This document shows positions 1 through 64,000 of a stretch of 64,000 bases of DNA, piece by piece. Numbering within the stretch: position 1 is the first letter of the stretch; every line of letters begins with the position of its first letter. The notes under the pieces are model-generated. The model did no database searches. It was not told the origin of the DNA and saw only the letters and a program-made list of their open reading frames with translations. The stretch is from assembly GCF_000203815.1 (NCBI RefSeq), contig NW_004457729.1, forward strand, positions 868,674-932,673, in the 5' to 3' direction. Position numbers and translations under genes: made by a program. Source of the DNA: Cavenderia fasciculata (taxonomy: Eukaryota; Evosea; Eumycetozoa; Acytosteliales; Cavenderiaceae).

Positions 1-2
1 GT

Positions 3-1938
3 ATCTTTGAGACGGCCACCGAGCGTCTCCAATCGATCGTCTACAAGTCACAACTACTCTGTCGTGTATCGACCAGCAAGAATGCACTCGAGTCATTGAC
101 ATGCTCGTGTTTCAACGATGAGTCGAATGACAGATGCTTTGATTCGATCGAGTCGTCGTCCAACACCATTCTCAACCCATGCAATGGTATCACCACAACC
201 AACTTTCTCAATAACCATGCGACTGTCCAGTTTGTCGCCGACTCTATTGCACCAGACACTTGTGTCTTGGTGGGTATTGCCGATCTCTACTCGGACCAGT
301 TTATCGCCAAACGTGTCTTTGCTCTCGCCTCTTCGTTTGTCACATATATTCCACCCGAAGATTACTCGGTCTATAACGGTGCCGGTGCCGTCGTCGGTCG
401 TGTCATATCCGACGGTGTCTCACTGCGTATCTTTGACGAGGGTGTCCAATCGATCGACATTTGTATCACACAAACCCTCAAATACGATGTCGACCAATAC
501 CCAACCATCGACTTTGCACTCATCGATCCCGACTCTGGCAGTATCACCGCGTTTGGATGTACGTTTAATGGATCTATCGTCCCACCCATAGACCCATCCG
601 AAACAACCAACCCAACCGGTGACAAAAACAATAATAACCAAAAATGTTGTCGTGTTCCCAAACCAGAATCAATTGGCACCAATGACTATATCATGATTGC
701 TCGTACCGACGATTGGGAAACAGCTCCCTTCCAACCATTCTCTGACAGCGACACTCGAATGATCCATACCCTTGCAGCACTTTTCCTCATCCTAACAGTC
801 TTTGGATTCGCTCAACTCCTTCATTTCTCTTATTGTTTCTTTATTAAAAAGGAACCTTATAAAGTAGTTTATTTATTATTTTTCTTTTTATTTTGTTTTT
901 CTCTAAGTATGTTAAAAAAAAAACAAATCAAACAAATGGAATGTATAAATATTATTAATATTAATATTAATATATTATTATTCTTTTTTTCTTTTTTTTA
1001 TCTTAATAATTATAGTTAGATGTATATATTTCTTTATATTACCAAGTAATCAATTACCAAGTGGACCAAATGTAGGAGAATATATTCTTGTAGTATTACC
1101 AACCTTTTTATACTTTACATCGTTTACTATAGTCATTACGATTTGGTATATTCTTAGTAACACCAATATCACAATGTACCAAAACGTATTCAAGGTGATC
1201 AACAAATTAATTCTAGTCTCTAATTCTGTACTCTACCTCTTCTTTGTCATCATTGTATTGGTGTTTAATTTCACCAATGAAAATGATCCACCAACTTGTG
1301 GTGGTAGAAAGGTGACTTCATTCTCAAATACTACACCTCAAAATGTAGTATCGATCTTGTATGCAGTTATTCAAGCACTATTGTCACTAGTCATTGGTAT
1401 TGCATTTATCTACTTTGGTCTAAAGATCTATCGTCAATTCTCAGCCATTCATGCCAAAGACTCACAACAAAGTACTCAAAAGGCCAAGACATTTACAATG
1501 GCTGCCATCTGTTCGATTGGCTTTGTACTACATTGTATCTTTATCATTGTACTGGTAAGTGTCAGTCCTTCCAACATTAATTTCAGTTTTGCCGGTCTCT
1601 TGATCACAGAGTTGGTTCCAGTTGCCACTCTCTTTATCACCTACAATCAAATCCCACTGTCAATGCCTAAATTCGTTTCAAAGACCATCAAGATATCAGG
1701 TACCACCTCTCAATTCACTTCTGGTGGTAGCGGTAACAGTGGTAACAGCGGTATTCATCTACGTGAAAGTGTTGCTCGTGGAAGACACCACAATTCAACA
1801 AGTACAAGAGATTATAGTGGTAGTACAAGTGGAAACAGTAGTATTAGTAGAGAAACTACAAATTCTTCAAATGGCAGTAATAATAATAATAATAGTAGTA
1901 GCAGTAATAGTCCAATTGTCTATCTTGACAAAAAATAA
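3..1938 (+). CDS. TOM1/GPR137-like seven-transmembrane protein (5' partial)
   Basis: The frame is open from the left edge, so the start lies outside the window. Exons are 3..906 and 1016..1938. The GTATGT donor at 907 and acceptor ending at 1015 rejoin the reading as FSL-I-RCIYFF, which recreates the Leu/Ile-Arg-Cys plus aromatic segment typical of the THH1/TOM1/TOM3 (GPR137) family. A soluble N-terminal part of about 250 residues precedes the first helix (MIHTLAALFLILTVFGFAQL). Further hydrophobic segments follow, including PSGPNVGEYILVVLPTFLYF and several after residue M at 1174. The tail is cytosolic-looking and Ser/Asn/Gly-rich. Plant TOM1 and animal GPR137 act at vacuole or lysosome membranes; a similar place here is inference. 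The large N-terminal domain is not part of the core family and I do not recognise it. A frizzled- or cAMP-type receptor is less likely, because the helix motifs fit TOM1 better. Confidence 0.7.
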
Positions 1939-2463
1939 TAATAAAACAAATAAATTATTTATAATTGTACAATCAATCAATCAATCATCATAGTGACGAA
2001 ACAAACACTAATTATAATATAATGTTATTGTTTTGTTTCATGTTCCGGAATATGATGAAAAGAAGAAGAAGAAGAATGTGTGTGCATATCGTATCGTATA
2101 CCCTCGGTAGCGGTATCGTGCTGGTGTCTTGTGAAGTGCTTGGGTTTTTTAACCGCAAAAGCAAGTTCCCGCCAAAATGAATCAATAAAATTAAATTTAA
2201 ATTTTTTTCTAATGAGTTCCCATAGCAAGGGCAGAATTCTAGTAAATCGCATTGTGGGGTAATAATAAGACAACTAATAATAATCAATAACAGTTACAAC
2301 AAACAATCATATCATAAACAACTCATCTAATCATTAGTTGTCAGTCTCAATCAAAAAAAAAAAAACAATAGACATCTTTAAGCGCAAGAAGAAGTCATTA
2401 TATATTACATTCATTTAACAAGTTTACAACATCATTAAAGTTTAATAATAATAATAATATAAT
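1939..2463. other. Intergenic region with rnrB promoter
   Basis: No gene is visible. It holds the 3' UTR of the TOM1-like gene, a GC-richer island around 2090-2180 containing an E2F-like site, an A12 run near 2352, and an AT-rich leader before the rnrB ATG. Confidence 0.6.
2166..2177. promoter_or_regulatory. E2F-like site upstream of ribonucleotide reductase gene
   Basis: TTCCCGCCAAAA, read on the other strand as TTTTGGCGGGAA, matches the classic E2F/DP consensus. It lies 287 nt upstream of the rnrB ATG, in the only GC-rich part of this intergenic region. E2F control of ribonucleotide reductase is established in animals and plants, and dictyostelids encode E2F/DP proteins. Function here is inferred from sequence and position only. 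Confidence 0.5.
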
Positions 2464-3558
2464 ATGCAAGCAATCATGGAAGAACCATTATTAAAAGAGA
2501 ACAAGGATAGATTTGTTCTATTCCCAATTAAATATACCGATATTTGGAATATGTATAAAAAGGCAGAGGCAAGCTTTTGGACAGCCGAAGAGATTGATTT
2601 GGCAAGTGATGTCAACGAATGGGAGAATAAATTGAATGACAATGAACGTCACTTTATCAAGAATGTATTGGCCTTTTTCGCTGCCTCTGATGGTATTGTC
2701 AACGAAAACCTTGCCACCAAGTTCATGTCTGAAGTTCAAATACCTGAAGCAAGATGTTTCTATGGTTTTCAAATTGCCATTGAAAATATTCATTCTGAAA
2801 CTTATAGGTAAATATAAGAATCAAAGTAGAGAGAGAAGAGGATAATATATATTAATTATTATTTATTTATTTATTTATTTCTTTTTTTTTTTAGTTTATT
2901 AATTGATACATATATTAAAAATCCAGATGAAAAAAAGGTATTATTTAATGCAATTGAAACTATTCCATGTGTAAAGAAAAAAGCTGACTGGGCTTTGAGA
3001 TGGATTACCAACTCCAAGTCGTTTGCCGAACGTTTGGTAGCTTTTGCCGCCGTTGAAGGTATCTTTTTCAGTGGTAGTTTCTGTTCGATCTTTTGGCTCA
3101 AGAAGCGTGGTCTCATGCCAGGTCTCACCTTTTCCAACGAGTTGATCAGTCGTGACGAAGGTCTCCATTGCGACTTTGCCTGTCTTCTCTATAACAAGCT
3201 CAACAATAAGCTCGACGTCAAGACCATCGAATCCATCATTCGTGACGCCGTCGAATGTGAAAAGGAATTTGTCACTGACTCGTTGCCCGTCGATCTCATT
3301 GGCATGAACAGTCGTGAAATGTCCAAATACATTGAATTCTGTGCCGATCGTCTCCTCGTCTCGCTTGGCTACAAGAAAATCTACAATTCTGCCAATCCAT
3401 TTGATTGGATGGAAATGATTTCACTCATGCGAAAGGCAAACTTTTTCGAAGGAAAGGTATCTGAATATGCAAAGGCTGGTGTTGCCAAACAAACTTCTTC
3501 ATCTTCATCAAATTCAGGAAATAATTCTAGAACTTTTGATTTAAATGCTGATTTCTAA
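2464..3558 (+). CDS. rnrB: Ribonucleoside-diphosphate reductase small subunit (R2)
   Basis: Exons 2464..2807 and 2895..3558 give 335 residues. This is the iron-tyrosyl radical subunit that works with R1 to reduce ribonucleoside diphosphates to deoxy forms for DNA synthesis. The splice restores [15 protein letters not shown], which carries the radical-Tyr region. Di-iron ligands are visible: Asp in EEIDLASD, Glu/His in ENIHSETYS, Glu in [11 protein letters not shown], and Glu/His in DEGLHCDFA. The C-terminus ends FDLNADF, close to the conserved tail that docks into R1. The protein starts near the conserved core without the long N-terminal extension seen in animals. A Ser/Asn-rich linker precedes the tail. 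An E2F-like site upstream fits S-phase control. The assignment is essentially certain. Confidence 0.97.
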
Positions 3559-3997
3559 ACAAAAACAAAAACAAAAAACAAAAATAATAATAATATATTA
3601 TATAATAATAATAATAATTAATTAACACTAACTGCAACAATAATAATAATAATAATATTAATTTTCTTTTTTTCTTTCTTCCAACAAACCAAACTTGATA
3701 AACAAACACAAAAGTGTAAATATATAAATTAAATAAACCAAAAAAAAAAGAAAAGAATCTTTTTCTTTTTCCTTCCAACAAGCCTTGTGCATCTAAAGGC
3801 GGATGTTTTAATTGGTGAGTAAAGGCTTTTATCACAAGAAGGGTATACCTATGATCTAACACGACAACTTTTTTTATTTATTCTTTTAAAGGCCTATTAC
3901 TATAACAACATGGTCAACTATATTCAAAGTGAAATATCATAAATAGAGACGCTTATGGTCCACTTTATTATTCATTGTTAGAATTTCTAAAGGTACA
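3559..3997. other. Intergenic region, no gene seen
   Basis: AT-rich 3' flank of rnrB with (TAA)n and poly-A/T stretches, then the presumed 5' flank of the nuclease-kinase relic. I see no RNA gene. Confidence 0.5.
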
Positions 3998-5533
3998 ATG
4001 TTAAATTTTAATGGTAAGTTCACTAGTGATTCATTCGACTCCTCAGCAATCATTCTAACCAATTCAATTTAGTTCGCCGTATCTCGATTGATGGTCTCCC
4101 AAAATTAGAACCAAAGTACAATAGTCCTTTATTATGGAACCAACCAACACCAACAAACATAAATAGTAAACTAGTAGTGAGAGATTTCACCAACATCAAT
4201 TATCCTCCTGATCAGGATACGTTGAGCACTTCAACAATCTGGATATCTTCCGAGAATGAAAGTCTAGTATGGTACAACTTTGCCTGCATTTACTATCATT
4301 TCAGGCATATCTTGATTGAGCTCATTGACAACGTGGGTCTAAGACAACATCTCTGGTGTACCAATGATTCGTCTATAACGGGACTTCAACCAGATGTATG
4401 GGTTATTGTAACAATGTCTGGGCTTCCTATTGGTGTGGTTGGAATCAAGGAGCCAAAGAATAATAATATGGCCAATGAAGAGGTTCATGATCAAATATTT
4501 AATTATATGGAGAGATTACGTAGTTACACTGGACAAAAAAATGTATTTGGAATAGTTACATGTTATGAACAGTGGAGGGTCTATTGGCTTCCAGATTCGG
4601 ATCACTCTGCTAGCTCACCATACACTCCATCCCAATTCTCACCACATCAACTAGTTGATCAAGACACTGTTCCTGTTCGATCCTCATCTCCAAAGGGATC
4701 ATCAAACATACAAGTCCAAGAGATTCCCAATACCCCCGGGATGGTCTACGGAACCAATTTAATTCGATATGATTCTAGCTCTCTAGTTCCTATTCTATGT
4801 TCCACCATTCTAAAGATGTATTACTCACCTCGTGAACCAGTCCTTTTGATCAGCCCGACTAGATCCTACATCCGAGTAACAAAGGAATCTTGGAATTGGG
4901 TCAAACTCAAAGATATGACACTCTCCTATGAAGGGGTTTGTCCAAACGAATCTTTGTCATCTGCTATATTGATCAAAGACCTTAGAAGTAGAATGGTTCA
5001 ATCACGCTGCAGATTGTGGATGGCATCAACAGAGAATGGATCGGTCTTTGTCATCAAGTATGTCAGACAGGATAAAGACATTCCAGACCCAAAAAAAGTT
5101 CTAGCTAAAGAGGCCAATATCTGGAAAATAGCCTATAACATCACTACACCTGTACGTAAAATGCAATTTTGTATGCAAAACTCTACTTTTTTCAAAAGAC
5201 AATATAATTAATTGGTTGTTGGTAATAGATAATAACTCTTATTAGGGATCCAGCATTACTAGTTCCATATTTTAGTGTGGCGGTAGACTCTGATTGGCAC
5301 AATCAGGACTTTATTGGTTTGGTTTCCAAGGAGATTGAGCGTTTCTCTAAAACTGGTTTTTATCATATTTGAGTCGCCGACATGTTGGAAAGTTCATTGA
5401 CCAAACAAAGAAGCATCCCACACTTTGTGTTGTAATCATTGATCTTGGCTATGTCAAGAAGATCCAAGAGGGCTATTTTGAATATGCAGTCTCATTAATG
5501 AAGACACTATTAAATATATTATTCCAAATTTAG
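3998..5533 (+). pseudogene. Crinkler-like PD-(D/E)XK nuclease plus kinase-fold protein, frameshifted
   Basis: A short first exon (3998..4013, MLNFN) joins at 4073 to a long open exon. The first domain has the restriction-endonuclease-fold pattern: a hydrophobic strand with Asp in QPDVWVIVTMSG, then GVVGIKEP with a Glu/Lys pair after a hydrophobic run, then a helix and FGIVTCYEQWRVYWL. The second domain looks like a kinase N-lobe: FVIKYV supplies the VAIK Lys and KEANIW the helix-C Glu. The next part is found only across a second, uncertain intron (about 5153-5275), and the frame then breaks near 5372: FYHI is followed by TGA, while SRRHVGKF and VVIIDLGYV (the HRD- and DFG-like regions) continue in another frame to a stop at 5533. 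The C-lobe is also short. Fusions of this kind are known among Crinkler/CRN proteins of eukaryotes. It is probably a decayed copy; a sequencing error of one base is the alternative. Confidence 0.6.
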
Positions 5534-5613
5534 TTTAGGTTTGAAATAAAGATAGTATCTTTTTAATTGTTTTAATTATTTACATTGTTAGTATATATAT
5601 ATTTATATTTTTT

Positions 5614-5615
<2 letters not shown>

Positions 5616-5705
<90 letters not shown>
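5616..5705. repeat. (TTA)n microsatellite
   Basis: About 85 nt of uninterrupted ATT/TTA triplets. The stop codon of the adjacent minus-strand DeSI gene is the first TAA of this array, so the 3' UTR begins as an in-frame run of stop codons. Confidence 0.9.
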
Positions 5706-6905
5706 GAACTAAACTTTGATTTTCAATTGTGGAGTTTGGTTCCTCTTCATCTTCATCTTCATCTTCTTCTTCCTCTTCTTTGTCATCCTTTTGTTTTTGA
5801 GATTCCATTTCCTCTTGATTGACAGAAATGATTAATCTTTTTCCAAGAGCTTCTAACATTTTTCTTCTTCTGTCACTTGCTTCTGCTGTCAGATGTTGAG
5901 ATGATAAAGATGGTGAATTTGGTTGAGAATTGTCTGAATCTGAATCCGAGGTGAGTATGAGTGGAGGTGATGACATGGTTGTGGCGTTGGATGATGACGA
6001 TGATGATATCACACCACTATTGGTAGATCCATAACTCGTAGTGGTAGGTGATTGTAAAGAATATCCATCACCTGGAAATAGTCGTGATCTATCATTATAT
6101 TCATTGTTGCTGCCATTGTTTGATTTATATGATACTGGTGAATTGATCAATTCACTTGCTCTTCCACCTCCTCTATTATTGTTATTTGATGAACCAGTTT
6201 GTTGTTGTGGTTGTCCTGTTGGAGTTGCCAAAGCACCAGTTGGTATAAAACAAGAAAACATATTTCCAATATATGCCAACCGATTGATATAGTTGGGTAT
6301 ATCAACATTTAATATTCTCTTTGCAAATGCTTGTGAGAATGAATTACAATTTCTAATACATAAATGAATAGAAATAATAAGTAAGTAATTATGTAATAGA
6401 CTATTTAATATATTTTAAAACTTACTTTTGAAGTGGATGATAAGATAAACCAGGAAACTCTTCAGCAATTTCATCAACGATTGCTTTGATTTGACTTTTT
6501 GATTTAGATGTCTCTCCAAGTAATATAGATTCTCTAAAGTTCTCTATGCTCTTTGGTTCTACTTCAAATACTCCACTAAAAGAAAATTCATGTCCTCCAA
6601 AAGAATATTCTGTTTTAATGTGATGATGAATAAATGAGTATAAAAGTAATATCATATCAGTCATCCTTTGCTTCTACACTTACCAACACCAAATATTTCA
6701 ACACCTGAATGGAATGCACCAAGTCCTATTGGATAAAAGTAGCTGTTTACTGTTGATTGAATGATAATGATGAGTTAGAATAATGTTGTTGGTTGGATCA
6801 CTTTAATCCTCCTATAATGACATTACCAGTATGAAGATCGTATACATTTAAGTATACAGGTTCTTTTTTGTTTCTGTTTGCTCCTGCTTTAAATAAACTT
6901 CCCAT
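5701..6905 (-). CDS. DeSI/PPPDE-family thiol peptidase (deSUMOylating isopeptidase-like)
   Basis: Minus-strand exons are 6905..6827, 6749..6684, 6609..6426 and 6352..5701, giving 326 residues. The spliced N-terminus reads PVYLNVYDLHTVNSYFYPIG and then LGAFHSGVEIFG, which aligns without gaps to the PPPDE fold. The catalytic His is in FHSG and the catalytic Cys in KNCNSF, the two hallmark residues of the family, and both are present. NYINRLAYIG closes the domain. The family removes SUMO or ubiquitin; the DeSI-2 type (PPPDE1) is the closest match by motif spacing. After about residue 150 the protein is a low-complexity tail rich in Ser, Asn and finally Glu/Asp. This tail is absent from animal DeSI proteins and is common in dictyostelids. 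The true substrate cannot be read from sequence. Confidence 0.9.
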
Positions 6906-7145
6906 TTCTTCTTTCTATCTCTTTCTCTTTCTAAAATGTTTAATTATTTATTGAATTGTTTAACAATTACTGATCAAAAGTCGGGAGATTTTTATCGCAA
7001 CAAAATGAATTAAACACATTTAATTTTGATTAATAAAACCATGGAAAGGTTGGAGATTGGCAGCTATTTGTTTTAGGGAGGTTAGATTCGTTTGTTAATT
7101 AATTTAATTTAAATATTTTTGGATTTTATTTTATTTATTTATTAT

Positions 7146-10100
7146 TTAAGCATAATAGCTAGGATAAGCTACAGTACCTCTAATCATTTCTCTCTGTTCT
7201 TCATTGAAAAGAAGTTTCTCTTCTTCCCAAGTACTCTTGTGTGTTCTCCAAAATTCTGATAACGTTGATTGAACTGTATCTCTAATGGGAGGCATAGCAC
7301 TGGAATATCCAGACAGACACTCCATAATCGGTGGGAAGTAGCTTGGGATCTGATATGGTGATGAAAGAATGATGGAACTTAGAATTAAAATGTATTGATG
7401 TTTTTGAGTAACATTTTCATTTGTAATCTTTGAATTCTTTAATCCTTTAATACTTGTTTCCTATTATTATTGAAAAAATATTATTATTATTATTAGTTAT
7501 TGCAACTAAATTATATATTATAATATAATATATTATATTATATTTAATTTATACATACAATAAACTTTGAGATTCTTGTTAGATTTGTTTTACTAGATAC
7601 CAACATGGAAGCTAAGGTATCTTTACCCAATTCTCTAACTTCGATTTGGGTGTCTCTGATGAGGGCGAGGACGAGATCGAAAAAGGCATCACTTTGTTCA
7701 GACGATAAAAAGAGTGCGTGATTAAAGTACATGATTTGAACAAATGGGAGAATGGAGCGTCTGACTCTCCAGAATGAGGATTGGGCAATGGTTTGAAGTT
7801 GTTGAATGAGCTGGGACAAGACTTGTTGGTCCAAATAAAATCCTTGTGCCATCGAAGCAATGCACATCATGGCTGATTTGGAGATGTCCTGGTTCGTGTC
7901 TGACGTAAACGAAAAGAGTGTCGGCAACATGCTTGGAGTGATTCTCATCATGATGTTGGAGAAACCCTTTGAGAATGCACTCGATACCATGGCAATAAAC
8001 GTCTCCTTGACACTGTTTCTAACTTCAGTGGTCAATGATTGGTTTGTACATTCAGCAACAATACTAGAAAACGTTTGTATTGATTCATTTGGTAGAATGG
8101 GTGGTTCCAAAATCAATACTCTTGTATTGTCTTGATTTAAAAATTTACTTTGATAAATTAATACCTAAAATAAATAATTAAATAGGTTAGGTTAGGAGTT
8201 GGTTATATTTCAAATATATATATATAGATATTGATTGATTTGATTTTCACATACATTTACAAATAATTTATATACTTCATCACGAACTTGTTTATGAGGA
8301 TTTGAAAACTCTTTGAGACAAATCTTCATAAATTTATCCAACAAATCAGTAGATTTATAGGTGATTTCAAATACCAATGCCTTAAAGAATCTAATCGATT
8401 TTGCTTGTGAAAATATATTTAATGGATTATTATATAATTTAAATAATATTTCTAGAAAAGTAGAAAGGTTATTATTAATATATAACCAAATTGTTTCAAT
8501 TATTAATATTATTATGTTAACATACCAACTAACCAATTCAAATCGGCAATTTTAGTATTATAGGAAATGAATCTAATAACCAAAATCCAAGTTTCATTTA
8601 ATTCATTTGAACAATTATTCAAACAGGTGAGTAAAAGGTCTGTCAAGTAGTTGATGGCATCTTGCTTATTGAAATGATCAGAATGTTTACCACTTGTGAC
8701 ATATCTTCCCAAGCCGGCAACCATTTCTGCCAACATTGATTGATCTTCTTTATCATTCTTTAATTTCAATGCTTCAATTTGCTTGACAAGTCTTGGATAA
8801 AATTGTTCATTCCATGCAAAGAAGCTATAAAATAATTTTGCATTTTGTAATTTAAATAATTTTGCCTAAAATATATAAAAGATAGATTAAATAAGTATGT
8901 TCTTTGATTTGTTGAAATAATATTTTAAACATACACCAACTGGATGTCTAGAGTTTGGCCATAGTAATGATAAGTTTTTAGCAGAGATGGCACAACCAAT
9001 GTTATGACTTTGACTTTCAACATCATGATCTTGTATAATGTAGGATACCAATTTATCAAGGAATTGATCGTCAAACACTGATTGAATAGATGGTACAATA
9101 ATACTTGATAGAGATTTCATGATCAAGTTATCTTCTTCATCGCATAGTAATACAGAGTATTCGTTGTTGTTGTCATCACGAGCTTGTTCCATTTCTTGAT
9201 CTCCATCATTTCCATTACGATCAATATCCATCTTTTCATCTGCAGCAACAGCTGTTTCATCATTATTCCAAAAATGTTCAAAACAAATTTCTCTAGTACC
9301 CTTTTTCTGTTCAAATAATATTTGTGATATTAAATTAATTCTATAAAATAGAAAATAGTTAATTATTTTGTTTCTAATTGTTAAAAAAAGATAATAATTA
9401 TCATTTTTTTCTACATACGATAAAATTCTGGTGATTGGATAATCACTATTCATATTTTTAAAGATACTAATAATAGAATCTTTAATCATACTAATGTTTT
9501 TAACCAAAACTTCACCAAAAACACCAATACCACCACCACCATTGTTGTTTGCTTGTTGTTGTGGAGTAATGACGATTGAACCCAACAAGGCAGATTTTAA
9601 TTGATCTTGATCAGATGATGAAATGGATTTAATAAATGTTGCAATTAAATAAATCATAAAGGTTTGAAGGAATATTAAATCTTTCCATGTTAAATTGTCC
9701 TTCTTTTCATGAACTTTTAATCTATCAATAATATTTTCAACCTAAAATAAAAAAAAGATAATTAATCACTACTCTTTTTTTTTGACTATATTATTTGTTT
9801 TGTTTATACATACAATTTGACGTAAGTATTCAATATTTGCAAGATTCTTCTTTTCAAACCAAGATTTTTGTTTGGATAGTATATCTTTTGATGGCATTGA
9901 AGAAGTTGGAGAATAATGATCCAAATCCATCATTTGATTTGATGAATGGTAAATCAATACTGGTTCATATTTTGATAAAATAAATTGATGTTTAAATTTA
10001 ACAAATGTTTCCCTAGTTGTTGTCTATAGAGAGAATAAAAAGTTAGATATATAATACTTTTTTTATCTTTTCTTTTTTTTTTTAATTTACCTTGAATTTA

Positions 10101-13100
10101 CTATCAAAACTATTAATAAAAGTATTTGATAGAGATTGAATCCATTTCCAATTTGTTTTAAGTTTCTTTAAGACATTCTTGTTACACATTAGATAGATAC
10201 TGCCTTTGATTTCCTCATCGGAACGTTGTTGTGTAAAGTTTTCAACCAATTTTGGTAGGATTGAAGAGACACCTCCGACGTGATGTTGAGCGACACGTGT
10301 CAATGCATCTTGAGCGACGGCACGAAGTTGTTTGTATCGATGAACCGACAGACCGAGAAGGTCAAACAAGGAGCTTTGGGTGGTATTGGTAAGAGGCAAT
10401 TTTTCAGAGGCAATGGTTTGACGGAGCAGATGTGCCTTGTATCCCTTAAAGATGATTGCATTTCTCGTCTTGTAACGTTTGAGATTCTTCCATTTGGAAA
10501 AGAGCGCTTCACTCGTACGATCTTGAATATCTAAGAACCCATAGTTGAGTGAGAGCAAGCATTTAGAGATACCCTTGAGTACACTAATCTCTTCGTTCTT
10601 TTGTGATTGCACAAAATCGAGTAACCGGCGAATGACACGGTAGATGTGTTGTGGTTCATTCTTTATACTTTCAATTGTGATTCTTCCATGAGATGGGACC
10701 ATTCTTGGATAGATATACTTGCAAGAGTCATCGATCTTGGCAGGTTTGAGATCGTCATCATTCATCAAAAACACGGCAGTACGAAGAATACTATGCGTCG
10801 ACTTTAAATAATTAAATGATTTCATTCTATCAAATGCTACTGGAGTATTTACAATCTCGTCAATATATTTATCCAATCTATCAACTCTTTCAATTAAATA
10901 TAATTCAATTAATCTTTTTGAAAATTCTGTTGTTTCTTTGGTCTATAAAAAAAAATTAAAAAAATATATATTAATATACATATAATTCTCTATTTAATTT
11001 GTTTTGACATACAGGTTGGAACCATTCAATAGGATAAATAATAGATTCATCAGTGATACCCCAATATTTGGTATGATTGACCTTTTCAACAAAGAGTGGA
11101 GTTGGAATCGATCGATTATTTGATGGATAGTAACGAGTAAGAGAAAAGATGGACTTTCTTACAACCTTGCTTACTTGTTTGATGATGACCTTGTTGTTGG
11201 ATTCAAACAATACATTGCAAATCTTGATAAATTCGTCTTGATGATTCAAGAGAGCAGCACCACTCTTAAAGACTGTGTATCCCATCAATTGAATGTACCA
11301 TTTGTATTCTTCGTCCGACAAGTCTCTGATTTGGTATTTGTTGCTACCCTGAGCATCCTGTTGCTTGGTAAACAGTTTGCTTATAAACACTGGCAATAGA
11401 GTGGCCAATGACTTGGTCGGGTTACGAAGTGTAGCAGCACATAAAAAGGCACTATATTGTTTGTAATAGTCTGGTTCAAATGTCTTTTTAAAGAAATGTA
11501 CCAATTTTTCCAATACCGCATTGTACACTTCATCAGACATTTGACAAAAGAATAATCCAATTGTTTCATGTAAAAATACTCCTGGTGGTGTAACTCTTTT
11601 ATGTTCTGCAAATTCTTTTTTTGTTGATGCATTTCGAATCTAAATAAAAATAAATAGAAGAATTTGTAAGTATTTGGTCAAACTTGACTTGATTATCTTT
11701 TAACTTAAATGACTTACAAAATTTAAAACAGAATCTAAAAATAATAAAGACCAATCGAGGAATGATGAAGTTGCCAAAGTTGCACTAGTATCAAATTCAT
11801 TTGAATTATTTGTATCAGTTAAATAAATCGTTTCATCATTTAATAAAACACATGAAAATATTCCTAAAAAAAAAAAAAAAAAAGAAAAGATAAATTAATA
11901 AATAAATTGACTAGTTGATATTTACATATATTTATATTTATACATACTATTAAAGAATTTAAAAGCAGCAGAAGCTTTGTTTGGATGAATAGGATCCATA
12001 TTATTCAAGGCTAGTACCATTAAATTATATACATGGGATTTCCCTTCTGGGAATAGTTCTGGTTGAACAATTAAAGGATGGAAGCAAGTTGAAATAACCT
12101 CCAATTCACTAACAATTCTATTTACTTCTTCCTTATCAATCGATCCATACAATTTTTCCAATAAATTTGGTAAAATGATTTGTGGTGCAATATCTAAAAA
12201 CAAAGTATATTTAGGTTAATAATAATGATACTTTGTACTTTTTTTTTCTAATTCTATACATACAACATAATTCTTTTACAATTTTACAAGTATTTAAAAT
12301 ATTATTTTTCTTTTTTGAATATAATGTAATTTCAACATGAGGGAATATATCTGCATAAAATCTCTTTATAATTTCTTGATTAAATGGTTCTAAAAAAAGA
12401 AAAGTAAAAAATATTAATATTAATATTGTACAATGTCAGTTTTAACAATCTATTTGCTTACGTTTAAGATGTTTTTTAGTAAAACTATGACAAGTTGAAA
12501 TAATTAATTCTAAAAGAGAGATGGACCATTCACCATGATTACTTGGATGGAAATAAGAAGAGATGGAAGAAAAGAAACGATTCACCAAATCCAATGTATC
12601 ACCTTGATAGTTGATCAACGAGGCAATGGTACGACCCATTGTAGTGAATTCAATGTTTTCATCTCTTGTAATCTTGATGGCCACTGGGATGTTGTTTTTG
12701 AGTGGTTTCAAATGAGCAAACTTTGGATTACCAATGGACAAGTCGACGACACGGATAAAGTGAGTGTAGAGACGTGGTGCCAACTCGGTCCAATTGACAT
12801 TGATCGAATGCTTGATGACACGACTCAACAACATGAGCCAACGTTCATCCCAATCGTTGTTGTTTTCAATCCACTCCCAATACGATAGAAATTCATAGGC
12901 AAATGATGGAATCGAGGTGTGACTTGCCAAATGATGTGTTGGCAACATAACAGTCATTGTAAACAATCCAACAAACACAGTATTTGAGTGTGGACAAAGT
13001 AATGGTTTAACTTGTTCCATAATCTCTTCAAATGCATTGATACTGAAAAATGGTCTACTTGCAATAATCAATGAATGAATATTTCTTTTATATTTACTAA

Positions 13101-14140
13101 ATAGAAAGAAAAAAAAGAAAGAGAAATTAGAAATAAATTAAATAAATAAATAAATAAATAAATACGAATAACATACTTTATATCATTACTAACATGTTCA
13201 TTCAACATGGTTTGAGGAACAATATTATAATTATAATATTTTCTAAACATATTAAATAAAGGTACCCAATCAATTACAATATCAATTAATTTCTTTCCAT
13301 GACTACAAACATACAAACAAACAAACAAACAAATGAATATTATTAATATAAAGTGTGATTTTAAATGATTTGTATCTTTTATATATTTGTTGTAACATAC
13401 ATTAAAAGAATAATTAAAAAAGCCATGATACTATTATCGATTGAATTAACTTTACCATCGTATAATAAATTGAATAGAGTGATGATATAGTATTCATAGT
13501 CGGCCTTTGAGAGAGGATATTTCAAGTTGATGTACTTTTTAAGTTGTTGTAATGCCAATTCGATGCCTGCACAATCTGAAATGACAATGCTCCATTCTAG
13601 ACCCTTTTTACATTGCTCGAGCAACTGAATCTGTTCTTGGCGGATGTTGTCCTTGTAGTCGGGTGGGTACAACGTATCGATTCTTTTTTGAAAGTCTCTT
13701 TCTTGTGATGCATCATCTTTGAGACATTCCTTTGGTTCGTATTGTTTATATACAGAATAACATGATATTAATCTTGAGTTATTATTATTATTATTATTAG
13801 ATGTAGTAGATGTGGTAGTAATGGTAGAGATAACACTTTCTGTCTTTGTCGTCGATTCTTCAGAAGAGATCATTTGATCATCTCCTTGTTTCATAATTCG
13901 GTAACTATGTGTCTTTATGATATCATCTTTGTGTTGTTGTTGTTGTTGCTGATTACCATTACCATTACCATTATTGTTAATATTATTATTAGTCATATTA
14001 TTATTAATATGATGACGACGATATAAATGATGATGATTATGATTTATCAATAAATTATTATTATTATTATCTATACTATTATTATCTATATTATTATTAC
14101 TACTACTAAATTCAATGTTGGGTGTGTTGTTAAATTGCAT
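7146..14140 (-). CDS. psmE4: Proteasome activator Blm10/PA200 (PSME4)
   Basis: Fifteen minus-strand exons: 14140..13401, 13302..13177, 13096..12462, 12389..12264, 12193..11948, 11863..11718, 11639..11013, 10942..10091, 10023..9814, 9741..9419, 9340..8935, 8865..8526, 8451..8255, 8164..7559, 7460..7146. Together they give 1964 residues, between human PA200 and yeast Blm10. The protein is HEAT-like repeats throughout. The best-matching part is exon 8 (KGYKAHLLRQTI, RYKQLRAVAQDALTRVAQHH, SDEEIKGSIYLM). It caps the 20S proteasome in the nucleus and cytosol and promotes ATP-independent turnover. The last residues are SYYA, the HbYX-type tail that inserts between alpha subunits and opens the gate; this is strong support for the final exon. 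The first exon is mostly Asn/Gln/Ser low complexity (residues 1-130), unlike the animal protein. All exon phases agree across the fourteen introns. Confidence 0.95.
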
Positions 14141-14592
14141 CTTTGTGAAGTTCTTTTTTCAATACACTGTAGGTAGGTGGGTGTCGTGAATTATTTTTAT
14201 TTAATTTTATTTATTTTTTTTAACAAATGTTTGTTTGGAATCTCATGGAGAATTTGGTTTTTAAAGGTTTGGGTTGTTTTCAAAAACAATGCCACCATCA
14301 TCTTTGCATGTCCTATGCGTGGCATGACTCACTATAACTCTTGCAAGACAACGGTCAGTTGAATTGTGCTGTTTCCATCCATCCCTATGACTCTTTTGGA
14401 TTCATCCCCTTTTGTTTTAGCATAATCATTACATTACACTCCTCTTCCAAACCAACCTCATTCTTTTAAAAAAGGTAAAATATATTTATTGTATTCCTTG
14501 ATATTATTATTAATATTAATATTATAATAATTTGGTTTGTTTGGTTTGTTTGGTTTGTTTTGTTTGTTTTTGGTTTTGTTTTTTGTTTTGAT
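14141..14592. other. Intergenic region, promoter of Blm10 gene
   Basis: Upstream flank of the minus-strand Blm10 gene and 3' flank of the trehalose synthase gene. It contains repeated TTTGG/TTTGT units around 14530-14590. No gene is seen. Confidence 0.5.
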
Positions 14593-16916
14593 TTATTGAT
14601 GACAAACAATACTTTTTCTTCTTAGGTCTCTTGATGCAGTTCCACCTCCGAGGGTACTGAGTTCACCCATTGAGAACCAATAGAATTGGTATGGGTCAAG
14701 ATCGATTTTAACTACACCGTTGGTATCAATCATGCATTGATGGTCGGTCAGGATATCAACCAAATAATGGGATTGAGGATCATCGTCAATCGTTGATAAC
14801 AACTTTCTAGCTAAATCTTTTTGTGTGCTAAATGAAGCCGATGTTCCAAATACATCGTGTGCTGATAATGTTGTTGGTCCTACTATATGTGGTTGAGCTG
14901 GTTGTTGAGCTGGTTGTTGTGGTTGAGTTGGTTGTTGTTGAGCACCATCTTTTCTTCTTGTGGGAGTTGGAGTCCTCCATTGAGTTTGCATGTCTTTGTG
15001 TATCTTGAGAGTACATGATTGTGGCTCATTGGTAAGGTTATGGATAATTAACATTCGATCAATACCAAATACACGTAGGTAGGCTGTAACGTGTCGGTTG
15101 TTGGTAGGGACCCATGTAAAGGAGCCGTGACCAAACGACATGTGTTTGCGACGACGTTGGATCATCTGACGAATGATGTGGAATAGACTAGACGGATCCT
15201 TCTCAGCTTCCTTGACATTGACACGTTGGTATCCATAGATGGGATCGTCTATCACCTGTGAATAGGGGTGTCTCGACGTTGAGAACCCTCCATTAGGGTA
15301 CGAGTCATCCCACTGCATCGGTGTTCTAACTCCATGTCTATCCTCCAACCATATATTATCACCCATCCCAATCTCATCGCCATAATAAATAATAGGTGAC
15401 CCCGGCAATGTAAACAATAATGAATATGCCAATTCAATCTTTCTTTGATCATTGTCCAACTAAAATGAAAAATAAATGTAAATAAAAATAAATATAAATG
15501 TTTGTATATAGTATTGTATATGTAAATTTGTACATACAAGAGGAGCCAATCTTCTTCTAATACCAAGATTAATTTTCATTCTTGGGATGGGAGCATAATG
15601 AGCCCACATTTCCTTTCTTTCGTCGGGAGTGACCATTTCAAGGGTGAGTTCATCATGGTTACGAAGGAATGTGACCCATTGACAGGTGGCGGGGATAGGT
15701 GGTGTCAGTTCCATGATTTCTTTGAGACATTGACCATCACCTCTCATGATGGACATGTAGACACGTGGCATCACTGGGAAATGGAATCCCATGTTGAATT
15801 CGTCTCCTTCACCCTCGCCAAAATACTTTCTCACCTCGTTTGGCATTTGACAAGCTTCGGCCAAGATGACACGTCCCGGGTACTGATTGTCGATAAACTT
15901 TCTCATCTCTTTTAGGAAATCATGCGTCTCTTGTAGATTCTCGCAACTCGTTCCATCACGTTCAAACAAATATGGTACTGCATCCACTCTGAATCCATCG
16001 ATACCCAAATCCAACCAAAACTTCATAATGTTTAGCATCTCTTGCTGTACCTTTGGATTATCAAAATTTAAATCTGGTTGTTCTTTATAAAATCTATGCC
16101 AATAATATTGTCCTGCTACTGGATCAAATGTCTAAAACAAACAAACAAACAAGATTATTAATAATCTAAACATTCTTTTTCTATTTCTTTTTCTTAACTG
16201 TCTTACCCAATTTGAAGTTTCAACATCTAAAAAGATAATTCTAGCTTCTTTGTATTTTGTAGGAGTGTCACTCCAAACAAAGTAATCTCTAAAAGGTGAA
16301 TTCCTGTCTTTTCTAGCCTCTTGAAACCATTTGTGTTGTTCCGAACAATGGTTTGGAATAAAGTCGGCTATAATCTTCATATTTCTTTCGTGTACTGCTT
16401 TTACCAATACCTTGAAATCGTTCAATGTTCCATAATCTGGATGTATATCACAATAATCTGCTACATCATATCCGTCATCCTAAAAAGAGGTAGTAAAAAA
16501 AAAAAGAAAAGAAAGTAAGTATTTAATTAATTAATATGTTATATGTTATTATTTATGATTAACAAACTTTTAAAGGAGAAGGATAAATTGGTAATAACCA
16601 GATACAATCAACACCTAGGGAATGAAGATAATCAAGTTTTGCAGTGATACCTGATATACCTCCATTTCCAGTACCTTCGACATCACAAAAGGCACGTACA
16701 TAGACTTCATAAAAGATAGCCTCTTTGTACCATAGTGTATTGGATGACACTGATTCTTCAGAGTGTTCGTGTTGTGAGTAATCAAACAACTCTTCAGACG
16801 ATGATGTCAATGGACTCACTTCATAGCCATTACCTGACATATCCAATGATATAGTACTGTTACCCAATATCGATGGTGTACTACGATTCAATGCATTATT
16901 ACTACTTCCATTGAGT

Positions 16917-16948
<32 letters not shown>

Positions 16949-16984
16949 TGATCCTGCGATCAGAGGTGATATATTTGCTGCCAT
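14593..16984 (-). CDS. treS: Trehalose synthase-type GH13 enzyme (maltose glucosylmutase)
   Basis: Minus exons are 16984..16568, 16479..16207, 16131..15538 and 15459..14593, all phase 0, for 716 residues. The core starts at [18 protein letters not shown] and reads as TreS (GH13 subfamily 16) rather than amylase: [38 protein letters not shown], and [10 protein letters not shown] then IELAYSLLF. Catalytic residues are in place: Asp280 nucleophile in [10 protein letters not shown], Glu322 acid/base in ILAEACQ, Asp390 in FLRNHDEL. TreS interconverts maltose and trehalose by intramolecular rearrangement. Trehalose is a spore and stress sugar in dictyostelids, so a role in spore carbohydrate is likely but inferred. 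Oddities: an 80-residue Gln/Ser-rich N-terminal extension, a Gln/Pro-rich insertion in the C-terminal beta domain, and no fused maltokinase domain. The first intron uses a GTTTGT donor. The family is mainly bacterial. Confidence 0.92.
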
Positions 16985-18648
16985 ATGTATCCCTCTATAC
17001 TATACTATTATTATTATTTGATTATAATTTCTATTTATATTATCTTTCTTCTTTTTGTTGATTTAATCTTTAAAGTTAACTTGAATGTTTGTTGTTCAAT
17101 TATTATATTATTTATTATTGTATTATTATTAAATTTGGAGAGGAGACTGGTTGAATTTCAATTGGTTTATTGAACCGATGATTATCATCATGGATGCATG
17201 CTGCTGATAATAATAATATTATTACAATCGTTCGCTGTCTATCTCAGCTCTTTTACCACGCATTTTGATAGACGGCGTGTGTGAGTGCTGATGCTGCGAT
17301 CAACCAACATGCTTGTGGAAGGGGAGGGGTATAAGAGAGAGGAGGAGTACTGTGGGTTTTCAATACTTCAACTTCATTTTTGATTATTATAATTTGCGAT
17401 GCAATATTAGTTTGAATGAACATCAAACTAGGAGTGCACGAATTTCAATTATTTTTAAAAAAATAATAATAATCTTTTATTTCTTCAAAGATTTTATTTG
17501 ATTCATGATAAAAGAAGAATCAGCAGAAACAAGGAATGAAAATAAACAAAAATAATAAATAAAAGGAAAAAAAAGTTTTGAAGTTCCAGTCTTTGATTTT
17601 CCATGCACTATTAATTAAAATCTAAATCGCTTGGATTTTCAATGTAGTAGAATGTGTAGTAGACAACTAATAGGTCTTGTTCATCAACCAGAACCTTTAT
17701 TATCATTAATAATTGTTTATCTTTTACTGACTCATAAAAAAATAGATACAAAACTTAAATTCTAAAGTTAACCAAGCAAGTAGTGATTACGAGAATTTGT
17801 TGTGAAGTTGGAAATTTATCAAACTTGAAAAGAGATTATCCATTTCCGATATTTCGTCGGAAAATATTAATAATAATAAAAATTAATAATATTATTTTTA
17901 ATAAATAAATAAATACAAATAATTGCCCTTATAATTATTATTATTATTAACCAGGCGCAAAAAAATATATTTTACGAATTGAAAAAACTGATCGATACCA
18001 GACTATGTTTAGGGCAGGTTCCGTTGATCATAGTTTTTACGAAAAACTAAAGTTTCAGACCGTCGGTACAGTACTGCAATGGTCGACGATGATGATGGTG
18101 GTGGTGGTGGGAGCCCACCCTTTAAGATTTCATACTAGACGAGGTCGTCAATGCAACCTCGCGTTTGCGGATGCTTGCCTGGCCATACACCGATCTTGTC
18201 GTATTTGGGAGGGAGCTGTTTAAAAAAAAAAACTCTTCACTAGATACTCTAGATATTTACGTTGTTGAATTACTCTGGCAACACAGCTCATATAATTTTT
18301 TAATTTCAATGGAGCAATATGAATTCTCTTTTCTCCTTGTCCTCATCCTTGGTACATGTAATTCCTGGGTTCAATTTAAATTATTTTTCGTAATTTACTC
18401 TTTTCTTTGCTCTCTCGCTCTAGAGTAGAGTAACCGACTGCTATTTAATCATGTCATTTACACCACCATCAAATCATCATCCAAACATCTATCTAATCAA
18501 CTATCTTTATATTTTATCAAAAATATTTTAGTTTAGTTTTTTTCTTTTCTTTATCCAATCCAAATCTAAATCAACTTACCTTTTTTATATATATACCTTT
18601 TGCATATTCAATTTTCACCAAATTCCAAGTGCATTAATCACAACAACA
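16985..18648. other. Intergenic region between divergent treS and saposin-domain genes
   Basis: About 1.66 kb with no convincing ORF or RNA gene. It carries a near-perfect 11-bp inverted repeat (17233-17243 with 17267-17277), AT-rich blocks at 17850-17960, a GT-rich stretch near 18090, and a TATA-like run before the saposin gene. It should contain the promoters of both genes. Confidence 0.5.
18581..18597 (+). promoter_or_regulatory. TATA-like element of saposin-domain gene
   Basis: A T6 run leading into ATATATATA, 52-68 nt upstream of the ATG. This spacing and the T-tract fit dictyostelid core promoters. The strong codon bias of the downstream gene suggests a highly active promoter. Confidence 0.5.
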
Positions 18649-19392
18649 ATGAAATTCTTATTAGTTGTCTTTTTAATTTTCGCCGCTTTGTTGGCCACTG
18701 TCAGTGCCGACCGTATGGATCTCCAAGACGACATGCTCGAGAGAAAGCCACACATCAACAACCAATTGAAATGCGATGTCTGCCACTACGTAGTCAAGGC
18801 CACTGAAGACCTCGTCTCGAGAAACTACACCCAACGTCAAATCGTCAACCACTTGGAGAGCGCCTGCCACCGTCTCCCACACAAGTGGGCCAAGCAATGC
18901 GAACACATTGTCTCTGCCAACGCCGTCACCATCATCAAGAAGTTGGTCGCCCACGAAACCCCAGACAAGGTCTGCAAGCAAATTCACATGTGCAAGTCCA
19001 TGTTTGGTGAAGAGCCACTCCTCCAAGATCTCTTTGAAGTTGAATCCGACTCTGACTCTGACTCTGATGACTCTGACTATGAACTCTTCAACCTCCAAGC
19101 CGTCGAACAACTCGAAAAGAAGCACCACAAGTGGCACCCAAAGAACCCACTCAAGCACTTAAAGTGCAAGGCCTGCAAGATGATTGCCAGCAAGGCTGAA
19201 AAGTACGTTGTTGCCGGTCGTCCAGCCCATGAAATCGAAGCCGCCATGGACGGAGAATGCAACCACCTCGGTATCCACGAAGCCGTCAAGGTCTGCAAGA
19301 GCATCGTTCACTCCACCATGAACCACATCATCGACGAAATCAAGAAGCACGGTGATGCCAACCATGTTTGCAAGGCTGTCCACATGTGTTAA
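18649..19392 (+). CDS. Secreted protein with two saposin B domains
   Basis: Single exon of 247 residues. A clear signal peptide (residues 1 to about 20, ending VSA) precedes the chain. Domain 1 starts at CDVCHYVV and domain 2 at CKACKMIA; each holds six Cys in saposin order and ends in a KxxHMC-type motif. The two are joined by an acidic Asp/Ser linker and a basic Lys/His segment. Saposin-like proteins bind or extract lipids; in amoebae the family includes lysosomal and bacteriolytic amoebapore-like proteins as well as the counting-factor protein countin. Which activity applies cannot be told from sequence. The very regular use of C-ending codons (GTC, ACC, CAC, AAG) is unlike neighbouring genes and points to high expression. 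There are no introns. Confidence 0.9.
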   Translation: MKFLLVVFLIFAALLATVSADRMDLQDDMLERKPHINNQLKCDVCHYVVKATEDLVSRNYTQRQIVNHLESACHRLPHKWAKQCEHIVSANAVTIIKKLVAHETPDKVCKQIHMCKSMFGEEPLLQDLFEVESDSDSDSDDSDYELFNLQAVEQLEKKHHKWHPKNPLKHLKCKACKMIASKAEKYVVAGRPAHEIEAAMDGECNHLGIHEAVKVCKSIVHSTMNHIIDEIKKHGDANHVCKAVHMC

Positions 19393-19722
19393 GTTAAGTT
19401 AACTCTAACCAATCAACCAACAACTGTAGTATACAACAACAATACAAACCAACTAGTATACAGTGTGTATATGTTTTTTTCCTCTTCTTTTACAAAAAAA
19501 AAGGTTTATAAATAAATAAATATTCTTTATAACAAATAATAATAATAATGTATAATATAGTGTATTATCTTTTAAAATATATATTTAATAACAATAATAA
19601 TAATCTTTTCAAAAATAATGAAAGATGGATGATCGTCACCCTCCCTCCCTTTTTTGGATTTTTTTTTTTGAATAAGTTCAGTTCAAGTACTCGAACGCGA
19701 CGAATACAAATAATAATAATAA
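19393..19722. other. Intergenic region, no gene seen
   Basis: 3' UTR of the saposin-domain gene and a short AT-rich leader for the DONSON gene. Poly-A and poly-T runs only. Confidence 0.5.
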
Positions 19723-22088
19723 ATGAGAAAAGCAACTAAACATAAATTAGTAGAGGAAGAGGAAGAAGAACAACAAGATGGTAATGGTGGTGACAAAGAT
19801 ATAGATAAAGAAAAGGATGATAATCCAATAAAGAGAAAAAAGGTTACAATTAATACTGAAATCACTATCAATTCAAATGGTAGTAGTAAGAGTAGTAGTA
19901 CTACGACTATGATGGATCAAGAGAAAGAAAAAGAGAAAGAGAAACAATCTACTACTACTACTACTACTACACCTACTATTGGTGAATTGACAAAGACACC
20001 TCAGAAACCTACATTTAGTTTTACAAAGTATACTCCTTCAAAATCAAATATCTTGGTTAATACAACTTCACCAATATCATCTACGGCTACGACGACAACA
20101 ACGAATAATAATAATGGTGTTGGAGATACTTTAAAGTTTAATATTGGTAAAATACCTCAAACACCTCATAGTGTAAAGAAGATTAGATTGCTAAAGACAT
20201 CATTGGAATCAATTACTCAAGATGCAACACAACAACAAGAAGATGCAAAATCTGGGAAAAAGAAACCACTGCTGTCAACATCTTCACCTGCAATGTCTAA
20301 TCCATTTGCAAATGACAATAATCATAGAGGTGCTAAAAAGTCAGCCTCCTCCTCTTCTTCCTCTGGCAAGAGTAACAAGTTATTATCAATGTTTTTGGAA
20401 TCATCATCTGATAATAGTAAAATGCAAGTTGATTCACCCACTTCATCAACATCATCATCGAATCAAGTAAATGATGATGGTCAAGATGAAGAAACAAAGA
20501 AAAAAGAAGAATTGGAAAAGAAACAAAAGGAATTGGAAAGATTATCAACGATTACAAGTAACCACATACCAAATGATCTTAGTCTAAAGACACAATTAAC
20601 ATTTTCAACCAATGGAGTAAGCTTTTCGTGGTGTACAGATGCTCTCAAGTGCCCATCTACACAACAACAAAAAGAATTCCGTGATGCATGTACCTATCAT
20701 TTATCACCAGCATCATCCATTCCTTGGGATGTCCAAAATGATACAGTCATCAACGATCCCCTAAAATTAAGATGGATGGAGTGTCGTTGGGAGGATTGGT
20801 ATGATATAATCAACACCATAACAAATCATACATATAAAACATTTATTAATATTAATATTTTGATTGTATTGTATTATTATAAATTTATAGGTATCAAAGT
20901 TACGAATCATTATATCGTAATTTACAATTAAATAATTTAAATTATTTCTATTTAATGCATTCTGAATGGTGTTGTATGTTTTATCGTGATGCAAATACTT
21001 CTACATCTACATCCACACCTACATCTGCTGGCATTAAAGTAGCAATTAATCCATGTAATTACAAGATTAAAACATTATTGGATGGAGAAGGAATTAAATA
21101 CACTTTTCCATTCCAATCGGTTAAAGTCGCCAAAAAGGAAGAGGTTGTCATTACGACAGAAGAGGAGAAACAAATGAAAAAAGAGTTGAAAGAGTTGGGT
21201 AAAGCGAGGAAGTCGATGGGTGGCGATTCACTACGTCCACTGAGAAAGACAATGGATGTGTCGCTCTTTCAACAACAAACTGCGTCGAGTGCGTTGGCAC
21301 TCGTCGAAGATGCCGAGAGCGTCGACAAGATGTACCACTTTTTTGTGCGTCGTCTTATCTGGATCAACCAATATCACCAGAATCGTGCCAATATTGGAGT
21401 AGCGACCATCTCCAAGAGTGCATCAGCCAACAGTAACGACGTGGCAGCGTCATCATTGTCTCGATCAAATGAAATACAGACACTGTACACTCCAAAAAAG
21501 ATTCAGTCATCTGATTACCAAAGACAGGCCAAATTGATGGATGATCTAGAGGAAGATCAGGCCACCGGTGGTAGTGGAGGAGAGTACTACAACTCGATGA
21601 TCCTGTGTCGTGATGTCCCTGTTCTCATTGCCAAGCAACCATTTACAGGTGGCACAATAAAATGCACAAGAATCATCAGCAATGCAATGGTCACCACCAA
21701 AAAGTCAATCTTTGAATCGAGCAATGGCACCAACGACAACAAAACCTATCGTCTTGAATTGGACGGACCCATCCTACCAGATAATCTGGCGGCACTGTGT
21801 CGAGGTGGACTCCTCACACCCATTACCCACCAACAAGGCTACACATGTAAAATCCATACACATGATTTCACAAATGGTTTTAATATTCTATTAAACAATA
21901 ACAATAACAATAATGCATTGAACAACAACAAAAAATCTAAAGATCATAATAATAATAATAATAATAATAATAATCAACAACAACAACAACAACAACTCGA
22001 CAGCAAAGACATTATAAAGAATATTAATTTTAGAATAGATCCATTAAATGATAATGAATTTATTTATGAATCTATGAAATCACAATAA
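19723..22088 (+). CDS. donson: DONSON / Humpty-dumpty replication factor
   Basis: Exons 19723..20798 and 20891..22088 give 757 residues. Residues 1 to about 280 are low complexity (acidic, Thr/Ser, Lys). The conserved part begins at IPNDLSLKTQLTFST, continues through SSIPWDVQNDTVINDPL, and the splice restores WEDWYQSYESLYRNL followed by NYFYLMHSEWCCMFYR. Next come IKTLLDGEGIKYTFPF and, near the end, YRLELDGPILPDNLAAL. The order and spacing match animal DONSON. DONSON helps load GINS and complete the CMG helicase at replication origins and protects forks, in the nucleus. An Asn/Gln run lies close to the C-terminus, followed by a short tail. Confidence rests on several collinear blocks rather than on one motif. 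Confidence 0.88.
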
Positions 22089-22829
22089 ATAAATAAATAA
22101 ATAAATAAAATGGAATATATTAATATATGTTTATACATACCTTAAATGGGGATTGATCAAAGGATTGATCAATCAATTGTCCGGAGGAAAGAAAGATGAA
22201 GACAAACTTTCAATCGACTATATATTGCAAATCCATTGAATGGAGCTTAGCTTCATCTTTCTTCTTTGTATGGGCTGAGAGTTTTCCGTGATTCGAATTG
22301 AGAATTGTCTTGAAATAAACCTACTTATGAATTAAAAGAGTAAAAGTTGAATCTATTGAATTGTGAGTATTTGAAACTGTGAACTGATCTATAGTTTTAG
22401 TAGAGAATAAAGTGTTTGAGGTCAGAGTTGAGTTGGGTGGGATTCTCTATGTGAGAGTCTTGTTTTGAGTAAATCCGACCGGATTAGGGTCTGATAGTGA
22501 AGTGTCTTTTACCTTTTTTGATTAAACATCCTACTGCATTAATATACCTTGTACCTGTATGTCTGTGTCTTTCTCCCTCTTCACAGGAATTACGATACTC
22601 TCCCTTATTCTTGTCATTTCATTCTTTTAAACACAAAAATAATTATAATTATAAATAATAACAACAAACTTTCATCAAGTTCACCTCACACCTTTGCATT
22701 TGTCATATTTTTCAGCAAAAGAGATATTTTATATTAATTAAAGAGTTGAAGAAAAGTTCATTGAATTAAATATACATATATTTATTTATTTATTTATTTA
22801 TTTATTTTATTTATCAAGTACTTTCAAAT
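22089..22829. other. Intergenic region with inverted repeat
   Basis: No gene. A 13-bp perfect inverted repeat is at 22189-22201 and 22251-22263, preceded by repeated GATTGATCAA units at 22151-22170. The rest is AT-rich, ending in (ATTT)n just before the lyase ATG. Confidence 0.5.
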
Positions 22830-24560
22830 ATGGAGAATATAAAGATAATATCAAAGATTATAAAGAATTCAGGTATTGAACAAACATTTGGAGTGGTAGG
22901 TGTACCGATCACCAATGTAGTATATCAAATGCAAAAGGATGGATTACCATTCTACGGCTTTAGAAATGAACAGGCTGCATCGTATGCAGCTAGTATCGTT
23001 GGTTATTTGACTAGAAAGCCTGCCCTCTGCTTTACAGTGTCTGGTCCGGGTCTGATTCATGCGTTGCCTGGTGCTATCAATGCACAAGCAAACAGCTTCC
23101 CATTGGTTGTGATGTCGTCGTCTCCCAACCCTGCCGACCTCAACAAGGGCAGCTTTCAAGAGTGTCCTCAGTTTGCTGCCGCCGTACCATGCTTCAAGAC
23201 ATGCTACTATCCACCAACGATCGAGCAGTTTGCAACCTACTTTATCAGAGCGGTGCGTGAGAGTGTGTCGGGTCGTCCCGGTCCTGTCTACATACAAGTG
23301 CCATCCGTGTTGATGCAAGGAACGGCTCAAATCAACGATGCAAACAAATCATTGATTGAAAACATCGATACATATGGTATCATCGAGTACGACGAGATCC
23401 CACGCCCCGTTCCACAAAGAGGTCAGATTGAAGAGGCATTGCAAATGTTGATCAGTCGTGCCAAGCGTCCTCTTATCATTGGTGGAAAGGGTGCAGCCTA
23501 CAGCGGTGCTGAGAAAGAGTTGCGCAGACTAGTCGATGCCACCAAGATCCCCTTTTTGCCATCACCGATGGGCAAGGGTATTGTGTCGGACGAAGACGAG
23601 TACAGCGTTGCCAGTGCACGTTCGGTCGCGTTGAAACGTGCCGACTATATTCTCGTGTTGGGTGCACGACTAAACTGGATGTTTGGGTATGGTGTCAATG
23701 GATTCGCGTCAGATGTCAAGTTTATTGTCGTCGATATCTTTGCAGAGCATCAGTCCCATATTCCAGCCAACTCTTTATTCCTTCTCGGTGATATCCGTGC
23801 GACACTCGAGGAAATGAACTCGGTCTGCGAGACTGCGTTCAAGGCGGCCGTCCACAATGGATCCGGTCAAGATAGACAGAGCTGGATGAAGGAGTTGACC
23901 GACAAGGCTGGCGCCAACGCATCATCACTCAAAAAGCAAATGGAAGAGCCACAACAAGACGGCCAGCAATTGACCTACCACCAAGTATACAATGTACTCG
24001 CAAGACATATTCCCAAGAACGCACCATTTGTCAATGAAGGTGCCAACACGATGGATATCGGACGTGTCTGTATCCAGCACACCGACCCTCGTTGTCGTCT
24101 AGACTGTGGTTCTCTATCGACCATGGGTGTTGGCGTAGGCTATGCTATCGCCGCATCGGCAGTCTATAACAACAAGAGAACCGTCTATGCCGTCCAAGGA
24201 GACAGTGCATTTGGATTCAGTGGCATGGAGATTGAGGTAGCCGTTCGTTATCGCCAACCCATCCTATTCATCATCATCAACAATAACGGTATCTATGAAG
24301 GATTGGACACTATCCAAGACCACTCTCCCACCGCCATCCCACCCACTGCTCTCACCCCCAAGATCAGATACGATGTCATGATGCAATCATTTGGCGGTCA
24401 AGGCCACTCTGTATCCACCACTGACCAACTCCAAGACATTCTCTCCAAACTCCCTAGAAACAAACAAACCAATGAAATCCAACTTGAAGATCCAGTCCTC
24501 ATCAATGTCTTTATTAAACCATCAAGTGTTTTACCCAAAATTTTAAATGCAGCTCATTAA
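22830..24560 (+). CDS. hacl1: 2-hydroxyacyl-CoA lyase (HACL1 type, ThDP-dependent)
   Basis: Intron-less, 576 residues, equal to the usual length of the family. The N-terminal ThDP domain holds the catalytic Glu in FRNEQAASYAA, followed by PALCFTVSGPG. The C-terminal domain holds the GDSAFGFSGMEIE...NNNG motif that binds ThDP and Mg. HACL1 cleaves 2-hydroxyacyl-CoA to formyl-CoA and a fatty aldehyde in alpha-oxidation of phytanic and 2-hydroxy fatty acids; oxalyl-CoA decarboxylase is its bacterial relative and the main alternative. FRNEQAASYAASIVGYLT and the length favour HACL1. Animal HACL1 is peroxisomal. Here the C-terminus is NAAH, not an SKL-type signal, and I see no PTS2, so its location is open. 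Confidence 0.92.
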   Translation: MENIKIISKIIKNSGIEQTFGVVGVPITNVVYQMQKDGLPFYGFRNEQAASYAASIVGYLTRKPALCFTVSGPGLIHALPGAINAQANSFPLVVMSSSPNPADLNKGSFQECPQFAAAVPCFKTCYYPPTIEQFATYFIRAVRESVSGRPGPVYIQVPSVLMQGTAQINDANKSLIENIDTYGIIEYDEIPRPVPQRGQIEEALQMLISRAKRPLIIGGKGAAYSGAEKELRRLVDATKIPFLPSPMGKGIVSDEDEYSVASARSVALKRADYILVLGARLNWMFGYGVNGFASDVKFIVVDIFAEHQSHIPANSLFLLGDIRATLEEMNSVCETAFKAAVHNGSGQDRQSWMKELTDKAGANASSLKKQMEEPQQDGQQLTYHQVYNVLARHIPKNAPFVNEGANTMDIGRVCIQHTDPRCRLDCGSLSTMGVGVGYAIAASAVYNNKRTVYAVQGDSAFGFSGMEIEVAVRYRQPILFIIINNNGIYEGLDTIQDHSPTAIPPTALTPKIRYDVMMQSFGGQGHSVSTTDQLQDILSKLPRNKQTNEIQLEDPVLINVFIKPSSVLPKILNAAH

Positions 24561-24811
24561 ATCAATATATAGGTAAGTGTCAATTATTTTAATACTATTG
24601 TACAAAAATTTACATTTAATTTTTTTATTATTACCTGTATATATTATAATATATTATATAAAATTTAGCTAGGAACCTTTACATTCCTCTCTTTCTTCTT
24701 AGAGTTTTTAGGCAAACATTATTATTAATAAATATTTTTAGAAAAGATAAATCTTTTAGATGGATTATATCTTTTGTTATTGTATGGTTTGTACATAATT
24801 ATAAATTATAA

Positions 24812-27740
24812 TTATAAATGTCCTCCACCACCATTGAAAAATATTGGAGGTGAATCATCGTTTTGATTATTATTATTATTATTGTGTTGATCATTATAAT
24901 GTTGTTTATCTGGTTGATCATTTCCATTTCCATTTCCATTTTCTTTTTCTTTTTCTTGTTGATTGGTGGATGTACTAGTACAACCATTGTCGACTGATGG
25001 TCTATGTACGAATAAACCCATATCACCTTTTCCTTTAACATCTATAACTTGTTTTTCGAAATCATATTTATCAGATACTAGGTTATAGGTGGTTTCACTG
25101 ACACTAACCCTATCAGGGATACCAAGTGATTCCATTCTACTCGCTAAATTAACTGCATCACCCCATAAATCAAAGGTGAACTTCTTTTTTCCTATTACTC
25201 CTATTACAACATCACCAGTATTTATTCCAACTCTTAAATGAAGGTCATAGCCATATTTTTGATTTACCCTAAAATTTAAATTAAATATTAATATTTATAT
25301 TCTCTAATGTATATATTTACAACCAACTGTTTCTATTATCTATTTTCTTACCTTTTAACACTTTCTAAAATATTTAAAGCAAAATTTAAAGCTTTGTTTG
25401 CATGATATACAGTTCGATCCCTCAGATAGAAATTGATTCCATCACTACTATTACTTTTTCTCATGTCTGGTGAAAAGCCTTCCACTTCGTGCCATGGAAG
25501 TCCGCAAACCACCATGTAGGAATCGCCAATTGTTTTGATTTTCTCCAAGCCCATCGATTCAGAGATATCGTCAAATGTCGAGTATAAACGATTCAACATC
25601 AATACCAAATCCTTGGGGGAATAGGTAGATGAAATCTTTGTGAAATTAACAATGTCTGCAAATATAATCGATACTCCTGAACATTCTTCTGCTACATATA
25701 ATTCTCCTTCTTTCATTTTGTTACTTATTGCTATAATTTAATATTTTAAAAGAAGAAAGTTAAGTTATGGATTAATAATTCAAGGAATGATCTATTTGAT
25801 CTAAAAGTTGGACATACGGATTGGTAAAATTGAATTTAATAATACATCTGATTTCTTTCTTTCAATATCCAATTCAGAAGCCAAAAGAATTAATTTATCT
25901 CTTATTCTTTGATTGGCAAATGAAGTGACTCCAATGATGAGAAAACAGGTAAATAGCGATAGAATGGAAACGGTTAGAGCAATGCTATCCTTGTCGTCGG
26001 CTATAATGAGTCCCTTGTCTACAAATGTGTAGCTGACTGACAACATGCCAACATAATGCATTCCACATACACCCAATCCCATAAACAATCCAGACACTAG
26101 ATGCTGAAGATGTGAAAAGGAGAATGTGGCAATGTTGAGAGACACTATTGATGATATCCATGCAATGATAAACGAGAGAAACACCAGTCCTCTGTTATAA
26201 GACATCATTGCATTCATTTGCATACCGGCCATACCCAAATAATGCATACTAAAAATACCACATGATGTAAAGAAACTTGCCAATATCAACCGTATCACTA
26301 CATTTTGGTTGTATTGTGATGGGTCCAACATCGATGACATTCGTTTCTGTGATTTTAATTCTCGTTTGAGTGTGTTGTTGTCATTGTTGTCATCTAGTTC
26401 AAACAAAGAACTTCCAATCAAAGGCGAGTATTTCCCACTCTGACTATCTTTTCTTTGCTGTTGTTGTTTAATGTCAATGAGCTCATTTATATTTACAATG
26501 TGTTGAATATCACTTTGACTTAATGGTATAATTCCTTTTTTTGGTATCTTTTTCTTATTATTTCCATTATTACCATTATTATTATTATTATTATGATTGT
26601 TATTATTATGATTATTGTTATTATGATTGTTATTATTATTGTTGTTGTTATGATTATTACCATTATTATGATTATTATTATTATTATTATTATTATGATC
26701 ATTTAAATTAATATTATTCAAATTACATTCAAACAATGGTGAGGATGAATGAAAGGGTGAATTACTATTACTATTACTACTACTATTACTATTGCTATTG
26801 GCAGTGTCACCAGACACTAACCGTCTATTGATAATTGGTGAGCTCGTGATCGATGTCGATTGATGATTCAACATTGTCATCTCTATGCAATATGATTGAT
26901 GATCTGACTGTAGTACCGTATTACCATCCAATGAAAATACATTGCCTATTTGTTGTTGTTGTTGACAGTGTTGTTGATGATTATGATCCATATCAATGAT
27001 CATTGATTCCTCTATAGTATTGTATTGTTTTGATTTTCTTCGATTGAGGTAATTCACAATGACTTGTGGTATCTCGACCGTCAACAATAGTAATCCCAAT
27101 CGACATGATAACACTGCCACTGCACCCGAAAGAAAAGTTAACCATTTATCATATGAAACAGGTACATTAAAATGACATGCCATCATTCCAATGAAATGCA
27201 TACTCCTAAAAAATGAAACAAATCCAAAATTAATATTTATATTTATATATTTGTAACAAAGTATGTATGTATTTAATAGTTTCATACCAAATAGTAACAC
27301 CACCAAGTGAAACTGAACCAATTGTTAGGAAAAGTTGTCTAAATATTTTGTTGCTGGTACTTGTCAATTGAGCAAGACATTGGAGTGATGTATAGGACCC
27401 GAGAACTGAGACCAAGTAGGATAACACGATTAATTCTTTAGACCAATATGTGTTGATCTCCATCACTCCTCCTCCAGACCCATCAGCGCTGTCTATTGAA
27501 GGTGTTGCCAAAAAAAAGTCGCCACCGGAAGAAATACTACTATCCATCGTACTAGTATCGATTTGAATTTGGCTAGCATGTTCAAAAACAACAAAAGAAG
27601 GCAGGGAATATGATTTTGTTTGATCTATTATTACCTCCTCTGCCAATCCTCTTGTTGCTACTGTTACTGAAAATGATGAACCGCTTGAAGGTGGCAAAAA
27701 TGATAATAGAATTATTATTAAACCTAATTCCATTGTAATC

Positions 27741-27742
<2 letters not shown>
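24812..27742 (-). CDS. MHYT-domain membrane sensor fused to class III adenylyl cyclase
   Basis: Minus exons are 27742..27288, 27205..25818, 25730..25352 and 25268..24812, giving 892 residues. A signal-peptide-like start leads to a luminal stretch and then multiple helices. Three MHYT motifs occur at residues 154 (MHFIGM, rebuilt by the first splice), 472 (MHYLGM) and 534 (MHYVGM). Asn/Ser/Gln-rich sequence (about 200-440) is inserted between the first and second. The linker LLNSILPPISNKMKEGE is the usual lead-in to class III cyclases. Cyclase residues: metal Asp640 (FADIVNFT) and Asp684 (KTIGDSYM); purine-selecting Lys680 and Asp774 (FDLWGDAV), the ATP-type pair; transition-state Asn781 and Arg785 (VNLASR). 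It should therefore make cAMP as a homodimer. MHYT units are proposed to sense O2, CO or NO through bound copper; this is known from bacterial GGDEF/EAL proteins. The C-terminal tail is low complexity. Confidence 0.9.
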
Positions 27743-27803
<61 letters not shown>

Positions 27804-27979
27804 ATATTGATTTATAATTGGATCACATAAATAAATAAATATATATATATATGGATAAAGTTGATTAGTTTTAAATTATACAATTGTTAATATTATATTA
27901 TTAGAGTGAGTGATATATTCTACAAAAAGTAAAAAATAACAAAAAAAAGAAGTTGATATTTTGGTATTATTATTTTTAA

Positions 27980-28046
<67 letters not shown>

Positions 28047-30586
28047 TTTGAAGTTGACAACTACAACTACTACTACTACTACTACTACTACTTCTTCTAC
28101 TATAAAAACGATTAAATAAGTTTTTTTTTGATTTTAATGAAAAGATTGAAAAAAATAACAATATAGATGAAAAATGTTAATGGTATCGCGATGATGTTCA
28201 AGATAACATATTAATAAATGGCTAAATTGGTCGTATTATTGTTGTTGTTTCTGTATCCATCGAATGGAGACGATTGTTTATAGAATTGGAATTGGAATTG
28301 GAATTGGTTTTTTAAAATTGAATTGAAAAAGAGAATAAAGCTACAATTGAATTGAACTTACTCCAACAACAATTCGAATATTCTTTAAAAGGTAAAAACC
28401 AAAATTTAAAAATAACCCTTAAAGAAATATAGTTATAGTTTTTTTTACTCGAGTAAACAACAACAACAACAACAATGTACAGTACGAGTTGATGGAGGTG
28501 TAGATGTGAGTGGTTTGATAATAATATTTGGAGGACTCTTTTTTTTTCTCTCTTCTATCCAATCAACAATTCAATTTGAATAGTTTAAATACTACTTTGT
28601 ATTACCGACACCGCCCAAACTAACTCTGCCATGCCATCCATGCCACATTGCCATGCCTCATATGTTGCAATATTCACAACACACACACACAACGTAACGT
28701 ACACTACCCAACACCACCATATATTTACATATAATATATAATGCATACAATGTATATTTTTTTATCTTCTCTTTCTTTCTTGTTGGTTGCGACTGTTAAT
28801 CCTTCCTTTCCTTTCCTTCCCTCCTTGCTACACACTCTTAATATTAATAATAACGATAGATAATAACAATTAAATTAATTAATACTACACATAGAAGATG
28901 AACATGCTATGTGTAGTAGCTTTCTCTCGGTTATCACTTTGTGTTGTAGATAATGTTGTGAACAGATAAGATAATGAGGTGGGAAAATGGTGATGCTTTT
29001 CTATTGAATCACACCACCTTTAAAAAGTGTTAAAACAACAACACTCCACAACCATCGCATTTTGGTCGGGTCGTGTGTGTGGAAATATTGAAAAGATTGA
29101 ATGGTGTTGGGGCAGGATGCGTGGGGGGTTCAATCTAATCTTTTTTTCTTTATGGCATCAGGTAAACGAGCAACATGTTGGCTGGCTGTGTTCCAGAACA
29201 AACAATAAATAAATTTTTTGGAAGATCTGAATAACATATTCATGCATGCAAGTCATGTGTAGACTATACTAACTAACTAACTACCTACCTATGTTGGTTG
29301 AAACGAAATTATAAGAGTCGTCTTCTTTGTTCGTTACAATGTCTTCGTCAAACTTATCTGCTTTTTTCTATTTTAAATTTGTGTGTCTGTCTCTCTTGAC
29401 AATAAGTAAATATAAATAAATAAATAAATAAATTAATTTAAAATGATGTGATCTGGAAGTTGGGATGATGAATTAATAGGTTGGTCATGTGTGTGTGTGA
29501 GTGTGGGGGGTTAGGGAGACTCCAACTAACTGTTTTTTTGGTTAAGAGAAAAAACTATACCCGAAACAACATGGAGAGTAGGAGTGTGTTAAGACAAATT
29601 CTTCTGCAATGAAATTCTGTGATCACAATGTATGTCTATATTCGACAGATACCTGGAAAGTGAACTGTGCTGCCTCTGTTTAAGTTTTATCATAGCATCG
29701 CAATTCCTCACCATAATTAATTAATTAAAAATTATTTTAAAAAAGAAAAAAAAAAAAAAATCTTGAAATTCCTCTACCAAAAAGAGTAGGAGAGTATAGT
29801 TTTGAATACCAACCCGGTTCGAGAACTTAAAATAATAGGGATAATATTGTCCATACCCGACATCTAGTACTAGCCATGGCTTGTGTTTCCTCGTCGCCAC
29901 TTTTTGTCAAGCTTCTTCTTTTTTCCCAGTTTAGTTTGAAAAAACAACAGGGTGCACAGCGGGGGTTTCACATATATTAATTAATTACAGTACTGTGTTC
30001 AAGGAATTACAAGCTTGAATAAGAGCCTACATCCCTATTGCGTTGCCTCGTGTTTTGTAAAATGATAAGTGCAATTGTGTGAAAATACATCATCATCTTG
30101 GTGAAAATGGGGTATCAACTACCCACACCAAAATATATTTCGTTTGTTCGTTTGTTCATAGAATGATTGTGTCCTCCTCCTCTACTGTCATTGTAGTTGT
30201 AGTTGTAGTTGGCAACTTGGTGGTTTGATGTTGTTGGCTAAAAAGTTGACAGATCTAATAATCCTTAAATTGTCACTGCCCACCTCCACCATGTTGACAA
30301 CGATAAACTCGTGAGTTGTATGAAATGAAATTCAAGTAAACCAAATCCCAATTCAAAGTTGACGAACTTCTAGACGCTCATTGTTCTTGGATGTTGTGTT
30401 GGTTTGAATTTGAGTAGATGTTTTTAATTGAAGGAAGTGAAGTGAATAAGAAATGATGCCATCATTGAAAGAGAGCGCACCATCCCAACTGTAATCAAAT
30501 ATATGAACTGTCACCTGACGACTTGAGTATTGAAACTGTCCTACCTTATCTATATATATATTCTTTTATACAATATTATAAGTTAT
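27743..30586. other. Long intergenic region, simple repeats
   Basis: 2.8 kb with no supportable gene. It holds (TTA)n at 27745-27802 and 27975-28046, ACT/CTT triplets near 28065-28095, GGAATT repeats near 28287-28306, (GTTGTA)n near 30195-30210, and many short homopolymers. I scanned for tRNA-like T-loops and found none. It lies upstream of the MHYT cyclase gene, so it probably includes that gene's control region. Confidence 0.55.
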
Positions 30587-31057
30587 TTATTTAGCTGATA
30601 CAAATTCCAAAGGTTCCATCATCGTAATTGAATTGCCTCTAATAACCTATAATTAAACAAAAACAATAAATTAGTTGTCTCTCTCTATCTCTCTCCCCTG
30701 ATATATATGTATGAATGTGTACATACCACCATTCCAATGTTATGTGATTCGGTCGGTGAAATAATCTCTACTGTATCTTTTAAAACTATATTCATAAAAG
30801 TATCGAAACCTCTTAATACTCCAACAACTGTTCTATTGCCATTGAGTCTGACTATATATACGTGTATGTGAGTATGATTGTTAGTAATCTCATCCTTCTA
30901 TCCTCTTCTCACTTCTTCTTCTTATAACTTACCATTCATCTTACGATCTAACAACCTAAAAGTAATAAACAAGTTAGTCATCATAATTATCATTGTCACA
31001 TATCTATATATGTACATACTTTGTAAGATCAGGGTCTTGTGGCTTTCCGAATACCAT
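30587..31057 (-). CDS. snrpG: Small nuclear ribonucleoprotein SmG
   Basis: Minus exons are 31057..31020, 30955..30933, 30851..30727 and 30646..30587, giving 81 residues. The second exon is only 23 nt, so no long ORF reveals this gene. The spliced protein has the Sm1 motif (VVGVLRGFDTFMNIVLKD) and the Sm2 motif (VIRGNSITMME), with NIGMVVIRGNS identical in spirit to SmG of other eukaryotes. SmG is one of seven proteins in the ring around the Sm site of U1, U2, U4 and U5 snRNA, in the nucleus. LSm7 is the nearest paralogue; HNIGMVVIRGNSI favours SmG. Confidence 0.92.
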
Positions 31058-31252
31058 AGTTTTGATATTGTATATATATAAATGAAAAAGATAGATATAA
31101 GATATAAATATAATCAAAAAAAAAAGGTTCATACGGTGATCACCATCGCATTTTCACAAAGTATAATACTTGATGACATTTTTAATAATCGAAAAGTCGT
31201 CAATCATATGACTACAGAGATAATAAGGGTACATTAGTTTATTTAATAGAGA

Positions 31253-31987
31253 TTAGTTTGATAGAGTAGCAGATTGGAGATAATCAAGACTTGGGAAGTT
31301 CTTGAGATAGGCAGCACCTTGACTGTATAGTAATCCTTGGTCGACGTTCTCGCCATAGCCAGAGTAGAATTGTAAGACATTGTTAAAGCCAGAGGTAATC
31401 ATACCAATTGGAATGAACCCTTCTGGATCCAAGAAACTATTGTCACCATAGTTGATAAAGAGTTGGGTGGTTCTGCAACATGCCAACTGTGTTATATGAA
31501 TGAATGGATAAAGGGTATTAAATTAATTTCATTCATTGTCTACTACTTCCTTCTTCTTTGCAAAACTATATATACATACACCTTGACTGTTCATTTCAGC
31601 GGCATAGGTGATTGTTGCAGCTACATTTGATATGCCGACAATCGAGTCTTCTGGGATGGTGATGTTCCACTTTTGTGATACAGCAGGGTCACTTGCAATA
31701 CCCCATTGTGCAACGAATGGTCTTGGTTGATCAATGACACGGAAGAATGCATTGTCATTGTAATAACCAGCTTGAATAAGAGTATAGAAATGATCAACTC
31801 CATAAGGAGCCCATGATCTATTAAAGGTGGCACTAAAACTACCCTTGGTAGTGGTGAATGCTACGACAAATGTATCTGGTGCTGTGAGTGGTTGGTATGA
31901 CTCGTCTACCTCGACTTGTAATGTGTCACCATTGACAACACCCAATAACAATAAAAGTAATGCTGTTATAAAGATAATGATCTTCAT
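31253..31987 (-). CDS. Secreted cyclophilin-type peptidyl-prolyl isomerase
   Basis: Minus exons are 31987..31580 and 31486..31253, joined in phase 0, for 213 residues. A signal peptide (residues 1-20) is clear. The cyclophilin barrel shows TTKGSFSATFNRSWAPYGVD, FFRVI with the catalytic Arg, PFVAQWGI with the Gln position, and TTQLFINYGDNSFLD. The end of the domain is IPIGMITSGFNNVLQFY. The His and Trp of cyclophilin A (its His126 and Trp121) are not evident, so this is a divergent secretory-pathway type, closer to the bacterial-like branch, with probably low cyclosporin binding. It folds proline-containing secreted proteins or has another extracytoplasmic role; the role is inferred. Confidence 0.87.
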
Positions 31988-32533
31988 TTTTCGTATATAT
32001 ACAATAATAATAATAAATAATCTATCGGATGATTAATGATCATTGTCAGTGAAACTAGTTAAAAAAATAAATAAAAAAGAAATAATAATAATATCTATCT
32101 ACTCAAACTCACAGACAATATCATTCATATATGAGAGAGTGTTGGTGATACTATAATATAATAATATCAATATTGAAGTTTAATTATTGGTAACCTTAAG
32201 AGTATTTAGTACAAAGTATGACTTAGTCAACAAGGACAGACCCTTCGCACCAGTGAAAGAGCAAAAGATTTTTCTTGTTCATTTTGAGGACTTTGGCTCA
32301 AAAAGCTTTTCATTCAATTTATCTATCTGTCTGTCTGTTTATATCTATCTTATCTCTATCTTTGTTCAATACAATACAATACAGATACAGAGTTATATCA
32401 ATAATATCTTCACAGTAAAGGTTAACAGAACGAGAAACAAACCGAAGATAGTTTGGAGGATAGTTGGTAGTTGATAAAATATAGTTATATAGAGTAGTTG
32501 GTAGTTAATAGTTTAGTAGACATAAAGAGAAAC
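31988..32533. other. Divergent promoter region, cyclophilin and SWIP genes
   Basis: 546 nt between two genes read away from each other. Contains pyrimidine repeats (CTGTCTGTCTGT, TATCTATC) near 32320-32360. The open frame 32187-32474 has no recognisable features. Confidence 0.5.
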
Positions 32534-35500
32534 ATGTCAACTTCATTTACTACAAATGATGAATACCAATTTGATGCATTCGAAGATGGTTCTTCAAGTA
32601 TGTTGTTTGTTTGTTTGTTTGTTTGTTAGAAGAGTATACTTTTAGTTCTAACTTTTCATTGATTCTATTATTACTTTTCTATTTTTATTAGAATTGGTTG
32701 GAGAACAACAATTAACAAAATTAAATCAATTTGCTGTTGATTATGCACAACAGATTTGGAAGATTGAAGAAGCATTGGATGAATCGATCAATGAATCGTC
32801 TGATTTTAATGTGGATCCCGTGTCATTGTACATTCGACCATACGAGCAACAAGACATTATAGAGTTGATCAAGACCGAGCACAAGATCTTTAACAAGGTG
32901 ATGCTCGTCTTTGCATCGTTGTGCAATCAGGTGCGTATCGTCAAGGAGACGGCTGAACTGCGTTTCTACCAGCCACTCATTGTGTTTGGCGAGATTACTG
33001 GTGAGGCAAGTGAGGGTGACGTGCAAGAAGAGGTGGCTCGTCTGCTACCATTCATGATTGATCTGTCGGCACTGGTCAACCGATGCTACAGCATTGCACG
33101 TAACTTTGTGTCACAATTGGCGTCGATCTATCAGTCGTCGCCAACCACCTACACCAAGTTCTTTAAAAACACGCATCTCCAAACTGTGTTTTATTCAATG
33201 GCCGACTTGTTTGCCGTTCTGATCACATTGGACCAGATCATTGTCAACAACCAGGCACTTGACTCTGCATGGGGACGTTACCAACGTATGGTCAAGAGTG
33301 TGCGTGCCGAGCCGGGCAAATACGGCGTTGCCGAAGAAGAGAAGCTTTGGCAGCTCGAGAAGCTCCTCCTCTCACTCAAGGGACAGTTGTTGGAAGGTTA
33401 TATCTTCCAGACTTGCGTGCAACAAGAGTTTGACTTCCCAGGTGTCGTCGATGTACGTCAAAACAAGCCGCTCAAGGCCGAGTTTGTGCACAACCTCAAG
33501 GCCATCTTTGGCATGCTCCAAGCCAAGATGATGGACCCGTCCGAACTGTACCTGCGCGAGCGTTTCCCCGGCATGATGGGTCTCTACACATTCTACGTGT
33601 CCATCTTTAAAGATATTACCGACAAGTCATTCTTTAAGCAGATCTGGGAGCTCATTAAAAAGGTGCCAATGATCTCCATCTACAACAATGTCTTTTGGTA
33701 CCCCGCTGACTTTATTTTCAAGCTTATGCCCGGTATGATGAAGATTATCGGTACCGTCGACGTTGTCGGTATTCGTCGCGAGTACCTCAAGGTTGTAGAT
33801 CGTGAGTTTGCCGGTCGTGTCAAATCCTACTATCTTCAAGTCAGTCGCTGGATGGTACGTATGGAGTCAAGCAACCTCAACCGCGGTACCACCTTTTGGG
33901 ATGCCAATCTATCACGTATCGGTCAGATTATCCAAGGTGTTCTCCTCTCCTACCACATTAGTCATCTCTTCAAGACCATGATTGGATTGCACATGAACCT
34001 TACTGCACCACTCAAACCATCAGATGTACGTCGTCTCTTCCAGTGTGCCGAGATGCTCAAAGCCATCCAAGGAACATTCCATCGTCGTTCTTCTATGATC
34101 TCTGCTCACATCTCACTCATGACTCAACACTTGACAACCATCATCAACAACAAATTGGATATCGTCCGTAATAGATATACTGGTAAATCAAGTTATTCCG
34201 ACACCGAGTTGGATGTTATCATGGCTCTCACTTTAACATCTGATTTACTTTGTGGTGTTGCAACTCCAGAACGTATCCTAATCATGAAATTATGTTTAAA
34301 TGTTATTTATCAAGCTGTATGTAACAAGATATACAAATATATATTGGATTGGGGTTCTAACCTTTATTTTATTTTATTCTAGAATTATTTAAAGGATCAA
34401 GATATTGAAGATCTTAGACTTCATATTAAAAGACTTGAATTTATTTCAGATATTCACAATCAAATTAGAAAAGTTTGTGATTGTTCATTATTATTTTGGG
34501 CTCGTGATCTTTTCCCAACTTATCTTCAATTTATTTATGAAAATCCAAATCAAGCTTCAAGTATTCAAGTATGTAAACTAAAAAACAAAAACAAAAAAGA
34601 AGATTATTATTATTTACATTTTCTTATTTTATTTTCCTCTTTTTTTAAGTATGCATTAACTGGTATGAAGGATGTTGTATCAATTTTAGAAAAAGCAATT
34701 CATGTTGAAGATCCAAACAAATTAATTGAACTTTATAGAATTGAATTGGAAGATTTAATGGAAAAGTTTATTATCCAACCATTAGGAAAAGACATTGAAA
34801 CCGATCTTCGTCTTCGTATTCATAGTTTCCTCAATGTCGCTGAAAAGGATCCATTCAAGAGTGGTATCAAAGAGTTTGGTAAATTCCTCGAACTCAAGCC
34901 ACTACGTTTCTTTGACAAGACTATCGATATCAAAGCACGTATTGCTCATTACCTCGATTCCACCTTTTACAACTTGAATACTGTAGCTCTATTTGATTGG
35001 AAGACTTACTCTGAAATGAGAAATATGGCTTTCTACAAATATGGTTTAAATCTTTTAGAAGTTCATTTACCTGGTGCTACTCTTGAACAAGTAAGAGAAA
35101 AAACAAACAAAAAAAAAACAAAAAAAAAGAGATATAACACAAATGTATATTTATATATATTAATAACTTTTTATTCTTTTTTTTTAGGGTTTAGATGTTT
35201 TAGAAATTATGAGAAATATTCATATTTTTGTAGCAAGATACAATTATAATTTAAATAATCAAATTTTCATTCAAAGATCATCGAATAGTAAAACACTCAA
35301 TACTATCAATATTACACATGTTGCCAATTCAATCCGTACTCATGGTGCTGGTATTATGGACACAACCGTCAACTTTGCTTTCCAATTTTTAAAGCAAAAG
35401 TTTTCAATCTTTTCAGAATTCTTGTTTGATGATCAAATTAAATCAAGATTATATAAAAATTTAAAGTATGTAAAAAGAAAAAGAAAAAAAAAAAGAAAGA

Positions 35501-36362
35501 AAGAAAGAAAAAGAAGAATATATATATCTAATCTCTCATTTCATTTAATTTAAATTTCTTTAGGTACTTTAGAGAAAACAAAGAAAAATTAGATAATATG
35601 TATCCATTTGATTTGGCAGTTGAATTTGAAAAGGATATTCGTCAATTGGGTCTTACTGAAGCAGGTCTCAGTTTCTTGGATCAATTTAGAATTTTAATTA
35701 CTCATATTGGTAATGCCATGGGTTACATTCGTCTTGTTAGATCTGGTGGTCAACAATACTGCAGTAATGCCATTCGATTTGTACCCGATCTCAAAAAGAT
35801 CCCCAACTTTGAAGAGTTGATCAAGATGCATCCGCTCTCTGCCGAGACAATGGAGTCGAGCAAGAACCTCGACAATGTCATCCAAAACCTCGCATCCAAC
35901 GTGTCGGATGGTACCGAGTACTTTAAGTTGCTCGTCGACGTCTTTTCGACGGCGTTGCGTAGTGTCAACAACCAACATCTCAACAACTTTTATGCCATCG
36001 TACCACCCCTCACCATCAACTACATCGACCACATCATCAACGCCAAGGACAAGCTCTTTAAAAAGAGCAAGGCAATCGGTGCCGAGAGTCTCCAGTTTAC
36101 CGACGACGGTTTTGCCATTGGTTTGGCATACATCCTCAAGCTACTCGATCAAAACAAGCAGTTTGACTCGTTGCACTGGTTCGAACGTATCCAAAAGAAG
36201 TACGAAGACGATCAAAGAAATATCTTGGCAGAGTCACAAGCCAGAGGCATGAAGGAAGATCAAAATCAATTGTCTGTTAAAAAGGTCAGATCTCTTCAAA
36301 CCGAATTTGAATTATTCAAATATTCATTCTCTGGTGCTAGAATCTTTTTCAAAGGTGATTAA
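32534..36362 (+). CDS. washc4: WASH complex subunit 4 (SWIP)
   Basis: Exons 32534..32597, 32692..34316, 34383..34568, 34650..35090, 35188..35465 and 35564..36362 give 1130 residues, against about 1170 in mammals. The first exon encodes [20 protein letters not shown], matching the conserved FD..DDGS start. Strong collinear blocks follow: [39 protein letters not shown]-like sequence (here [18 protein letters not shown]), [37 protein letters not shown], and [24 protein letters not shown] is a helical scaffold of the pentameric WASH complex, which activates Arp2/3 on endosomes; in Dictyostelium WASH is needed to remove V-ATPase from lysosomes and for exocytosis. No domain is missing. Confidence 0.96.
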
Positions 36363-37138
36363 ATATGATATGATTTGATTTGATTGGATAGGAGGATTAG
36401 ATACATACATCCCTAACCGTCACATATGATATCCTAGCCATAGTCAACTTCACCAACCTCACACACACACATCTCATCATCACCAACCCCAATCAACACA
36501 TCAAACCCAATTTTTTTTACACAATACAACATACACCTACATTACACCTAACCTATCACAATACTACTAATAAAATAATTATTATATATATTATATTAAA
36601 CAAAAAGATGGAATCGGATAGTAGTAGTATATTCATCATCTCAAACCCCCCTAAATTCTATTGAAATTCCAAATGGAATTATCGTTCATCCCCATACATA
36701 CACTCTCGATTCTTGTTGTGTAAGGAGTGTTTTCTCTCTCTCACTCTCATTGATAGCAGCAAAATTACACCACAACTCGTACAAACACACATAATTTCAT
36801 CCTAAAACAGCAAATATCGATACATTTATTACACACACTCAAGCAGATTTAATTGTAAAGGGATGAGTTATTATTCCGAAAAACACCCTCCCTCTTCCTC
36901 TATGTACGTATCCATTTACCAATGAATAACGTTCCAATTTTAGATAATGTAATATTCAATTTTGATTTCCATATTCATCCTGCGCGCTCATTTTTTGTCC
37001 GCCTACCATTGTTCAGCAACTGCACTGCACAACAGTATTTAATTAACTTGTCATCTGTTCCAATATCACAACTCATTAGTTTAGTTTATTTACTTCAATA
37101 TCAACAACAACAACTACACAAATAGTATTTATAAAAAA
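36363..37138. other. Intergenic region, no gene seen
   Basis: 3' flank of the SWIP gene (CA-rich 36440-36560) and the promoter of the small Cys-rich gene. A reading frame at 36922-37125 has no family features and lies where the 5' UTR is expected. Confidence 0.5.
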
Positions 37139-37651
37139 ATGGTATCTTCTATCGTTAAAATCACATTCTTATTGGCCGTTATGACCGCCGTCGTCTATGG
37201 TAAAATCAACGTTTGTTTCCATTGTGATGGAGCAAACATTGTAGAACAATGTACTGGAGATCGTAAATGTCTTGAATTCGATGGTCCTTCAACTGTATGT
37301 ATAGTTAACTATAAAAATAGATTAATCATTATTATTTTATATTATTCTTTATACTCACCAATTTCTTCTTTTGTATGTTTGAAATAGTGTTTCAATTTCA
37401 CCAATGCTTGCTCAACAGGTGTAACAATTGGATCTGGTCAAATTTCAATCACCAACAATACCTACACTTTCCGTACATACTCGGCTTCATTAAACTGCTC
37501 TGGTAACTTCACTGATGCCAGCACCACCTGTGGAACTTGTTCCCCAGGAGTCAACAGAGGTATCTATGCCGAATGTGTTTCATCTGCTGCTTCAATCGCC
37601 GCCTCAATGGTCTTTGCTATCGTTGTTGCCCTCTTTGCTGCTCTCGTATAA
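37139..37651 (+). CDS. Small Cys-rich secreted or GPI-anchored protein
   Basis: Exons 37139..37294 and 37388..37651 give 139 residues. Residues 1-21 form a signal peptide ending VYG. The mature part has paired Cys (CFHC, C..DRKC, CFNFTNAC, TTCGTC) and Asn-X-Ser/Thr glycosylation sites (NFT, NNT, NCS, NFT). The last 20 or so residues are hydrophobic with no charged end (VFAIVVALFAALV), which fits a GPI-anchor signal. I do not recognise the family with confidence; small GPI-anchored Cys-rich proteins of dictyostelids such as the ponticulin group are the nearest idea. A cell-surface role is inferred. Confidence 0.8.
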
Positions 37652-37734
37652 ACACCCGATCCCAAACAAATGGCTCCCCTTTCCAATTATTATTAATTTA
37701 ATATAATAAAATATATTTATTAAAATTTACAAAA

Positions 37735-38321
37735 CTAATGTCTATAGTTTTTGATGAGTACTGTTTCCAATGATATGATTAATATTTTAACTTCTTTTTT
37801 TGTCAATGGTTTTGGACTTTGAAAAGGAAACATCATATCATCAGGGTGTTCAATAAGACTCTCTATGGTGGTGAGATATTGAGAAAACTCTGGAAATGAT
37901 TTTTCAGGATTTAAATGTGTACTAGAATTATCAAATGTAGGAGAGACAAATAAAAATTGGTAATGGTATTGATCAAATGAGATATCATTGATTTTAAATT
38001 AAATGGCTTGGTTTTCTCTATTAAATAATTCAACCAATTGGCTAATAAATGTATCGGATTGTGTTTAGATTGGTCACTTTTACATGATGCCAGATAGATG
38101 GTCCAAGCGTACTATCAACTGCAACGTAATCAATTTTTGACTGATACCCAGTGCAAACATTTAAATGATCCTAGGTACATCAAGTAAAGAATATTTGTTT
38201 CAGTTTCTTTCTTCCTCGTTGATCATTTTTTTAATTTACTTACAATTTTCAATATTTTGTGTAATTCTTCTTGATAAATCTCTTTGAGTACTATATCTTC
38301 CAATTCTTGAATATTTTTCAT
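37735..38321 (-). pseudogene. Decayed gene of unknown family
   Basis: Read on the minus strand from ATG at 38321: MKNIQELEDIVLKEIYQEEL leads to a possible intron (GTAAGT near 38245, acceptor near 38172), then CTGYQSKIDYVAVDSTLGPS. A frame change near 38075 is needed to reach FISQLVELFNRENQAI, which is cut by TAA, after which FKINDISFDQYHYQFLF continues to a stop at 37735-37737. Three protein-like stretches in one order but broken by a shift and a stop point to a relic. No family recognised. A wrong intron model could explain part of this. Confidence 0.5.
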
Positions 38322-38566
38322 GATCAATAAAAATGCCCGGATCGGAGTTCAAAAAAACCATTGCTAAAAAAGCTGCATAGATATTTATTTGGTTGCACTA
38401 TTGGGCTCAAATCTTCCCCGATTCCTCATCACTCATGACGTGATGGCATCAATACCCGCAACGGAGTTTGGTTGTCCTTTATTGTAAACAACACACACGC
38501 TCTCCTTCTTCTTCTTTAATGCCATAAAAGATAAATAGATAGATAGATACAACAAACAGAGATAAT

Positions 38567-41500
38567 ATGGAGAGTGGAGATCTTGATCAACCATCATCAT
38601 CATCGCCATCATCACCGATTGTTATTGATATAAATGACAAACAAGTTTATAAAGTAGCAGTAGACAGAAAATTAAATGCAATCAAGAGATTCGATGAACT
38701 AGACAAGAATATATTCAAGTTGTACAATGCAGTCAAAGGAGACAATACCAAACGACAACTAGAACTGTCAGAGATTGAAAAGAAGCAAAGAGAGTATGGC
38801 AGTGCTATAGAAATCTCTGAAAAGTCTATGGACAGTATGTCACTGTACTATGTCAATGAAAAGGTAGACCTCATCATGATGATTGAAGAAGAAACCAAGC
38901 GACAGTCTGTCCTCCAAGACCAATTGTCCGAGGTCGCCTACAACATCAACGCAGTGTCTCCTCGAAACATCTCATCCTCTGTAAATGGTCCTCTTACAAG
39001 TCACCAACTATTAACTGAAATCAGAGACCTTCAACTAGAAATTGAAAAGGTTGAATTGGAATATCAACAATTACAATCTACTTGGGATAGTAAGCGATCT
39101 CTCCTAAATCACTTGATTCAAGAAAAAAGTGATCATATCTTATCTTTAAATGTATGTAGAAATAGAGAGACAGAAATTAGACCATACTTGATGTATTATA
39201 ATATTTATTAATAACAAAACAAAATAGAAAAAACTAGAGGAAAAGGAAAAGAATAGAAAGAATCTAAAGGATTTGGAATCAATCATTGATGGACTTTTAA
39301 TTAAAGATAACAAAAAGGGAGGATCCAGTGTTGAAACAAAAGATAAAGATAAAGATCAAGTATCTTCTGGATATTCAATTGATTCATTTATAAATTCAAT
39401 TGAAAAGGAAAAGGAAAAGGATAACAAAAGTTGTAGTAGTAATAGTGGAAGTGGTATAATTGGTAATGGAAGTGGTAGTGGAAGTGGTAGTAGTATTGGT
39501 ATTGGAGCTACTGCTGCTGCTACCGCTAATAATGGTAGTGGTACTGGTGGTAGTACACCAACACGATCAAATACACCACCAGTTGTAGGTAGAGCATTGA
39601 CTAGGGGAACTGCTACCAGTGCATCAGCATTAAACTTGAATGCATCATTGACAATACCACCACCTCCCATGTCCCCAGACGCATCCAAAACAATTAATCA
39701 GTATCCTCTTACCATCAAAACACAAAGCAATACCTTTATTAGTGGTATAACCTATACTTTGGAATTGGATACTATATCGACTTTAAAACAACGTATCTAT
39801 GACTATCTTTTAATTGAATCACCTTCATCCCTTTGGAATATGGAAATCAGCTCTCCCCATAATCTATCTTTAAAAACTCTATCCAACACATTCTTTGCAT
39901 CAGATTCAAAAGTTTATTTGTAATTAATCATTTATTCTTTATTATCATTATTATTTATTTTCGCTCCTAATCATTTCTTTTTTTTTTTTTTTAGAAAATA
40001 TATATTATACTTTTCCGATAGAGTTAAAAAAACTGGATCCAATAATAATAATAATCAAGATGATGGAAATGATCAACCAATTATTTATGTTGTCAATAGT
40101 CTTGAAGAAACTGAATTTACATCTAAATTATCTCAAATGATTGATGGGTATTTAGATTTCTACCAAAATGCAAATCAAGAATCAGTATACTTTAGAACAA
40201 AAATGATAACCTTTTTAGATAATATTCAAAAGGAAAGAAATAGATTGGATGATACTAAATGTTTAAGAAATCCACAATCAAGATTTATGCGTGTAAAATC
40301 AATGGCCTTTTCATCATCTACTACTCCATCTTCATCTCCTCCAAATCAATCATTATCATCTTCTTCCTCTTTCCTAAATAGACCATCATCACCTGTATTT
40401 TTACCTTTAATTTCAAAATCATCTGAAATCAATAATAACAATAATAATCATCTTGGTCTATCGGGCTCAACAAGTCCAAGTTCATGGAAATCATGTTCAC
40501 CTTCTAGAGGTTCACCAATAGCTGGATTTATCAATGGAAAGGATCCACAACAACAACCACAACAACAATTAGTTGTTGGTCAAAATTGTACAATTAGAGT
40601 ATTTATTACAAAAGATATAATTAAAACTTTTGTTTGTCATGGTAATTATACAAATGGAAATATAATCAATTTTAAAGAACTCTTTGTATACTAATCACTC
40701 CCTTGATTCTTTTCATTTAATTTAAATAGTACAAACATTGGTAGGAGAATTAATTGATAATTTATTTATAAAGTTTTCAAAGTTTATAAACATGTCTGAA
40801 AAGAATCAAGACAAGGGAAAACTTATGCCAATGGCTGAAATGAAATCAAAATATGTTGTTAAAATTAGAGGTTTGGAAATCTATTTGGTCAATCCTACCA
40901 TCCCACTATCATCAATCGATTTTATAAACACCAAATCAAGAAGACAGAAAAAAGTAGATTTAATTTTAATTGATAAATCAACCATTTCAAAAGAAATTCT
41001 TGATTCTTCTATTAATTTTAATCATTTTGATGTATGTACAAATATATATATAGAGAGAACTTCGATTAGATATCATATATTAACTCTTTCTTTCTTTTTT
41101 ATTTTTTGTAGGTTATAAAAAATATGAATAGTAAAATAGATAAAGAAGAAAAAGTTAATAATCTAAGTTTATCATATATGATAAACAAACCATTTAAATT
41201 AAGATTGGGAAGTTTAAAAAACTTTGATACTAGAACCTCCCCATCAAAGGATAAATCAATCTATGTTGCATGTCAAGTTTATCAATGTGGTATAAAGATT
41301 GGGGAGGAATTTTGTACTGCACCAATCGTTCTTGTTACCAATCCATCATGGCTCAAATGGATGGAAGGGCCTGCTTATAACCATATCCCTAGCAATGCCA
41401 TTTTATGTATTCAAGTTAGATACCATCCATCCAATACTACAGTTGGTTGGGTCAATTTCAAAATGTGGGACTATCGTGGAAGAATCAATTCTGGGTTCCA

Positions 41501-43429
41501 TCAACTATGCCTCTGGATGGACGATACACCCGATCATATCGGTACACTTTATGAAAACAAACAACATTTATTGTCGTCGTCAGATGGAAACGAGGCCAAT
41601 GAACCACCAGCCATTAGTTTCGAAATAGAATTGTCAAGTCCTGCAATCATCTATCAACACGAGAAATTGGAGGAAATCCCCGAAGACTCTTTTGAAGATG
41701 AGGAATTGTCATTTAGCGAGATGCAAAGATTGACAAGTATCATTGAAAAGGATCCATTAACAGGTTTGACAGTAGAAGAAAGAGAATTGTGTTGGAAACA
41801 CAGACACTATTGTAAATTTATTCCTAGGTCGACGAGCAAGGTCATTCTCTCTGTACCTTGGAACAACCCAGATAGTATCAAGGAATTGTACCAATTGTTG
41901 CACAGCAAGAGTTGGTCACCACTAGAACCAGTTGATACATTGGAATTGCTAAGCTCTAAATTTTTGGATCGGGATATTAGAAAGTTTGCCATCACAACAC
42001 TCCAAAGAATGAACGACGAGGAACTTGGTCTCTATCTCCCACAACTTGTCCAGGCACTCAAACATGAACCAAACCATTACAGCTCATTGGCCAAATTCCT
42101 TCTCCGCCGAGTACAATTGAATCGTCAACAAATGCCCTATCAATTCTTTTGGTATCTCAAAGTAGAGATTTCAAACTTGAACGTTCATTTGCACTCTCAA
42201 TGGATCGAAAGATACCAATTAATTTTAGAAGCATTCCTAAGAGGTAATCCAAAGATATCAGAACTCTCTAAACAATATGATATGTACCTAAAATTAAAAT
42301 CAGTGGCACTTGGTGTAAAGAATGTAACAAATAACAAGAGAAAGGATTATCTATTATCACAATTTTCAACTATTAAATTCCCAAACGATTTTAATTTATT
42401 ATTTAATCAAGAGTATGTAGAAAAAAATAATATATCAATATTAATTTATGTATTAATTTTTTCTTTTTAAGATATAAAGCAAAAGGAATTGATATTGAAT
42501 CATGTAAAGTAAAAGAAAGTAAAACTTTACCATTATGGTTATCATTTTATAATTATGATCCAATGGGAGATAATATATTGGCCATTTTTAAATGTGGAGA
42601 TGATCTTAGACAGGATCAATTGACACTTCAAATGATTGATTTAATGGATAGAATGTGGTTAGCTGAAGGTATTGATTTACAAACTATTAGCTATCGATGT
42701 GTTGCAACAGGACTGAATGAAGGAATGATCGAGGTGGTTGGAGAATCAAAAACAATTGCAGATATCCAAAAACTGACTGGAAAGAATGCAGCTGTTGCTG
42801 CCTTTTCAGAAACTGCCATCGCTAGTTGGCTCAAGCAGGTCAATCCATCAGAATTTGAATACAACTCTGCAGTGGAAAACTTTGTCAGAAGCTGTGCTGG
42901 ATGTTGTGTCTATACTTTTATCTTGGGTATTGGTGACAGACATAATGACAACATCATGCTTACTAAAGCCGGACACCTCTTCCACATTGATTTCGGTAGA
43001 TTCTTGGGCAACGTCCAAACATGGCAAGGAATTAAACGAGAAAGAGCACCATTTGTCTTTCCGCCATCCTTTAATCTCATCATTGGTGAACACTACAAAC
43101 ACTTTGAAGAATTATGTGGTCGTGCTTATAATATCATTAGAAAAAAGGCTCATATCTTTTTAAATTTATTCTTAATGGTAAAATAGAAAAAGAAACAAAT
43201 CACCCGAGAAATATATAAATTTACTTTTTCTTTCTATTTATTTTTTTAGATGGTGTCTACAGGTATGCCAGAATTAAATCACCAAGATGATATATTATAT
43301 CTACGAGATTCACTGGCATTGGAACTAACAAGTGACCAAGCCTATGAGAAATTTTCCCAAATGATAGAACAAAGTCTAGGATCAAAAACAACTGGAGTTA
43401 ATTTCGCTGTTCATTTATTGGCAAATTAA
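38567..43429 (+). CDS. Class I phosphatidylinositol 3-kinase catalytic subunit
   Basis: Exons 38567..39151, 39228..39919, 39995..40641, 40730..41031, 41112..42412, 42472..43177 and 43250..43429 give 1470 residues. In order: a coiled-coil N-terminus (residues 20-210), Gly/Ser/Thr-rich linkers, a Ras-binding-like domain (RVFITKDIIKTFVCHVQTLV then GELIDNLFIKFSK), a C2 domain (KPFKLRLGSLKNF), the helical PIK domain (LTVEERELCWKHRHYCKF), and the kinase domain with FKCGDDLRQD, GDRHNDNIM and HIDFGRFLGN. It makes PtdIns(3,4,5)P3 at the plasma membrane, for chemotaxis and macropinocytosis in dictyostelids. The donor after exon 3 was chosen because it keeps the Ras-binding fold continuous; a later GT at 40686 gives no open frame. 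Which D. discoideum pik gene it matches is not decided. Confidence 0.94.
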
Positions 43430-44875
43430 TCAACAATAAATTATTTAATACTGTATTTTTAATAATATCAATCAAACAAATCAGTATCGAATAATATAAT
43501 ACTATTCGTGGATATATATTTTTTGAAATTAGGGGGGTCTTTATTTTTATAATTGATTTAAAATGTATTTGATTGTTTTTTTTTTTTAGTTTTAGTTTTT
43601 TTAAAAAGATTTGTTTGTTTTAAAAAAAAAAAAAAAAAGGGAGGTGATACATTTACTTTTGACAGTTATATAAAGATAGTTCCAACGTAGTAATTTAAAG
43701 GGGGGATGGTTCATAAATTAACGGGGTTTTAGTGGATCACTTGATGCGAAATTATTGGAATCCATACTATTTTTCTGGATGGCAATAAAACACAATGTAA
43801 AGTATGAGCGTTGATTGGCGCTGCTTCCATCATCTATATCGGCTACTTGTACCAAGTTCGATCCAATTAAGCAATTCATCGTCAATCTTTGTTGACAATT
43901 AATTATTTAATGGTCGAGTAATCTCTTAATTATTATTATTATTATTGGTTGTAAAGTTATTATTATTATTTAAGTTATTATTATTTAGTTATTATTAATT
44001 GAGATTCCGCGGATAAAGTGTAAAGATTAAGCGAGTTTTCTAAACTCTGTGACAAAACAAATAGAGTCGCTGGTTGTAGTTTCGTTATAACAAAATCAAC
44101 AGAGATTCTACCAAGTGGGATATCTAACTTTTAAAGATAGATATGGCGAATTGTTTGAAAAAATATGAAAAGTATATAGGTTTGTTTGTAGGTTGTTGTA
44201 AGGTTGTTGAAAAAAAAGAGTCTGGGGGGGGTGGTGTTGTAAGGTGAGAAGAAAAAAGTTCGGGTAATTGTTGTTGTTGTTTGGTTGTTTGAGAGGGGGG
44301 GGGGGGGGGGGGTTCGTTATTTGATGATTAATATTACAAAGGGGGGTGGTGAGAGAGGAATTAATATATGGATATCTCCTTTACAGTACTATGTGGATAA
44401 TATAAACAAAATGTCATTAAAGTAAAAATGTATAGATATATATAAATAGAATGATAAAATGGGAAAAAAAAGAAAAAAGATTTTGGGGTTTTGTTTGTGG
44501 TTGGAGGTAAATTTAAAAAGTGATGTTCGTGTGGGTTGAGAGATATAAATAAATAAACAAATGATTTGTATGGTATATACGTATACCGCACAAATCTCGA
44601 CTAGGAATCAATTGAAACTATATGGCAGAATTCAGACAAATAGATCATCCATTAACCTGTTCTTCCATTGGATTCAACTTCGTCAAAGTATAACAAATGT
44701 TGCAGAGCTGATTTTCAGCGCTACAATGAGGGTGGTGTTCGAGTGGTTTGTGTGTAGTAGTAAGTTAAACACAAACTACGTACGAATAATATAGATAGAG
44801 GAAATAGAGTTATAATGCTTGTTGCAGCCGATACCAGATGGTCAACACAAGTCCCTGCGCGCAATGCGAGGGAGC
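43430..44875. other. Intergenic region between convergent genes
   Basis: 1.45 kb where the PI3-kinase and RWP-RK genes end facing each other. It contains G-rich strings, including an 18-nt poly-G, a poly-A run near 43622, and (ATT)n near 43930. I see no gene. Confidence 0.55.
44295..44312 (+). repeat. Poly-G tract (18 G)
   Basis: Eighteen consecutive G in an AT-rich region, with other GGGG strings nearby (44225-44231, 44342-44346). Such runs are rare in AT-rich genomes and error-prone to sequence. Confidence 0.85.
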
Positions 44876-47168
44876 TTATTGACGGGCATGGTGCTTGAGC
44901 ATCTCTAACGTCTCTAGGATGTTTTCGAGTCCGTGATTGCCGTCTCCTCCAGCAGCAGAGGCAAACACAGAGTTTTTAAAGGGTTGTTGGTTCTTGATGG
45001 GTGTGTTGTCGTCTGACATGTCTTGATCATCGTCATCATCCGAGTTGATGATGCTGTGGATTTGTGACTTGACATTGGTGGTGGTGGTGGCGACGGTAGC
45101 AGTGGCAGTGGATAGACCGCCACTTGAAACAACAAGATTGGGGTGGATGTGAGAAAAGGCAGAAGAGGAGAGAGCCTTGACATAGATGGGTGAGCCCGTC
45201 TCGTCTTCCTTTTCGAGACAACCGGTGATTCTAATCTTGACGGGACGGAGACATTCTTCACGTTCGGCCATCAACTTGTCAAACTTGTCCTTTTCCTCCT
45301 TGGGGATATCGGTACCGTGTTGGTAGGTGATGATCTTGATGACCTTGTCAATCTTTCTCAAGTAACGGTATGGCCATTTACGACGAGTGCATTCCTTGAA
45401 ACGCTTGCACAACATTGACTCTGAAATACCAAGACGTGAAGCTGCCTCCTTTTGTGGAAGTACCAACAGTTCGGTAATATCAATATAGTTTGGATCATTG
45501 TTTGATGGTTGTTGTTGTTGTTGTTGTGATGGAGTAGTTGTTTCTGATAAAGAGTGTTGTAATGAGACTGATGGTTGTTGTGGAGATGGGGAGGAGGAAG
45601 AGGACGAGTTCATTTCATCGTTACTAGCCATCAATGAAAAGGATGAGGTACTTTGAGAGGCACCTGATGAACTCATTGGAGAGAGTGAGGCAAGATGGAT
45701 GGGTTGTGATGGTGATGAAGGTGACGAGGTGTGGTCGTTGCCGCCGTCAGATAGATCAGAAGAGTTGTCTTGGTCGTCCTTTTTACGCTTGTTGTTGGTA
45801 TTGTTTCTAGAGAGGACGTGGAACGAGCTTGAGGTGACCGACGATACTTCTTGGTTGGCACGACCGTCGTTAAACACCTCACACAAGGCAAAGACAAGGC
45901 AGAAGGATTGGTGGAGATGCTTGGAGCTGACTTCACTGACCTTGAGCTTGTTAAAGACGACGAGACCGGTGCGATCGACCATCAACGACTTGATGCCCTG
46001 GAGTACCTCTTGTTTGCCATCCGATTGCTTGGCACTGACTTGCTTGTAGGTAGAGTTGTAAACCAAAGATACCTGGACAACCAATGCGCTGCCAACAGTA
46101 CGATTGTTGATCAACTCTTGGTCAACCATCAATGTTGGTGATGGATGAATATATCTATGGCATACTACTGAATCTGATGGTTGATGTTGAATAGTTAATC
46201 TAAAAAGAAAAAAAAGAAAAGAAAAAAGAAATTAGAATATGTAAAAGATTAAGATTTGATTTGATTTTAACATACTTGTCTCTTGGAGTTAATAAACGGT
46301 GGTTATGGTATTCAACTTGATGGTCATCTGAACTATGGTCTTCAATAATCATATTGGTGGCAGTGGTGACAGTTGGTGATGCAGCAACAGAGGCAGTTGA
46401 GGATGATGGCGATGAAGAGGAGGAGGAGGGGGAAGAGGTAGAGTGTTGAGTAAAGTTTTTGATATTGTCAAGTAGGATGGATTCTCTTCTCTTGAGGTCA
46501 ACCAACTCTTGCATCCATTGATAGATTTGTTGCTTGTTGTTTGGTGAAGGTGACAATGATTGATGTTGTTGTTGGCTATTATCAACGACGACTGGAAGAG
46601 AGGGTGATGAACATGGCGAAGAATCGTGGCTCTTGAAGATAAAAGATGGTGAAGCAGATGATGACAATGGCGATGGTTTGGTACCGGTGGACGTGGTAGT
46701 AGACAATCGTGACTCAAATTGTTTAAAGGTTGGTAAAGAGTGGTCATTGTCAGAGTCGCTGTCATCGTCAATTAAACATTCCGATTGAACGGGATTCAAA
46801 ATATTTAATAATTGTCCATTGTATCCATCTTGTTGTTGTTGTTGTAATTGATCCTTATTGATGTTGGCGATAATCGGTAAATAGCTTTGGTATGGGTTAT
46901 TAAGTAACAATGAGGATGATGATGGTGATGAAGAGGATGATGATAATTCGATTCTTTGCTTTTTGATAATATGATTAGTAGTGCTTGCGTTGTTATTATT
47001 ATTATTGTTATTATTGTTGATTGGCACTGGAGAAGATGAAGGTGAAGTAGATTGATAGCCTATAGATATTGTTGTTGTTGATGTTGGTGGAGCCGCAAGT
47101 AATATACTATTTATGTTGTATGATGGCTTAAAGTTGGGTATCGATATGGGTTGAGATATCTTTTGCAT
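44876..47168 (-). CDS. RWP-RK domain transcription factor with upstream conserved domain
   Basis: Minus exons are 47168..46276 and 46199..44876, giving 738 residues. The RWP-RK domain is at about 538-582: ITELLVLPQKEAASRLGISE, a Cys-Lys-Arg helix, then RRKWPYRYLRKID, close to the RWPxRK signature. Residues 298-412 form a second ordered region (TIQHQPSDSVVCHRYIHPSP, a VQVSLVYNSTYKQV strand, FCLVFALCEVF) with alternating hydrophobic pattern; it may be a beta-sandwich DNA-binding domain of the CudA/STAT-like kind known in dictyostelid development, but this is tentative. The flanks are Ser/Gln/Asn/Asp low complexity. RWP-RK factors control nitrogen response and gamete fate in plants; roles in amoebae are little known. 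The protein should be nuclear. Confidence 0.82.
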
Positions 47169-48365
47169 TTTCGGCTATGTATGTATGTATATATATATAT
47201 AATGTAAATCGATGAAAAAATCTAACAAAATGATGATATGATAAGATTAATATATATAAAAGATAATAAATATTATGTACAAAAAGAGTAACCAGCCAAT
47301 GATCAAGTACTAGTTTAGTGTATGTATAAATAAATAATTAAAAATAGAGATTGTTTTTTTTTTTTTTGTATGTATGTAGTATGCTCAAAGAGCACAAGTG
47401 CTCAAGGAGAGGGAGAAGGAAAGGAGGAGATAGATGTAGTGATGAAAAGATAATACGTGTGATTATATTATCTCTTATCAAAACATGTTGTTGTTCTCTG
47501 TCTTTGTTATTATTACTAGTTACAACTACTACTATTTTACTACTACTTGTTTAAAAAAAAAAAAAAAAAAAAAAAAAGATGTGAAAAATAAAAGAAGCTA
47601 ACTAACAACAGATAAACAAAGTACTACTTATTGTTGTTATTGTTAACTGCAGTTGCGCGCAAAGATGGGGATTGATGTGATGGTAGATGTGAAAACAATG
47701 GTGAATATATGTGTGTGTGTTGTCGAAACCTTCTTCTCTTTACTTCACCATCCCATTTACCGTTAAAAAAAAAAATTAAAAAAAAAAAAAAAAAAGAAGA
47801 TAGGGCAAACGATGATGATACGAATAAGGATTTCTTTTTTAGAATGAAAAGAACGATCAAGATATTATTTGTTTAATTTTGGTATTGGGAACCCAATATT
47901 CAATAATTTAATAAATATTATCTCTATCTATCTATTTTTTTTTTTTTTTCTTTTGTTATTATTATTATTATTCTTTCTATTCTTTAATTAATTAAATATA
48001 TTGGAACTAATGATTATATAACTAAATATAAATATATCTGCTCTCTCTATAGTTTGCAAATAGAGTTGGTTGTTGACTATTATTATTTGTTTGTTTGTTT
48101 TCTACTACTCTACTACAACGATTACTCTAGCTATCAATAGGTATATCGTTGCTACTAGCTAATATAATATAATATAATATAATATAAAATATATATATTT
48201 AACAAAACAACAAAAAATAGAGAAGCAAGCTTGTTGTTTGTTGTTGATGTTGGTATCGACGATTCACTCTGTCTGTCTGTCTGTCTGTCTGTCTATTGTG
48301 AATTTATTATTATTATTTTTTTAATTGTACAAATAGTTGTTGTTGAAGGAATAATAATAATAATA

Positions 48366-48370
<5 letters not shown>

Positions 48371-48397
<27 letters not shown>
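48371..48397. repeat. (GA)n microsatellite
   Basis: About thirteen GA units, followed by a GC-rich CGCGCGGG segment. Confidence 0.85.
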
Positions 48398-48402
<5 letters not shown>

Positions 48403-48998
48403 CGCGCGGGAGAGGGGAACGATGTCGTGTGATGAATACTGTCATCTTTGCTGCTACTGCTGCTACTGCTAGTGGGTTATTCTCTCTAGAGCAAACAAGC
48501 AAGCAGGCAAGAAAGATAAATTCAACAAAAAAAATAATAATTTAAACACACCCATGAAGAACGACTCTCCTATCACCATAATATATTGTGTGGGTGTGTA
48601 TGTGGAAGGGGTGTGAATGGTGGTGGTGGTGGTGGTGAGTATAGTAGGGGGGATATCCTAGTGGTGGTGATGAGAAGAAATTAATTTATTTCAACAACCA
48701 CCCATTCTTCTCAATTCCAGAGGACTGGATAGGATATATATCATATCATCAGTACATCCCGTCACAAACAACATATGGAAATAGTAGTAGTAGTAGTAGT
48801 AGTAGTAGTGGAAGCAAATATTCAACAACCAGCCTGGTTGTAGTACAACAACAACAACTCAATATCTATCAGAAGGTGATCGATGATATATGATAGGTTG
48901 GTTGGCGCCGATAATAATATGGTATGATTGGATTATTTATGGGTAGTGATGATGATGATGTTGTTGAATGATGATGGAAATATATAAATATATCTGAC

Positions 48999-49001
<3 letters not shown>

Positions 49002-49043
<42 letters not shown>
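49002..49043. repeat. (TA)n microsatellite
   Basis: About twenty TA units without interruption. Confidence 0.85.
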
Positions 49044-49048
<5 letters not shown>

Positions 49049-50225
49049 TAAACTCAAACTAGTATATGATCACATGGATGGGGGGGATAAATCCCAAAAA
49101 TGATTTTGTTTTGTTGTACTTACCAGGAGGAGGAGTCAATCTATAATCCTAGGATATCTGTTCTTCTTGTTCTTGTGTTCTTTTTGTCAAATATATTTTA
49201 AATAGTGTACTTTTGACTTGAATATATTGAAATTTAAAATTGAATTGTTGGTGGAATTGAATGTTGAATGGAAGTGATTTCGTGCGTTGTGTGGGTGTGT
49301 TTGTTTGGCAGCCAGATATCTTTTTTCTTATCTACTATCCTGTTGTGGGGATTGGATTGGAAAACTGAACTGGTGTGCGTGTTGTGGGTTGGGATTGAAA
49401 AAGAAAAGAGGGATCAGCGGCAGCTGCTACTGCTAGCTAGTAACTGTAACGGTGTACTACGACCAGAAAAGAACAGAGAGTGTAGTGTATTGTAGTGTAG
49501 TGTAGTGTGGCACAGTGATGGAGTGGAATCTATCTCGTGCAAGGAGTGGGTTGGAATTAATTCCTTAACAGAAAAGTGGAAATTTAATATGAATGGGAAA
49601 TTGACTGGGAAATTTAAAATCAAACGTCACAACTCACTCGGTCCGTCTCAGTCAGTCGATAGATAATAATAATATATTTATTTACGATAATGTTTATTAT
49701 TATTATTATTGTTATTATTATTATACAGGCGGAACGGAATAATGAATGTGTTGTGGTTAGAGAGAGAGAAAAGAGTGTAAACTGGTAAATAACAGAAAAA
49801 GAAAATAATAGAATGCGCTGCCGTGGTGGAGGTGAAAAAGGGGGTTTGTACAAATAAGATTTGATAGTAATAATAATGGGAGATTAATTGATGGGTATTA
49901 TTATTATTCTCTTTAAGAAAAAAAAAAAAAAAAAATATGTATAATAATTATAGTATAGTATAAATCAAATGGGGATAGGATATTATTACAATCAAATTCT
50001 GCAGTAAATGAATGTAATGAATATAGTGCAATGTCTCTAGAGATAATAATAATAAATAAATAAGGGGGGTGAGGTGATAAATAAAATAAGAAAAGGAAAT
50101 CAATAATGAACGAGCTTGCTCTCTCTTTAACATGCAATCACGAGTGTGCAAAGAGAAGAGGTGAAATTGAATAATCAAAAGGACACAAAAAAAAAAAAAG
50201 GTTTTCTTCCTCCTCCTGCGAAAAC

Positions 50226-50708
50226 TCAAGCTTTGGCTCCTGCTGCATGGTTCTTTTTGAGTTGAACAATTCTGACGATGACAGCTTTTAGTTCTTTTTT
50301 AAGCAATGCAATGTCGAGTGAAAAGCCTAGGATATTTTTATTCACTTTTTATTTTCACAAAAACCAAGCCCCCCTTTCACCGTGTCCCCTCCCCAGTCTT
50401 TTTCGAGATGAGCAAGCTAATATCTTCATCCAATTGCTTGAAATTGAAACCCAAAAATTTGTCGTTCTTGCACCTTATCACGTGAGGATACCCTTTGCAC
50501 TTCGTCTTTTGTTCAATTTTAGAACCGCCCCTTCAATATCTATCTCTCCGCACAATTGACCTAAATATCTTTGCTTCTCATTGTCGAACCCATTATCCAT
50601 TAAAATAATATCATTTTTTATTCCAGAACCAAAACTATCCAAAATATATAGACAGACAGATAATATCATTTATCCCTGGGAGTGATGAACTTCTTCTTCT
50701 TTGGCCAT
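50226..50708 (-). pseudogene. Gene relic of unknown family
   Basis: On the minus strand, MAKEEEVHHSQG (ATG at 50708) is followed by a stop. Protein-like sequence resumes as FGSGIKNDIILMDNGF and EKQRYLGQLCGEIDIEGAVL, shifts frame into YPHVIRCKNDKFLGFNFKQL then DEDISLLISKK, stops, and resumes as ILGFSLDIALLKKELKAVIV before NHAAGAKA and a stop at 50226-50228. The last piece and the middle piece share an LGF-x-LD-ISLL-like pattern. Splicing cannot repair the frames with GT/AG sites I can find. Codon use here is less AT-biased than the surrounding DNA. No family recognised. Confidence 0.45.
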
Positions 50709-51038
50709 TATAATTATCATTTGATTTATGTATTAGTGGATTCACTTCTTGAATGATCATTCCATCAATCATTCCCCCAATCATTCTATTAATCAATCCG
50801 ATGATATTTCACAAATAGGGTAGACATAGACACAAAGATAATATACAATACTACTATACTTATCTACTTTGAAATATCTGTTGTCAAAAAGTGAACTTCG
50901 CTTGAGAAGATATATGTTTGGTTTTTTTTTTTTTGAAACAAACAAATTCAAGAAAAGATATTGTGTCTCTTGGGGTGAATGGATTGTTGTAATTAGATAT
51001 CTTTGTAGTAGTGTACTACTTTATTTTTAGAAAGAGGA
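50709..51038. other. Promoter region of SEC12 gene
   Basis: AT-rich, with imperfect ATCATTCC repeats at 50755-50790 and a T10 run near 50924. No gene seen. Confidence 0.5.
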
Positions 51039-52369
51039 ATGGCAAAAGATAATAAGAAAAAGTCAAAAGAGACTAATACTACTACATCGCCATCATCTTC
51101 AAATGATGCTGGTGTTGTTGAACAAGATCATAGCAAAGATAACAAGTCATCATCATCATCTAATGTTTCGACAAAGACTACTAAACCAATCATAGATAAG
51201 AGTACATTGATAAATCGAGCAACTTTAAAGTATCCGTTATTTAGTTGTGCAAGTGGAGGTAATACAGATTTGGTGGCAGTTGGTGGAGGTGGAGGAGTGT
51301 CCAAGACGGGCGTTCCTAACGGTGTGACGGTGTTTAGATGGGTTGAAGGTATGCTGCAACAGCTCGAGACGTTGACTGCCGACGATTGCGTATCAAACAT
51401 TGCTTTTCATCCAAGTCTCGATCAGTTTGCCTATGGCACACGATCAAACTGTCACATTGTCAACTTTAACAACAAACTCACCAGCTTTGAGGTCAAACAA
51501 ACATTCGAGTCCATTCCTCCCAAAGAATCTAAAAAGGTTGAAGAGAGCAGTGGCAAAAGAGAGGAACCACTACTCCAACAAACATGTAGATACAACAGAG
51601 ATGGTAACCGGTTGATCACAGGTGGTAGCGACAACTCGGTGCGTGTTTGGAAGATGCCTGAATGCAAGTTACTCAATACTCTTAGAGGAGAGCATAGTGA
51701 CGAGATTACAGATGTCGACATTCACCCCCACGGCTCACACATTGTCACCACTTCCAAGGACAAGACTTGTAGAGTATGGAATCTCGTGTCTGGCAAGGTG
51801 GAGCATACGTTCCGTCGCAAGCATAACGGTGTCGATCTTGGATTCAGAGGTTGTCGATTCTCTGTCGACGGACTCTCCATCTTTGTCGTCTTGTCTACAC
51901 CACGTGGCAAAAACACGGCTGGTATTGCTATTGTGTCGCAGTACAACCTGGCCACTGGCAGGGAGGAACAGACTCGCCAAGTACACACTGTTCACAACAC
52001 CTGCTTTGAGTTGTCTCCCAATGGAAAGTACTTGGCCATTGGAACAGGCGACAGCTTCATCACAGTCGTCGACACCGACTCGCTCAAACGTGTCGATCGT
52101 TGGGAACCCCACGAATTTGTCATCACAGGTATCGCCTTTTCTCCAGACAGTCAAAACGTAGTCTCTGTCTCTGCCGATTATACAATCACTGCTCATAAAA
52201 TTGGTACTGGTCCAAAAGGTAAACAAAACAAAACAATCAAAAAAAGAATAATATTAATTTGATTTCCTAATTTACTTTTTTTTTTTATTTAGATTTGGAT
52301 TACAAGTTAATTATGGTATTAACAATAATAGTTTTATTATTGGCTTTAATTTATAAATTATTCTTTTAA
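51039..52369 (+). CDS. sec12: SEC12/PREB-like guanine nucleotide exchange factor for Sar1
   Basis: Exons 51039..52218 and 52293..52369 give 418 residues. A Lys/Ser/Thr-rich start of about 55 residues is followed by a seven-bladed WD propeller: YPLFSCASGGNTDLVAVGGG (first blade, with the Sec12-type Gly-rich loop), then GNRLITGGSDNSVRVWK, GSHIVTTSKDKTCRVWNL and later blades. The second exon, only 77 nt, supplies a single C-terminal membrane helix (LIMVLTIIVLLLALIYKLFF) directly before the stop. The propeller plus one C-terminal anchor in this order is the Sec12/PREB layout. The protein activates Sar1 on the ER to start COPII coat assembly. Without the second exon the protein would lack its anchor, so this splice matters. 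Confidence 0.92.
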
Positions 52370-54060
52370 ACAAGTAAAGTAAAGTAATAAATAATATTAA
52401 TAACCCAATAATAATAATAATAATAGTTAACTTTTAGAAAAAGAGGATAAAAAAAACAAAAAGTAAGGAAAACTTAACTTAACTTTAACCTTTAATCCAA
52501 CCCCACTGCAACAATTGCTATATCCATTCCCTTCCTCCCCTTCTTACTGTTTGCATGTACGATCGTACGATCGCCTGGGTCACAACAGTCATGCAAATAT
52601 TGTTGGGGTGGGTGGTAGTAATGGATAATAACGTGTGTGAGTTGTGGTGATGAATAATCAAAAATAATTTTTAAGCTAGAATGGAATGAATCTCTATTTT
52701 AATAATGATGATGGTTTGGGTGATAGTACTACTAGTACTAGTGTTCACGTTAACGTATATAAGGTGGGTGTGATCAATGCCAATCATTGTTGGATGTTGT
52801 ATTTTAGGAGAGTAAAGAAAGAATGAATGAATGAATAAAAAGGAAAGAGCATAGAGATGTAAAATGGAGGGTGTGGAGTGGACATGACAGACAAAAGATT
52901 TGTTGTTATAAATATTAAATATACATTGGATTGGATTGATGGATGGGACGGATTGATGATGGTTCATTCATTCTTTATTGCTATAACAAATAAATAATTG
53001 TAAAAATATTATTAAAAATAATAATTATTAATTTTAAATAAAATAACCAAGTCAGTATAAACAACAATTAATAGAGACAAACTTTTAGATTGGTAGATAG
53101 TTTATTTTCCATTCCATTCCATTCATACCTTTTGACTCTTGAACCAACCCAACTAGTCAAATTTAAAATTCCATTTCCATCGCTATCACCCAAAAAAATA
53201 AAACACCCAACCAAAGGGTCATTCAATTCATCACCATCATCTAAATCTACCTCTAAGCAATCGCTTACCTACAATCACCTCCCTTTCATTTCTCTTCATC
53301 CAGCCAAGTCATCATAACACTTATTTTTTCTTTCCAATTCATTCATTCATTAACTTACTCTTAACATTATTATTATTATATTTAAAGTACAATATTAGTT
53401 CATAGTCATTCATAATTTGGTTGATTGGATTGGAAACACTAACATCAAAATCCACTAACCACTATCATTTATAATATCTCGACAAACACCAATTCGCTTG
53501 GCGACCTTTCGAATCTTAAAATTCACTTTGATTATTAAATCAGTGTCACCCGTGCGACTCCTCTTTTTTGTAAAAAGGTATGTACCAAACAAGGATGGTG
53601 TTACCATCTCGAACCCCCCATCATTCCGTTTCTTTGTACATCGAGTTGTGTGATCGCTCTTCGAATCGGCCTCACCAAATATTCGAAACTTTTAAAAAAA
53701 AATCGGTTGTCTCCGAAAAATTATACAAGACCTCTCTCTTTGCAACCCCCCCTCTGACTCTGACAAGGTGCATCGCTGTTCTTCTTGATATAGCTAGAGG
53801 ATCCTTCCATTGTGTGTCGAACATACACAACAACAACAACAACAAACAATACACCATCTAGATAATAATAATAATAATAACTTAAATCAAAAGAGAGAGA
53901 GGAGAGAGATATATATCACACAAACGAACAGAAACCAGTAGTCAAGTCAACAACTCTTTTAGTTGATTGAATCAATCTTGTTTATAAAGTATAAAGTATA
54001 CTTATAAATATACCTTATTATATTTATTATTTATATATAGGAGATTGAATTTATAGATAG
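52370..54060. other. Intergenic region, no gene seen
   Basis: 1.7 kb. Contains a 14-bp perfect palindrome at 52560-52573, ACTAGT-rich sequence near 52728-52741, and AT-rich blocks. The frames 53090-53317 and 53580-53861 show no family features. The right half should hold the promoter and 5' UTR of the Roco gene. Confidence 0.5.
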
Positions 54061-57000
54061 ATGAAAAAAGACTTGAAACATCAATTACATAAAGAAGTAG
54101 GTATAGATAGTAGGTAGATAGGTAGATAAATAGTATTAATTCTGTTTTCTCAGATATTTAAAACCAAGATTATAAAGGAATTAATAGTATTGGGTAAAGA
54201 AAGAAAAGTTATAGTTCAAGTAGATAAAGCAGAAGCAGCGGCAGCAGCAGCAACAGGAGTATACATTGAAACTTGTTTTGTTGGAAGAGAAGCTGTCAGC
54301 TGGTTAATCGATCATCACAAGGAATTTAAAACAAGAGACGAGGTTAAACAATACCTATCACAATTACTTAAACAGGTAAGATTAGAGAATAGTGTAGTTT
54401 AGTTTTTGTTATTTAATAGATAGATAGATTCAAGTTGGCCGAGTACACTGGTTGGTGGAACATGGTAGGTAGTAGTATCTTGAGATTGCATTCTCAGTAC
54501 GCAACCGAGTGACAGTAGTAATGTTTGTCGTTTTGTAAGCACAGCAGTGGTTGATGGTGACCCTGATCAACCAACCCACACCACCCACAATGTTCGTTCG
54601 TCTAGACGAAACAAGAAGAGAAAGGAGAATCTTTCATTTATTCGTTTTGTGGTGGGGGGTTCTATTGTTTGATTGTTGTGTTTTAGATTTTTCGAGTGGA
54701 ACTTTATGCAAAGATCGATGAAATGTGGCTGCCCCACAATAATGGGTTCTTTGTAACAAAACAAAGGTTTGTTCGGGAGACGGGGCTTCACCTGACAGAC
54801 AGGTGCAAAGATACGCCGCTCGAGGATAAGATGAATTATGCCTGAAAAGGGAAGTCCACCACCACATCAAATGAATCATTTCGTGGGAGGGGCCAATTCT
54901 TTTCGAATAACAAGCGGCAAAGAAAAGAATGGAATTTGGCTTTTCAAACGAAAACAAAAAAAAAAAAAGTTTGTTTGGAGGAGAGTGAACATCAGCAAAG
55001 CAAATGGATTTATCAACTTTCAAGTTAACTTGGCCCAAAAAGTCTAATTTCTTTTTTTTTTTGGTTGACGGTGCAATAAGTGTTGTGGGTGGGGTGTTTT
55101 TTCGTCAAGCGGAGAGTCCTCTTCATCATCAAGTTGATCCTTCTCTATCGATACAAATTTCCTCCTCTCTACTACTTATCTGTTGGCTCACTCGCGCACT
55201 CTCTTTTTTTTATCTATCTATCTATCTGTTCAACAACACTTAAACAAAAGAGAGAGAGAGAAAAGACGATTGCTATAAACATCAAGTTGTTTATACCACC
55301 TTCACTTCACAATCAACTCACACACAACTCAGATAAATTTATCTGATCTTTAAAATCAACAACAAAAAGACGATCGTCGTTGTTATGCTTTAATTTTTTA
55401 CCACACGCAAAAGAAGATAAATCAAACCATCAACCACCACCACTTCAATCATCAATCATCATATCTGTTTGTTTGATTTTTTTTTTAAAAGCGCCTCATT
55501 TATTTATTATTAGAGAGATATCTTCATCTTCTCTTGTTGTTAATTAGTCAATCAATCGCATTTGACTAAATCCTTCATTCCTTCATTCATCCATCCATCC
55601 ATCCATCTATCCAACCAACTAACCTCTCAAAAGTTTTAATATCCATTCCAAAATAATAATAATAATAATAATATATTAATTTACTTGTTTATCTTTTAAT
55701 CAAAATTCAAAGGGTTTCATATCATATGTAGATTGTAATCAAAATCAAACTAATAATAATAATAATAATAATAATCATAATCATAATCATAATAATAGTA
55801 GTACTAATAATTTAGAAACAATAATAGAAACAACAACAACAGCAATGGATTCACCACTCAAAGCATCAGGTCATCATTTTAAGGATGATGGATCATTTTA
55901 TGCTTTTACAGATAATAATAGTAACAATAATAATAATAATACCAACAACAATCCACTTGGTGGCAGTATACCGATTGGAGCAGGCACAAATAATAATAAT
56001 AATAATAGTATGAGTAATAGTCTCGAAACTCAACTTTTAGTCACGCCAAGTAGCGTGTTTGTCAACTCTTCCTCTGCCAATCACAACAAATACTCTAAAA
56101 GAGGAGGTGCCAATTTAAACAAAGACGAGGTATGTAGTAAAATATTAAAAAGCTAGTAAAATCAAATCAATCAAATTGAAAGACACCCACAAAACAAACG
56201 TCATACTCCCACACCCACACATACTCTCTTTGCCCATTCCATAAATAACCATCATCAACCTACCCCATCTCACCCAAAGGTCGGGGGGGGAGGGAGTTGA
56301 TGATGTTCATCAAAATGAAAAAACTGACAGACAGACGGATAAAGATTTATTTTTGATAAATATCGGCCTGCATAGAACAAAGAGACGGATTGGAGGGAGG
56401 CGAGGTTTGAAAATCGTGGTGGGTAGGTGGGAGTGAAGTTTGTTTTGTGGACCAATCACATAAAAACAAAGATATATGTGAATGTGATTAATATTCTCTT
56501 GCAACAACCTTCAAAAATAATATTTGATTTGAAAATAGCAACAACAACAACTTGTCGGTTGGTTGATGGATTTTAAAATAATATTAATATACATTTTTTA
56601 AAATTTAATTTACTTTTAGTTATTTCAACTTGGACTAGATTTAATGCATAGTGAAAAAGGATTAAAATTACAAAAGAGAAAGAAGAACTTTTTAGCAGCA
56701 CCAACCAGTTGTTTTAGTGGCCAACAAATCATAGATTGGCTCTCTGAGAATTTGTGTATCTCACGAAAGGAGAGTCTAGTGGTAGCCTATAAATTGGTCA
56801 ATTTAAATATATTCTTTGAAACTGGAATCAACCCAAATAATAATATTAATAATCTGGATTCTGGTTCTGGTGGCAACAATAGTGCAGGTAGTAGTCCTAC
56901 TGGTAGTTCTACTTCAATATCTTATAGTAATAATAACACATCAACAACAACAACAACAAATATTAATATTCGAGGAGGGGGAAGCGGCAATAATATAGAT

Positions 57001-60000
57001 ACATCATCAACATCATCGTTATCAGCGTCATTTGGCGCCATGTTATCAACTACACCAAGCGCAGTCGCATTTTCACTCCCTCATCATCATCATACTCCTC
57101 AACCATCAACCTCAGCGCATAGTGGAATTAGAGGCTCAACCTCTTTAATGCCACCTCCATCATCATCAACAACATCAACATCATTATTGTCGTCGTCACT
57201 AAAGACGTCGACTTCATCTTTTATGCCACCACCATCATCTCCACTCAAATCCTCCTCATCGACATCTTTTTCCAATCCCAATAACCACAACAGTATGAGT
57301 AGCAACGGTTTTAGACTTCCGGTCGAAGACAATCCCGATGTATATTACGAGTTTCTAACCAAACCAGAGGCCATTATCAGCCACGTCTCGATGAAGCGAC
57401 TAAGTGAACTCCATCTTGCCCATAAAACTTTACAATCCATTCCAACTACTATTATCAATACTTTAAATTATCTAAAGGTAAGATAAGAAAGAGAGATAAT
57501 AATCAAATCAAAACAAAACAAACTATTCAATTTTACTTACTTATTTCTATTTCTATTTTAGGTATTAGACTTTTCATATAATGCATTACAAGATCATTCA
57601 TCATTAGAGTCAGTATCAACATTGTATGGATTGGAATCACTCAATTTATCATATAATGCATTATCAGACATACCAGCTTCACTTAGTCGACTGGAAAAAC
57701 TCACCAAACTCAACCTCAGTAACAACAATTTTGTAAATATTCCAACCTGTATCTTTCAACTCTTTTCGTTGGAGAAGCTCAACATGTCGGGCAACGTCAT
57801 CGTGTCCATCCCCGAGTCGATCCAGCACCTGTACAAGTCGCTTGCGCATCTCGACCTGCGCAACAACAAGATCACCAAGCTGCCCAAAGAGGTTGGGCTC
57901 TTGGCCAAGCTGCACACTTTGGACGTGTCGGGCTACAACAAGATTGTTGAGTTGCCCGCCTACCTCGCTACGTTGCCCATGCTCGAGAAACTCGAGTTCC
58001 CCGACAGCGTCAAGGTGCCACCTCGCTCGGTCACCTCCAAGGGCTTTAGTCATATCATGGGTCACCTGCGTGACATGATTGACGGTACCGTCCAACTGAC
58101 CGACGTCAAGCTCATCTTTCTCGGCCCGGAAAAGAGTGGCAAGACACAGTTGGTGCGTTCACTCACCAAGTCGTCGTCCAACAAGACCATCAAGATGGGT
58201 AGCATGCGTCGTCACAGCGGGTCAGTCTCGATATCATCGGCTGGCACGACTATTATAAATCCGCGTCTTGATACGCCGCAGTTGGGTGAGTCGGTCGAGC
58301 AGACCGAATGGAAGATCGAGCTGCCCGTCAGCCAGCAACAGCAGCAACAGCCACAACAGACGTTGTCCGTGCCCGTCCAGACTATGCCTGACGCGTCTCC
58401 CAAGACAATGCGCAGCTCCAAGTTGTCCAAACGTGCGGTCAAGTTGATGGCACTCGACTTTAAGTTTATCGGTAGTGCTGTCTACACGAGTACGCATTCG
58501 TTCTTTTTGTCAGAGCGTGCATTCTATTTGATCACGGTTGATATTACCAAAGAGCCGCTGTCACAGCTTGACCTGTGGGTCAACTCGGTCAAGGCCAAGG
58601 CGCCGACGGCACCCATCTACATTGTCGCCACCCACATTGACCACTATGCCGGCGACATTATGAAGGCACTACATCAGATCGAAGGGTTCCTCAACGAACG
58701 TATGCTTGAGGTGACAGGTGTCATTGGAGTCGCCACCAACACGTCGCGCAATATTGACCTCTTGCGCCAAGAGATCATCACGACGCTGGCCAACCAATGC
58801 AACCACTGGTTCTCAGAGCAGACGCCCGCCGTTTACGTACAGCTCGAGAAGCAGCTCGAGGAGGAAGCACGTCGTCGCTCACCGCCCGTCATTGCATGGG
58901 ACGAGTATGTAAATATCGCCAAATTGGCCAACATCACGACACACGAGAAGCTGGTGCGTGCAACCAACACCCTACATCGATGGGGGTCGATCATGTGGTT
59001 TGACGAGGAGAAGCACGGGCTCAACGACCTGGTCATCCTGTCGCCGCAGTGGTTGAGCGACTGCTTTGCCGCCATTGTCATGTCGAAAAACACGCATATC
59101 CAATCCGACTCAATCCTGTCGCTCAAAAAGCTACACCACATTTGGAAGGACCCTGCGATCCCCGGCTTCCTCCACATGAAACTCATCCGTATGCTTGAGC
59201 GTTTCAACATCCTCTTTACACTCAAGAGCAACGGCCAAAACACGTCACTGCAGGATTTGTCGCTGCCATTGTCCGAGGCCAACCGGTCCGTGTCGTCGCC
59301 GCTCCCCACTCTGTCACCTGAGCCCGTTCTCACATCCAGTTCGTTCATTTCAACGTCGTCTACGTCCTCGTTTATGACGTCGATTGTCAATAGCTCGCCG
59401 TCGATGTTGCGCAGCTCCATGAAGCTGCTCAAGCCGGCCACCACCGCCGCTGCAGCCGCCGCGGGCATGTCGTCGGGCGGCAGCTCAGCCAGCACGTCGG
59501 GCAACATCTCGTCATCGTCATCACATGAAAACATTGCGCAGTTTATCCAGGGCACCAAGATCATCGTCCCCTGTCTACTGCCAGCTGCCAAACCATCACA
59601 TCTTGCATCCATGTGGGACACTTGGGGTGGCGAAGACATGCACCAAGTCGGTCGTTACTACACCTTCCTCAACGCTCCCAAGAGTTGTTTTGACCGTCTC
59701 ATGGTTCGTTTCCTCTACACCATGGAACCAATCGTCTACTATGGTTCGGGTATTCTCTTCCGTAAACCTCAAAACATGAAAGACTCGGTCAAGAGTAGTA
59801 TGTCGTCTTGCGGAACACTCGTCGAGTTTGATCACCAAGCTCAACAAATCCAAGTGCGTGTGCGTGGTCACGACTACGAGTCCACGTCCAAGATGTTCCA
59901 GCTCGTGCTCGAAAATGTCGACACTCTTCTCAAGGATCTCGGCATCACACCCTCCAAGACACTGGTGACATGCTCGTGTTCGTTGGATTGCCAGCTCGAC

Positions 60001-61143
60001 AAGCAGACACCCACCTACCCCATTGAAATGGTTGAGTCTGCCTTTGGCAAGGGTGAGGCCTACATCAAGTGCCCCAAGTCGCAAAAGCTCGTGTCGATCG
60101 AGACGCTCTCGCCAGATATTGCCCTCGCATGTCCGTCGACCACCAAGATTGGCACTGAGGAGCTGGCCGGTTTTGTCGAGATTGGCCACGGCGCGTCAGC
60201 CAAGGTGTTTAGAGCGACCCTGCGTGGCGCACAAACCGTCGCCGTCAAGCAGTTTAGTTTGGACCGTATGGACTTGCCCGACGCACACCCTTTGGTCGGC
60301 GGGTCAGGCTCACCCACTCCCAACTCATCGGGACACCACTTTACCCGTGCACCATCCAGCAGCTCGCTATCATCGGCATCATCAGCCGACGAAGCCAACC
60401 AGTTGCAAGGCAAGCTGACAGCCATCAACGAGTTTAGAAGAGAGGTTTGGCTCATGTCAGATCTCGTTCACCAAAATATTGTTCACATGAAGGGATACAG
60501 TTTGGACCCTTACTCGATCGTCATGGAGTATATGGATCTCGGATCATTGTCATCGTATCTCCGTCAAAAGCGAGAGTTGGGCGAGACACTACCATGGGAA
60601 ATTATCCTCAAGATTGCCAAAGACATTGCCAAGGGCATGGCCTTTTTACACAACATTTCACCTCCACTTGTACATAGAGACCTCAAGTCGCCAAACATCT
60701 TGTTGGCCACCACTCCCACCGAACCATTCATCGTTGCCAAGATATCAGACTTTGGCCTCTCTAGAACGGTCGTCCAAAGTTTTGTTTCAAAGGTTGTCGA
60801 CAATCCAACGTGGCTCGCCCCCGAGGTGATCAGCCAACGAGAATACAACGAAAAGGGAGATATTTACAGTTTGGGTATCATCCTCTGGGAGTTGTACCAC
60901 ATGCAGCTACCATTTGAAGAGTTTGGCATTAAATTTATGTCTACCCTCGAAGACAGTATCATCTCTGGTCTCCGTCCAACCATCAACCCTCAATGCAACG
61001 CAATGTATTCTTCATTGATTACAAAATGTTGGAATGAAAACCCTCAATCCCGTCCTTCTTTCCCTACCATTGTCAAGGCTTTAGAAGAAATTCATGATAA
61101 CATCAAGAAAACTTCTTCTTCTTCTTCTTTACAAAATAAATAA
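54061..61143 (+). CDS. Roco-family protein kinase with two DEP domains
   Basis: Exons 54061..54096, 54154..54375, 55713..56129, 56620..57477 and 57562..61143, all phase 0, give 1704 residues. Order: a DEP domain split by a 1337-nt intron (ETCFVGREAVSWLIDHHKEF ... KQ joined to GFISYVD ... HHFKDDGSFYAF), Asn/Ser linker, second DEP (CFSGQQIIDWLSENLCISRK), leucine-rich repeats from about 512, Roc GTPase with P-loop GPEKSGKT (699-706) and G4 THID, COR, and a kinase domain with GHGASAKVF (1386), Lys1407, HRD (1549-1551), DFG (1574-1576) and APE. This is the LRRK2 type of architecture; dictyostelid Roco kinases act in development and chemotaxis. Oddities: a Gln/Ser insertion in Roc after the P-loop, DFKFIG where a DxxGQ motif is expected, and a Ser-rich insertion between the catalytic Lys and helix C. 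Nothing follows the kinase. The precise roco number is not assigned. Confidence 0.92.
54376..55712 (+). other. Exceptionally long intron in Roco gene
   Basis: 1337 nt from GTAAGA to AAAG, at least tenfold longer than most introns here. It contains promoter-like features: TATAAA near 55273, (TATC)n near 55214-55229, (AG)n near 55249-55262, and CA-rich leader-like sequence after it. The intron is required to keep the first DEP domain whole. No nested gene is evident. Confidence 0.6.
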
Positions 61144-61295
61144 TAAAACAAAAGGAAGAAAAAAGGATATTTTTTTATAGAAATTAATAATAACATAATA
61201 GTAGTAGCAGTAGTAGTTTTGTTTATTATTCTTTTATATATATTTTCTTTATAAATCAAGAAAGTTTCTTATTCTTTCTTTCTTTTTATCATTTT

Positions 61296-62799
61296 CTATC
61301 GATAGGTAGCCATATTTAAATTTGGAGTGATGTTACTAACACCAACTATATTTGGCTGTTGTTGTTGCTGTTGTTGTTGTAAATTGAAATTATTGACAAA
61401 CATTTGGTTATTCAACTGTTGCTTTTGCTGAAGGAGTAAAGCATTGGTTGCGGCTGTAGATAGGGGTGGTGATTGTTGAGCTTTACCCAATTGTTGTTGT
61501 TGTTGTTGGAGATGGAATTGTTGAGACACCGAGTTAAATAATTGTTGTTGTTGTGGATTGATCATATTTTGGTATTGTACACCATTAAATTGATTTGGTT
61601 GTGCAAAATTACCAGCATTGGCATTTTGTTGAGGTTGTTGTTGTTGTTGTTGTTGTTGTTGAAGATTATATACATATTGTTGTTGTTGTTGTTGTTGTTG
61701 TTTCAAAAGTTGTTGTTGTTGATTGTACAATTGTTGTTGCTGTTGTTGCTGTTGTTGTTGTTGGTAAAAGTTTTGTAATTGTTGTTGTTGTTGGAATAAT
61801 TGTTGTTGCTGGAACAATTGTTGTTGTTGTAACAATGCTGCATTTTGTTGTTGTTGTTGTGGTTGAATACCCAATGGATTAGGTTGCGTCAAGTTTGGTG
61901 CGGCAGTATTGGATGTGGTGGTAATGGGAGTTGGAACAACAATTGTTGTTGCATTAGTTTGTGGAGTTTGATTCGCGATCGCTGGTTGTACTGGTTGAAG
62001 TTGTGAGGATATTGGCTGTACAAGGGGTGGTGGTGCATGAAGATTAAGTGGTGATGCCGCTGTTGTCAAAGTACTTGTTGGCGTCGTGGTGGCCGCAGTA
62101 CTCTTTGCCAATGAAGACGACGAAGATGATTTCTTTGCAGTCGATTTCTTTGTTGTTGTTGGTTTTTCTTTCGGTTCTTTTTTGGTAGTTGTTGATTTTT
62201 TCTTGGATGTTTTGGTTGTTGTGGTTGTTGCAGTAGAGTCTGTGGAAGTTGTGAGCGTGGTGGTGTCTATAGAGTCAGATGATTCGGTGGTTGATGGTTC
62301 TGGTTCTGATAATTTCTTGGCGGTTGATTTTTTCTTGCTCGACGATGATTTCTTTTTACTAGTGGTGGTAGTAGTAGAGGTCGAGGTGGTTGAAGAGGAG
62401 AGTGATAGTGATGGTGAGGTGGGGTTGGAGGTGGATGCCACAGATGGTGTGGATGGTGCAGTGTTGATGGTGGTGGTTGGAGGATGTTGTTCGGCAATGG
62501 CCGAGGTCATGGAGGTGGCAAGGGCTGGCACCGATTGAGGGGCAATTGGTTGGGCTGGGATGGATTGGCGAGCTGCAATATTGGGATGGAGCAGTGGCGT
62601 TGTTGAAGCTGTGCCTGTTGTCGACGATGTTGCCGGTACGATTTGTGGCGATGAATGAATGGAATGTTGTTGTTGAGGTGATAGTAATGGTGTTGGTGGA
62701 TTGGCAGTGCCCATAATAGTCATATTATTACTAATGACCATGGGCGATGTAATGTGTTGTTGTTGAATATTCATATTATTCATATGTTGTTGTTGTTGC

Positions 62800-62832
<33 letters not shown>

Positions 62833-64000
62833 GCCTGTTGTTGTTGGTGTTGATGCAATGTTGATAGAGTCTGATTATACAACGCAGGTGTTGGAATACT
62901 TGAAGAAGGTTTGAATGAAACGCCACCAACTATGTTATTGGTTGGAGCAGCACCACCTCCCAATGACGATGAGGATGCAGATGCTGTATTTGATATATGT
63001 GCGGGATTGCCTAAACCAGAGGCCCCACCACCATTATGATAATGAAGATTGAGTTTCATCGATGATGCAGGGTCTAGTAATTCGTTGTTATGTTTGTTGT
63101 TGCTGCTGCTTTGGATCTGTCCAATACTATTCGCCGAGTAGTGTAGATTAATCGAGTTTGACGACATGAGGATGTCCTCTTCTTCATCACTGCTTTGCGA
63201 ATACTCATCCTCGTTTGTAAAAACAGGTTGGTGATGATTGGATGCCGACGATGCGTTTTTGAATGGGTCAAGACTAATAATGATTCTTCTGAGCTTGTTG
63301 CAACGTAGATAGTTTCTCGTCGCAATCGGGATCAAAGTAGAGGCAGAGGATGATGATGAAGAAGAAGAGGAAGAAGAGGAGGGAGGATTGTTATTGTTGG
63401 ATGTGGATGCGTGCTCTGCACCTCCACCTGCTTCTGAACCGTTTCCATTTACATGGATACCATTACTGCTATCTACCAGTGTCGTCTTATCGACTTGTGA
63501 ACCATTGGCTACTTGTTGATCGTCCAATTGTTCCTCTTCGTCATCGTCTGTAGATTTGTGTGTTTTATTATTACCTAGATTAGGAATAAACGAATATTAA
63601 TATCAATGGATTACAAATATTTATCTAGTGTATCGATTCACATCATACCATCATTGGTTCTCTTTCGTGAAGATAGAGAGAATTTCTTTGAAAGATTAGC
63701 GGCGGCCGTGGCGGCAGCAGCAGCAGCGGCAGCCGATGTAGTAGCCAAAGTGGTGTTGGCGGGAGGAGCAGCTGATCCTGCAGTTGGTACGACACTGTCT
63801 TGTGTGGTAGTAGGAACAGGATCAACCTTTTTCTTTGGTCTTCCCCTTCCTTGGTGATGGTGAGATTGTTGTTGGTTTGTTGTCGTAGTATTAGCAGCTG
63901 ACGCATTTGCTGCATTTACAACGGCAGTACCATTATTATTATTATTAGTATTATTATTTCCATTTCCACCAGTACCATTTAATTTTAATTCATTTGCCTT
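61296..64000 (-). CDS. Gln-rich protein with AT-hook (5' partial)
   Basis: Minus exons are 64000..63649 (continuing beyond the window) and 63574..61296, joined in phase 1. The visible 876 residues are nearly all low complexity: Asn/Thr runs, an AT-hook GRGRPKKK near 63850, an Ala run, a short ordered segment (NYLRCNKLRRIIISLDPFKN) near 63260-63310, acidic EEDILM, and many long Gln runs, Ser/Thr blocks with KKKSSSSKKK-type basic repeats, then Gln runs up to the stop. The AT-hook and basic repeats suggest a chromatin or transcription-related nuclear protein; this is inference. No catalytic domain is visible in this part. The start and any conserved N-terminal domain lie outside the window. Confidence 0.75.

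What the first reader, a model, noticed from the sequence alone, without database searches (positions are those of the whole stretch)
24812..27742. MHYT gas-sensor module fused to an ATP-type class III cyclase in a social amoeba
Three MHYT motifs (residues 154, 472, 534) in a multi-helix membrane region are joined to a complete cyclase domain. Metal Asp640/Asp684, ATP-selecting Lys680/Asp774 and Asn781/Arg785 are all present, so it should be an active adenylyl cyclase. MHYT domains are best known from bacterial GGDEF/EAL proteins, and the known dictyostelid adenylyl cyclases (ACA, ACR, ACG) have other sensors. It would couple O2, NO, CO or copper to cAMP, the aggregation and spore signal. I cannot say how widely this fusion has been reported in other amoebae.
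Basis: partly seen in the sequence, partly recalled or inferred. Interest (0 to 1): 0.8.

Follow-up and report, generated by a model that had tools for sequence, protein, structure and literature searches.

The report
MHYT-sensor adenylyl cyclase in social amoeba
This amoeba gene joins a membrane sensor known mainly from bacteria, thought to feel gases such as oxygen or carbon monoxide through copper, to an enzyme that makes the signal molecule cAMP, so it is a good candidate for a gas-controlled switch of amoeba development, although nothing here tests that.

Summary
Removing three short GT-AG introns on the minus strand gives one 892-residue protein. Pfam finds three MHYT repeats (PF03707, E 1.8e-34) and one class III cyclase domain (PF00211, E 3.2e-53). 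All three Met-His-Tyr/Phe motifs are kept, at the ends of the second, fourth and sixth helices, as reported for the copper-dependent CO sensor CoxC. The MHYT exon also encodes the cyclase's linker helix, so the halves are very probably one gene. The host is very probably Dictyostelium (Cavenderia) fasciculatum: 13 GGDEF matches, the gene number reported for that species. It is the only MHYT gene found in that genome and a sixth cyclase beside loci that I read as ACA, ACG, ACR, GCA and sGC. I found no bacterial MHYT plus class III cyclase protein among the listed matches in 811 genomes (lists cut short). None of the paper listings I checked pointed to this fusion. Gas sensing and cyclase activity are inferred. 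New variant of a known kind.

The parts
27288..27742 (-). Exon 1: hydrophobic N terminus (likely signal peptide), about 80-residue stretch, TM1, TM2 of the MHYT domain up to residue 151
27206..27287 (-). Intron 1 (82 nt, GTATGA...TTTTAG); splits the codon just before motif 1
25818..27205 (-). Exon 2: MHF154 motif, TM3, 255-residue Asn-rich loop, TM4 with MHY472, TM5, TM6 with MHY534, TM7, and the cyclase linker helix ERKKSDVLLNSILP
   Evidence: PF03707 in-genome matches at window 26092-26262 and 27079-27204
26305..27069 (-). Low-complexity Asn/Gln/Ser-rich loop between MHYT repeats 1 and 2 (residues 198-452, 64 Asn), edges set by eye, inside exon 2
25731..25817 (-). Intron 2 (87 nt, GTATGT...TTATAG) between linker helix and cyclase core; retention would give a stop after LPIRMSNF
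25352..25730 (-). Exon 3: first half of class III cyclase domain with D640, K680, D684 and an insert of about 25 residues
25269..25351 (-). Intron 3 (83 nt, GTAAGA...TTTTAG)
24812..25268 (-). Exon 4: second half of cyclase domain with D774, N781, R785, then Asn/Gln-rich tail and stop

Best explanation
The gene encodes a single-polypeptide receptor adenylyl cyclase. Shown by sequence: a membrane domain with seven hydrophobic helices and all three MHYT-family Met-His-Tyr/Phe motifs, followed by a cyclase-type linker helix and one complete class III catalytic domain with ATP-type residues, in one predicted spliced gene of a dictyostelid. Inferred: the N terminus is outside, the three motifs lie together at the outer membrane face and bind copper, the catalytic domains pair as a homodimer in the cytosol, and binding or loss of a diatomic gas (O2 or CO most likely) at the copper site shifts TM7 and the linker helix and so changes cAMP output. 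That cAMP would act through PKA in stress or developmental decisions of a group 1 dictyostelid.
For: PF03707 and PF00211 both far above cut-off in one spliced protein. All six named catalytic residues present. The own protein keeps 17 of 20 columns invariant in 23 bacterial MHYT rows, and every Met, His and Tyr/Phe of the three motifs. Seven hydrophobic segments behind a leader, motifs at the ends of TM2, TM4 and TM6; CoxC is described with the same layout and shows copper-dependent CO sensing with O2 as antagonist (passages of PMC11347149). The linker LLNSILP resembles that of other class III cyclases and is coded upstream of intron 2, in the MHYT exon; phmmer against AC9 aligns across that junction from query residue 14, the junction being at query residue 31. 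Five other cyclase genes are separate loci.
Against: No transcript, protein or assay data. No solved structure with a sequence match to the MHYT domain was found (0 matches at E up to 1), so the copper site geometry is unknown. CoxC is the one experimental proof named in the passages read. The own MHYT branch is long (2.76); it departs from the bacterial consensus in 11 of 47 columns conserved at 75% or more and carries a 255-residue insert, so its ligand could differ. Loop charges do not settle the topology: the long loop has 20 K+R and 20 D+E. The cyclase domain carries an insert of about 25 residues, largely absent from the other 24 rows of the alignment.
Confidence: 0.6

Rival explanations
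1. A real MHYT-cyclase fusion in which MHYT is not a gas sensor but a copper, redox or lipid-state sensor, or only a dimerising membrane anchor, with control through the Asn-rich loop or by cytosolic partners.
For: Bacterial cyclases found here carry other membrane modules such as MASE7 in the same place; the 255-residue insert is a large potential interaction site; the copper and CO proof is for CoxC.
Against: All motif Met/His/Tyr residues are kept, which a mere anchor would not need.
Confidence: 0.28
2. The catalytic domain is inactive or makes mainly cGMP.
For: Insert of about 25 residues in the catalytic core.
Against: Metal, ATP-selecting and transition-state residues all present; best solved matches are adenylyl cyclases.
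Confidence: 0.07
3. Two neighbouring genes wrongly joined: an MHYT protein and a soluble cyclase.
For: Exon 2 has its own stop just past the splice site; no RNA data.
Against: The MHYT exon continues into the cyclase linker ERKKSDVLLNSILP and the splice restores the aligned stretch; the first Met of the exon 3 frame is residue 620, so a separate cyclase would lack its linker helix.
Confidence: 0.04
4. Bacterial contamination in the assembly.
For: MHYT is mostly bacterial.
Against: Three predicted GT-AG introns, Asn-rich tracts, a 4.2 Mb contig and eukaryotic neighbours such as WASH subunit 7, PI3K and a Roco kinase.
Confidence: 0.01

Closest known systems
CoxC of Afipia carboxidovorans (MHYT-LytTR), PMC11347149, passages read
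   Same: Seven-helix MHYT domain, motifs at the ends of TM2, TM4, TM6, N-terminal to a cytosolic effector
   Different: Effector is a DNA-binding LytTR domain; bacterial; motifs evenly spaced at 57, 118 and 180, without the long insert
MHYT-GGDEF and MHYT-GGDEF-EAL proteins (MucR, NbdA, DgcW, CdgB as named in passages of PMC11347149; L025 and L075 here; L052 with a degenerate GGDEF-like domain, by eye)
   Same: MHYT ahead of a nucleotide cyclase-type output
   Different: Output is c-di-GMP turnover; here a class III cAMP-type cyclase
Dictyostelid ACG and ACR
   Same: Receptor-type adenylyl cyclases with one cyclase domain that feed PKA (PMC4399386 passages)
   Different: ACG has a CHASE sensor, ACR a histidine-kinase-like and receiver region; no MHYT is mentioned for either
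Bacterial class III cyclases with MASE7 or other membrane modules (L066, L068; L013)
   Same: Membrane module, linker helix, one class III catalytic domain
   Different: Membrane module is not MHYT
Fungal MHYT proteins: a histidine kinase in Taphrina (PMC4007546) and an Aspergillus 'MHYT domain signaling protein' (PMC3576715), passages read
   Same: MHYT in a eukaryote; horizontal transfer is suggested for Taphrina
   Different: Kinase effector in Taphrina; fungi

Membership tests
MHYT domain (PF03707) | Profile match over the curated cut-off | tested here: met
   118 bits against 21, three stretches
MHYT domain (PF03707) | Three motifs with conserved Met, His and Tyr (Phe in repeat 1) | tested here: met
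   M154/H155/F156, M472/H473/Y474, M534/H535/Y536
MHYT domain (PF03707) | Seven transmembrane helices | tested here: met
   Hydropathy (seven hydrophobic segments behind a leader); helix ends set by eye; no topology program and no structure
MHYT domain (PF03707) | Motifs near the outer membrane face | tested here: inconclusive
   Follows if the N terminus is outside; loop charges do not settle it
MHYT domain (PF03707) | Copper binding and gas response | not testable with these tools
   Shown for CoxC (PMC11347149 passages)
Class III nucleotidyl cyclase (PF00211) | Two metal Asp, transition-state Asn and Arg | tested here: met
   D640, D684, N781, R785
Adenylyl (not guanylyl) cyclase | Lys and Asp pair that selects ATP (recalled rule) | tested here: met
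   K680, D774; product not measured
Class III nucleotidyl cyclase (PF00211) | Catalytic activity | not testable with these tools
   No assay
ACA, ACG, ACR, GCA or sGC (known dictyostelid cyclases) | Is the window gene one of these five? | tested here: not met
   The genome has five other cyclase loci; ACR and sGC named by domain content, ACA, GCA and ACG by my reading of residues and layout (no CHASE hit in the two ACG-locus frames scanned)

The most novel reading that the evidence does not exclude
A copper-based oxygen (or CO) receptor adenylyl cyclase, built by joining a bacterial-type MHYT sensor to a cAMP cyclase in group 1 dictyostelids, which tells submerged or hypoxic amoebas to encyst or to hold back fruiting through cAMP and PKA. 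It would be a eukaryotic gas-to-cAMP receptor unlike haem-based soluble guanylyl cyclase, and it would put a direct O2 input on the cAMP pathway in a lineage whose known O2 sensing runs through the Skp1 prolyl hydroxylase (recalled).
Probability: 0.2. Interest if true: 0.8.

Novelty: new variant of a known kind. Interest (0 to 1): 0.6.

Why it matters
Both halves are known families, but I found their fusion neither among the listed bacterial matches nor in the paper listings checked. It gives a compact test of whether MHYT senses gas in a eukaryote, with cAMP as an easy readout. It adds a sixth cyclase with a possible environmental sensor to a dictyostelid in which cAMP governs post-aggregative development and, in the group 2 species P. 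pallidum, encystation. The passage read in PMC4758236 gives D. discoideum (group 4, no encystation) only five cyclases.

Tried and rejected
Bacterial donors of the whole fusion: the genome-contig scan gave 30 loci. A cyclase-domain comparison with their open frames found none with a cyclase domain (best E 0.71); only the plasmid protein L013, without MHYT motifs, matched. In that file L023 and L042 were cut wrongly to 19 and 16 residues, so 28 of 30 were really tested; the MHYT frame in the L023 genome is 297 residues.

Whole-genome searches with the joined query: 398, 198, 116 and 99 genomes, 811 in all, from the phyla of a Cellvibrionaceae, a Streptosporangium, a Chlamydiae and a Granulicella genome. 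None of the listed rows proved to span both domains, and I saw no MHYT row next to a cyclase row in one frame. All four outputs say that more matches were not listed, and only some candidates per genome were scored (three in many genomes, seven), so this is not proof of absence. Near candidates were opened: L052 is MHYT with a degenerate GGDEF-like domain by eye, L066 and L068 are MASE7 cyclases, L067 has a cyclase and no MHYT family hit, L074 has no MHYT motif, L075 is MHYT-GGDEF-EAL by eye. Other long rows of the lists were not opened. Spirochaetes, cyanobacteria and other phyla were not searched whole, and no eukaryotic collection is held, so other dictyostelids could not be searched.

Plasmids by tblastn: 376 records matched and 2 had a place covering 80% or more of the query. 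The best, Rhizobium etli L013, is a cyclase without MHYT motifs; the other was not opened. Viral contigs: no stretch matched any pattern. NCBIfam: one hit, T2SS_HK, 82.5 bits against a cut-off of 450, so not a member. A translation of exon 2 in the wrong frame was of no use.

Cyclase-domain tree: unresolved, own domain on an open fork. MHYT tree: own domain on a side (fork 96/95) with 13 bacterial rows, 11 of them frames of 336 residues or less, but on a long branch; weak evidence for a stand-alone MHYT donor. For the MHYT alignment and tree, 7 of 30 loci were dropped beforehand (L020, L023, L042, L043 by name; L026, L033, L034 by a length or motif filter).

Papers: MHYT was searched with adenylyl cyclase, Dictyostelium, cyclase plus Acanthamoeba, eukaryot (70 hits, 40 listed), guanylate cyclase, nitric oxide plus copper, class III plus cAMP, and amoeb. 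Judged by titles and abstract starts, none listed was about a dictyostelid or a class III fusion; of them only PMC11347149, PMC3576715 and PMC4007546 were opened, for passages. The text searches of PMC4758236 (Physarum) and PMC4053784 (Acanthamoeba) found 0 occurrences of MHYT. The spelling 'adenylate cyclase' was not paired with MHYT, and supplements could not be read. Whether D. fasciculatum encysts was not settled (listing only).

Full report
What is there. On the minus strand of the window, 27742 to 24812, three AT-rich GT-AG introns of 82, 87 and 83 nt separate four exons that encode 892 residues. Pfam finds three MHYT stretches (PF03707, E 1.8e-34) and one Guanylate_cyc domain at 628-827 (PF00211, E 3.2e-53). 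Metal aspartates D640 and D684, ATP-type K680 and D774, and N781 and R785 are present.

One gene, not two. Intron 2 is the only break between the MHYT part and the cyclase core. The exon before it carries not only MHYT repeats 2 and 3 but also the linker helix ERKKSDVLLNSILP. A linker of this kind stands before other class III cores, for example SEQLLRSILP in L044, and the phmmer alignment to mammalian AC9 runs across the splice. Splicing joins LNSILPI to PISNKMKEG in frame. Unspliced, the exon 2 frame stops four residues after the arginine at the donor site. I have no RNA data, so the introns are predicted; 60 combinations keep the frame and homology chooses among them. Third-position GC is 0.28, against 0.48 in the neighbouring TPP-enzyme frame; I draw nothing from this.

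Membrane part. Hydropathy gives a leader and seven hydrophobic segments. With a cleaved leader the N-terminal stretch (2 K+R, 10 D+E) would be outside and the motifs at the outer ends of TM2, TM4 and TM6; helix ends were set by eye and loop charges do not prove it. The passages read in PMC11347149 give the same layout for CoxC, where the MHYT domain senses CO, copper is needed, and O2 competes. Against 23 bacterial MHYT rows, 20 columns are invariant and the own protein keeps 17; the three departures are Ala to Ser, Ser and Gly. Of 47 columns conserved at 75% or more it keeps 36. Between repeats 1 and 2 lies a 255-residue loop with 64 Asn, 20 K+R and 20 D+E, cytosolic in this topology. Such Asn-rich tracts are usual in dictyostelids (recalled).

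Host. The window lies on contig C5 (4.17 Mb) of a 31.0 Mb genome in 21 contigs. Nearby frames encode a TPP enzyme, WASH complex subunit 7, a PI3K and a Roco kinase. The genome gives 13 GGDEF matches (matches, two of them partial, not annotated genes); 13 dgcA genes are reported for the group 1 species D. fasciculatum in the passage read in PMC10559540. I take the host as D. fasciculatum (now Cavenderia; recalled).

Other cyclases. PF00211 matches ten places in six genes. Besides this gene: a locus with HATPase and receiver domains (ACR), one with two cyclase stretches and an AAA domain (sGC), two loci with paired cyclase domains that I read as ACA and GCA from their residues, and one with a single cyclase domain that I read as ACG (no CHASE hit in the frames scanned). 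D. discoideum has five cyclases by the passage of PMC4758236, so this one is additional. MHYT matches nowhere else in the genome at E 0.001.

Origin. I looked for the same fusion in bacteria and did not find it: 28 of 30 loci truly tested and the listed rows of 811 genomes of four phyla. The lists were cut, and other phyla and eukaryotes were out of reach. The passages of PMC11347149 list HK, GGDEF, EAL, PAS and DNA-binding partners, and bacteria and several fungi as holders. The MHYT tree places the own domain on a side with 13 bacterial rows, 11 of them short frames, fork 96/95, on a long branch; the cyclase tree is unresolved. A separate gain of MHYT and its joining to an existing cyclase is therefore possible, but not shown.

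Likely working. Class III enzymes with one catalytic unit per chain work as homodimers (established; recalled). The simplest model is a dimer whose outer copper site changes state with O2 or CO and passes this through TM7 and the linker helix to the cyclase. Only group 4 dictyostelids aggregate with cAMP; groups 1-3 use it after aggregation, and many can encyst (passages of PMC5055082 and PMC8067170). In P. pallidum ACR and ACG drive encystation through PKA (passages of PMC4399386, and PMC8067170). Starved cells encyst in darkness, at high osmolarity or when submerged, so a low-oxygen signal is a reasonable guess. Whether D. fasciculatum itself encysts was not settled.

Verdict. A real, intact-looking gene with a domain pairing that I did not find elsewhere; mechanism inferred from one bacterial precedent; testable with ordinary assays.

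Noticed in passing
window 57562-61143, + strand: A long frame with LRR, Roc, COR-A, COR-B and protein kinase domains (Roco kinase) in the most GC-rich part of the window (58-60 kb, GC 0.54).
   Followed up: partly
window 44876-46231, - strand: A Ser/Gln-rich frame with a near-cut-off RWP-RK match (28.4 bits, cut-off 29.3), in a stretch of about 6 kb with strong GC skew.
   Followed up: partly
G000 contigs C3, C4, C7: Several of the 13 GGDEF matches lie in close pairs, and one (C3:2296921) holds an internal TAA.
   Followed up: no
L036 and L041: Two Chlamydiae MAGs encode MHYT proteins with a histidine-kinase-like C terminus (by eye); some Chlamydiae live in amoebae (recalled).
   Followed up: partly
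window 25731-25817: Retention of intron 2 would give an MHYT protein that ends just after the linker helix, a possible cyclase-free form.
   Followed up: no
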